The notes under the pieces: model-generated
The model's input: the letters and a program-made list of their open reading frames with translations, nothing else
Told to the model about the DNA's origin: nothing
Database searches by the model: none
DNA from: Owenia fusiformis
Lineage: Eukaryota > Annelida > Polychaeta > Sabellida > Oweniidae
Direction of reading: 5' to 3'
Assembly (NCBI GenBank): GCA_903813345.2
Contig: CAIIXF020000009.1
Coordinates: 18,317,759-18,381,758, forward strand
DNA length: 64,000 nucleotides
Shown here: in pieces, positions 1 through 64,000 of the stretch
How positions within the stretch are numbered: position 1 is the stretch's first letter
How the letters are laid out: every line of letters begins with the position of its first letter
Program-made: the position numbers and the translations under genes

Positions 1-1876
1 CTCATGGGGGAGATAGAGGATAATCTCTTACTACTCCTCTGGATAATTGTATTCTTTATTTTCATCTTAGTTTAGGTAGACAGAGAGTTTGAAAAAAATA
101 TGGGACATCATCAGTAAATTAGACTGCATTATGAAAGGTCCAAGTTCAAATATCAAGAAAAGATAACGTTTAAGAAAAGTTAAGAGACCTTTTTATTATT
201 TATAAACTACGGTAGTTATATATGGCTATTAAAATCCTGAAAATACTTGAAGAAATAATTGAAACTTGATTAATTTTGTAATCTGTTTGAGCTGCAGAAA
301 GATCTTAATTCATACCACAGGTGCAGAATTTAGTTCTAAACTAATGTAGATGAAGCTATCTTTTAAGAAGCTATTAAAGTCATATGATTTAATGCATTAT
401 TTATCTCAGCAATTTTTCTCTTGAGTTCTGGAAATGAAAATTGTCATATTGCCCTTTTTCTGACCATTGCAGTTTAACACTCATAAATGTTCCAGTTCAT
501 TTACAGAATTCACACTTGATATGGTAGAAGAATTGTATCTATCTATGGTAAGAAGTTATATTACAAAATCAATAAGCCACCCCTCCAATAGATGTGTCAT
601 GAAATCTCAATTCTATCATTATCCCTTAAACTAAAAATTGTAGAGTTCTTCATTTTTATTACACATGGTGTTTTGTAATACAAATTTTATTCTTCACAAC
701 TCTCTGGTTTTTGTCAAATTGCATACATGTAGTATATGGAAAAGTGGGAATTATCATATAGTTTTATTGAATGAGATATTCCCTCTCTGACCTGCTATTA
801 TCCAGGCAGAAAATATAACCATGGTGATTTTTATTTGTGATTCATCTCTTTTGAATAAGAATGGCATATCTGAATTTTAGGTATATTATATCACTTAAGT
901 CTTATATTTTTTCAGCCCATATAAGTAAGTATTAATTTTGATGTAAATTTTGTAGTTTTACAAAAGGAAATTTGAATGTCTGGACATTTTTTGAGTGCTA
1001 AGTCCCCTGCCTGCTAAGCTATCTGGTGCATCTGAGTATCAACCAGTGGTCAAGGAAGCCATTAACTGAAAAATGACAGGATAATAATTCTGTTTTGCAC
1101 AAACATTTACTTCTTTGAAATCAAGATTCGGTTTAATCTCACTTATACTTGCTTTTGGGATATCATAATAAATGTAAAGGTAAGGTTTTTCATGTAATGA
1201 TTCTTGTTCTTACATCAAATCACCTTATGGAGAGAAGTCACATTGGTTAATATTACAGGTACCTCGATTATTTAAGTAATCAAGTTTTTAAGTGTTGTAT
1301 ATGTAATCAAAAATTATGTACTTTTGTTGTTGCCAATATTTTTTGTGGTTGATAAACAAGTGAAGACACAATTATGGAGAAACTAATTATTATTCTTACT
1401 ATGGGGTATCATATTTTTTCAGTCAATATTATTGAGAGTGTCTGCACTCTTAAAATCTGCATTACTCATATTGTTGAAAATGTTTGGCAATTATGGATTT
1501 CTTGCAGCTGACAAAGGATTTGTGTAAACATCCAGTGTATTGTCTGAGGCAGGTTTAATCCATTGCCACATGTTTTTCTTCAAATTTTCACCTTGATTTG
1601 AATATTGAATAGGCATCTAACAAAGACATTTTGAGACTAAATAACAAAATTATCAAGATATTCGGGAAAAACTTATTCTGGGAATTCTTCTTTATCTTGT
1701 CTGGAAAGGTAAGTGCAGAAAATGGGATTTACTAATGTCTTGATTTAATGTATTACGTTAACAGTTATACAGTACTCAATTTTCCTGTATTTCATTATTA
1801 CCTCAATGTATTAATTGTCTCTGTTTATCAGATCGTTCTCTGATATTACATTGTTTGTCATTGCTTGTATTTGTAG
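1..1876 (+). other. Intron 1 of cytohesin (3' part)
   Basis: AT-rich sequence with no recognisable exon, RNA gene or bounded repeat. It is assigned to intron 1 because exon 2 needs a 5' partner in phase 1 that is not seen here. Confidence 0.7.
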
Positions 1877-1950
1877 ACCTGACACTAGAGGAACAAGAGC
1901 TTCTAGAAGACATCAGGCGTAGGAAACTTCAATTACTCGAAGAAATCCAG
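1877..1950 (+). CDS. CYTH: Cytohesin exon 2 (N-terminal coiled coil)
   Basis: Acceptor TTTGTAG precedes 1877 and donor GTAAAT follows 1950. The exon begins in phase 1: it needs one G from an upstream exon to make the Asp codon. It encodes residues 1-25, [13 protein letters not shown] followed by [12 protein letters not shown], the start of the heptad-rich coiled coil that mediates dimerisation and partner binding in cytohesins. The Asp-Leu start matches the family position just after the short acidic N-terminus, so the initiator exon lies outside the window. Confidence 0.95.
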
Positions 1951-4900
1951 GTAAATATAGATTTATAAAACTTAACTTTACAGGAGAAAAGATGGCCCTG
2001 CAAACCTAAATTATTTTCTTTGGAAACTGAAAAATGTTAAGTCAATGTATCATAAATATATGTTCATTGGTACTAAATGGATTTTCAGACAATTGAATCA
2101 TATGTTTGGAGATGTTGTCCTCCATTCCCTCTCAACTCAGTCTGAAAGGACATGAATTGCTAATGGGATGGGGGGGGGTCCTAATGCCACATAAAAGGTG
2201 TTGACACCTTATAAGATCTGTATATTATAACATAGCTGAGCTCCCACATAGAACACTCCTGTTCCTATTCCATACCTGTTTTCAGCCATTCCAACATATT
2301 AGCATATAAGTTAATCACATTCTACTCATTTTCTCCCTAAAATTAATACCTGAAAAAATAGAATGCTAATTTCAGACCTGTAGACTTAACTCCTCGTTTT
2401 TACCTCTCTTTTTATCATATCTCAAGAAAAAACTATGACCGTGAGAGCATTTTACTTGGGTTTGCAAGTCCTGGTACGGTGCATGTAACTCCGTATAATG
2501 TAATAGATATGTCAAGTTACAAAGAACATTGTAAGTACATAATTATGTTATCCAAAATGTTCTTTGATGTTCTGGATAAAATTATCCAGATAACTGCTAT
2601 GTTATGATTGAAAACAAGGCTCTACAGTTTGTTTATTTCACATGGCTCTATTTTTTGTAACCTTTTTAATACTTTGATTTTGTTCTTTCTTTATCAATAC
2701 TGGCCCCCGAGCCTCAAGTCTCTCAATGGGTCTTCAGAATGATCAGCTAAAATTGTCTTTCAAGAGCGTTTTTTTATCATTTTAGATTCCAGGTTCACTT
2801 ATGTCTTGCTTTTTATCTGTACTACAGCATTTAGAAAATAATAACATGGCTCATTTTTTAAAGATGGCAGCACAATTAAGAGTCAGATTTAGAGCATTTT
2901 CAAACTAAGATGGAAAGGTGGTATAAAATGTTAAGCAATATTGAGTAGTAAGTAATGTTTGATGAAAGGACCCCAGAACTTTTTTGTAAAAATGTCATCA
3001 TTAAAATGAGAAGCATATGTCATTTATCATTGGTCTACTGTGTGGTTTTGCAGAAGTAAATACTTGATGGCCCACCTTGCTCCCAAGTTTTGGTTTACAT
3101 ACACATTTGTCTAAATTGAGCTGTGGGTTAAAAGTGGTTTACCTTTATGGAAAACATCTGTTTTCATGTAGTAGAATTGAAAGTTATTTTCTGAGAAGTA
3201 ATCGTGTGTAACACTGATACTGGAGTTTATTTTGATTAAGTATTGCTCCATTTCTGTTTGCAAGAACTCAACATTGTCTAGGTTCTTTAAATTAAAAATC
3301 ACTTTTTAAAATAGCTCTAATCAAAATATGCCTTTAGAAAACCAAGTACATCTAGTCTTGCTTCAAGACCCTGGACTATCTACTCAAACAACTGTTGTTT
3401 TGTTTAGATAGAGAGGGCATGAACCACAGTCTTGATGCAAGACTAAAAACTATGAATCTACATTTTCTGCCAATAAAAAGCTTTCATTCATTTTACAGTC
3501 AAACTCCCATAGCAACTATTTTACATTTAAATCATTATGTTCTTATCATTAGAGTGTGCAAACTGTAAAATCACATGTAATAGCACGGAATTGAAGTGTT
3601 CCTATTCACAGTAATAGTCACTGCCAGTGATTCTTTAGGGTATTCAATCATTTGGAGTTTGACCCTAAAATGATTTTTCACAAATATATTTGAGTACGAT
3701 GCATGTTTTATCAAACTAAGTATATCAGTTGGTTGAAATCATTAGGATATACTATAACAAGGGGTCAGGAGCTGCCATACTTCAAAGGAGGCCATGTTTA
3801 TGACATGGTGACAGCGGTTTAGATCTTACCATGCCTGTTAATGTATACATTGCTAAATGGGTGGCTGGGGATGATATGCAGGGACCAGAAACAATTGCTA
3901 ATGACAATCCTATCAAGCTCTATCACAATACCCTGTCTGCCTTTGTAACTTTTGATTACCTAACTTGAATCTTTCAAGATTCTATTTTTCAGGCTACCAT
4001 TTTCAATGTTTTGATTTGATCTACAGTAGATGGTTGAGATCCAGGGTATAATCAATCCAAAATATTGATAAATGAATACTATATCATCGCCATTGCTTAA
4101 ACAACAAATTGAACTATGGTTAGAATTATATATTGCTCCAAATGATCAAAATATGGCATAAATACTTGTACACTGTCCAGAGAATTTTACTACAACTGGC
4201 ATATTAGCTCATCAATAGTATTTCAATGTTCATTTCAGAAAGACAATGAACAACTGGACTGTATTAAAATTTTAACATTTTGAGGCTTTTAAATTTAATG
4301 AAGCACCCTAGGAATGATGTGAATAGTATCACCATGTGGGCAGATGAAATTATCATAAGAGGATGTTGATTTAAATTAGAAATTAATCCATTCAAGGAAA
4401 AGTTCAATTAAAACTAGCTTTAGCTTAATTAAATTATACCAGTTATCTAGACTTGCATGCTTTGTGATATAACTGAAAGGTCATACCCCCTAACCAGTTT
4501 GCCAATAAATAAAATTGCAAATTTTCTAATGAATAGAATATGCAAAAACAAGTGTACTCTTCAGTCATAGAAAAATGCAAAAAATATTTCAAGTAAATTA
4601 TATAATTTAAGTTATCTCAGAGAGAAATTGATTAAATGAGCAAGACTGATATTGAGGGTTAGGGTTAATTTTTTGATGGACCATAATGTATCCTTGTCAC
4701 AGGGTCTACATCTCTTGGGACAGATTTACTTTTAATGTATGCTTCCTGAATGTTCCATGAACTCATTGTGGAATGCACAGTCTTTACTATCCCTGGGAAT
4801 AGAGACTTTTAGTCCATCAAGAGAGACTTTGATCAACCATAATGCTTTCTAGAGACCCCTACTGTTTTTCAGGCAGATTAACTTAGCTCCCTAATCCCTG

Positions 4901-7900
4901 TACCTGATACTTCTTTCCTTTCCTACAATGGGTATAGAGATTGTCATACTTACATACATATACAGTTTTCAAAATATACAATTTTCAAAATGGCTACCAT
5001 TTTAATGTAAAGTTTACAGTACATGTTTTTTTCAAAGCCAGTTTTGTTTTGCCTCTATGCATTGTTATTGGCATGTCACATATTTGTGTTTTTGCTTTCT
5101 TTGTCTCAGTTTGTAGCCAGGTGTGAATTTATGAATGCTCTGTGACATTAATTTGTTTTTTTGTTCTGAACATTTCAGAAATTATTCTAGGTGACTAGAA
5201 TGTTTTTTAGTGGAGGTTGAGTCTTATTCACAAGGGGAGGTGCTTTCAGCTGTTTTGATATGTTTTGGATGTGACATGTTTTACATGACATTCAATGTAA
5301 GTTAAAGGGACATGTCTTCCTTGATTTGTCCAGTCTTTGTACATTGTCCTCATCTTCCCTTTTCACTCTTGTTCTTTCTTGGCAAGGGGATCGATATCAG
5401 TTATTTTCACTTTCAAATATCTATTTGCGTAACTAAAATGTTTTTGTATGTGGGATTATCAGACATTTTGTCATTTTTACATGTTTCATCCTGTAATGAT
5501 GTCACACAATTATTGTTGCAATTTTCCGTATTAGCTTCAGTCTTGTCTTTGGTAAGGAAATTGAACCAGATTAAATCGTTAAAATGCACTTAACATTTGA
5601 ATTCAGTCATGGTTATGACTCCAACCATGCACACTGATTTGGCAGGGTCCTTGTCATTATGTACTGCCCATGTAGCCAATTTTCTCTAAATATACACCTT
5701 TGAACATTTGAAAACAATATGGTCAAACTGTTACATTTTTTTCTCCCTGTATGTTTGAATTAATAAGAGCTTTTTGTAAAGGTCAACAGAGACAAAGCTT
5801 GAGATACAAAAGGAGATTTTTGAAATTTGAATGAGATTTTCTAGTATTTTGTTATTTATTGAGTATTCATAAGATCTTAAGTTAAGAGGAATAACATCTT
5901 GATGATATAAGGTAAGTGTAAAGCTTTCAAATTCATTGAAATTATAACAGTTATTTTAGTTTCCGGTCTATTTCTTTGCTTTTGCTTTTGCACTCATGTG
6001 TGGTGGGAGGTGGTAGAAAGTTTTGAAATTACAAGATTATATGGGGCATAACCTAATTCATCATTATTATGAATAATATGTTAAAGATAACAAGGTCCCT
6101 ATACTAAATTGATTAACTCACCTTAAATTATTGCAAACATTTTAATGTCTACCCTGAATCCATTTTGGCTTGCCCATTACCCTCTGATAAATACAGAGGA
6201 TGTTTTAGTTTTAATACTGATAAGATCTCAACAATCTCAAATGTAGCTTTTGTTATGAGAGTTTAAAAGTGCAGAGTGGAAGCTACTTATAGGCAGAAAA
6301 TATAAGCAGGTATTGGCTACCTGGAAGAATTATGTTTAGTCCAAAGAGTACAGACAAAGTTGAAATTTTATGGAGGGTATTTAATGTCTGGAGCGGAAAC
6401 CACTTTGATGGCGTCAGTAACTTGTGTTTTGGTCTCCATCTGCTTGGACAGGAAACCAATGTCTTTACTGGTTTGGGTGCTGTAATAAATGTGGTTTCTT
6501 GCATGAAAATATGATCAAGATATATGTTTACCATTCTCTGTTCGTTCTAACTAATAAACAGACTAATTCCGACTTATTTTAGATTTCAGATTGTACTGTC
6601 AGAAGATAAGGTTCAAATTCTGATTGAATCTAAATTTCATAGAGAAAATTGAATTTAAAATTATAGTTGTAACTGCAATTCCAAAGCTCATTTCATATAT
6701 GTGTCTATGTTGCTATTATTTGTGCAGGATAAGGTAAAATTCATTAAGAAGTCATCAAGACCTTGGTTTGTTCTGACTGTTCTACATGTGGCTCTCATAC
6801 AATATGGTGGTTTATTCCTCCCAGTATTGTACAACCTAACTCAGCATTTCAATCCTGAAAATCTTCATAATCATCATTGTAGGCTATGTTTGTATCAAAA
6901 ATTTGATCTCTGGTACGTTGGTATTGTACAACTAAGGTTAACCTCTCAATCATAACATAGAATACCTTGAAGCGCATAGGTTAGAACAAATTACTACTGA
7001 AAGCACTTGAAAAGGGTATCTTTATTAAAATTTCAAATCATTCTTGAAAATACAATTCAACGCAAGACATAATCAATGGCATGATTATTTAGGAAATGAC
7101 TGCTTCCTTAAGCCTCCTCGTTCTCAGTTTGAATAAAATTACTGTAAATATTATATGCGAATTAATAAATTATTCACTAAGTTGATGTACATACAAGTCA
7201 TCACCGGGTTATCTGTGCCTAATTGTATTAAAATAATGATTCAATTTAATGATAATGATACTCCTTAATATTAGTTATGAAGACTTTGTAATTATTCAAG
7301 ATGTTTGAGTTCTAAAGAAACGAGGGAAAGGGACGAGTTCGCAATGATGGCCTGGAAGGTTTTCTAAAGTTAGAGTCCGTAATTAATGGTAATTATTTTT
7401 GTCACGAGGTCATAAAAGTGTTATTTCATATTTTGGGCCTGAAGACATCATATTTTTATTCAAGGGTTTTTCACATGATGGTTGGATATGTTTACACGAG
7501 GCTTAGTTTTTTATAGTTATCTTTGGTTTCTATATTTTGACATCTGTTCTTTTATTACGTAATAAGTATTGTAGAAAACCTTGACATTTTTAGACTAAAT
7601 GCTGCATTATAGTATCAGAACTATTGGCCCTGTTTAGTGAGATTGAATGCCATCTTGAAACATTCTAATTATCAAGCTGGGATAGTAACATCATGGGTGA
7701 TCCAAAAAATATTTGTTCAGTATGAAAATGCTTCATCAGTTGAGTGTTTTTACATCATTATGGTATTTGGCTGAGTTGCAATTTTGAATAACAAACTGGC
7801 ATTTGCGATATGATGTAATTAAGTCATGGCGATCAAATTCAATTAACATTATTGGAGTTCAGGTAGGTTATAGCTAAGCCCTCCATTCGTCTTTCTGTCT

Positions 7901-10900
7901 GTCTATTTGCCATGTGGAGATTTTGAATTTGAATGGGATGACTTTAACAGCATACTGAAAAATATCCTCAATACATGTACCTTAATTTATATCTAAATTG
8001 AAGATATTTCAGTGTAGATCAGAGTATTACATGTATATTGCATTTTAGATTCAAATGGGGTTTGTGAATTGGATATATTATTCAAAAAATATTCAATATA
8101 CATTCATTGCGTATACTGTAGATTGGGTTAATTTGGCGCCCGCTTTAATTTGGCGAATTTGGCGAAATTGAAAAATTCGCCAATATAAATCTTCGCCGAA
8201 ATTTAGAATGAATCCCCAGGAATTATCTAGGGTATTTCGTCCAGTATATTTAGGTCACTTCCGGTTTAGTTTTTTCCAAAAATATGAAAAAATGTCTCTC
8301 ATAAATTGGCTCAGAACTGGTCAGTCACTCATTAATCCTCAGGGAAAAACTAGGAAAGGAAAAGCGTGGTATAGAAGCAGCATCGATGGAGGTGCAAAAT
8401 GTAAAGGATGATCTCACAAAAATGTACAAACGTGATGAATATCGCCAATGGTCCTCATAAGAAAAAATGAACATAGCCAAAGATGCCCATTTACATGGTA
8501 ATTAGCAAACAGCGCGTAAGTTTGAAAATCTTTTTGCATATCCGCCAAATTAAATAGCCGCCAATATGCCAAAAATGGCAAAATCGCCAAATTAAGTAGC
8601 GCCAAATTAACCCAATCTACAGTAAATGAAGTAAGGTAGATGAAAAATATGATATTGCCATTTAGACTTATGTATAATATAATATGAATTATGATATGAA
8701 CCTTTAGAAATTCTTGATCTGACTTTTAACTGAAATATTGAAAATAAGGAGTCTTTGAGAAGTTATCAAAAATGATATACATATATAAATCATATTTTTT
8801 GTTTGTTGGGATTTGCAACTAACTCTGTGTTATTGCCATCTTTTAGTTTGTGTCATGATCTTGACCTTCAAATCAATAAAGTTTCATCTACTCTACTTGT
8901 TTCAAGTCCAAGTAATGACTTGATAAAGTTGTTAGTACTGATTTTCCAAAGACTCAATCTCGCAGGCATCTGAAGTGGTTAACATTCCGTTTACTTTTCT
9001 CAACAAAAATGATTTAGACTTTAAAGTTAATGTTTCCCTAATTTTTCTTTGTTGTTTCGCTCTGTTTTTATGAAATGTATTTCAAAATGTGTTGACATTT
9101 TGTTATAAGGTCAGCTATGTTAAAACTGGACATTGGACAAAAGTAATGGAAACTTATAAAATTCATGTGTGAAATATTGGATTGGATTTGGAATAGGCAC
9201 ATACCGTATTATCGCCTATTGGCGCACACTCCCCTATAAGCGCACATGCGACTTTGGAAACATGGCAAACATTTGTGATCAGAGCAAAAGAGTAGGAAAA
9301 CTTACAGAAATACGATTTTTTAACTCACCAAATTTCATATCCGGGTAGGAAAATCCAACTTCCGGTCTGCGCAAACTTTGATGCGCGGTAGTTATTATGA
9401 CGATAAAATAAAAGTCAAAAACTTTACCTGATAAGTATCGCAATATTTCTTTATTTTACCAATAGTTGGTCCTCTAAAAACGTAATATTATGGTAAATAA
9501 ACGACACAAGACATGATTTGGCGTGAAAAAACAGTAAGTAAGATAATATTCATTTCGAAACCAGGCTTCGAATTCTGATTTTCACATATTATCGCCCAAT
9601 CAAAATGATAACTTATATGTGCGCTTATTGGGACTTTATTGGATTGATTTCTCTCCAATTCCATGGTATTTCACCTCAATTTCACAAGCGCACTGTGCGC
9701 CAATAGGCGATAATACGGTAGGTATATATCAAGAAACCAACTAAGTTGAAATCGAGAAGTTAGAAAAATAATAGAGTGAATTATTAATTAGATAGAGAAA
9801 AATCAATTTAGATGAAATGAAATAGAGAGTGAATAGTTAAGCATATTGATGTAATGTTGCAAGTAATGACACATTTAATGAAGTGATAAATAAAATAAAT
9901 TCATGACAGCTCATTTAGATGAATTATTTCAACGGAAATAGACTAAACAATCGGAACAGACTACAAAACAGAGAACAGTGTGACATGCCATTTGAGGAAT
10001 GAAAATATATTTTCTGTTGAATGTGACATTTAAAAAAAATATATCACCTTTTACTAAACAAATTCTAGACATGTGTCCAGGATGGGAGGTGATACAGAGG
10101 TGAAATGTTTGGCATTTTCAATTAACCACAATACAGTCTCCCCTCTCAGGTAGATTGATCAGCCAAAATTCATTATTATCCCCCCAAGATTTCGGTGTTA
10201 AATTATCTAAAATTGCAAAATGTTGAACCTAGAATATTTTACTAAATATGAGAGAGAAGACTTAAAATAGATAGAGGTCAAAAAATAAATAATGAAGAAT
10301 AGAAAAGAATATATAATAGGTGAGGATGAATTACAGAGATGTAATACTTTTCTCTAGAAATATGTGGAAATATTTCACTTGTACAATAAGAAATTGAGGG
10401 AAATAACAGAGACTAAAGTGACATATGAGCGCTGATAGAAAGACACCTCTGGATTAGTTATTCATGGACATTTTACTGAGCTGACAACTCATTATCAAGG
10501 ATCTGTGTTTATATGTCAAGTCATGTCTGCACATTGAACAGATGGACAGCATTCATAACATACTTCTGAAAATTGCTGTATGTTCTATATACAGGCGTGA
10601 AATTATTACAGTGATTGCTGACTACTCATTAGAATTATATCTGTCATACATAGGTTGCTAACGCATAGGAGCATTTTTATGGAGGACTTTTTCCATGGCT
10701 ATGGTTACTGAGACAGTGTTTGTTTAGCTGATGTTGTAATCTAACGTACCATGGACTTATTGGGTAAATGTTCATCAACGGAACATTTTTGTGATTTAAT
10801 GCATGAGTATATTATCTGAATCAGCTCTAAGTAGCTGAAAAATAAACATCTAACTACAATTAAGACATGAAATGGAAGAAAATCTTTCTTTTACGTCATC

Positions 10901-13900
10901 AGAGATTAACAATGTACAAAATGGCACTAGATATGCAGAGGAGACTCTGAAATGTCAGTGTAGGCACAATTTGGATCTGCTTGAAATAAAGAAGAGAGAG
11001 AAAACATAAGGAATCATGTAAAAATACAGTAGATTACTTTATGATCCTATCTGTATAGGAATCCAAAAAAATAAGACACTTCTTTCAAATTTTAACGAGA
11101 AATAGTGCTAAAAACATCTAGAGCAGACGGCTGTATTATGCACGCAGAAACATCAATTAGAATAAACCTAATTAAGGCGTATGGTGACTCAGTGTCTGAG
11201 GGGAAGGAGAATTGAGAAAAGCATATTACGCCTCCTCTTGAAAATTCAGCAGCAATTATTCTGATAACACTCACCTTCATAAAATAACATAACTTATGCT
11301 TATTGATTGTTTTGTTGAGTTTGAAATTATGTTTTTCAGTGTGATGCAATTCCTTTATGATCCATAGTTTTTAAAGATTTATTTGTTAATTATTATTTGT
11401 TAAGGTCATGGGAGGTGATTTTTCTGCTACACAAGTGTCTGTTAGTCTCAAGTAAATAGGATTCTTCTGGGGATTAATCTGAGAATGTCTTCTATTGCTT
11501 CTATGTTGCATTGAGATGATATATTGGTTATGCGTTAAATTGTAAAATATGTTTTTTACTGGCTCAGTGTTGCGTCCTAGCAATAGAAGTCACTCTCAAT
11601 GAATATTGCACTCACAGGGAAAACTGAAGTGATGACTAAAAAAATCTGTATCTAGTTGTTAATAAGATCTATTATCAGGAATCATGATAGATGGAATTGA
11701 ATGAACTGGGGTAGGGGTCAGGTCAGCATTAGTACACAATATAACACGAAAGAACCACCGAACCACCGAGCCACGGTGTGGAATAAATCTCATTGAAAGT
11801 CAATCAAAATTTTTAAGTGTTACATCGCTCAGACTTGAAAACAAACTCTACAATATACATAGACTGTAGAAGAACGAACTGAGTTCTTGAAATTGGATTT
11901 AGTATCTGTTATTTTTTGAAGCGAATTGAATCTAGATTAGGCATCTGTGACTTGGCCGAGAAAACAAATTGATGAAACCTAAACTCTGGCATAATTCACA
12001 TAGGATTAACCCACAATATTAGAGTTGAAATACCTCAATTTACATTTTCCAGGAATGGTATAATTAATGACTAAAACAAAGCAGGATATTTACATGAGCA
12101 CAGAGTGCATCGTAGATAAAGTCATAGGATTAGACATAGGGATCAGTAAGCTTTCATAAAACACAATAAAGAGCAATATCCTAAGCTAATATGGGTAAAT
12201 CATAGATTGATTTTTGCATGAATCATGATAAGAGAACATTTTTGAGTGCACAGGAACAATTCACAGCTCTTCAAGGGTGTGATCTGGAACAAGGATACTA
12301 CCTGCCTTCTATGAAATAAATTAATGAATTGACTGAATGAAATAATAATGGGAAGATCAGCAAGGTGATTAAAGACTAAGGATGAGTGAAGCTAGTGGTG
12401 GTGGAGGGGTGTGTCGCCTCAATTATAATGTATTGGTTCGTGCCCTATGGTCTGGGGTGGAATGGAGCGGCCATTGCTGTTCAAGGAGACCTGAAAGTGT
12501 AGCATATGGGACCCCTGATTTGCCGGTAAGTAGTTGTTGTATTAATATGTGTGTATTAATAATAATAAAAAATTATGGAAAATTATTCGAAAGGGTGGGG
12601 TCCTTGTAAGGATGAGAAGCAATTGTTGTTTAAGACACCTGAAAGTGTTTTTGTGGTGCATCAGAACTACTATAGGATGTTAAAATACTGTGTGGTCTTA
12701 TTTGAGATGATATACGTATGTAGGTTTTGGGTCACCCCGACTTGTAATTCATATTTGTTCATCTGGTACAAAGTCTCTGGATTAGGAAACTACCCCACCC
12801 CCACCTGTTATCTTCATGAATTTCGGAAGACTTGAATGTGTTCAGTGTTAAGGGGAAAATGAATAAAGAAGCAATATTCAAGCCTCAAATCTAGTCTTTG
12901 ACCCTCTTCCTATCTATTCCCTTAAAACCTGTGTTCAGTCCCTAACCCTCATGTCTATGTGTATTTGTTAGAGAGGTAGGGTGCGAGGATTTAATGCAAG
13001 ATTCCCCATAGTCTAGCATTACTCTTACTCAGGCCTCAATTTAATTTTCGCTTAGTCTTAGAGTGAGGGTCCTAAAGTCAGCAATCGACTATAATATTCT
13101 TTTGTATTAGATTTAAGATAATTAATGCGACCTCTAGTTAGTTGTATTAGATCTTGTACAAGTGAATCCTTAGATTATTCGGATGCAGTAGGCCTTGCAA
13201 TTCTTAATTTCAAGACATGTCAAAAGCTTGAGCATTATCTTATCTGATAGTCTCCCCTACCTTTATCTCATATAATAGTGTACATGGAGAGGTACATGTA
13301 TATTCATATTGACTTATCTTCATTGTCAATTCCATTCAGTTCTGTTTTAAAACACGTCCCTTGCCTAATATGGCATTTACGTTGCATGATGAATTACTGA
13401 GATTAGTCTTCTTGTATTATAAATTACATGGAGGCAATGACAGCCTTTTTGATCTCAATCCCCTTCAAAATTCTTCATAAACACTTTGTCATGCTCCATG
13501 TTTCTTTTTTGAAAAATGTAGAAAATGAATGAAATAAGCACAAAATCTTATGTGCTAGAAATTCATCAGTGAAATGCTATGGAAATATGGTAAATAGACA
13601 CTTGACTAAGAAAAAATGTGTATAGAATAGCCATGCGTTGCAATGGACAGGCTTTTATTGATTTAGATGTATCCAACAATGAGTTCTTTTAGCCAGATTA
13701 TCTATTGTTTTTAGTGAATTCTGAATACCATCAGCTAGCCACAATACCCTCTGGCTATTACAGCTGATCTTACAGTATTTCAGATCCGGGTGATCTCAAA
13801 TGCATATTTGGTATAATTCTATGGGAATAATAATGTGAAATATGAGTTAATCACTTATATCAAAAAAATGGTGTTAGAATTTTATGACTATATTCTCTGA

Positions 13901-16900
13901 TTGGATAGAGGCTAGAATTATTTCGAACATGAAGAGTATGGACAAGATCACACTCTAGTGAAGGGTAGCTAGTGGGTTACACTGTCTTAGAAGCTATCAA
14001 TCTTGAATACAGAAATGAACAAAATGTTAGATGTTGATGTAAATGAAGCAAACCGGTCATGGGTGAAATTTACTCTTTCTTCGCCCAAAAACCGATGAAA
14101 AGAAGTATTGATTTAGGTCCTCCAGTGAATATCCTTGATTAGGTAACCAATTCATTACTTTGCTCATGATACAATCCACTGAATAAATGAATATAAATGG
14201 TTAATCTATAAGTAAGAGCATCTATTTAGAGCTTAACTGGGGGAGGGGGCATTGACTAGTCTGGTAATTTGGGTACTGTATTGAGAAAATATTGTCATAT
14301 CATACAAAATTTATATTTTCCATAGTTATACCATGAGGACTATTTTATTTCTTTATATATCAACGATATCCTGATCATTGACCAAAAATGTGGGTATATA
14401 GGGTTGGCCTATCCCATTCCATCCCAAAGATCCCAGGAATTAGGCAGTTTCAGGGAAACTATGACATGTTTAATGGATATATATCTACATGTACATGTAT
14501 ATGAGGATTGTCATCAACTTCAGGATTACCAATCAATCAAGTATCCTCATACCAGAATGTTTGTTAATAGGAGTATTTATTTGGCAGCTTGATTGATGAG
14601 GTGAACAGTTTGCCAAAGGAATTCCATCAGCGGTCAATTCCCATTTGTATCTATTAGATGTAGTTATGTTTGGCCCAAAGGTATAAGAAAAAATAAAATC
14701 TCATTATGTTAAGTAACATGACTTTTTTCCATTCTCACAATTGATTTCGAAAAAAAAGCGTTTAAGGCTGAGGAATGGTCAGGGCATCGGGGCAATACCT
14801 ACAATGAATCAATCTATCTTTTTTTGTTTTTATTCCTAATCTATCGTTCATTTATAACTGAAATTTCTTTATGTATATTGGTCTTTGATTGCGGTATGTT
14901 AATTAAAGATGAATAAACACAAGGAGTTCATATGTCTTGAACTCGCGACACACTGCCTAGCTTGGCTTGTTCGCACTCTAAACCGCTCGGCCAACTCGAC
15001 AGCCCCAAAAAAGGTTGTTTCATCAGCCAATCTGACCAGAGGGAGCAAGGGTTTAGAGAACAGAGATAATGAGGAGGGGTTTCAGTAAATGGGTTTTAAC
15101 ATAAGGGCTTGATAAAAGACTATTAATCCCATAGATAGTATCGTGTATATATACAGAATTTGTTGATGTATCATCATACCACTATCTTATTCAGTATTGC
15201 TGAAGGGTGTGGATCAATTTCAACATTCTTTCACTTTATATGCATATCTTTCCCTGGAAATAATACAGAAAAACAAACAATTAACACAAAAAGCTATGTT
15301 ACAACCCTCTCTACAATACTTACATTACTTTTACATTTGTGAGATTTTGCTTCTAAAAGGAGTGCTTTGTCCAGATAGGAGGGGCAGTTCTAAAAATCAA
15401 GAGGGAGCAAGAGAGAGGAGGCACCAAAGTGCTAATAAATAGTTATGCCCCAAATTTTGAAAATTTCTTAAAAAAATTAGGCACTAAGTTAAAAAGTGAT
15501 GCCCATTTATGTCAGTTTCTTAATCTAAATTAGTCAGGTTATATTGGAAGGAGCAGATTTTGGGGCAGAAGGAGCAGAAAGGTGGGGTCATTGACTAAAT
15601 AGAATGGGACAGGGTGAATGGCTGGGATCTTTTAATTACTATAGGTACAAATATGTATCAAGCTTTATTTACAATTTTACATTCCCTCTTCAACATTTAT
15701 ACCTGAGAAGGAAAATAAGGGTATGATGAATGGGATTAAAGACTCAATTCTAGTTTTAATCTTATAGCCAACTTGCAGAGTCAGTTATTCTATTAATTAT
15801 TCAAAGAATCCCATAAAGGCCTTCCACACATTGACTTGATTACCTATGTTCTTCTGAGATTTATCACTTGCTCTTGGTTCATTTATTTCTTATTCCCATG
15901 TATATAGAATACTTGTACATGTATATAGGAATCACAAGTAGGAACATTTAAAAATTCATGGCAGAGTTTTGTTGCCATTGGTTTAAAGTAATAATGAACT
16001 AAGGGACACTGTCAACTTTTAGATGTCTATGCAGGACCACAAACATTAGAAAGGGAGGGAGTAAAAGTTTTGTCACAAAACATTGATTTTAAAGATTAAA
16101 GCTCCTTTAGTTTGAAAGATGCACATTTTGGGAATCAATTAGGTCATTCTGAAAAGTGAGGAATCACATATAGTAATAATATTCAAATTTTAAAATATTG
16201 ACATTATCCGTTACCCCCATGTGATTCTAACAACATTTAACAAGTTTGAAGGGTGTTTATGATAACTCCTACCTTCCCGGAAAAACAGGTAGCCCTTAAC
16301 CACATGTCAAGAAGTTCTTATATACATTCTTGGAAATGTATTAGTCACAGATATAGGTGTAATTTAATATAAATTGTAAAGAACTGCACTTAAAGATGTA
16401 ACAAAAGTTTAAGATGACTTGAAAGTAACTTCCAACATAATTTGATTTTTTCTTTAAAGAGAGGTAGTTCTAAGTTATGGGCATGAAAGTTACATTTCTG
16501 ACTTTATTTCATGATAATTTTTTGATCCTTGGGGTTATTAGACAATAATTTGAAAAATGGACATCTCCTAAAAAGATTGAGAATTCTAGCAAAGGAAAAA
16601 ACACCTTCACTTCTCTGAACAATTAGTCTTTTATTTTAGCAGGAATTAAATCTGGAGGTTGTTTACATATTCAGACAGGTTGTGTATTTTTCATTTCTTG
16701 TATGTCAGCAATTTATAATTTGATTGAAAATTATGTTTGTTTGATGTTTTGTTTCTGTCTATAATTAAAATCAAAATTATGTGATTGTATATTGGATAGC
16801 TGCTCTTTGAAATGGGCAAATGTTATTTTCACAAATATCATTTGTGATTTATCTTATTTATTAAGATTGGTTTATCTTTCCTTTTCAAACATTTCTTCTT

Positions 16901-19900
16901 CTCTCTGGAAAACTAATAGATAGATAGAGGGCGAGGGGTGGGGATGGTTAAACAAACCCACATTTCAGTAATATCATCCCTTTTCATATGCAATATAATA
17001 ATATTGTGTTGAAAACATATTACATACATAGTAAGATAATGATGAATGAGGCTATTTACTAACACCATTCCACAACTAATTAGTTTGAAGTTAAAGTTCT
17101 GCTTTATGTTCAACTGAACTTGGCCTTCAGGTATTTTCACATGTTAAGACCTACCTGTAACTAAACATTGCCGTACCACCATGGTTAAAGTACAAATATA
17201 GTAAAAAGTGGAATTATAGAGAAATGAAAAAATCATATATGGTTTGAGGTAGACATTCGGAATTATACAGAAATCTAAGAAAATAATTCTCCCATCAATA
17301 GTTTGATTATGCTTCTTTAAAACATGTTCATCTTTAAAATGAGCTACATCTACACATTTTTTGTTTAGTTGAAAATTGAATGGTTTTATGGTTATGGTTG
17401 TATTATAGAATTCAATGCAAGGGTATAAGAAATAAATGTGATATTATATTTTTAGATTTCAAGATACTTAGTTTTACATAAATTGTATATGGTAATACTA
17501 ATAGATTGGAAAAAGTATAACTATAATTCATATTTTTCTTCATTACAGAGCATTAAGACTTCAACTTCTATGTCATTTATAAAGATTGCCTATTATTTCA
17601 GCCAAGCAACTGACATTTCGTTATGTGGCCTTTCCTTGAAATTATTAGGTTTACTTTGTCACCTTGCCAGGTAATCTCCATAGAACATGTCCTGAATATT
17701 AATTCTTGCGGATATACAGTGGGAGTTGTTCCAAATGTTATCACATTGAGATGTTCCAGAAATTTACAAGAAAATCAAAATTCAGCCATTTTCTCAAAAA
17801 GGAATACAAAGAAATTGTTGATTTCAGTTAATTTCCTTGAACCATGATTTAAGCGTCATACCTTTTCACTCGTATACTTGCAGTTCATCAATTTGTGGTT
17901 TAATTTTAGGATGAAGAGGCTACATTTTTGAATGGACTACCTATGTTTCAAATGTCAATGGACATGCATATTTCATGCTTAAAAATATGAATTAAGGTCA
18001 GATTTTCTGGCTTTATATATAATTTAGAATGCTTGTTTCACACCTGCTTGTCCATGTACTTTAATCCTTGTTTATTTCACTCTGTTTCACTCTATTTTGT
18101 TTTGTAAAACATGACTTCCTTTATATTTATTTACATTATGGCTATCGTGGTCAGGTGAATCAATGGCCCCTGGCTTGGATTCATCATTAGATAGAACTTC
18201 TAATTAATTAAAAGTTCAAACAAAGTGTAGTAGGTGATAAATGTGCCCTGTTGTTTTCCTAAATTAAGTGAATAATATCCATAACTGCCTTTTGGCCTTG
18301 ACTTATATAATACATCATGTTAATACCAGATTCTAGTTGGTGGGTGGTACAAATTCTGCTAATTAAACATTATGAAAACCATTTTTTAAATTATTATTTT
18401 ATGGAAACTATTCTTTGTTTCCCTTTTTGTTACAAAAGTGGGTTGATTTTATTTTGAATTTTGAGAACCTCTCAGAAAGAAATGCCTTGAGAATAAATTA
18501 TTAGAAAACTAAACTTGTGGAATACCTGAATTTGTTGAGTCAACATTATATTGATCCAGATTTTGTTGTCGAAATCAGACTTATAGTTGAAGTCTGTTTT
18601 GAAACTGACCAGTTGTTTTAAATCTTAAAAGTATTTTATTCATGAATCTCAATTATGGTACAGAAATACCTTTCCATGTTTTAACCTAAACAAACTATAT
18701 ACTAGGTGTACATTTCTGCCCAAATTGGAAGTCACATGACCCAACGCCTACCCATGTCTAAATGCTAAAAGACCTCATTTTTATTTAGGTTGTCTGTCTC
18801 TGACTACTATCTCTGACTTATACTGTATGTACAGTTATCATAATTAATTTATTTATTTCTCACCAAAGGCTCTTTCCTCTGGATTTCTCATAAAATATGT
18901 CGTTCATTGGCATCATATGGAACAGCAGCAAATTATCACATTAGGCCGATAATTGTATTTATACAGGAAAAAATAAATAGACACCAAAAACATCTGTCTG
19001 GGGTGTTTCACATAATAACTTCACATAAATGAACCTTGTGTTTTTTCATGGGTACTCCAAAAACACTAAAATAAGCATACAAGATGAATTTTTTCTCACA
19101 AGACCACCATTTACATCCCATAGGACTTTCTGGTAGAAATCGCCAGTGAAAATGTAATTGAATATATTATCACTGCTCTTATCAGTAGAGACATTCACTT
19201 ACCTAATACATCAAATACAGTTGCAGAATATGATGGGTATATTTCAGTTCTAATGTGTTTTCTATTGCTATGGTCACAAATACTGATCGAATTAAGTATT
19301 TCTCCTATCTTTATATCAAGTCTCTGTATTACTTCTCTTTTTCAAGAGAGATATTAAAGGAGGGGGACAATAAACTTGCATCAAAACTTTGTATCTCCAC
19401 CCCCTCTTCTCTCTTACTCAGGGTCAGACAGAGATATAACATTAGACTGTATCATTCATGTATCAGATACATTAGATTCTACACGGAAATGAAGGAACTA
19501 AAAAATCTCTGTGTCAGATTTGGAGATATAGCTGCAACAAAAAATGGTTTTAATACTAGGAAGGATTTGAAAAGTGAAAAATATGATTCGTAAATTGTAG
19601 ATAAAAGTGATATCTCATCTCTTGCTGAACTAGGTAACTGTGGATATTATATGAATCAGTCATCTAAGTTTAGATATAATTGGTTAATTCAGCTACATTA
19701 TAATGATAGGGCTGCCATGGGCCACATTATCTCATACGTATATATAGAAACAAACATTAAAACTGTGGACAAACATGAAATGACACGGAATGACAGATGA
19801 TTTAGAATTTCTAGTTCTGTAAAATAAAGATGCCATTGAATGACAAGTACTGTAGTATGTCAAGTATTGTAGAATTTCAAGTACTGTAAAATGACAGGTA

Positions 19901-22900
19901 CCATTGAATAACAAGCACTCTAGAATGACAAGTATTTTGGGATGACTAGTATTGTGGAATGACAAGTATTGTAGAATGACTAGTATTGTGAAATGACAAG
20001 TATTGTGGAATGACAAGTATTGTGAAATGACAAGTATTGTGAAATGACAAGTATTGTGGAATGACAAGTATTGTGGGATGACAAGTATTGTGAAATGACA
20101 AGTATTGTGGAATGACATGTAACAACTGATGTTCAACTCATATATTTCTAGAAGGCAAAAATACAGTATGATGCAGACCACAAAAGCTCAAACTATCATT
20201 TGCGATATTTGCATGTGGCAGTTACCTGATTGGGTATACCTTTAGACACATGTAATATTCATTTCAAAAAATAATATTGCATATTATATAACATATTACT
20301 CATAATAGGGCAATAATTGATGATATATATATGCTGGATCCACATACACAGTCTGATTTACTGCAATTACATTATATACTGGACGAATATGAACCTTTTT
20401 GGAGTGAGCCTGACATATTGTTTTGAATAAATAGATATTACATCGTTAAAAGCTACTTATTGCCTGTAATTGATACAGCTCAAGTGAACCTACTACTGAG
20501 TTTTGAAGGATTGTGTAACTAGTGGAAAAAAGTACAGCTTTCTTCTTTATAGAACATGCAAGTTAGAACAACATTTATACTCTCAATCTGGATATAGTGT
20601 TATTTTATGGATTAAAATGGCTTAGGAGGATTCAAGTAACTTATCGTGTGCTGGAGGTGTAATGGTGGATATACCCCCTCAAGGTTGTTCATGGCACGTC
20701 GGGCAGTAGCCCGCATACACAGGTTGCGTAAAAGTTATTGGGCACCAGGATGCCTCTGTGCTGCTAGGTCTTTGGAGCTTTTACATGAGGTACATAATAA
20801 TACACGATATATTGAAATCTTTAATTCGCTATTGTAGACTTGCATCAAGTCCCGGTCTCCCTATCCTTATGTTGCTAACTTCCTAATAGGGGTAAGGCAT
20901 GTGATAGGTTACAAGGGCCTGAAACAAGATTGTAATACCACACATCTATTCATTGAAGTTCATTTGATTCTTTTTTACCTTACAATCAACATATTAATAG
21001 ATATTAGCTATTAGATATATATTTAAATTACAATGATATACATGTATAGGAAATATAAAGCAGAAAGGTTTGACAAAATTCTGGACATGGTGAAATTCTG
21101 TAACATTTAATTTTGCAAGTTGTATAAAAATAGATGTTTTACTCATTATAGATGTCAGGCATGTATCTAGGTAAACTCTGAAAACTTGGATACAAAAGGT
21201 TCCTGTTCTTTGGTTTTTAAATTCAACTTACATAAAGATAGGAAATACAAGGAATGAAAGAATTGGCATAACTCCACTCTTAAAATGATAAACAATGCAA
21301 AAAGCTGTCAAGCTATGAATATTTAGAATAAGGAAAATCAGATTTTGTGAAGGTTCTCTGCTGCTCGATCATCATTTGTTTATTTCTGTCTTTCTGATTT
21401 GAGAAGGAAGGAAATGCCAATGTTTATCATGATGACTTGATAGCTGTATAATGTAGATCCTGTAAATTATCAATGCATTGTTCTAACAGAGGCTTCTAGT
21501 TGGAGATGTAGCATTTAAAGAAGCGAAATTAACTATTAAAAAGGGAGGTCTTTCATTGCCTGGTGAGATCTTGTTCATTTGAAAGGTCAGAGGTGCAGAA
21601 ATTGGGATGTCGAAAGTAGAGTAGTTTTGGGATTTACTCTTAACAGAAACAGAGGTAGAAGGCAACTCTTCCCAAGACGTTGCTATAATCAGTGTCTTGT
21701 CATTTCTATGCTAATTTCCATATTTTTATTAAAGTGTGAAACCTTGTAGATCAAGCTCATCTCTAGTTCCAGATTCAGTAATGTCATAGAAACATTGTCA
21801 GTAATCTGTATCGCAAACCCTCTAGTTATTGGCATATTATATATTGGTTGCAGAATATTATCTGTTCATTATGCTCCAAATCTATCACTACGATACTCAA
21901 GTGTTTTTACCAGCCAATTAAACACCTTAAAATAGCAAGATGTTATCTAAAACAGAGGTTAGACGTAAGGCCAAGACAGCTTGAATGAGCAACAACTTTG
22001 CACCTTATGCATCTGTTTGGAGCAACTGGTCTATGCTTAAAACATCTCTACTCATGCCAATTCCACTCCATTTCTCTTCATGATTTGAATGAAAATTTCG
22101 ATTTTTGCCATTTTTGTATTAATTTAGCATGGAACAAATGCCTGGTTACTTTACTCCTCTCAAATTAACTCTCATTCTATCGTCTCATTAAAAGGATGCA
22201 ATTTTGATATTTTATTTATTGGAAATATTACCATAAGATGTGAGCCAGTAAATATTGTATTTTTGCATCTTTCATCAAACAGTTGCATCGTATATAACTG
22301 GAGTAAGCTACAATATATCAGGGACTTTCAGGGTGCCTCTATGTTTGCGAATAGGTTGCATAACAAATTTTGAAAAATTAAGGCCCATTTTTGATAAATT
22401 GGCCAAAAAAGTCCAAATTATGCCCAAAAAGGCCCATTATTTTGAGGCCCTACAAAATCTGGGGGCCCAAAAACTAAAAATGTTTTCTGGGCCACTAAAG
22501 GGGGGGGGGGCGGATCCACCACTGAATCAGTTCTATATTTACCCTGTAACCTATTTTCACAACTGAATTATACATGCAGCCCTATTTTTGGTGACCCCCA
22601 GGCAAAATCTTGCAAGTGGGTTTTCCGAGTGCGCGGAAGAAGATCACACTGGAAAGTGAGTTTGTAGATTTGTTGATGGTACTTAAAAACTATGATGGTA
22701 CTTAGTCTTCAAGCCTCAAGTTTTTGAAAGTACACATCTTCATACCTAGAGAGATCAAGATTGATTTGTTGATGATTCTACGTCTCATGACCCGATATAA
22801 TACCATGTTTATGTACATCTGTGTTTTGTTGTGTGTGTGTATTAAACAAAAACATACTACCTACAAATGTTCACCTGAAGATAGCCAGAAGATAGAAGTA

Positions 22901-25900
22901 TCTGACCAGGTACTAATGAACATCCGATGGCCCATCTGATAAATTGATAGATTAAAAGTGATTGCAGCAATAACATGCTTCTCTGGTCAGTTTTTGGTCT
23001 TGCAGTATTACCCTTTTTATAGCTCATTTTCACTTCTCAAAAAGACATTTGTCCATGGTAGCATTTAGGCATGAATTGCATCTCTGGAGCACCCCCCCCC
23101 CCTTCCTCTATAATCATCTTTACCCATTTGTGGATATGAAGTTTATAAGGGGAAACTTGCATTGTGGGATCCAAAGTGTCTACTATCCTTTGGAATAGAC
23201 CTTTAGATAATGGGAGACTCCGATAAATCAGAATGGGAGACCTGGGTGGTGTTTCAACATATGTTTCTCTTTCACTCTAAGAAAATACATGACAAAACAT
23301 TGAAAGTATTACCTAATAGGTGAGTTTTCTTCATCAAGATGATGAAATTCTGAAAATAATGAAGATATCATCATTCTCTTGGATCTACAGGCAGTACTAT
23401 CCCTTTCACAAGCTTTGGATGAAGAGAGACTCATTGATATCATCGTAATAGTATGACACCTATTGGCCAAATATATGGTTAAAATCAACTTCTGTTTCCG
23501 GCATGTTATGTGGTTGTGTTAATTATGGTATTAATCCTTAGGCTTTACAATTTTAATTGACTATTTTAGTAAAATTGAAGAATATTTATTTTTTACTGTA
23601 TTCTAAATGTGGCTTGAAGAAGAATTACAAATAAGATTGAATAGGTGGCTTTTATAGTTTGGTGTCCATATCAAATTTTCTACTTTTCCTTTTAAATTAT
23701 CATTGGAAGTTGTTCATTGGTGTTGTTGATTTGATGAACCTTATCTTGTGATTATGGATATAATATTGTCTTGCACCTTCATTTATCATTACATGTGGAG
23801 ATATATTATGACAATTTACTGACTGATAGTGTCTGACCATCTGCTTAGTACATCATCTTCTATCACACATTACATAGCACCTACCTTCCCAAGATAGTTC
23901 AAGTCCTCATAATCAATAGCTTATCTTTACAATTTAACTCTAGTTTATGGTTTTCTCGATTTAAGTACCTTCAAACAGAGTTGTAACTTTATGTAGGTTC
24001 TCATGATTTCTCCATTATTCCTCTGATTTTCTGAACAACATTTTTTGCATGGGGCTACCTCATGGCAAGTCTGGGGCACCTTATCTGCAACAATTATCAT
24101 CATGGGATCTTTTATTTTTCAAGATATTTCATTGTATGGTCATCTGAAGTTATAATTTTGTTGTATTTTTGCTATTGGCTATCAATAATCAGTGATTTAT
24201 TAAGGTGTGGGGCCCCTAATCAGGATATACTGGAGCGATTAATGTTATGTACATGTATATAGGATGGATCAGAATTCCTATTTGAACATTTGCATAGTCT
24301 TTTTGTGAAACACAATGATTTGAATTTTATTTATTGTTTATCTTTAACTTTATTCATGTTATGAAATTGTGAAAATAAAGACATTTTGGCACATTATGTA
24401 GCCTTATGCCCCGGGCCTTATGTACACCCATCAAGGATGTTCATATACCAGTGTAAGGAAACAAGCCATTGAATGTCTTGAAATATCTAAACTGGATATC
24501 TCATATTTACTGAGGTGAATCTAATAATTGGGAAAATAGGTGTTTTCTCAATGAAGTTTACATCTTCTAACAAAGAGCCATTGTATTCTATTGGCCAGGC
24601 GGTTTAAACTTTGAGATTGGTGCATCACTCTATGTATATACAGTAAAACCTGTCTTAGTGAACACCTCTCTCTAGTGAACACCTGTCCCTAGTGGACACC
24701 CTTCCTACGCACATAGTCCACTGACTTCTGTATAAATTACCTTCTCTCTAGTGAACACCTACCTACAGTGAACGTTTTTTCTTGGCAAAAAAATGTTCAC
24801 TATACACAAGTTTTACTGTATAGACCATGAAGTATTTTTATTCCAGAATATTTCAGTTTATCATATAATCCATTCTCAAATATTATCACCTCAAAGTAAT
24901 GAATGAATTTGTGAGGCTTAGAATGTGAATTTCAATAGAAAGCAAGTGTAGAGGGTATTGGTACTCTTGTGCCTCAGTTGATCCTTATTTCATCTTCAGC
25001 AGAGAATAACAGAATCCCAAACTGAAGCCTCTGCAAATACAAAGGGGAATACACCTTGGCCTGTATTTGATCTCACTACTTATATTCTGGGTATCTGTGT
25101 CAATTGTTAGTATAATCTGACCAGTGTTCTGCTGGGATAAAAATAAACAGTTCTACTTCAGACAAAATATTGGCACTATGGGGTCATAAACACTTGTCAT
25201 TTGCTTTGATATTGACAACACATCTGGTTCTAGTATGAAAGTCTTCATATATCATGTTTTATCTATCTAAATGGATTATTGGTGTCATTTTCAAGCTTTA
25301 TTTTCAAACTGAAATGGGAGCTTCATACCAAGATTCAAACTTTATCTGATTTTGCTATTTGAATGTTGCCGAAATGTCTTTGATGATCTGGCCCTACTGT
25401 TCAAACTATTATCCATGTACAGCATTTTCAAATATGTTGTTTTGATTCTTGTAATGACCAGAAAAAGTGTTCATGATTTACAAACATAATCCTACTAACC
25501 CAAAATATGATTGTAATTACAGTTTTTATGTGAAAAATATATAGTAAAATGATAAGTAAAATAAGTGCATATAAGGTGTGAATTCATTATCCTCATTCTT
25601 TGGCAAAAATTTAACAAAAACAGGGAAATTCTTCAAAACATTAAGGATGGTAATATTCTTCTAGTTTTATCACACATCCAGTTGTTATGTAAGACCAATA
25701 TTCTTGAGAACTATTTGGAATGGTGGTGAGACTCCAGATATGAAATGTTGTAATCCAGAGTTTATTTGTGTTTTCTCTGTATCAGTGCTCATTAGGTGCA
25801 CATCCCTTATATAAGTTTAATCCAGACCATGCTCATTTCACAGTTTCATTAAATAAATATGAACTAAGTAGTTGATTTTCTGACATGCTTCTGCACTACA

Positions 25901-28900
25901 AAATGTGTATCTTTATTTCATTAGTTGCTAATTATTCTAAACTTTCTGTATGAATGAAAAAGTATGATTACCACAAAGTTTTATACTTGGGATAACACAA
26001 ATCTGGTGTTAACTTTCTGAGCCAGAACCTCTGTTTCATAACTACTGTCTTCGTTCCAAATATCTCAATATTGGTGGTCTTGTATTTTATCATGAAAATT
26101 TCATAATAAAATATTATTAAAATGTTGAGTATGGACATCAATGTATATAACCTGTTCCCTACTGTTTCTCTTTTGCCTTTGTTGGCTGAGGAAAATTAAA
26201 GCTTACATAGAAGTATTTTAGTTGGGGGCTTGTAATTTAGATGTTTCATCTCTGGAGGTGGTTTTATTGACAGACCTGTTGCTTCTGTACTTGATAGTAG
26301 AAATAAATTGACATTCAACATATTTATTTGTCTGGCTTACTAGACTGTGTCCTTCTCCTCAATATATTTCTTCTCTGCATATTTTATGGTACATGTAGTA
26401 AAAGTACTCTAGTTGTACCCCTCCCTCCCCCTACCCTGAACATTCATCGTATATTCGTTTTATTACTCTATACTAGAATAACCCACATTTTCTTTATCTG
26501 GGGCTTAGTTGGAAATATAAATACATTTAAGAATTTAATTGTTTTACTTCTTTGACTCAATAAACTTTGCTTCAAAATCAAGAGTATGTTTTTACGATTT
26601 CTTGTTTTTTATGTTGAGTACTTTCATTGTTGGAAACCAAGGCAATCATGACCAAAATCACATTCATGTTTTTGATTTTATTGCAAATATAATCAATAGT
26701 AGAATTTATTTCAACACAATGCATTTATCATTTTCAATTCATAGAATTGCCCTCCAGAAATTCCAAAGGATTTTTGACCGTTAGTTGACCTTAGTGCATG
26801 GCATATTAATAACTTATAATAATGACCTCTGTTTGGAGACCAGGAAATGTTTTCTTTGTCTTATAATGACATTCTGATGCTCATCACATTTTTCTATCGT
26901 ACTAGAAACATGACTGAGAAGAAGTGAGATGTCATGGTTTATCATGATGGCATAACGATGTATCAAAGCATGATCTTTGTTTGCACAGGGATGAAACATG
27001 AAAAATGTTGGCATACATGTAGAGGCCTACCCACCCTGAGACCACCTCACCTAGACCCAGTAATCAGATTCTTGAAAAGGGTTACAGTAGAATGAAATGA
27101 GGCAAACTTGAATAGGATGTTTAGGATAAATAGTTTGACAGGAAACACTTGTTTCTATTATTATTCTCTTAAGTTTTTGCCAAGTTATTAACAGTTTAGA
27201 AACTGACATCTTGTAGTTGCATAATGTGAAACAGTTATTCTCATGGTTCTTATCACTGATCTTTTGGGGTAGGATATCATACAATTTACATAAAATGCAT
27301 TTAATGTTATATATGTTTGACATTGTTCAATTGACTTGACATGCCATTAACATTTGCTTGACATTTAAAGGTGCAATTGTGATCTATAGGAAGCTATGAA
27401 TTTTGAAAGCCTATTTCATTAACTGTTTTATATGATGGTACAATAGCTATAGGGCTTTAATGGGTTCATTTGGTATGAAAGTTACATAAAATGAACCACC
27501 TAGAGGTGAAGTTTAGATGCTAGGATACCAACAAAATGTTTGATAATATTTTGAAATCTGGGTGGATTTCATAACAGTTTGGGCTTATATAGTTTCTAAC
27601 GCAAATTCTTCAAGATTTCACCAAAATACTTGACAGTGTTCCGACATATTTAACCTTTTGCTTGTACAGATATTCATTCAATACATTCATTTTTATGTAT
27701 TTTCCTCCCTTTTCTTGTATTTTGGTACTCAGAGAAAAGAACATGAGCTTAACAATGTTTTTATTTGTTCTTAACATAATACCTTGGATTATTCGGGTTC
27801 CAGGGAATGCTTTTAGAACAACACCTGCACAAATAATGCCCTAATGGTCATATTCTTTGCATAGAATTTAGTATGAATTGAGAGAAAGTAACAAGCAACT
27901 AAATGTTTATTTAGTTAACAATCTTAAATGTTTATAATAACACAAGGAAAATCATACACTTGATTAAATATGAAGAAACACAGATAAAAAATGCACAGGT
28001 AAAAATAGTTTTTCCTGAGATGAAAGATACTAAAAGAGTAAGTGAAAGGCCATATTGAAAATATTTAATGGATTGTATTATTGTTTAATCCAATGTAAAA
28101 TTGATATTTGAATCTTGCACTGGTTACTGTTATGAGCCAATCCCTATCTATGCCCCCCCCCCACAATTTCCAGTTAAAAACAGGTTAGGGGTTGCAAAAC
28201 ATGTTATCTTTGGGATGGGAATTTGAAATGACAGCATTTACTAAATTATGATATTGATATCTTTAGCTGGAGAGTTATTGCTAAGATCTTCAGTATTAAT
28301 TGCTGCATTTAGGAAACGGGCACAACAGGAATATGGTAATTTTGTAAACTGACACCCCTAATACCAGCCAATTAGACTTGTCTATAGATGAGTTAATTAG
28401 TCCATTGTGGATTAACAGGGAGGTTGTTATACACAAACCTTTCCTGTTCTTTCTCTCTTGTATTACACAATATATGAACTATTTAAGGTATATGAAAGAA
28501 ATTGTGTTTTCGTTAACAAAAAGTGAAAGAGTAATGTTTTGTAAAAATTCATCACTTTAATCATAAAATAATTACTATCTAAATGACCATAAACTTAATA
28601 TCTTATAGAATGTACTACATGTATTATCGCTCTAATTATTTCAATCAATTCGTCTCTTAATTTTGATTTAGGGGGCTAAGTTGTATTGTACAACTTAAAG
28701 TATGTTCTTTTATTCTTGTTTATTCCTCTCATTTCTACTCTATTTTTCATTTTAAACAATCCCATGATAATTTATTTACTTATTGGCAGTGTACTACTGC
28801 TTGGAGATTGTAATGTTATTAATATATTGCTCCACATGCAATAAACCCCAACTCTGCCTGGAGAGTGATATCAATATCGCCAGATTTGTTATTTAGCTGA

Positions 28901-31900
28901 AAAGTCCAGTGTGAATCAGTTGTACTGAAAGAAAGGGCTCTAAACTTCAAATCATTCTCACCTTCGTATAAATTTCCATGGATTAATTGACAAAGAGAGA
29001 AAATAGATTGCATTCCCAGGATAAGTTAATGCATTTAGATATACATTATATTTAGATTATGTGGAGTAATATGGATTGATTACATAAACAAGAGGATTAA
29101 TATAACAAGTGGATTTATCATGACAACTAGATACTTTCTGCAAACAGAAATATTTTAGCAGTTTGCATATCAAGTGTGTATTCAGAAATGAATGTAAATT
29201 CTTAATTACTGCTACAGATAGATAATAATTAGCGACAAGTCAGTTTGGAATCTTAATGAGCTAATTTTGAGATTTCAGCACAATGTAAAGATGAAGCCAT
29301 AGGTAGCTGGAGTCAGATTTGGTCAAGTGATTGCAATTGTTGTGTCTTCATATAATAACTAAAGACCAAAGACTAAAGACTAGACAAGAGCTATTACTGC
29401 ATTAAGTCTAAACAGCTTAAAGTCATATTGATATCTCAGAGGCTTTAAGAGAACTGTTTTAAATTATTTTATCTGGTATATCAGCAGCAACAGATTACTA
29501 AGGTTACATAATGGAAAAAGCAACAGTTATAAGGAAATTATGATGTCTTAGTAACTACAAGTCATACACCTGGAAAAGGGGGATGTGATAGGATTTGGGA
29601 CTACGTATAGAAAATGTGATGCCTTGGTCCTTGTTTGGCACAACGCCTTTATATGTGGGGCAGGATAGTTGCCAAAATGATGACTGGACGTCGTATGGGT
29701 CTTTACGACGCAAGCAGAAACCTCCATCAACTCCAACTCAGGGTATTTTTCGAAGAAGATGGGGATCATTTCGAGAAAAAGATTTATGGTCTTATAAAAA
29801 TAAAACCCAGTTCATTCCAGAAGTAAGTAATGTATATTCTTTACGTTATAATTTTGTCAGAATTGTGAATAAGAAATTGTCACAAAGGGAAAATGTCTTC
29901 GTTATTATTTGCAAGTCTGATAGAAACATTGACACATTTGTTAACAAGATATGATGTTTGCCATATTTTCTTACTTTCACCTCAAAATCAAGTGTTTCCT
30001 TTTTGATGTTTCCATTATAGGCAGATGTTAGAGTGCAGAGAAATGATCTAATATTATACGCAGTGCTCTTCTCAATTCCTCTTAAAATACATGGATGCTA
30101 CATTCGATAGTTTAGTGCAGACACATCAACAGTTGTTTTTGGCACAAATACATGAGCTTTTTGAAGGTGATCTTGTCTAAATATCACTCTTACTTTTACA
30201 TAAGCTCAAACATGAAGCTAGGTTGTCTTCAGCAGTATAAATAAAAGGTTTTGCACTAGTTTCAGTATTAGGTTAGGTAATATGACTAGCAGGTATAGTC
30301 TGAAACATGCAATGTTAGTTTTTCTAACATCATGTTACATCAAAGTGTTGATTGGACAATTATTGATATTTTGGCAACTAACATGTGTATATTTTTATTA
30401 TATTTATCGGCCAGCTGTGGCAGATATATATCAAATCAAGGAAATAATTATATCATTTTATCTTGATGAATCAAAGTGAATGATCACTATGGGTATAGCT
30501 AGTTGATCTGCCACACCAAACTTTTTCAGAAAATTATTTTTTTGTTTTTTTGTGAAAATTACCTCAGATAGAAGTATAATATGCTCTTGAGCTTAAGTTT
30601 TGTCTCACTGATTGAATTTGCCTCATTTTTGAGTCTTTGATACAATGCTAAGTAATGATGAACTAGTGAAAATTTAAAGAATAGTACAACGTACAGATTG
30701 ATGAAAGATTATTTCATCTCTATTTTTTAAAAAGAGAAAGATGCCAAGAATTCTTTTAACACTATTAACAGGTAGTTGTGATGAGGTGAAGATGTGATAT
30801 AGCTAGTTGGATCACCTGGGTGTCTCATATGTAATAAATGATATCAGGGCAATTATTAATTGGTTTGCCAGAAGAATTAACACCAATCGCCCACTGTAAT
30901 ATCACATCTTAATACATTTTGTGTATTTCTTACTTTTGAAAGAAGTTTTCCATGGTAGGGATTTTCAAAGCTAAGCTTTGTGATAGACACATACCCTCTA
31001 TATACAAGCTCTTGACAGAGTGGTACATCAGGTTTAAAAGGACTTTGATGAACCAGAATCTCCAAGGAGTATTGACCACATATTTGTAAAGATTTTCTTT
31101 TTAATTTCTGATATACAACTATTTACATGTTAAAACATGATCGTTGTGGCATTTTACAAAATGTTACTAGCAATCAACAAGTGCTAATCTTAACAATGTC
31201 ATGGCAGTCATTGATAGTCTTGCATCAAGTCTCTGCTCTCTTTCACCTATTCTTGTCCATGATAGAGAAACAATATAAGGGGATACAAAGGCTCGATGTA
31301 AGACTCTTAGAAAATTATTTATTTGCAAAATCTGAGGGTAAAGGGGGGGGGGCAAATGGGCTTGATGTCTGTGTTATATAAATGATAAAAAAAATCAGTA
31401 AAATGTTAGCCGTAAAGCACTGAAGAATTTGAAAGTGTAAAGTTAAATTAATAGTTTGTTGCAAAGGCAAGGTGACCTTACCTTATCTTGGCTGTCAGTG
31501 ATTGATGGTTATGGGGTGTCACCAGCTCATGCCTACACATTCTTGTTTGCATAACCATAGACCCCAGAAGCCTCCCAGGCTTTCTTATGATTGCTTTTCC
31601 ATAGTCTTGCAATCTTCAAGCTAATCCGCCTCTTTCTTATATCAATTTTGCCATCCAGATCTGTCAGTGAATAGGGCAAGGGGGGGGGGCAGACTTACTA
31701 GATTCCCCTTAACCAATGATTGATTATCTTAAATCTTAATGCTCTTTCTGATGTCCTTGCTGCAAGCAAGCCATGTCAAGCCAAGTCATTTGTGGTTGAG
31801 AGTGAACCTAATCCAGGTGCAGACACACATAGTATCTTGGTCAGACAGAATTTTGTATGTTGTGTATGATAATATACAAGAAAATATTTTCTAACATCTT

Positions 31901-34900
31901 GGCCACACAGGTCTCACTCTCTCTGTTTGCTATATAAGCAAAGATGCTTTTTTAACATATCAGGGCATATTAGGTGTTAAGTGAGTGTTTATTGCTTTAT
32001 ATTATTATTTATTTGGCAACACACTTATTCTTATGTTGACCACTCAGCTTCACTTACCTTATAGAATTTGGAAAGAGAATGACTTCCCATATCAGAAAAG
32101 CTTCATTTACTTCCATTTTCTGAATTTCAGCTTCAAATACTTATGGCATATTTTTGTTGTGTCTAGGATCAACTAAGTGCAAACCAATTTCCAAAAATCA
32201 TTTTGATTGTGGTCAACATGGTTGTCTAGGTTATCACTCGATACTACTTTTAGCTCTGATAAAAATAATTCATGTTTATCACCCTTAAGATAATTTAAGG
32301 ACTGGAGCAAAAAGGTATACCTCTATATTGTGAACTATGCAAACAAATATTAGACACCCAGTTTTTTAAAGAAGCAGAAATATGCTTGCTTATCATGAAA
32401 TTGTTTTGGTGAGTTCTTGAAAGGAAAGTTAAGAGAGCTCTTATGATCCTTAAAATTGTGATACGGAGCAAGAGAAGAATGTTGTTTTTGTATAAACTGG
32501 CAAGAAGCTTTTGTTTTGAAATTAATGGAATTCTTGTTACGTGATTTCATGTAAAGCTCACTTTTTTTCCACTATATTTGTATTTTGCACTTTATATTGA
32601 AACAATGATGTTTTACTAAATACAATCATCTGCGGCAATGGCCACCACTCCAGGTATACCATGGAGATAGTAATTATGTTGTCTTAGGGCCACTTCTTGT
32701 TATTTGTTCAGGAACACTTATTTTACATTTTACAACTTGGGCACAAATTAAAATTGGACCAAATAACACATATGAAGCAGATTGAATTGAGAACTAGTTA
32801 AATAGAGTAATTGGGGCGCAAAAGGTTTTCAGTATTATTATTGATTTGTGGTGAGATATGGCATATTGGCTCATCTTATGACCACATCCTATTTTTATAA
32901 ATCCATGAGATGGAGATAAAAGTATTCATGATTGAAAGAATGGCAAAACAAGAGTGAATATATTGATGTATTAGTGTTCTGCTAATCATTCATATAGCAA
33001 ATATATCTGTCAATCTTTCAGTTTTAGTGTACTATTAAAATATAGAAAACATCATTTTTTAAAGATAGAAATGTATCATATTTTTTATTCAAATGTGTTT
33101 GCCCTTTATCTTAGCTGTCAACTGATTTATTTTATCAATCTCATTTTCACCACGATAGCCATGGGGCTTGTAATTTAGAAACCCATTTAGTTCAGTTATC
33201 TATATGAGTTTATGTTTTACTACATATAATGAAGATATCGACCAGGTACTGGACATGTTTTTTAAATCCTTACAAAAATTGCAACTGGTGTCTCCTAATA
33301 CCTATATTATTTTCCTTCTATATGTAAATGAACAAAAAAGATTAACTAGACATAACATCAGTGCCTAAGATCCCATTTTGACGTGTCCAGAATATACATA
33401 TTTTATACATGGTTCAATAAGACCCATATATAAAAACAAATTTTAATGTAAGATTTTATGCGATCCCCAGGGATATGGGTAGATACTTTGGTCAAACATA
33501 ATTGCTATATTGGAGATATATTTTCGAAAATCAAAATGACTATAATTTTTGTTTGAATTGAAATTCTAAGTTTATGCCATATTTATACTAACACACTTAT
33601 AAGGTTGTTAAAGGGATGCTCTTTGTCGATTTAGTGTGCAAAAATGAATGGTTCCAACCCCTCAATGACTGCATTAGTGTTTTAAATCTTTGGGCAAGAT
33701 GACATACCCTTTCAGAACAAATTCGCTTTCATATTTCATTTAAAATATGTTGACATTTTCATTAGACCTTTACAAATTGCTTCAGAAAACCCAACTCGGT
33801 AACTAAGAAAAGTCTTTGGAATCCAGAAGAATGCATTGAATGCATTTTAGAGATGAATTCTTTGATTTGTGTACTTCTCTAACACTTTGTCAATGCCTTG
33901 GCACATAATGGGACATAGTACATGTATCATGGTAGGTCTTATAATTCTCATTTTTTCTACTATGTATTGAATGAACAAAGAGCTTTAGATGTAAAGTACT
34001 GAACTTAGGTATAAAGAAATATTTAGTGTTAAATATTGCATAGAGTCACAAGAAGAGGATACCCTTTTCAAGAGTGTGATTTCATATCTTAAAAGAGCTT
34101 AATATAGTTATTTAATACCAACTAGCATCTTGTCCTTATGGTGACAAAGGGATGAGGGGAAAGGATCATCATGGTAAACTGTTACATTTCTTTCCTTCCC
34201 AAGACAAAGATCAGAAAAAGATATGCAAACTTTAGAAGAGCTTGAGTAGTTTTATTTGGACGGTGAGCTAATTTGAGATTCAGGCTAAATGATACGACTA
34301 CCATCAAAATCTGGAATGAAAGCACTGTTTTCAATAATTTAGTTGTGACTCAATGCACAAGGGTACATTTAAACAGGTGTGTCACCATCAAGTAAAACAT
34401 GTGTTATGTTAGTGACATAATCAGCGTATAAATTCATGCAGTTTTCATTGTGGGATGTAATACTTCCTAGAGGTATTGTGATGTAATAGTTGATGTGATT
34501 AATTATTTGAGATTATTTTTAATTGCCTAAATTGACCATGGTGTTTTGAGTCATGATGGTTATGTCACCTGTTGTTGGTATATAATTACACCATGCTGAA
34601 AATACCCATCTGCTGATTATGTCGTATTCAATCAATTTTTTCTCTAGAATTTGAATGAAGTATTATGGTTATAACATTCTTGCATTTCTGTATAATTTAC
34701 AGTCTAGGAATGGTATAGTGTAGTACAATGTTTTTATTTTGTAATGACTAATATGTCAAGGCATGACATCTAAAGAGTCTATAACCTCTATATATATTAT
34801 ACAGCACCTATGAGAAATATTCCATTCAGCATCTTGCAATCTTTCATTTGGATTTAATTGCTTGTAAAGTCAGGACAACCTGTAATGCTATGAAAATGAT

Positions 34901-37900
34901 AAAACATACTCATGATATGGATTAGCCCATCAAGAGCAGAATGGTTAGAGAAATGAGAATATACAGGGTGGGTGTTTAATATACGATTTCCAAAAATATC
35001 TGATAAAACATTACTATTATATGCATTCATCCGGGTTCATACAGGTGGTGTTACATAAAGTTACATGGCTCTTTAATTTAGGCACCATGCCCCACTAGAT
35101 AACAAGACCCCACCAAATAACCTACATATTTTTGTGGTTTTAGATAAAGAGGCATAATGACTTATCTGCTTTAGGGAGATAGCAAATTCAAACTATCAGT
35201 TTAAAGACAAAGTCTAATATTGGAAAGGCACACCACCCCCTTCCTTTGGGGGATAGCCTTACCCTAACAAAAGAGTTTTTTTTTTGAGTCTTAAAAAATT
35301 GAATAATATATGAAGTGTTATTAAATGGGCATTTTTATACTTTTCTGGATATCATACTTTATTGATTTATTAGTATATTAGAATCTCATTTAGTTTGCGA
35401 GCTTTGTTATTTCTCTTCAAGAAACAGGATCTGAACAGCAATTACCACAACTTTACCTTATAATATGGTGAATGTTCATTGTTATCTTCTGATACGACAG
35501 GAATGTAAGAAAATGCCACGAGGGAGTCTTGTTTGAAATGTAAAATAGAGTGGAAAAGAGAAGAATCACCAAATAATAAACTATACAAGCATATAGCCAA
35601 CACATTGAATTAGACAGAAATGCTAGAAAATCAAAGACTCCATTCAAATTTTAAAGAGAAATGAAGTGAAATGAGTGGAAGCAGACGGACATTAAAGCAT
35701 TTGTTTACCTTGTTGTGGGTTCAGAAAATCACTTTACGTCATTCTATAGGACATGATCCAGGTTGTTTGCATTCTGAGCTATCAGACCTCCTTAGAATGG
35801 AAGATGTAGGTACTGGGGATTGTTTGTGATTCCCCAAATATCTTCAACATGTTTCAACTGATAATGTTCACAATTGGCAAACTTGAGATGTAAGAAATGC
35901 AAATAGCACATATACATGTATTGATTAGAAACAGCTATTGATGCAACAGTATTTTCCATAGAAATATGTTTATGCTCCAATTATTTGCTAGCGAAACTTA
36001 AAAACTACGCTGTATCACTTCATAAAAGGTACCATTTGAAAGCTTATCACCTTATTAGCATGTAAACCTTTCAAATCTGTAAATTAATATGAATTTATGC
36101 TGAAAAAAGTTTAAAATATTCATAATTAAGATATATTGGTCGGATAAATGTCACAATTGGTGAATATTAGAAACAAGAAAGCATGGACTAATTATCTAAA
36201 TTATGTGCTGTTGAATAAGTACATTTAAATGATTTGTAAATATGCACTTAGATGTGTCATAAAAGCCACCCAGTATGACTGGTTTAAAAACCAACATTGT
36301 GGTCGTTATTTATAATTATTCATCTACTAATTATCAATTGTTAACACAATGGGATGCAAATGCTATTAATTGAAAGTATGCAGGCTATTAATGTGGACCC
36401 TTTGAAAGAGCTCAACTTCATACTACAGATACACTCTTTAAATTGTAAATAATTCTTAGCTGTATTTAATTACTCTACATTTAATACCTATAAGTAGCTA
36501 ACATTTATTTCACATTCAAACTCCCTTACAATGCCATGAATGTTCCATTTGAGATCATAGAGATCATATTGGCATCAAACTGAAATCATCTATTGTCATA
36601 AGAGGCTATCTTACTGATTGAAATTCAGAGTAATCCTACCTGAGCAATGAATAAAATCAATGATTGACAGTTTGAATAATCAATGTCTGTTTTGGTAAAG
36701 TTATAACAGTGCTGTATAATTGAAAACCTGTAGGGTGTTAAGACTCTCAATATATGTCATAATGTTATTAGATAGAATCATATTTAGCCAGTGATCTTGT
36801 TAGAGTCTAAAGGGTTAGAGCTATGTTACCCTGGATCTCCTTTGGCAGCCATTCTTCTATCTGGTTATAACGAATGGGTTGCGTCTGATTAGATCTTAAC
36901 AATCTCAAATGTAATGTGGCTTTTTCTGGAGGTTTAAATGTGAAAATAAATACTACTTATCTTTTACCATATGACTAGATCAAAGAATCACATCGTATCT
37001 AAAGAGTGAAGGGAGAGTTAAATAACTCTTACAAAGGGTAGATTCATTTGCAGATATTGATGCCTTATGAGAAATCATCCCAAATCATAACATACCATGA
37101 TGACCTTATAATATCTACCATTAAATAACTGCTAAGTTATTAATCTACTGTCATTTGGTACATTAATTTTTTATCAATATCCTCCTTCATTCCTCTTATA
37201 TGTCAGACTCCATGAGGTAATGCATTGAGCTCATATAGTATTAACTTCAACATATGTGTATCCCTGTTTGTCAAGAGATCATTTCAGGACACAATGGGAG
37301 AACCTCCATAGTGACCCATTCAGCATCACTTGAAGTCCAATATCATACCTGGGAAATACAAGGTACATTATAGATAGTAAGCACGATCTAGGAAAATACA
37401 TCAATGAATAATTAGTCTTACTGAAGTCAATTTGGTCAACTTTCTTTCCCGATTGTGTGTAGGCCTACATTTTTTTGAAAATATGCATGAAAAGTAATAT
37501 AAATATGGAGAAATTAACCAACCAAAGCCTTTCTTTTATACTTCTGTTCAACTCCTTTTGAATGATCAAAGTCTGCAAATTATCAGAAAATAGAGAAGAT
37601 TATCCACGACTGAATACAAACAAGAGAGATTTTGACTGGAAGAAATTCTGATAATTGATATTGATGTTGGATTTGAACTTTTGGTCACAGAGAAACACCA
37701 AGCCAGGTTGTACCAGGCTGCATGTCCAGTGTGTGTATTTGTGCCCTGTTGGTCTGGTTATTCTGGGTAACTTCTCATGGAGTTTAATTAACAATGTTGA
37801 CCTATGTTAGTGAGCTTAGTAGGGGAGGTTGTGTGAACCACTCTACATACTCATCAGTTGTCACTTTAGCTGTATTAATATTGATATCCATATGGGTTGC

Positions 37901-40900
37901 AGTTCTCAGTCCTTGGTCAGGGATTGTTTAGATATGGTTTTGTCTTGTTATTATGTCATTTTTGTTTCACCACTTCCCTACTTTGGTATGGTACTGTAAT
38001 ATATCTGTACTGTAAGGAACAGCACTGTACTATACCATTACTATACTGTAATTTACTGGACCATCAAATACAACAAGCAGGTATATAAGATAAATATTTG
38101 GGGTTAATGCTGAAGAACATAGTAGTAAGGCCCATTAGTTATATTGCTCATCCTTTTAAGATATGAGACCACTAGACATAAAATATATCATAACCCCAGT
38201 GAGTTATGATAGTGTAAGATAGTAGAAAATGAGTAAAATACCAGACCATAGAACATTTCAAGCTCCTAGTACCAACTTCCCCAACCAAACTTGGAAAGGT
38301 GAATTGATGTGAAGACTGAGGGCGGGGAAAACATAGAAAGTATGCAAGGATATGTAAAGGAGGTTGTTGAAAAATCTAAGTTTATTGATGAAGTGGAGAC
38401 TTTCTCTACTTACCAATGTGTAAATGAAATTTCCTTTTTTGAGATCAAAGGTGCAGAGATGTTTTTAAGAGTTGATAGGTGGTTGTGAAACATTAAACTA
38501 ATGGTAGCTTACCATTTATTCTGTATATTTGATAGGTATTGGTGTAATGTATTTTCTGTGGTGTGAACTTTTGACCATAACAAAGTTTTTCTTGGCTATT
38601 TTCATGGATGAAAATCCTTAAATGTATGCTTTCCAATGGTTTGGTGTTGCATCTTTATGAGATCCTCATGGTACATAGAATTTGTTTTTGGTATTTATTT
38701 GATTCCAAACTTATTTTCATTAGGATTTGGTTTGTTAGTATGTGTTATCAAATGTTGCTGCATGTGTGAACTGATTTGATTTTGATAGTTAGAATGGCAG
38801 TATATCAACTTACTCAGGGAGTGTTGCAGATATCCAGTGTGTTTTGACAGTGTTTAGAAGGTTATCATAGCTAAGGAAGTTGAATTAGCTGATATAATAG
38901 CTGAATCTTGAGCCACTCTATTGCCACAGTGAAGCTTTGATGTAGATTGCTGTTTATTTCAGCTTAATTGATAGTATTTGGACACACCATGGGCCAGATG
39001 GTCTCTACCACTTGTTTACTTCACAATCTCTATTGTATAAATCAATTATGTCAGGAACTCCCCATTGTCTACATCCATAGTCTTTACTAGCTTCGAAGAG
39101 AGTAGTTGCTCATAAGCATGAGATAAAGAGGGACACTGGTAAAGTTGAATGGGAACATCCATCTTTGCATGTTATTTGCTCATTAGGTTCACTTTCACAG
39201 GATAAAGTTCTATACTTATTTGTGTCCTCTCCCTAAGTAGCCGTGTTCCAAGCCCCTATGGCCCTCTCCCTCTTCTCCTATATACCACACCTCTGTTGAT
39301 GAAGTAGATAGCGGGGAATTCCAGATTTGAAACAAGACTACTTTCCAAGATAAGCTTGGATCTGAAAACATACAGCAAAGTAATTAGACATAAGAAGTCA
39401 TAGTGATTTGATGCAAAATAAAAAATAATGAAAAATATTAACAAAATATTTTGCAGCACATTTTTCAAAACATAATGAGAAATGAGAACCCTGCAGAAAA
39501 CTAAAAAAATTGAATACTGTTTCCTTCAGAAAGCTATTTTGTTTGATTTGTTATTGTTCTGCTACTTCCCCATAAGTAATATTTGTCCAAGTTTTATTCT
39601 CCTACTTTTTACACCTTTCTCTATGCCTCTATTGGACAATGAGATGAAAATATTTGTATTATGCCACTAATATCCAAGAATAATTCCAGAATCAAATAAA
39701 TCGTACATGGCCACTTAGTATTACAAATATAGCAGGATTATCTACTGATATACTTCATGCTAGACATCATGGTGAATGAATGTGATATAAATTGAGAAAT
39801 AGAGTAGAAGAGAGTAGAATTAGCAAGGAATAAAATAAGCAAACATAAATTGAACACGGGGGGGGGGGTTCCAGGCATGGAGTATTGATCCTCAGAAATT
39901 TCATGACCATATAACTCTGCATTGGTCATAACAATCTCTTGCTGAGGAAAATTGTTAAATTGTTAAAATCGTAGAATTAGACACGTACAGGAGAGTTATT
40001 TATGATCCAATTGTAGAATTTGTTTCCAGATAATAGTAAAGCTTATTGGATTTTTGCAGCAATGCTTTGATTTATTTCATTTTACTTATTTATGTTCTTT
40101 GTTGTTATTCAGTGAAATGCTCATAATTCACTATGACAACAGGAAACTTAACTTATTGAAGATATGGGTCATCCTTCTTCAAAGGACTTCATTTATGCTT
40201 AAATTCATTATAAACTTGTAAAATACCCTTGCAGCAAGGATGATATGGGTTAATTAATGTCATTTTTATTAATGCGCACACAATACTTATACGAGGGTTG
40301 ATCCAAAAGTTCCGAACCGTTTGCTCTAAAAATCTTAATATTTGATGAATATTGTTCATATTTGGCCTCAACCACCCCATATATAGTTGATCCATTTTGT
40401 GTAAAAATAAACAATTAATTTGACAAGTAACATAGTTATCTGGTTACCATAGCAACATGACAACAGGGTATGTGGAGCAAGAGAACGACACATTGTAGAG
40501 TTGGAAAAATGTTGACACTTGAAGGGTGTATACAGGGTACCAAATGTATTTCAAATTTGTTAGTTATGCCTATTAATCACTTATTCTTTTGTTAGACCAA
40601 TGCTATATGTGTGATCTGATATCATACAAGCTATAGTTGGCAACTGTGATGTCATTGACCAGAAGAATGCCTTGCGCCAAAAGCAGTCAAATTAAAGCAT
40701 AAAATCCAGTTCGATTTCGACAATGCGCAATTCCATACCCCAATACTTACTCAAACGTCAATGAAAATATGCACATGCCTTGGCTTACCCTTGCATCCTT
40801 CTCACTATATCTGCTTCCATTTGAGGTTTATATTTATAGTGTCCTGAAGTACAAATTACAAGACAAGACATGCTTTTGAACATTAAATGAAGTCTTGCTG

Positions 40901-43900
40901 TTCTTGAGTGGCTTTCTGAGACAGGTGATGGTGAATTTAAAGTTGTGCGTGATCAAAGGGTCAGCAGATATAGTGTATATAAGGGGATAAGAGACTATAT
41001 TGCGAAATTTAATCAAGAACTAACAATGAAATATGGACAAATTGAAAAAATAATTGGTTAATAGGCAGGCATGACTGACACATTTGAAATTTGGTACCCT
41101 GTAACACTCTTTTAGAATCAACTTTTTCCACCTCTACAATATGTCGTACTCTTGCTCCACATACCCTGTTGTCATGTTACTATGGTAACCAGATACCCAT
41201 GTTGCTGGTCAAATTTATTGCTTATTTTTACACAAAATGAAACTACTATATATGGGGTGGTTATGGCCAGATATGAACAATTTTCATAAAGAATTAAGAT
41301 TTTTATAGCAAATGGTTCGGAACTTTTGGATCAACCCTCGTACATACATGTATATCTAAAAATGATTATAAAAACAGAAAATAACAAGAAGTAATTCAGT
41401 CATGTACATGTATATATATTGTCATGTACATGTACCATATATATATTGTCAGAATCACTTTACATGTGGAGTAAAACATGTATATAGTGAACACCTATAT
41501 AAAGTTCACTTTATGTAGATACTTACTACAGAGGGGATTTTATACAGGAGTTAATGTAAAATGTGTCTTGAAGTGGTGTTCACTAAACACAAGTGTTCAC
41601 AGAGAAAGGGTTTCGCTAAGACACATTTTACTGTACATGTATATAGCAAAGCCCTTTTCACACCATATACTTCCCAATATTGAGAATGGGAAACCCAGAG
41701 GGAGTTTAGTTTATATAGTAACTTACCAGGAAGTTTTGCTTTAATTCTGGTGAATATAAATCGAAACCAAATAAGCATTAAAAATATGTTTTGAAGTTAC
41801 TGTTTCTGTTCATCCTTCCTTTTATATTCTGTTATTTGTACCAGAAACACCTGAAATTATAATGTTGGATTTAAAATGATTAAAGAGAAAATATAAGCCA
41901 TGGACTTACATGAAGTCCATGCTGAGCCTTATGAAAGAATGGCTATAAAGAATGGGGAAGATGATAACCCCAAAGAAACTGAGACTCTTTGGTTTAGCGA
42001 TATGGAAATGTCCTCAGAATCTAATAGATCTTGTTTTATTGATGCAGAAAAAGAACAAACATTAAGCACTGAAAAGTCGAGATCAACCTGGTATTACAAA
42101 CTAAAGGAAATTACCATTGATAAACCAGAAGCAAGTTATTTATTTGTAGATATGATAATTAATAATAAAAGAATGTTGGATGTTTGTGTAATCCTGCATA
42201 TTATTTGTGTAATCCTGCATATTATTTGTGTAATCATGTTCTTATTTTTGTGTTTTTCAGCAACTCAAGGATGAGATCCTGGAGGTGACAGGGGAAATAG
42301 ATGGGATGGATGTCTCATCAGAAAAGTAAGTACCCTTAGCAAGATCTTAACTTTATATTTACTCTTTAGCTAGGAGGTAATTCTTTGATTTTGCCTCTGT
42401 ACAATCTAATCATTTGAATCAGGGTAAATACTTATAGCCAGAAATCATGACAATGTATTGTATAGCTGTCATTAATTTACATTCAAATGTTCATCAATAA
42501 ATCCTACATTAGAGATCGTTGAGATTGATCAGCATCATATCTACAATAGTCAGAGGGTAGTATAGCTACCCAGTTGGATTTAAAATTTAATAGTCAATAA
42601 AACAGTTATAAAAAGAATATTTTTGCATGAACAATGAACATATTAACTGACTTGACTATTGTTAAAAACCGAACCATTTTTCAATTTAACTTCCTGATTA
42701 GTTCTGCCAATGGTCTTTGAGAAGGTTTCCTAAAGGTTTTAAGTAGATGGATCTTTTATGTTTGTTTTTGAGATAGCTTTAGGAAGGGAATTCCCTTTTC
42801 ATATAAGTGATTAAAAGTGCCTATCTATTGCTTATACCATAGAGAAAATCTCTTAACATAGAAGATTTGTTTTCAAGTGATTTATCCATCTCTACCCATG
42901 TAATATTGCCATTTGTATGTGTCTCGTGGAGTTCAGAAATTGAACTGGCAAAAACCAGACAAATGAGGTAACATGCTATTGTTTGGAATTCTCTCTAAAG
43001 ATTGAATTACATGGTTCCTCTATTGTTTCAACATGCTAGACATACGCTTCTTGTCATACAAAATTGAAACATATCTTTATGAATTGTTGGTAGATAACTT
43101 AAAATCTGTTACAATTCATCATAATAAAAAGTCTATAGTTTTGGGAGAATGTTTGAAGGGCTTCTCAAGATCTATGGGGAAGAATGGTATTCTCTTGCCA
43201 TTCACGTTTTGCAATATATCACGAAATGTTGATAAATGGAATGTCAAAATAATGATTTAACGCAATTTGTCAAATATAATGGCTTTACTTATCTGCTGTT
43301 GGTTATGATTTTAAATGGCAACATGACATGGTTGGAACATTCCTTGTACAGTGTACTGTATATCTCTCCCAGTGTTCAAGAATCCATCTCACCCTATGCA
43401 GACAGAGCCTGTGGGAAATATTGGGTGCGGCGCAAATGAGCGGAGGGTGCGGAGCTAACGGTCATTTTTGAATTTAAATTTGGGATATTTCTGGAACTAA
43501 GCCGTTTTGGGACTTCAAATATACCAAGATATGTGTATTTGACACCAAATATCAATAAAATTGTGAAAATAGTAGTGCAATTCATTTTATAGCGACGCAG
43601 TATGCCTTAAACATTTCCCAGACCTATATATTTTGAGACTATCCTTTTAATACTGCGTCCCCAGCATTCATAAAAAATGGTGTTCAAGATACACTACCCA
43701 TGCAAATTATTTTTGCATCTTGGAAGCCAGGCAGTATCTGTGTGATTTTATAAAAATTCGGAAATGCTCTTCAGATATGAGCCCCCTCTAATATTGGGTG
43801 CGGAGCTACGTTTATGGAGCTGCTCCGCACCCAATATTTAGAGGGGGCTCATATCTGAAAAACATTTCCGAATTTTTATAAAATCACACTGATACAGCCT

Positions 43901-46900
43901 GGCTTCCAAGATGCAAAAATAATTTGTATAGATAGTGTACCTTGAACACCATTTTTTATGAATGCTGGGGACTCAGTATTAAAAGGATAATTTCAAAATA
44001 TATAGGTCTGGGAAAGGTTTAAGGCACACTGCGTCGCTATAGAATGAATTGCGCTACTATTTTCACAATTTTATTGATATTTGGTGTCAAATACACATAT
44101 CTTGGTATATTTGAAGTCCCAAAACGGCTTAGTTCCAGAAATATCCCAAATTTAAATTCAAAAATGACCGTTAGCTCCGCACCCTCCGCTCATTTGCTCC
44201 CCACCCAATATTTCCCACAGGCTCTGTCTGCATAGGGTGCATCTGCTGTGATCGATTGAGAATCGAAATTGCTTTCACCCAGTTGAAAACTCACGAACAC
44301 CCAGTTAAGATTTTGGAACATTATACTTTAAATAAGTTTTAGATATTTCTAAATCGGGATCACATACAATGAGATACATTTTGAGTTTCTTGAATGGGAA
44401 AACTGTTTACCATCTGGGGTACTATGCTTTAAGACAGTTCAGTGCATCTCGCTTGTCTGTGGAGCATGTTTGGTGCACTTTTTGTGGTAGAAGGTGACTT
44501 TGTACATAGCCATCCTTTACTATTGGCATAAGTGGGCATCTTGCTCCCACTTACTTAGTCCTAGAAAATAAACTTTGGTTTACCACATGCTTTACTATAA
44601 AGAACCATGTGCTACATCAATATCTAAAAATAAAATCAAAGACTGAGTTCAACATTAAAAGTGCTTTGATTCTAATTCTGTAATAATAGAATGATTCTGT
44701 CCCCAGTTGACATTTTGTAAATACCAAAAGACAATATCATTGTTGTTGAATGCATAATGAAAGGTTTAAGATTGGTATTGTCAAGGCTAATAGGCATGTT
44801 ATTAATACTTTAAACTGTACCAAACTGCAGGAGAATTTGACACTTCCTTCAAATTTAAGAAAGGAATTGAGTGAAATTAGCACTAGGAGATGATTTTAAG
44901 CATGGGTTGTCATGTCAACCAGCCTGATTGAAGCTATCTTTAGAATTGTAATTGTAATTTAGAGTACATGACCTCATAATTATGTTTTGTCATGGAAGTA
45001 TTGTTATGATATCATTTTCAGTTTGTTTTGGTGATGCTGGCTGGGTTCTATACACTTCTACTTAATTATTTTCTGGAGATTTTGGGAATGTTTAATATCA
45101 CGTTAATGAATTTGTAAATGTTCAGAAGCGTGTGTCATGTTGTTGGAGTATTTCCCCTTACACCTGCAAATGTTGCTTAACTTTCTCGAATACAGAGGAA
45201 GCAAGGAAACTTAAGAAATAAACAAACTTGAAATTATGCTCCATACTAGCCATACTGCAAAATATCAAAAATCCAACATCATTTTGAATGTACATGTAGT
45301 AGTTCATGAACATTGTTGAAATGTGTGAATGTATAAAACAGTCTGCAAGAATTGTGTTGAAGTGGTTCTTCCATGAGTATCTGAAGATAAATTAATCCAA
45401 GAAACTAAAAATGTTCTTCAACCTATACTTAGGAATATTGCATTAGCCGTGCCTATTTCATTTCTTTAACTCTAGATTATGATTAAAGTGTTTGCCTTTC
45501 TGGTATTTCTATACAATATTCTAGGGTAGAAGCTTTTGTGTGTGTAATTGCTCATTTGGTCGCTTATTTTTGTATTTTATGTAGGGGTTTTATATGCATC
45601 TCTCTGTGAATCCCATGTGATCAATTTTTTTATATTTTCATGACAATCTTGCATCCTTCTCCTACCTCTAATATATTTCTTATGAGGTATACTCTTGTTT
45701 TTAAAATGTCACTTTTAGTGCTTTTTCAGTTTCATTTTTTTCTTCAACTTCAAATTGAGTTAGTAATCTAATCTAATGTGCTACATCTGTCCAAGGATTA
45801 TTTAATTGACAACCCTAGTTCTCAGATACCCTCATATGACCTTTCTACTTATGTCTCTTGGTAGAGAAATCCTGCTACAGATGGGAAGTGGATAAATCCC
45901 ATATATAGTTGACCTGCATGAAAATTGTATGAGAATCTTGATGTTATCCGTCTTGTGTTTGTTTGATAAAGCACATTTATATATAGTTCTAACTTTTTGC
46001 GCCATGTTTGTCAGGGATTGATATTATTTTCATTTCATTCTATTCATGTTTCAGTGTTTGATGCTAAGATGTTATTTGCCTTTGGGAACAGTTATTGGAT
46101 ATTTATTTTTTTGTCCAAAAGTTTTCCAAATTCTTAAGGTACGGTATCAAATCAAGTTTTAATATATCCCCTGCCCCTAGCATGCACATCATCTGGTTGG
46201 GGAGATACCGTTTGCATCCTGTTCTTCTTAGTTGAGAAATAAGGGCAAGGGGGTTGGACTAAGACTACAAACCAGTTGAATCAGGCTTATGGTAATTCTA
46301 CCATTCCGTGTCTGTTTCTCTAGTAAAGGTTGTATTTTTACCTTCTTTGATTGATGTTCCTCAATATACTGTTAACATTTTCTCTTTGCTTCATCAACAG
46401 AGAGCTTAGCTTCAAAAGCAAGGGCACTGACCCATATATGTTGTACATATATTGTTGGTATTTTGAACTACTAATATGTTATATCTGTCTTCACTTCTTT
46501 GATGCTCAGCTGCATTAGTGGTTGAACCATGATTGCTTGGACATACATGGGATTCAAATGTTGCTCATTTTTGTTGAAAATTATATGTCTGTATTGTATT
46601 AAGGCGTGCAACAGATATAATTCAATTCCAATAAAGTAATGTGAAATGTAACACCATAAATGATTGATGGGGACCATGCAACATGCTTATGCCTAGAATA
46701 CCCTGGATGTCATGGATGTAGGATGTATGTATTAGTTATTAGCTACTTCATTTGGTGCTGTCATTTAGCGTAACTTCAGACATTTCCTCCCATTATATAT
46801 CTACTCTGTGTCATGTCATATTCTTTTCCAGTTAACATATTCAGTCCTTGACATCTAGTCATACTCTCCCTTACTAGTATTTAGTAATTTATTCTACTCT

Positions 46901-49900
46901 CATAACGTCCCCCAACCCCTCATACTATCAGTCAATGTGAAAGAGAGGGAGTAATATGCCATGCAATAAACAAGAACACAGTACTATGTTTTTTGTGATC
47001 TTCACACTCAGAGGGCACCTTCATGTAAGATGGAATTTTCAGTCAAGTTTTCCATGTGATCACTGGTCAGAAATATTCTTGTCATAAATGCTCTTTCTGA
47101 TTCTTGAGTCGCTAATGCTCAACAGCGTTACATTTATATATGCTTTCAAAAAAGGCATTTGAGTGACTAACTATATTTTTTTCATTTCTCCTTGATATCA
47201 CTAAAATGTTAGTCTCTAAATGTCTTCAATACTGCCATCTTTATATCAATAGAAAAATATCTAATAAACCAAGCCTCTTGGTGGCGATGTGCAAAAGACA
47301 GAGGCTCAATATTGACACTTGGAAGAGGGTTAAATAATCCAGAATTAAAAGATGATCCTGCATAGAGGTTCATATTGACATGAAAATAGGCTCATCTTTG
47401 AATTCTGGATTATTCCCCCTTACATTTAATATCATAGGAGACAAAATGCGACATTTGTACATTTGTTTATTTTGGACATATGTATGTTTATGTTTATTGA
47501 AGTTAGATAACATTATATATGTGAGGATATGTGACCTTGGCATCTGGTTACAGAAGCACATCCTGGTATCATATTACATCCATTGGATTCAGTAACAAGA
47601 AGTCTTTGTCATTCATCTCCACATATTCTTCAATTCATTAAGGTCCATTTGGGGTTAGGCCTTATTTTATATCTTGAAATGAATGAAGTTAAACTATGTT
47701 GTTCATGGTTGGCATAGTCTCAGTTCTTGTGTTAAAAGGACTTCGCGCCACAAATGGTCATTTTAGTGAATGGAGTTTCAAATGATGCTCATGTGAATCA
47801 GAACCATGGATTCTTCTTTAGGTGTAACTCCTTGAGCATATGATTTTATAAAATGATGGTACTGCTTTATATTCAGTAGTCACTTTCGTTTATTTAGATG
47901 ACTCAAAATTATGTATATCCTGAATTTACTTACCTCAACCACATTTACCATCTAGGTAATTATTTTTCAAACTAAAAAGTCCTCTAACTGCTAAGCTCTA
48001 GGCCAGGGGTCCAGAAACTCTCTGAGGATAAGTGTCCAGCTGTGTGGACCAATCAGAATCCTGATGATCTGTCACTCCTTACCACTTCTCCGGTTGCTTT
48101 CATTGAAAAGCACCTTCAAAATTCTTGTAAAAAGAGACTAATCGGAGGAGACAAATTAAATTATTGGACTAATTAATTAATAGAGATAAATATGTTGGTA
48201 GTAAAGGATTAGAGCATTGGATTAAGAGAATAATGGATTAGTGTCTCTGGACTAACTAAGGAAGAATGCAAGTCAGTTCGCTAGTGTAGATTTGAAGGGG
48301 GAAAGAACATTATGACCTTTGCATAGATTTAAGAAGTGAATTTTCTTAGAAAGAGACTATTAGAGAGAGATTTGTCATTACTATTATTGGATTGTCTCCC
48401 AGATAGCTGTACATTATCATGTAGATCAGCTAGTCATGGATAAAGTACAAGTATATACATGGATGTATATGGATTTATAAATATGGAGTTTAATGAATAT
48501 GGATTTATTTTATGCATATGGACTTAACTGCAGAATATCGTATTAATGTCATCAAATGGCAAAATGAAAACCATTGACATGGGGTTTTCTACATTGGAAA
48601 GGTAGAAGATATTTAAACTTTTCATTATATAGGGTTCAATCAGTGAATATGAGCCTAGTTTTGCATAAAGTCTCTATTTCTTCCCCTCCATCTTACTATT
48701 CTAATGGCTTGATGAAGATTAACACTAGCCATATGTTTGGCCTCTGTTTTAAACCATTGTTTATTTCATTGTTTTATTTGTGTACTTTCAGAAATAACCC
48801 CAAGACAAAGCAAATGTCCATTGGCCGCAAAAAGTTCAATATGGACCCCAAAAAGGTATGTTTTACTGTTAAGTTAAAAACAAAAGTCTAATATTCAAAA
48901 TGTGTAAATGAATATCATAGATTGCAGATTATTACAATACATTTGATGCATATAAGTATATGAAGCACAGTGAAACCTGTATATCTAAACAACTCACAAT
49001 GCGAAACACTGGAACACCGGCCAATCCAAACACTTTTTGCCTGTATTAGTGGAGTTTAGTTTAAGCAGGTGATGCTGTATGTATTAAACATAAGATATTC
49101 TTCAGTTTTGTACCTAGTCTTTGTCTATCCCCATATCTTTTCACAACTCTGTAACAGTTGAAAATAGACTAGATTAGAAATGACCATAATGTAAGCTGAC
49201 AAGAATCACTGCAACGGATATAACCACAAGAATTGACTTGTTTATATCTATTACAAACAACCTTCATTAACCCTTGGAACTGAAAACAATTAAAGAGAAA
49301 ATGTCCCTTTTCTGAATGATATAGCAATTTATATGACTTGTGTTACTAAATATGTCACTCTTTTTGATATAGTAAAAAGGGTTTTAAGTATGCTGGGGGT
49401 AGAATAAGGTGAACTAAGGAATACCAGTTTCTCTTGGCCAGTTGATACCTCCTGACTTTTTAGGAATTGGAGTATGTGTCTCAGATTTGTAGAAGTTTTT
49501 GTTTTTTGCACTTGGCAATAGACTCTACTAGAAATCCACAACTTATGATGTCTCCATCTCCATTAGAATAAAACCTTTCAAAGATGAGTTTACACCTTTT
49601 ACCCCTTTCCTACGTGTGTTCTCAAAATACCAGGTTTTAATGATCTTGATTGCAAAAACATTTTCACCAGTTCTTTTGATGAGCTTAGAAAGCTGTTTAA
49701 CATATGCTTTCTACCATGTACCCTTTTTAGTTTTTAACCTTTTTGTCTCTTCTGAGATCTGCTTCCGTTGCCATCATTAAACCTCTGTTTTTGTGGGGTT
49801 TAATTCAGCATATGGACCAAATGAAACTAGTAACACCTATTGGTATAAATCCCTGGGTTAAAGTCTATAAGAATGCAATGTACAAGGAGGTATTTTCAAT

Positions 49901-52900
49901 GAATTTTGAGACAGTTAAGTGGTTGGACATGGGATTAGTGGAGACTGGAGAGGTTTGTGGATGGATTTGTTGGAAAGAGAACACATTTCCTGTTATATGG
50001 AGACAGCATCTGGTTAACCTTTACAATTTAATTCAATTTGCATTTCTGTCTTTAACAAATGTGCTCTTACCCTTTGCATTCGTTTGACTTCACTTCTTAA
50101 AAGAGAGCTTCGTCTTCACTCTTTCAAACTAAAATAAACCTGTGAACTCACCGCGCCAATCAGTGTTCGTCGGCCAAATTTGACCGACGTTCTACTGTAT
50201 ATATGGTCATTCCTTCTGACGTCATCGTTGAGCCCGGAATTGACCAATGACATGCGCATATTTAATTAGAACGCATTTGGCGTATGTTTCTTCAAGCTCG
50301 CTGAATGGTGGAAGAAAGGCCTGCGCATAGGTCAGAAGTGATTTATTACCCAAACTGTCACCGGTACCCGTCGTGTGGGCGGGGCTACTAAACTGTAATA
50401 TGGTCTCTACTAGGCAGAGTGTAGTTTAACTAGACTCTGCACGCAGGGTAATGTGCTCTGTAAACCAATTACTAAAAGTACCAATTTCAGAGGCGTTTTG
50501 AATATTTATGAATTTGAGTATCATCGTTTGCAAGTGACATGGTGGATAAATTGGGTCATATTGTCTTTATTACTTAATATTTAGGCCGAAATTGATGGCA
50601 TGTAATCAGCTCATATTGGTTGTTTTACTGACCAACTCATTACCACAAAATGGTTCTTTCACCACAAGAACAATTTCCACAACAACACAAGTGCAGAGTT
50701 TAATATCAACCAGGAAAAAGACAAAATGATCTCTGAAGTACAATCTGACATCATCAGAGTCCAAAGGCAATATCCTTCCATAGAAATGATCATGATCATG
50801 TGTGAAAAGAAACGGAAACAATCCTTTATCTTGAAAATAATACATGTGCACTAGTGTTTATACTCCTGAAGTACTTGTTCCTGTTTATAAACACTGGTAC
50901 TTCAGTCAGCCTTCATGGATGGACAATTTTGACATGTTTCTGAATTTAGTTCTCAGAAGAAATCACATATTCATAGGTTCTCATAACTTTATCTTAAGTA
51001 ATGTTTCATCAAGATTGATTTGGGCCTTTTGAGGGCTACCCTGAAAGCAGAGGCTATCAGAAAAGCATGTTTCAATATATAAACTAAAGCTTCTTGTATG
51101 TTATCAGTGTGAAGAAAGGAGGTCTCATCACCTCTAACCCTAGAGAGACACTTTATCTTCTCATGTTAACTTATATTTTATCACCCCTAGTGGCATCCTA
51201 ATCCTATACTAAGATGACATCCATGCAGCATGTTACACTCTGTTTCTAACTAATATTTGAATGGGGTACCTAATTTTCTGACATTTCTGTATAACAAATG
51301 GTCTTGACTACATGCCTGTTTACTTTATTCCTTGCTGATTCCACAGCGAACAATGTCCTTGATATTTCATTCAAGAGCAATTAACAGATGGTAAAATCTT
51401 CTGTGTCCAATATGTCATAGCCCCCAGTGTCAATCCTCTATTTGATTTATTCAGGAAGGAGGGGTTATCATATCAGTATATCTGGCCTACCCTAGGTCAT
51501 TTATGGAACACATATTTACTTGTCTTATAAAAATCTGTGTATCCTAAATGACTGTAACAGCAATCTGGTTTACCAGACCTTCTATGTTTCTTTGAATACA
51601 GATTGAGAATTGAAAGGCCATGACCAACTAAAAGCTAGTAGGATAATCTGTTATTGCATCCTTATTCTTAATTTAACTCACTTGGGGGTATCTGGATCTG
51701 AATATCTGGTCTTCAGTTATACATTGGTATAAGCAGGTCACTCTTGAAATTATTTGTTGTATGAAAACATGCGTTTACCCAAAGTGTTTTAAGATCTGGA
51801 TGTTCTAAATCAATTTCTTGTAGGTTAATCTGTTTTTCAGATGTCCTAGCCAGAGGGACCAATCCTCACTTTAGCTTCGAAGTTCCTTGGGAAAATTAGC
51901 CAGAAAACAAATGTATCATTCCTTTTCTAATAAATCTAAATCTTTTTTGTGGCAAGAAAAAACGAAATGGGAATGGTGGGTAAAATCTTTTAGAACAAGT
52001 CTCCTACATTAACATATACAGACTCAATACCACAAGTATCATCATCCAGGGGTGTATGTCTATATTTGGAGGGGTGCTTTATCAGTGTCACTGTATATGA
52101 CAGCAGAAAGGCTCTCAAATCTCCCATAGTCTGCCTTTAAACATTGAAACAGATGTGTTGAGACCATCTTCATATGTTTGTATGTTTGTTTGTGCGTCAA
52201 ATCTGAAATGGCTTGTGAGGGACCCTAGATTCAGTTTTGAAATGTGATTTATGATTTAGTATTTTTCATTTATTGACATTGCAGTTTGGTTGTTTCTGGT
52301 TTTTGTTACAAATTTTGTTATTATTTAGTTTGGAAAGAAGAACTCAAAAGTGATGACTTTTGGCAATAAAGAGAATGTTTTCAATTTTTAGTTTTCCAGA
52401 GACAATGTTCAAGAATGTCTACATGACCTAAAACAGTTCATCTAGTACAATTTCAGAACTTTGTTTTATAATACTCAAAAGTATATTCCCCCAACTTTGA
52501 AATTTTTACTTTTACATATTATCCACTAATTATGATGTCTGACCTTCAGTCATTGTTTTATACAACTTAATATGGTTTATCTTTTTCTTGTTTTCATGTT
52601 ATAACAACTATATACAGAAGGATAGATTGTAATTTTTGTAGGGTTGAACGTCTGCTGAGTGTCAGCTGCTATCTCATTGTGGACAGTTGTTATCATTTGT
52701 AATTTACCCATTTTAAAAATCCCCTCTGTTTATGCTTATTCCATGCCATTTCTCTCCAAAATTTGAATAAAGTGTCTGATTTTCTTTCAGATTTGTGTAA
52801 TTTATAATGTTGACTATATGCTCTGTGTATTATTTCTTGCTGTTTTCTCTCTTTTCTCCTCTATTTCACATTTCAAGGCATGACAATCATTAGATGTATG

Positions 52901-55900
52901 CTCAACATCATCCATCATAAACTCTTGGATCTGTTTCTTTGTTTTGGCTTGGTATCCCATAAAATCTAAGTACAAATTGTACAAATTACATTCCATCATG
53001 TCTGAACCCTCACACTTTCTTGCTATCTCTTATAAGCTCAACTAAACAGTTATTGTTGATTGAAGAAAACTATTTAAAGGTGAATACTCGATATACTATG
53101 TTTATATTAGAAAGGTTCCTTGTACTGTGTAATATATAAGACTGAAGGCAAAAGTCTCATCACCTTCTCTCTAATCAGGTTTTATCATTGCTATTACTTT
53201 GATCCTTCTTCAAAGATTTTCTGATAGATGAGCCCTAGAAATTAATAATTCCCCAGCAGGTATAACATGGAGTCATCCTTATAATATTTTATGATGAGAT
53301 GCTGTATGACTTATATTAAGGAAAGCTGAGTAGAATAAATAAGTGCTTGATTAGCTTGAAGCTTCGAAGATATCCTATGGGACCTACCTTAATCTTTGAA
53401 CATGTACTATGCACTCTTTGATGAGTTGGCCTCGAAAATGATATTGAATTGAAGCTGCAATATTCTTAAAATGACCCAGTGTATGTATATGTCACCATCT
53501 CGCAGGAAATAAAAGCTTTTTGAACCGTAACTCACTTAAAAACCCTTCTTGGATCATTTGTCCTAAAATGTAATGCATGCTTTCATGTTATTTATCAAAT
53601 AATAAGCAAAACAATTTAATATTGACTATTCTATATTCTTCTTGCAGGGGATTGAATACTTGTTGGACCATGGCTTGCTACAGAGTACTCCAGATGATGT
53701 GGCTCAGTTCCTCTACAAAGGAGAGGGCCTCAACAAGACAGCGATTGGAGATTACTTGGGGGAAAGGTAAAAATATATCTTCACTCAAAGTAATAAAACT
53801 GGGTTAATATTATATAGTTTATAGATAGATTCTAGTGATAAATCTTCATATTCATGTTAAATCCATCCCTCAAAGATGAGATTCATGAGGTTTTCTATTT
53901 AGTTTGCTGTTTGCTGTTTATATTGTCTATTTCCTGTATTTTGCTTCATTTCTTGCTTGTTTTGTATTCCAAACCTGGATTCACGAATTGAGTTGAAAAC
54001 ATGATTTTTTATCGAGAAAGCAAAAACATTTTTCTGCCCCTCGATAATATCTCAGAAAATAAATAAACTGAAGTGCTCAGAATCAGAGATATTTTCTTTA
54101 AACCTTGAGCCCAAAACCACCCGTTATGATTAAAATATGGATTCTTTGAATTATTGATTTACTCTTTGTCAATCCTGTCAGGTTATACAAAGTTAAACAC
54201 AAACAATAAACATTTTTGTAATACGTAAACGTCCAATAACAACTGCAAAAATCACGATTTGAGCCTAGTTCTAAAGTCTAGTAAGCACACATGATCTAAT
54301 GTCGCCATAAGTAGCTCGCCTTGGTAGATTCTAGGGTCAGGTTGCGTCTATACCACCACCAATGGAGTAACAAGTTGAAATGAGAGCCTGCAATAATATT
54401 TGTGATGACCCAGAGTTGGGAACCCCATAGAGAGGAGTCTGTGTATCCTTAGGGTTCAGTAAAAAATGTTATATTTCAGAAACAAAGAGATAATTAAGGG
54501 GTTAAACGGTATATCGTGAATCCTCCAAATAATTCTCGGATTAAATCGTTCTTAACTTATCATATTAATTCATAGCTCAATGACTAATTAATATGCTATT
54601 TACATCATTTATGTTTTTTTAATAAAAAAACTTGAAAATGTTGATTAGTTCAAAGGAGAAACAAATTGACTGTTATCTGGTTGCATTTTGAAATCATTTT
54701 GCAAAAAATCTCAGTCGTTAGTAAGTGTATATATCATAGTTCAAATTCCAAGGTTGACTTTTGAATTTTTTGTTAAACTCTACTGAGAATTTCTTCATAA
54801 TGTTTTTATTTTCACATGGTCCTTGGTGACTCATTTCTGACATTTGCTCAGGAAATGTCATTGTGGTTGTATCTTAGAATGTGAATGGAGTGAAAATAAG
54901 ATGAATTAGCAAGGAATAAAGTAAACATGCACAAAATAGACACTCTAAACTTCATGAAAATGTCAGAAAAGCAGGCCTCTCATTCAGATCTTAGAGAGAA
55001 ATTGAGTAAAATAGGCATGACTGAGATGACATTTGGTGAGAATTAAGCACATCCAGGATCATTGGATTATGTTTCAAAACACCCAAACTCCCAAGAGGTT
55101 CAACATATCACTTTTGTGACCTCAAATAAATATTATGAAAAAATTACAGTTGAAGAAATTAATGCCAAAAAGTTGCCCAACAAAATAAAAAGCAGCTGCT
55201 CAAAAAGCTCCCTATACAGTAGTTTCAAAAATCAAAATATGAATGAATACAAAATGACTTAAAAAGATGCATTAAAGAAATTTTTAATTGAAGCTTCGTG
55301 TTGTATATTGTTTAAGTTAGTATATTAATTATTTGACATTGACTTATCTGTTTTTCTCCAGGAATGACTTCAACATAGAGGTGCTGAATTCATTTGTGAA
55401 TCTTCATGAGTTCTCAGATATGATCCTGGTGCAGGCACTCAGGTAAAAAAAATTTCTTCTTTCATTTATTTGAAATATTTAGAATTGCATCCATGTACAA
55501 ATAATAGTGGCACATACACCTCTAAAGATTTATAGTATTTTGTCATTAGGTTAAAATGTGGTAAATGTGATGTGAAATGTCTTATAAGTGAATTTAACAA
55601 AGTTTTTCCCCTTTCTTCTTCTTCCCCCTGCCAAATTGCCAATAAAAAAAGATATACATTTATACAATTAATACCACCAGAATGTGAGTCATTTTTACAC
55701 ACTGTATTGACCATTTCAATGGCATTTAAAGTGCCCGATAAACTATAAAATGCGCATGCGTCCAGGTGTTGATAAACTATAAATAGCGAAAATCCAGGGT
55801 TTGTCACCACAAGGTAAGCCAGGACGTGTTGAGAGAACAGCTAGTGTTGATATTGAATTTACATGTAGCCAGATAAGTTTCCTTATTGAAATTACATATG

Positions 55901-58900
55901 GTTATTAGCAATACTTTGTAGGTGCTAAATAATAAAATATTTAGAGTATATATGAGAGAAATTGGTCATTTCGAACCTGTTGAAAAGTTTGTGGCTCTCG
56001 GCTACACCGGGGAATTTACTTCCATGAGTACACACATAAATGTGGGGTTCCCCAAGAGGTACGCGACAAGGTGACCTGGCATCAAATGTGCGACTAAATG
56101 CTACTATCGAGAAGATAAAATAACGAATACGACAATAAGTTATTGCATGTGACAATTCCGAGCCTTCATCTCACTGAAGTATTTTGAAGTGAAAATAGGA
56201 TTTTTGTTTTGATACATGGATTCAGATGAACGTAACTTTATTCTGACAACTAATCAAAACTGAACAAAATTGATTGTACGTAACAGACAATTTATTGTTT
56301 TACAATGTTTTGATTGGCTAAACGAAAGAAACCAACAAATTATGACATGTAAAATGACAATTTTGAAATGTAAAATTTAAAAGTGGCAAACACAACCTCC
56401 CTATCCACTCTTTGGGAGCCCTAGTAAATTAGTAATATGTACATGCAGCAGTGGTACACTATGCTTTGTATTCTAAAGCCTGTTGTTTGTAATAACACTG
56501 TTCACTCGTATGTTTTGTGTGTAGGCAGTCAACGATTATCATATTGTTTTATCCCAGTTTATATGACCTCGGCAATTATAACAGAACCGTACTAAACGAA
56601 AAAACGCAAATAAGAGAAAGCTTTCACACACATATAAAAAATGAACTAGTCAAATCCGCCAGTATAAACTCTGTGCTATACGTAGCCGGGTCAGGCGCAC
56701 ACTTTAACTAACACTGACACATATGTTCATTTCCAGGCAGTTTCTGTGGAGCTTTAGGCTTCCTGGTGAGGCACAGAAGATTGACAGAATGATGGAAGCT
56801 TTTGCCAAACGTTATTGTGACCTCAACATAGGAGTCTTCAACACCACAGGTAAATCATTGGCTCATTTCACACTTGGGGTATCTGCAAAATTTCATTATT
56901 GAACTGAAAACATTGTTATCAATAGGAATGTTACGAAGATTACAGTGCACTGAATAGACTTCTATAGACACCAGTCCAGACTTTATAGCTTCTCAGTACC
57001 TATTGGGGAGAATACTGGGATATTCAAGAGTTGTAATTCCTGACTTAAGAAGGCATATTGCTGCAATTGTCTTCCCATGTAAACATTGATACCTCAATTA
57101 TACAGATAAATAAATATACAATAGCAGATACACAATTGCTGTTAATGGCAATTTTATATGTACATTCTTGGACTTGTTGATTATGAGAAATAAATGTATA
57201 TGGAAATTAACTGCCAAGATATTTATCGAACTGTTCCTATTTTCAGATACCTGTTATGTGCTATCATTTGCCATTATAATGCTGAACACAAGTCTTCATA
57301 ATCCATCAGTCAAAGACAAGCCAAGTGTCGAGAGATTCATTGCAATGAATCGTGGGATCAATGATGGTGGAGATCTACCTCCTGAGCTATTGACTGTGAG
57401 TTCAGCAAATATGTTGTTTTGTAATGCCTTATGGTGATATTGTCCAGGATGTGCTATGTCCATTTGTTTATTGAGAAAATACCTGTACAAAGACTCAGGA
57501 AATATCTGACCTGGTGAATTGATATCAGATATCATACTCAAGGATATAACAGATTAAATTGACTATATAGTCTACAATTAAAATAATTGTGCAGTGCAGT
57601 GCAGTACAGTACATCCAAAGTAGTTGAAAATCATTGCTATAGTTTGAATGTGATTTTATTGCAGAGCTTATATGACAGTATCAAGAAAGAGCCATTCAAG
57701 ATTCCAGAGGATGATGGCAATGATTTGATGCACACATTTTTCAACCCCGACAAGGAGGGTTGGTTATGGAAACGAGGTCAGTACTCTCTAAATACAGGAA
57801 TTGTTCATGAAAAGAAACCACTACCGCTCCACTTTTGATGCTCTATCATTTGTCATTATTTTGTGTGTTTTAATTTAGTTAGTAAATTTTTGCTTATAGT
57901 ATTTCAGCTTATGAACTTTGTGGTGTTTATAATGTTATGAGAAGTTTTCATGTTGGCATATAGAGCATTGAATATAAGGAGCTATATATAATTGTATAAA
58001 ATGTGTATCACGGCTGTGTTTGCTTAATTAAACAAAGAAATATTAATGTGATAATGAAATCAATTCAACCGTGATGTTTTTAAAGAGAATGTTTGCTATT
58101 TCCTCACCAAGTAGTCGCACAGTTTGCTTACACTTTCCCACCTCCATCCCCATTCATCACTTAACACCGTGTGAACCTCACATCTGTGAATGAATTCAAG
58201 TGCTTATTCAGAATATGATATATATTAGGGAGAATTCTTTTGCATCTAGTAACCCAACCTTCACAAATAATATACCTTGATAATATGCTACTATACAGTA
58301 ATTTCAACTCGGAAATGTTTTGCAGTATTAAAAGAGCCATATATTCACCATTTTACTGTTTTATAGTCTTTCTGGAATTATTTTCTTGTATTATAAAAAA
58401 CTGTGGTTATCATGTGTGTAAAGAAAAATGTTTTAATAATAGTATCCAGGCATGCGCTAACTACATGTATGTGTATAAGTATGATGAATATATGGGTCTT
58501 AATACACTGAAAATGTTCTTGTACTATGTAGTCAACACACATGTAGAAACTTAATGAATGTTTTTTAATGAACACTAAGTTTGCATTAATATTCAGTACA
58601 TGTTCTCATAACCAATCTTTGATATTTTAATCTGTAGGGGCATCGAAATTAAGTAAGTGCGAAAAATTCTTGGTCACCAAATTTTATGTAGGATATTTAT
58701 GTCTTGTGTGTGTGTAATTTGACTGTAGTTCTATTAAGTTACTGTGCACTTTATATTTTTATTTTTAAATGTGATTATTTTTATTATCGATGAAAGCACA
58801 TTAGAAAATTGTAGATGAATTTCAGTTTCTGTATATTTTGTATGGTGATTTTTATATGTCTATGGTAGAATTCAGCTCAATTTTTTCAGTCCATTTTAAG

Positions 58901-61900
58901 TCAATGCACTGCATACTAACTTCATTTTAACTCATATTTTGTTTTTTCATTATTATGTGTATGGTAGTGTATTAAATGTAAAATATGAATATTAAGATTT
59001 TAAACTACATTTACAAATATACACTTTGTTTTTGAAATTCCCAAATATTCTTAATTCACGTTTTTTTCATTAATTATGTGATCCTTATAGCCGATTAGAT
59101 ACTAAATGTACTGTATTATCAAAATATATGTTCATATTTTTGTGCTTCTTTCTCATTCATAAATCAGGCATGGTTTAGCTTTAACTCCAATCCAGCCAGG
59201 GTCACTACACAATACAGTATACAGAAAATTCAGGATTTGCCAAAATATGAATATTTTAAACCTTTTTGTGTAGCTGTTCAAAAATACATGTATGTGAAAA
59301 TTTGGGAACTGGTTTTGGAGCTGTAACTGAAATGCAAAATTGTAGAAAAGTGAAATTAGCAAATAACAGAACTTTACACCCAAGCATTACTATTTCTATG
59401 ATCAGGTGTCAGTATAGGGATATCCATGGCCATTGGCTGTCAAAATGGTAGATGGGAATAACATATAATCTTGATGGCTTGATAATCTTGAAATTCCATT
59501 AAGAAGAGGTTTAAAATCTATCACAAAAGAGTTGGAAATTGTTGATTCCAGTGCACCATTTTGAAAGATAGTGTAATAACCATAATGAACCTTAATATTG
59601 GCTGTTTATGGAGACATTTTAAAAAGTGGGTTAAAATAGTTGTGTAGAGAGTCTGTTTTCCCTCCAAGCTGTCCACATGTAGTTATTTTCAAATGAACCA
59701 TGCATGACATGTTTGACAAGTCTCCCAATTCATTGGATTCTTATAAGTCTGAGGAATCAGAATATAACTTACAATTCTTAACTCCAAAATATATACATTT
59801 ATGTAGGTTTTATGCTTCAATTCAAGGGGCCCGGCTCAAGTAAGATATGAAATAAATGTGTAACATGTATGTATGTCTGAATGCATGCAGTGAATGTTTT
59901 TGAACAAATATGACACTTCCAAAGAAGCTCAATTCCCATAATGCCAAAGCTCCCTTGTTTACAATGATGCCTAACAATTGATCTATAAGAATCCCATATT
60001 GACTGGTACACATTTTTCTTTGCGCACTTTCAAAAGGGATGTATCAATATGAACTTTGCATGAGTGAACATCACTGTGTTCACTGTATTTATGAATGTTA
60101 ACATCTTGTTTGGTTCTCCTTTCCTTTCTAATCCCTTTCTAATTGAGAGGTTGTCTCATATATTTCTCACTAAATTCTACATGTGAGTGGTTGGTAAAAG
60201 ACTGCTTTGTTAAAGGCTAATAGCTAGAATTCTCATCATAATGAATGGAAGAAATGAAGCTTGATACCCAAGTTTATTTGTTATGTAACTTGGATTTCAT
60301 TATGAATTCAAAACATTTTAGGGTTATTTAGGATGAGAGACTTGAGTTACAGCAATTAAACCTTAAAATGAACTTTTAGAAAAAATTCCCAAAGTTCAGT
60401 AACAAGGGTTGGTGGCTGTACTTTCATTCAAACAAGTGAATTATTTGTATAATTGTGTGTGGAATTTTTGAGGCAACCCTTATTTAGATAATATGTGTGG
60501 ACAAGAGGATGATATGTTAATGTTGATGTATTTATGTTTACAGGTGGCAGATATAAGAACTGGAAGAGACGCTGGTTCATCCTTAATGATAACTGTCTTT
60601 ACTACTTCGAGTTCACAACAGTAAGTTCATTTTTGATATTAATACCTAAAAAGGTGCTGTATTTATGTCAGCTTGGCAAATATCACTCTGTGAAAACTTA
60701 CACTTAAAATGTAAGTGTAGTTATGATGACATAGTTTGTGGATGCAGTCTCTGCTTTGGGTCACTCACCCCTTTTTATCATGTCTCTGAATATTGTGAAT
60801 TGAGAACAGGGATACCTTATGCTGTACTCATATATGATTAAACTAATTTTAAAATGATAAAATAACATCCGCAACTGAACACCTATATCACATGATATTT
60901 TACCTCATGAATTAAAACAGCTGCCATTGACACTTGCAGGACAAGGAACCCAAGGGAATTATACCTCTTGAGAATATTGGGATCAGAGATGTGGAGGACA
61001 ACAAGAAACAGCACTGCTTTGAACTCTACTCCACTACAAATGAAATCATTAAGGCATGTAAGACAGACACAGATGGCAAAGTCATTGAAGGTAACCAGTT
61101 TATAATTTTTGCTTTGATTAAACAAATTCACCTCCCTTTATCTGTGTATATTCACAATCTAGTACTATCAAGACCAAGTTGATGGTATGATGGGGTCACA
61201 AAAATAATGTGCTCAATACTTAGGCTTCTAAGTAAAATAGTTTATAGCAAATATGATGTTAATCATATAATCGTTAACATTATTTCGCATATCAGATCTT
61301 GAGAACTGTAAATTGAATAAGACTACTATCTAATATAAGCCTAATGGGGTTTAATGCTTGTGTTTACATTTGCAGGTCATCATATGGTGTATAGAATGTC
61401 TGCTGCTACTTATGATGACAAGCAGGATTGGGTGAAATGTATTAAGTAAGTTGGTTGAGGTATCTTTGAACTTAACTTCAAGTTCCCATTGTTCTCTTGT
61501 CCCTAAATGGAGATGAGAATCATAAGTCATAGGGGTCAAACGGTTAACCGCGGTACGCGGTTACCGCGGTTAATGATGCTAGGACGGTATTTTCGGTTCA
61601 TAGATATGAGATTCGGTTCATCCACGGTTCGAGGAAAAATTGAAAAATGAAAATGGTTCGACATGAACTTATTCTTCATGTATATATTCCTTAAAAACAT
61701 GTTTATAGTTATAGAGAACATTCAATTCTTACCTTAGATATGAAACAGATCGCTCATAAATCGATAGACAAGTAATTGTTTACATTTTTGTGACATAGAC
61801 CGGAAGTTGGTCTCGCCAGATTACGCTATTCATAGTGCAATTAATTTTGCTTCGTGGAGGTGTTTTGTCTGTTATAATGAGTTAGTTTTTATTAATCAAT

Positions 61901-63174
61901 ATTATTTAAAAAATACTGCAATTACAGAAATTATAACATTACTAATGTCTTTGTTAAAAACTTGAAACATATTTGTGTTTAAATCTCCCGCACAATCGCA
62001 GCGCCATCTGTGTTGATTCAGCTGCTTTGACAGACTACAAGAATTGCGAGATTAAATCTCAATTATTGAAATACAAAAGCAACGTTTGGAATTTTTGGGG
62101 TTTTCCTATCGTAAATGGGAAATCAGAGGACAATGTATCAATATGCAGAACCTGTAGGAGGTCATGAAGTAAATTTTTTCCTCAAGTTACTGCTCATAGC
62201 TAGGTCCGGGAAAACGTATAATAAAAAAGATGAGTTGAATACACCAAAAAGAGATCTCTTTACTTGGTGTATTTGACTTGATCTTTTTATGCATTTTCCT
62301 GGTGCTGGTTACTGCTTGTGCTACATGTAGATCTCAGCTCTTATCTGACAGAAATCTTATCAAGGACAGAAAAATCTAAAGTTTAAAATTTAAAGTGGGC
62401 CACTAGGCCAATAAACTTTGGTTTGTCAAGTCAATTTAATAAAAAAGGATAGTGGGACCAGAAAATGACCAACTTGGGCAAGGCTAGAAAGAAAGCTAAA
62501 ACCTGTTTTTTTATGAGCTGTCTTTACAATTTTATAAGGAAATATTACCAATTTACGAGACCCGCGAGAACCGTGAAAGAACCGAACCGTGAACCTAAAA
62601 ACCGTGACCGAACCGAACCGTTGGAATTTTGAACCGTTTGACCCCTAATAAGTCAGTATTTAAGAAAAAGCAAAAATATATTGTGATTTAAGCATGAAAA
62701 CAGATGCAAAATTCCTCAAAAACAACAGACAATTTTGGTGCAACTTGAGAAAATTCTCTGTAGGTTGGTGTTAATGAAACCCCAGAGCATATTCATTTAA
62801 ACCATATATATATAGTTGATATATATTATGGCGATTGACACTCTGTATCTGTAACAATTAATATACTTCTGTCACCATCTCCAATAACTTAGGGGTTGAA
62901 AACATTAGCAATCGGTCCATTGCCACAAAGGCAGCTCATTTTTCCAAGTTTATTGCCAAATAATGCAGAAAATAATTTGCATTGGCAGTCAGTGTTTCAA
63001 AGAGCAGTTGCCAGCTGCTTAGAACAGTTCCAAACAGTTAACAATTCAACATGATCTTCATTTGGGATTGAATTAATTTTTTCCTGTGTGTATTTTAGGG
63101 CCAGTATAAGTGAGCATCCATTCTATCACATGTTAGCTACACGACGGAAGAAGGCAACTCACCATAGCACCTAG
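1877..63174 (+). CDS. CYTH: Cytohesin (Arf-GEF), 12 exons, 5' incomplete
   Basis: Spliced coding region: 1877-1950, 42261-42325, 48792-48855, 53648-53766, 55362-55442, 56737-56849, 57247-57395, 57665-57776, 60544-60620, 60940-61090, 61376-61445 and 63099-63174. All introns are GT-AG and all phases match, giving 383 residues and a stop. Residue numbers here count from the first residue in the window. Order: coiled coil about 1-50, Sec7 about 58-245, PH about 252-368, basic tail 374-377. Cytohesins load GTP on Arf1/Arf6 at the plasma membrane, recruited by phosphoinositides through the PH domain and tail; that role comes from the family. Usual length is near 400 residues, so only about 10 N-terminal residues, in a first exon before the window, are missing. 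The Sec7 glutamic finger (Glu146 in [10 protein letters not shown]) is intact. Vertebrates have four paralogues and many invertebrates one, so no number is assigned. Confidence 0.97.
3353..3445. repeat. Short hairpin repeat, 17-bp arms
   Basis: Arms TAGTCTTGCTTCAAGAC (3353-3369) and GTCTTGATGCAAGACTA (3429-3445) are inverted with one mismatch. Inside them CTATCTA and TAGATAG also pair around an AAACAAC/GTTGTTT core, so the whole 93 nt could fold into one hairpin. A related hairpin lies at 31215. It is either a tiny foldback repeat or a precursor-like hairpin. Confidence 0.6.
8114..8624. mobile_element. MITE, 511 bp, TTGGCG-rich inverted ends
   Basis: Terminal inverted repeats begin TACTGTAGATTGGGTTAATT and extend about 27 bp through TTGGCGC. 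The right copy ends at 8624. The terminal TA could be the target duplication. Both ends carry many TTGGCG/CGCCAA words, a pattern seen when a transposase binds subterminal repeats. No transposase is encoded; the open frame at 8208-8411 inside looks incidental. A Tc1/mariner-like or related TA-inserting superfamily is inferred from the flank only. Confidence 0.85.
9202..9720. mobile_element. MITE, 519 bp, TACCGTATTATCGCC ends
   Basis: Terminal inverted repeats start TACCGTATTATCGCCTATTG and continue GCGCACA; the right copy ends TAATACGGTA at 9720. Subterminal GCGCA/TGCGC words and an internal ATTATCGCCCAAT echo of the terminus are present. TA at the outer edge suggests TA target duplication. 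The element has no coding capacity. Its length and architecture resemble the 8114 element, but the terminal sequences differ. Confidence 0.85.
12382..12525 (+). other. Possible alternative first exon A
   Basis: An ATG at 12382 opens 48 codons (start MSEASGGGG) ending at a strong donor CCG-GTAAGT at 12526 in phase 0, which would join exon 3 in frame. Local GC and CpG are raised. The product is not recognised, and no promoter motif is clear. Confidence 0.25.
14934..15003 (-). repeat. tRNA-derived SINE-like segment
   Basis: On the minus strand TTGGCCGAGCGG (14983-14994) matches a Pol III A box of the Leu/Ser tRNA type, and GAGTTCAAGAC (14934-14944) approximates a B box about 38 bp further on. 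The acceptor and T stems do not pair convincingly, so this is a tRNA-like relic or SINE head rather than a working tRNA gene. Confidence 0.5.
19776..20118. repeat. Minisatellite, 17-bp unit GAATGACAAGTATTGTG
   Basis: Roughly eleven well-kept tandem copies occupy 19930-20118, with more diverged copies back to about 19776. Unit variants differ mainly at the second and third bases and at AAG/TAG. Three units make 51 bp, so the minus strand stays open and reads as a repeated CHFTILV-type peptide (19732-20181). That frame is a product of the repeat, not a gene. Confidence 0.92.
20640..20930. other. GC-richer unannotated patch in intron 2
   Basis: This stretch is visibly richer in GC and CpG than its surroundings (GGCACGTCGGGCAGTAGCCC near 20694). 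It ends near a half copy of the ACTTGCATCAAGTC word also found in the 3353 and 31215 hairpins. A 63-codon open frame (20646-20837) is not recognised. It may be an eroded transposon. Confidence 0.35.
22340..22520. repeat. GGCCC-rich low-complexity segment with G11 tract
   Basis: Repeated GGCCCA/TTGGCC words are followed by an 11-base G run (22500-22510) and GGATCC. It looks like the end of a dispersed repeat, but no partner inverted repeat was found nearby. Confidence 0.4.
24639..24820. mobile_element. Short MITE, TACAGTAAAAC family, 182 bp
   Basis: The left end TACAGTAAAACCTGTCTTAG and right end GTTTTACTGTA are inverted, with terminal TA. Inside, AGTGAACACCT is repeated in direct orientation four or more times with variations. 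A relative in opposite orientation is at 41485-41635, and a weaker one at 48967-49078. Confidence 0.75.
29619..29822 (+). other. Possible alternative first exon B
   Basis: CpG-containing segment ending at donor GAA-GTAAGT (29823). ATG 29619 gives 68 codons ending in phase 0, compatible with exon 3. ATG 29653, in another frame, ends in phase 2, compatible with exon 4, and has the more coding-like codon pattern ([20 protein letters not shown]). Neither product is recognised; it could be a stray exon of another gene or chance. Confidence 0.3.
31215..31306. repeat. Short hairpin repeat related to 3353 copy
   Basis: AGTCTTGCATCAAG (from 31216) and CTCGATGTAAGACT (ending about 31305) are inverted with two mismatches. 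Overall span (about 92 bp) and arm sequence match the hairpin at 3353-3445, supporting a small dispersed family. Confidence 0.5.
40290..41342 (+). mobile_element. Decayed mariner-like element with long inverted ends
   Basis: The ends read TACGAGGGTTGATCCAAAAG inward from 40290 and, inverted, from 41342; TA is at both edges, as in TA-inserting mariner elements. The inverted similarity extends about 265 bp (40290-40560 against 41075-41342), much longer than the usual roughly 30 bp. At 40710-40742 the + strand reads [11 protein letters not shown], resembling the mariner transposase block around the second catalytic Asp (HDNARPHTA). The following codons, to about 40820, retain an LGxxLxHP-like match to the next mariner block. 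The frame is interrupted elsewhere, so the copy is non-functional. Confidence 0.85.
41485..41635. mobile_element. TACAGTAAAA-family element, inverted copy
   Basis: The right edge CATTTTACTGTA (ending 41635) is the reverse complement of a TACAGTAAAATG terminus. Inner arms GTAAAATGTGTCTT (41556-41569) and AAGACACATTTTAC (41618-41631) are perfectly inverted. GTGAACACCT near 41488 and GTGTTCAC words match the element at 24639. The left boundary is uncertain, and open frames crossing it are incidental. Confidence 0.6.
41900..42187 (+). other. Possible alternative first exon C
   Basis: ATG 41900 opens a frame through the exon 3 acceptor to 42274, but in a different frame from exon 3. About 90 polar, charged residues precede a hydrophobic end that is only the translated pyrimidine tract and 21-bp repeat. 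A weak donor GTAATC at 42188 would give a phase-0 join to exon 3 across a 73-bp intron. Support is limited. Confidence 0.2.
42185..42235. repeat. 21-bp tandem repeat beside exon 3 acceptor
   Basis: TGTGTAATCCTGCATATTAT-T occurs twice from 42185, with a third partial copy from 42227, ending about 25 bp before the exon 3 acceptor. Each copy contains a GTAATC word in the same frame. Confidence 0.8.
42261..42325 (+). CDS. CYTH: Cytohesin exon 3 (coiled coil, second half)
   Basis: A T-rich tract ending TTTTTCAG precedes 42261 and a consensus donor GTAAGT follows 42325. The exon starts in phase 0 and ends in phase 2. It encodes residues 26-46 ([13 protein letters not shown] then DGMDVSSE) plus two bases of Lys47, continuing the coiled coil of exon 2. 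The preceding 40-kb intron is by far the largest in the window. Confidence 0.95.
42326..48791 (+). other. Intron 3 of cytohesin
   Basis: A 6.5-kb intron whose notable content is the foldback palindrome at 43390-44239. The rest (42.3-43.4 and 44.3-48.8 kb) is AT-rich with no supported feature. Confidence 0.85.
43390..44239. mobile_element. Foldback element, 850-bp near-perfect palindrome
   Basis: Left arm 43390-43806 and right arm 43822-44239 are inverted copies with only scattered mismatches, separated by 15 bp. The outer ends are CACCCTATGCAGACAGAGCC and its inverse. The 5-bp word CATCT flanks both sides (43385-43389 and 44240-44244), consistent with a target duplication. Each arm carries the same 63-codon open frame (43394-43585 minus, 44044-44235 plus), differing at only a few residues, which simply reflects the duplication. 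There is no transposase. Confidence 0.93.
48792..48855 (+). CDS. CYTH: Cytohesin exon 4 (linker and Sec7 entry)
   Basis: Acceptor TTTCAG ends at 48791 and donor GTATGT begins at 48856. One base completes Lys47, then residues 48-68 read [21 protein letters not shown]. The [11 protein letters not shown] stretch is the invariant entry into the cytohesin Sec7 domain. The reading frame stays open upstream into the intron to about 48574, but the acceptor and the family alignment place the exon edge here. Confidence 0.96.
48967..49078. repeat. Weak TACAGTAAAAC-family relative
   Basis: Begins ACAGTGAAACCTG and ends, inverted, CAGGTGATGCTGT, with TAAAC/GTTTA next inward. The match to the 24639 element is partial, so membership is tentative. 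Confidence 0.4.
50105..50460. promoter_or_regulatory. CpG-rich promoter-like island in intron 4
   Basis: GC and CpG density rises sharply over flanking DNA. Motifs seen: CCAAT at 50156-50160 and 50244-50248, a perfect CRE TGACGTCA at 50217-50224, two TGCGCAT words resembling half NRF1 sites, and a GC box GGGCGGGGC at 50377-50385. Two palindromes are present at 50168-50189 (one mismatch) and 50414-50440. The combination resembles a TATA-less housekeeping promoter and could start a short cytohesin transcript beginning with exon 5. A transposon carrying such motifs is the main alternative. Confidence 0.4.
53648..53766 (+). CDS. CYTH: Cytohesin exon 5 (Sec7)
   Basis: Acceptor CTTGCAG ends at 53647 and donor GTAAAA begins at 53767. 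The exon encodes residues 69-107 and two bases of Arg108: [11 protein letters not shown], then the signature [20 protein letters not shown]. This is the N-terminal helical part of the Sec7 fold and is among the most conserved parts of the family. An open reading frame in another frame covers the same bases and is not coding. Confidence 0.97.
53767..55361 (+). other. Intron 5 of cytohesin
   Basis: A 1.6-kb intron. A segment bounded by inverted 10-mers GGATTCACGA (53977-53986) and TCGTGAATCC (54514-54523) may be a 547-bp transposon remnant. The following 54.87-55.03 kb resembles stretches near 35.5 and 39.8 kb. Confidence 0.7.
53977..54523. mobile_element. Possible MITE with 10-bp inverted ends
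   Basis: Perfect 10-bp inverted ends enclose a segment with more CpG than the flanks. No clean target duplication is adjacent, and a 10-bp match could arise by chance at this scale, so the call is tentative. Confidence 0.35.
55362..55442 (+). CDS. CYTH: Cytohesin exon 6 (Sec7)
   Basis: Acceptor TTCTCCAG ends at 55361 and donor GTAAAA begins at 55443. It encodes residues 108-134 and two bases of Arg135: [17 protein letters not shown] then [10 protein letters not shown]. This corresponds to the Sec7 helices leading to the glutamic-finger loop. [16 protein letters not shown] has a Met-Ile where vertebrate paralogues have Leu-Asn, a substitution consistent with an invertebrate sequence. Confidence 0.97.
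55443..56736 (+). other. Intron 6 of cytohesin, CpG-containing
   Basis: A 1.3-kb intron with a distinctly CpG-richer middle (55725-56160), including TATAAAATGCGCATGCGT near 55746 and a repeated GATAAACTATAAA word. A second patch lies at 56480-56710. Open frames here (55466-55810 minus, 55925-56155 minus, 56517-56711 plus) are not recognised. Confidence 0.6.
56737..56849 (+). CDS. CYTH: Cytohesin exon 7 (Sec7 glutamic finger)
   Basis: Acceptor TTTCCAG ends at 56736 and donor GTAAAT begins at 56850. It encodes residues 135-172 and one base of Asp173: [19 protein letters not shown], then [18 protein letters not shown]. Glu146 is the catalytic glutamic finger that destabilises GDP and magnesium on Arf (equivalent to ARNO Glu156). 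Its intact context argues for an active exchange factor. Confidence 0.97.
56850..57246 (+). other. Intron 7 of cytohesin
   Basis: 397-bp intron; nothing notable seen. Confidence 0.9.
57247..57395 (+). CDS. CYTH: Cytohesin exon 8 (Sec7 Arf-binding groove)
   Basis: Acceptor TTTTCAG ends at 57246 and consensus donor GTGAGT begins at 57396. It encodes residues 173-222, including [19 protein letters not shown] and [20 protein letters not shown]. These are the two conserved Sec7 motifs that form the hydrophobic groove for Arf switch regions. The exon ends in phase 0. Confidence 0.97.
57665..57776 (+). CDS. CYTH: Cytohesin exon 9 (end of Sec7, PH start)
   Basis: Acceptor TTGCAG ends at 57664 and donor GTCAGT begins at 57777. 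It encodes residues 223-259 and one base of Gly260: [18 protein letters not shown], then [26 protein letters not shown] starts the PH domain. The start at 57665 rather than the AG two bases later is set by the phase-0 donor of exon 8 and by Ser occupying the place of Asn in the family. Confidence 0.96.
57777..60543 (+). other. Intron 9, site of the diglycine/triglycine switch
   Basis: 2.8-kb AT-rich intron. In vertebrate cytohesins a 3-nt microexon at this junction adds a third glycine. It would appear here as AG-GNG-GT; no such word was found by eye, but weak splice sites could be missed. No other feature seen. Confidence 0.7.
60544..60620 (+). CDS. CYTH: Cytohesin exon 10 (PH basic strand)
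   Basis: Acceptor TTTACAG ends at 60543 and donor GTAAGT begins at 60621. It completes Gly260 and encodes residues 261-285: [16 protein letters not shown] then CLYYFEFTT. Lys264, Lys267, Arg268 and Arg269 lie in the basic first loop and strand that contact phosphoinositide head groups in cytohesin PH domains. With Gly260 the join reads Gly-Gly, the diglycine form. Confidence 0.97.
60621..60939 (+). other. Intron 10 of cytohesin
   Basis: 319-bp intron; nothing notable seen. Confidence 0.9.
60940..61090 (+). CDS. CYTH: Cytohesin exon 11 (PH domain core)
   Basis: Acceptor CTTGCAG ends at 60939 and donor GTAACC begins at 61091. It encodes residues 286-335 and one base of Gly336: [20 protein letters not shown], then [20 protein letters not shown] and [22 protein letters not shown] is a strong cytohesin PH signature. 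The loop after CFELY looks about two residues shorter than in vertebrate cytohesins. Confidence 0.97.
61376..61445 (+). CDS. CYTH: Cytohesin exon 12 (PH C-terminal helix)
   Basis: Acceptor TTTGCAG ends at 61375 and donor GTAAGT begins at 61446. It encodes residues 336-358 and two bases of Lys359: [20 protein letters not shown] then KCI. The Trp in [10 protein letters not shown] is the invariant tryptophan of the PH C-terminal helix. Confidence 0.96.
61530..62647 (+). mobile_element. Non-autonomous hAT element with BED remnant
   Basis: The left end TAGGGGTCAAACGGTT and right end AACCGTTTGACCCCTA are perfect 16-bp inverted repeats. The 8-bp word ATAAGTCA flanks both sides (61522-61529 and 62648-62655), the hAT hallmark. 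Both ends carry many AACCG/CGGTT words, likely subterminal transposase sites. Inside, + strand 61973-62167 reads VWNFWGFP and ICRTC in the arrangement of a BED zinc finger, the N-terminal DNA-binding domain of hAT transposases. No catalytic domain is present, so the copy is an internally deleted derivative. Confidence 0.93.
62203..62304. repeat. Hairpin nested inside the hAT element
   Basis: An imperfect palindrome about 100 bp long is centred on AGAGATCTCT (about 62250). AATACACCAA and TTGGTGTATT are perfect inner arms, and the outer arms include a CCGGGAAAA/TTTTCCTGG pairing. Confidence 0.7.
63099..63174 (+). CDS. CYTH: Cytohesin terminal exon 13 and stop
   Basis: Acceptor TATTTTAG ends at 63098. 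The exon completes Lys359 and encodes [18 protein letters not shown], then ATHHST and a TAG stop at 63172-63174. [11 protein letters not shown] corresponds to the family FY-x-ML-A-x-RKKK tail. The basic cluster at residues 374-377 is the polybasic segment that helps membrane binding and autoinhibition in cytohesins. Confidence 0.96.
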
Positions 63175-64000
63175 ATGTACTGATCAACATTTATTATGTG
63201 GAGACTAGTAGATCAACATCAAAAAACAGGACACCTGTCTGGGACTAGTCAATCAACATCAATAGATATGAGACTAGTTGATCAACATTATTCCATATGC
63301 ATTTAGGTTGCGTCAACATCGGTTCATACTGCAAAAAATATATGAATTATGCCAAACATTTTATGGATTTGCATAACCAAGCATTATTATGTATTTCAAA
63401 GCACCTGAATGCACATCCCAAAACAAAAAGGAGCATTTATACATTATTTGAATACAGTTATCAGAGAGTGCACATGGATTGTACCCAGTTATAATGCAAA
63501 ATTATTGATGAAGTCAGATGTAGCAAATTGTACAGACACTTGAATGTGCGTAATGTACATACATACTCAGCTGTGCATTTAAGATTGTACAGTCAAGCAA
63601 ATGCGGCATAACTTGTACATATGTGTGCATATAGACACACCATAGTTTATCATAAGGAAACATATGTCAAATTGCACGGAATAATTAACAGTGCAATGAT
63701 GTTTTTGAGTGAGTGATGTTTCAATGCATCATTTGTAGATTTTTTACAATTTTTGAAATATTGAGTGTATTAAATATTCAAAAGTTTGGAATACTATATT
63801 AATTTAAATATTAGCACAAACTTGTAAATGATATTAGAGAGGAATTGAGTTGGATCAGTTCAATCAGAGTGAATTGGGTGAATTAAGCAAGCTACACTGT
63901 GTATCACCTTGTGTTTGTACATGGTATGGTTTTCTAGTGTGATAGATGTCACTGTAGTCTTCATATTGTTACCTCAACATTGTGTTTGCAAAGTGAATTG
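63175..64000 (+). other. Cytohesin 3' UTR, end not determined
   Basis: Sequence after the stop codon has no further coding signal. Three imperfect copies of GACTAGTnnATCAACAT lie at 63203, 63243 and 63272. Two TGTACATA words, matching the Pumilio consensus, lie at 63554-63561 and 63614-63621. An ATTAAA at 63769-63774 is a possible poly(A) signal; no AATAAA was noticed here. The cleavage site may be beyond the window. Confidence 0.6.

Follow-up and report, generated by a model that had tools for sequence, protein, structure and literature searches.

What is a near-perfect palindrome of 850 bp doing between two exons of a gene in the annelid Owenia fusiformis? The palindrome lies at 43390-44239 of a 64,000-nucleotide stretch of genomic DNA, which we refer to as the window. 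The original prediction described it as a foldback element, with two 417-bp arms around a 15-bp centre, that had inserted into an intron of a cytohesin gene and was flanked on either side by CATCT. We found that each part of this description holds. Our analysis indicates that the palindrome is very probably a non-autonomous cut-and-paste DNA transposon of the foldback (long-inverted-repeat, MITE-like) type, residing in the cytohesin intron. The features of the locus are as follows, in window coordinates.

42261-42326, plus strand: coiled-coil exon upstream of the element, position approximate, host gene presumably cytohesin-like
43385-43389, no strand: left target-site duplication (TSD), CATCT, from reading of the flanks; a query of the joined flanks matches the 5-mer in both flank hits
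43390-44239, no strand: whole palindromic element, 850 bp, from the repeat finder, arm comparison and family alignment
43390-43407, plus strand: terminal 18 bp, CACCCTATGCAGACAGAG, the end counted genome-wide
43390-43806, plus strand: left arm, 417 bp, from arm comparison
43417-43433, plus strand: subterminal motif beginning AATATTGGGTGCGG, repeated near the tip at 43790-43806
43807-43821, no strand: 15-nt hairpin tip, where deletion endpoints of other copies cluster
43822-44239, minus strand: right arm, 418 bp, from arm comparison
44222-44239, minus strand: inverted copy of the terminal 18 bp, CACCCTATGCAGACAGAG, from the genome-wide count and self-comparison
44240-44244, no strand: right TSD, CATCT, from reading of the flanks and the joined-flank query
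48802-48855, plus strand: coiled-coil exon downstream of the element, position approximate, host gene presumably cytohesin-like
53603-57395, plus strand: span of Sec7-domain matches of the host gene, from domain matches (Pfam)

We located the palindrome with an inverted-repeat finder, which reported arms of 402 nt each (43390-43791 and 43838-44239) that are 96% complementary. When the 417-nt arms were compared without gaps, 389/417 positions matched. Eleven of the 28 mismatches fall within the innermost 15 positions, because the left arm in the window is missing one base there. Comparison of the whole element with its own reverse complement (BLAST) gave 94.6% over 852 columns. The loop at the tip is 15 nt, TACGTTTATGGAGCT, and the element is otherwise all inverted repeat (417 + 15 + 418 bp), as in a foldback element. 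The termini read 5'-CAC..GTG-3', and CATCT directly adjoins the element at both ends. Folded as single-stranded RNA, the element has a predicted energy of -710.5 kcal/mol, compared to a mean of -204 in 20 shuffles (z = -58). A scan of the window with Rfam at gathering thresholds gave no matches.

The palindrome lies between two coiled-coil exons that we take to be those of a cytohesin, and it is therefore intronic. Matches to the Sec7 domain are found downstream on the plus strand. We compared five reading frames from the window to Pfam. One match was over the cut-off (Sec7, 57114-57434), one match to a PH domain was under it (60931-61179), and three frames had no match.

We found that the palindrome belongs to a high-copy family of foldback, MITE-like elements, as one insertion among several hundred copies that are nearly identical in those aligned. 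The assembly of the host is 498 Mb in 525 contigs, and contigs C1-C12 (31.9 to 62.2 Mb each) together contain ~477 Mb. A search of the assembly with the left arm gave at least 75 matches (40 of 935 candidates scored). Allowing up to one mismatch, the 18-bp end occurs 1,460 times genome-wide (747 + 713), and the 37-bp centre, allowing up to two, occurs 498 times (259 + 239). The control count was 0 in both cases. These numbers confirm that the palindrome is real, and that it is neither a chance occurrence nor a unique assembly error. We examined 100 of the 1,460 end positions, all within the first 33.7 Mb of C1, where the density of ends is 2.97 per Mb, compared to 2.93 per Mb genome-wide. The 100 ends formed 44 pairs and 12 single ends, although two of the "single" ends (L007 and L011) turned out to be pairs once more mismatches were allowed, and the last single end sits at the very edge of the stretch covered. 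Most of the 44 pairs (29) were 840-865 bp long, close to the family consensus of 851 bp, and 12 were shorter and 3 longer.

The copies are flanked by short duplications. Among 65 paired copies, 58 had an exact TSD of 5 bp, five had one of 6 bp, and two (L060 and L093) had no exact TSD. The family makes TSDs of 5 bp and sometimes 6 bp, which supports CATCT in the window as a target duplication. In the full-length copies with a 5-bp TSD (36 of 40), the TSDs were AT-rich, and the bases next to them showed a weak symmetric bias, towards C on the left and G on the right.

We also found sites that resemble the target before insertion. The joined flanks of one copy (L045) matched at least 41 uninterrupted places with 95-99% identity (40 of 3,743 candidates scored). 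The flanks of L058, L002 and L041 were part of the same query, in which the matches of L045 took up all the candidates scored. The joined flanks of another (L090) were 83% identical across the junction to L085, with a single ATGTT, and, again across the junction, 80% identical to a place on C12, with no net change in length. In contrast, when the two flanks of the window insertion were joined, they matched nothing but the locus they came from, as two separate pieces sharing the 5-bp CATCT. These flanks are single-copy, and no empty site was therefore found for this insertion in the assembly. The expectation of empty sites was borne out for other insertions of the family and not for the one in the window.

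The family seems to have spread recently, because its copies resemble one another. We aligned 40 full copies, which differed from the consensus by a mean of 0.87% and from each other by 1.6%; 18 of these came from a set chosen as the best matches to the left arm of the window copy (L041-L060), and divergence is therefore understated, above all in the left arm. The 21 copies from C1 alone, 20 taken in list order and one (L007) from the single ends, averaged ~1.0% from the consensus.

We found that the differences between the arms are older than this spread. Inside one copy, the mean difference between the two arms is 4.9% (3.65 to 6.57 among the 40 copies). Aligned with each other, the consensus arms show 20 differences, of which 19 are substitutions and one is an indel; five of the 20 fall in the loop. 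For 18 of these substitutions, each arm has the same state in 38-40 of the 40 copies; at the remaining site, the right arm is divided 30:10. As nearly all copies share them, the arm differences predate the spread of the family and were already present in the ancestral copy. They therefore cannot date the insertion in the window, and they argue against ongoing homogenisation of the arms. Over the 40 copies, the 15 arm-difference sites outside the tip make 600 cells. The two arms agreed in 20 of these, 10 of which belong to a single subfamily site; four more contained a gap, and all others kept the arm difference. Mirrored changes were found at 3 of 251 changed sites, one of them in the window copy. 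Based on these results, gene conversion between arms is at most rare.

These findings bear on the age proposed for the element. The original prediction took the high identity of the arms to mean a recent insertion or ongoing homogenisation, and suggested that the few arm differences could be used for dating. Recency survives for the family, by the likeness among copies, and arm identity is no evidence for it. The homogenisation and the dating do not survive. In a foldback family, the copies inherit their arm differences from the master copy, and similarity of the arms therefore fails as a clock for insertion.

The element appears to encode no protein, as had been predicted. The consensus has one 70-codon open frame in each arm. 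The arms differ at six nucleotides inside these frames, and all six differences change an amino acid. Among the 132 changes in both frames in the 40 copies, 18 were synonymous, 103 were non-synonymous and 11 created a stop. The synonymous fraction (18/132) compares to about 27% expected without constraint. With no excess of synonymous changes and with 11 stops, the frames give no sign of protein-coding constraint in these copies.

Our results suggest that the mirror point of the palindrome is where copies are prone to break. Thirteen copies on C1 have kept both ends and lost internal DNA. In eight of the 13, an endpoint of the deletion was within 20 bp of the centre, compared to 1.6 expected for random placement of deletions of the same lengths, and only 2 of 100,000 simulations reached eight; this is a small sample from one stretch of one chromosome, and the ±20-bp interval was chosen after seeing the data. 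In two copies (L011 and L018), two neighbouring gaps were counted as one deletion. The deletion junctions had 0 to 6 bp of microhomology. Five one-armed copies (L081-L085) end at positions 420-467, and one-armed copies were excluded from the count because a left-arm query favours such endpoints. The one-armed copies on C1 end at varied positions, for example 224, 291, 321, 363 and, twice, ~440. The loop itself also varies, with 24 nt in L092 and L095 and 17 nt in L060.

We looked for a longer, gene-bearing element with the same terminal inverted repeats (TIRs) and found none in the parts of the assembly examined. Two long copies, L001 (3,103 bp) and L002 (2,976 bp), are split at one point and were read as carrying nested insertions of other DNA rather than as autonomous elements. 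A third candidate, L003, with 635 extra bp, was also rejected. The one-armed copies L081-L085, with their extensions (L086-L088), showed neither a second end in the 4.0-4.5 kb that was read nor any transposase-like sequence. Their longest stop-to-stop frame, of 164 codons, matches a polysaccharide mono-oxygenase domain (LPMO_10) and evidently belongs to neighbouring DNA. It was one of four frames flanking one-armed copies that we compared to Pfam; another had a sub-threshold ubiquitin match and two had no match. Compared with one another, the stretches beyond the arm in L081-L085 did not match. Separately, there were weak matches among other leftover DNA, for example between L001 and L010 (70% over 166 bp).

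Could the hairpin instead be kept for a function? It might be a source of double-stranded RNA for Dicer or for editing, as the original prediction suggested, and might regulate the host gene or silence the family. The very stable predicted fold and the location in an intron are consistent with this, but the same family is found in hundreds of other places, and over the 33.7 Mb of C1 covered by the list, ends are about as dense as in the genome as a whole. In addition, the 20 differences between the consensus arms, five of which are in the loop, include six A-C mismatches and six G-U wobbles. We consider a functional hairpin very improbable. Palindromes can also be misassembled, and a locus like this one could in principle be an artefact of assembly or an inverted duplication unique to this place. 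However, the family has hundreds of copies scattered through the genome, and those that were read differ in their TSDs and flanks. These results refute the explanation, and we give it next to no weight. Our results are most consistent with a transposon. A transposase encoded elsewhere would bind the ends of the element, perhaps at the repeated subterminal motif GGGTGCGG, cut the element out, and insert it into 5-mers rich in A and T. The recent amplification would have started from a single asymmetric master palindrome, with arms already ~4% diverged, and copies would then decay preferentially at the hairpin tip. The decay is likely due to breakage of a hairpin or cruciform, or to stalling at the tip of repair synthesis after excision. 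An excerpt of PMC3315005 describes cutting of palindrome hairpins by the E. coli hairpin nuclease SbcCD, a homologue of Rad50/Mre11. A comparable activity in this genome, like stalled repair, would account for the clustering of deletions.

Two kinds of transposase might mobilise the element, and either would be a refinement of the transposon explanation. A Transib/CMCT-type transposase is possible, although we are doubtful of it. The 5'-CAC..GTG-3' termini and the predominance of 5-bp TSDs (58/65) fit this type. However, Transib targets are GC-rich whereas the targets here are AT-rich, and 5/65 copies have a TSD of 6 bp. The part of PMC12730594 that concerns CMCT elements states that they mostly share 5'-CA..TG-3' and have TSDs of 2-5 bp. 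The Pfam model of RAG1 (PF12940) had no match in the assembly, but the control was silent too; this result says little about Transib. A hAT5/hAT6-type transposase is, in our estimate, unlikely. It would account for the mixture of 5- and 6-bp TSDs, and hAT domains are common in this genome, with at least 138 matches to the hAT dimerisation domain (150 of 183 candidates scored). However, hAT ends usually begin with YAG, and the end of the element was not found in the 1.2-1.5 kb downstream of 40 of the 138 hAT matches, a distance at which more remote ends would be missed. Two weak 12-mer matches in this downstream DNA (L078 and L124) were at chance level by our estimate. The names hAT5 and hAT6 refer to TSDs of 5 or 6 bp, according to an excerpt of PMC12730594.

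The pattern of deletions at the tip is the part of these results most worth following. With hundreds of palindromes of the same sequence, one can tally breakpoints throughout a single genome as well as between individuals, and such counts would make the instability of palindromes in an animal germline directly measurable. We tentatively propose that the family offers a natural assay, spread over the whole genome, for hairpin breakage in the germline, in which repair of several hundred near-identical 850-bp palindromes would repeatedly join the tip to a site in one arm, leaving one arm whole and the other cut short. The same tentative proposal extends to the transposase, which may come from a lineage outside the described superfamilies, with 5'-CACCC ends and duplications of 5-6 bp.

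Foldback elements with long inverted repeats include FB of Drosophila and Galileo. Like these, the element described here consists almost entirely of its inverted repeats. It differs from Galileo in its TSD, which is 5-6 bp here and 7 bp in Galileo. Galileo belongs to the P superfamily, as given in an excerpt of PMC4168063. We found no description of this foldback family among the literature matches listed, in a search that most subscription journals and Repbase lie outside. The 5'-CAC end and the 5-bp TSD resemble those of Transib and RAG-like transposons as excerpted from PMC7204232; in contrast, CACCCTATGCAG does not match the consensus given there for the TIRs of protostome RAG-like elements (CACTWMCAAAC...). 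In the literature on CACCCTA and transposons, only hATm looked relevant. The letters CACCCTA and TAGGGTG are common to both, but hATm, in the portion of PMC6004678 that describes it, has the opposite arrangement (5'-TAGGGTG..CACCCTA-3') and TSDs of 8-9 bp rather than 5-6 bp, and we therefore rejected membership in hATm. The element is like MITEs in its TIRs, short TSD, high copy number, mostly uniform length, AT-rich sites and lack of coding constraint. Unlike the usual MITE, it is almost all arm and, at 850 bp, slightly over the usual size; an excerpt of PMC6004678 uses a limit of 800 bp. Foldback families of this MITE-like sort are already known, and this one is otherwise an ordinary transposon.

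We found that two copies of the palindrome family adjoin foreign DNA with tandem repeats inside it (L002, positions 667-2788; L006, positions 392-2001). Judged from the offsets of self-matches, the period of these repeats is approximately 147 bp. The two junctions almost coincide, at about 560-566 of the element, and comparison of the L002 insert with the L006 insert by blastn gave no mutual match.

At another locus (L008 and L032; contig C1, 10894579-10897683), the left flank and the start of the element are present twice, approximately 2 kb apart and in direct orientation. One copy is complete and the other is truncated near the centre. This arrangement is probably a local duplication that took in the insertion. 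The copy L045 (C10:5565503-5566653) is flanked by a host repeat with at least 41 uninterrupted, near-identical copies (95-99% over ~150 bp). The repeat is another family of recent spread. Past the broken arm of the one-armed copy L084 lies an open frame of 164 codons in which the lytic polysaccharide mono-oxygenase domain LPMO_10 is recognised (E 1.1e-13); the frame evidently represents a gene of the host, or a fragment of one.

In the window copy, a change at 43494 on one arm has its match at 44135 on the other (consensus positions 105 and 747), possibly a small arm-to-arm conversion. Elsewhere in the window, a minisatellite (19838-20121; 17 bp unit, 16.7 copies) underlies the only stop-to-stop frame of at least 150 codons among the window frames listed.

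Three matches of the hAT dimerisation domain in the host assembly (C3:12133832, C4:27607246 and C12:5797238) have equal scores and equal open frames of 267 codons each; downstream DNA was taken from C3:12133832 only (L071). The equality of scores and frames suggests that a hAT family was active recently in this genome.
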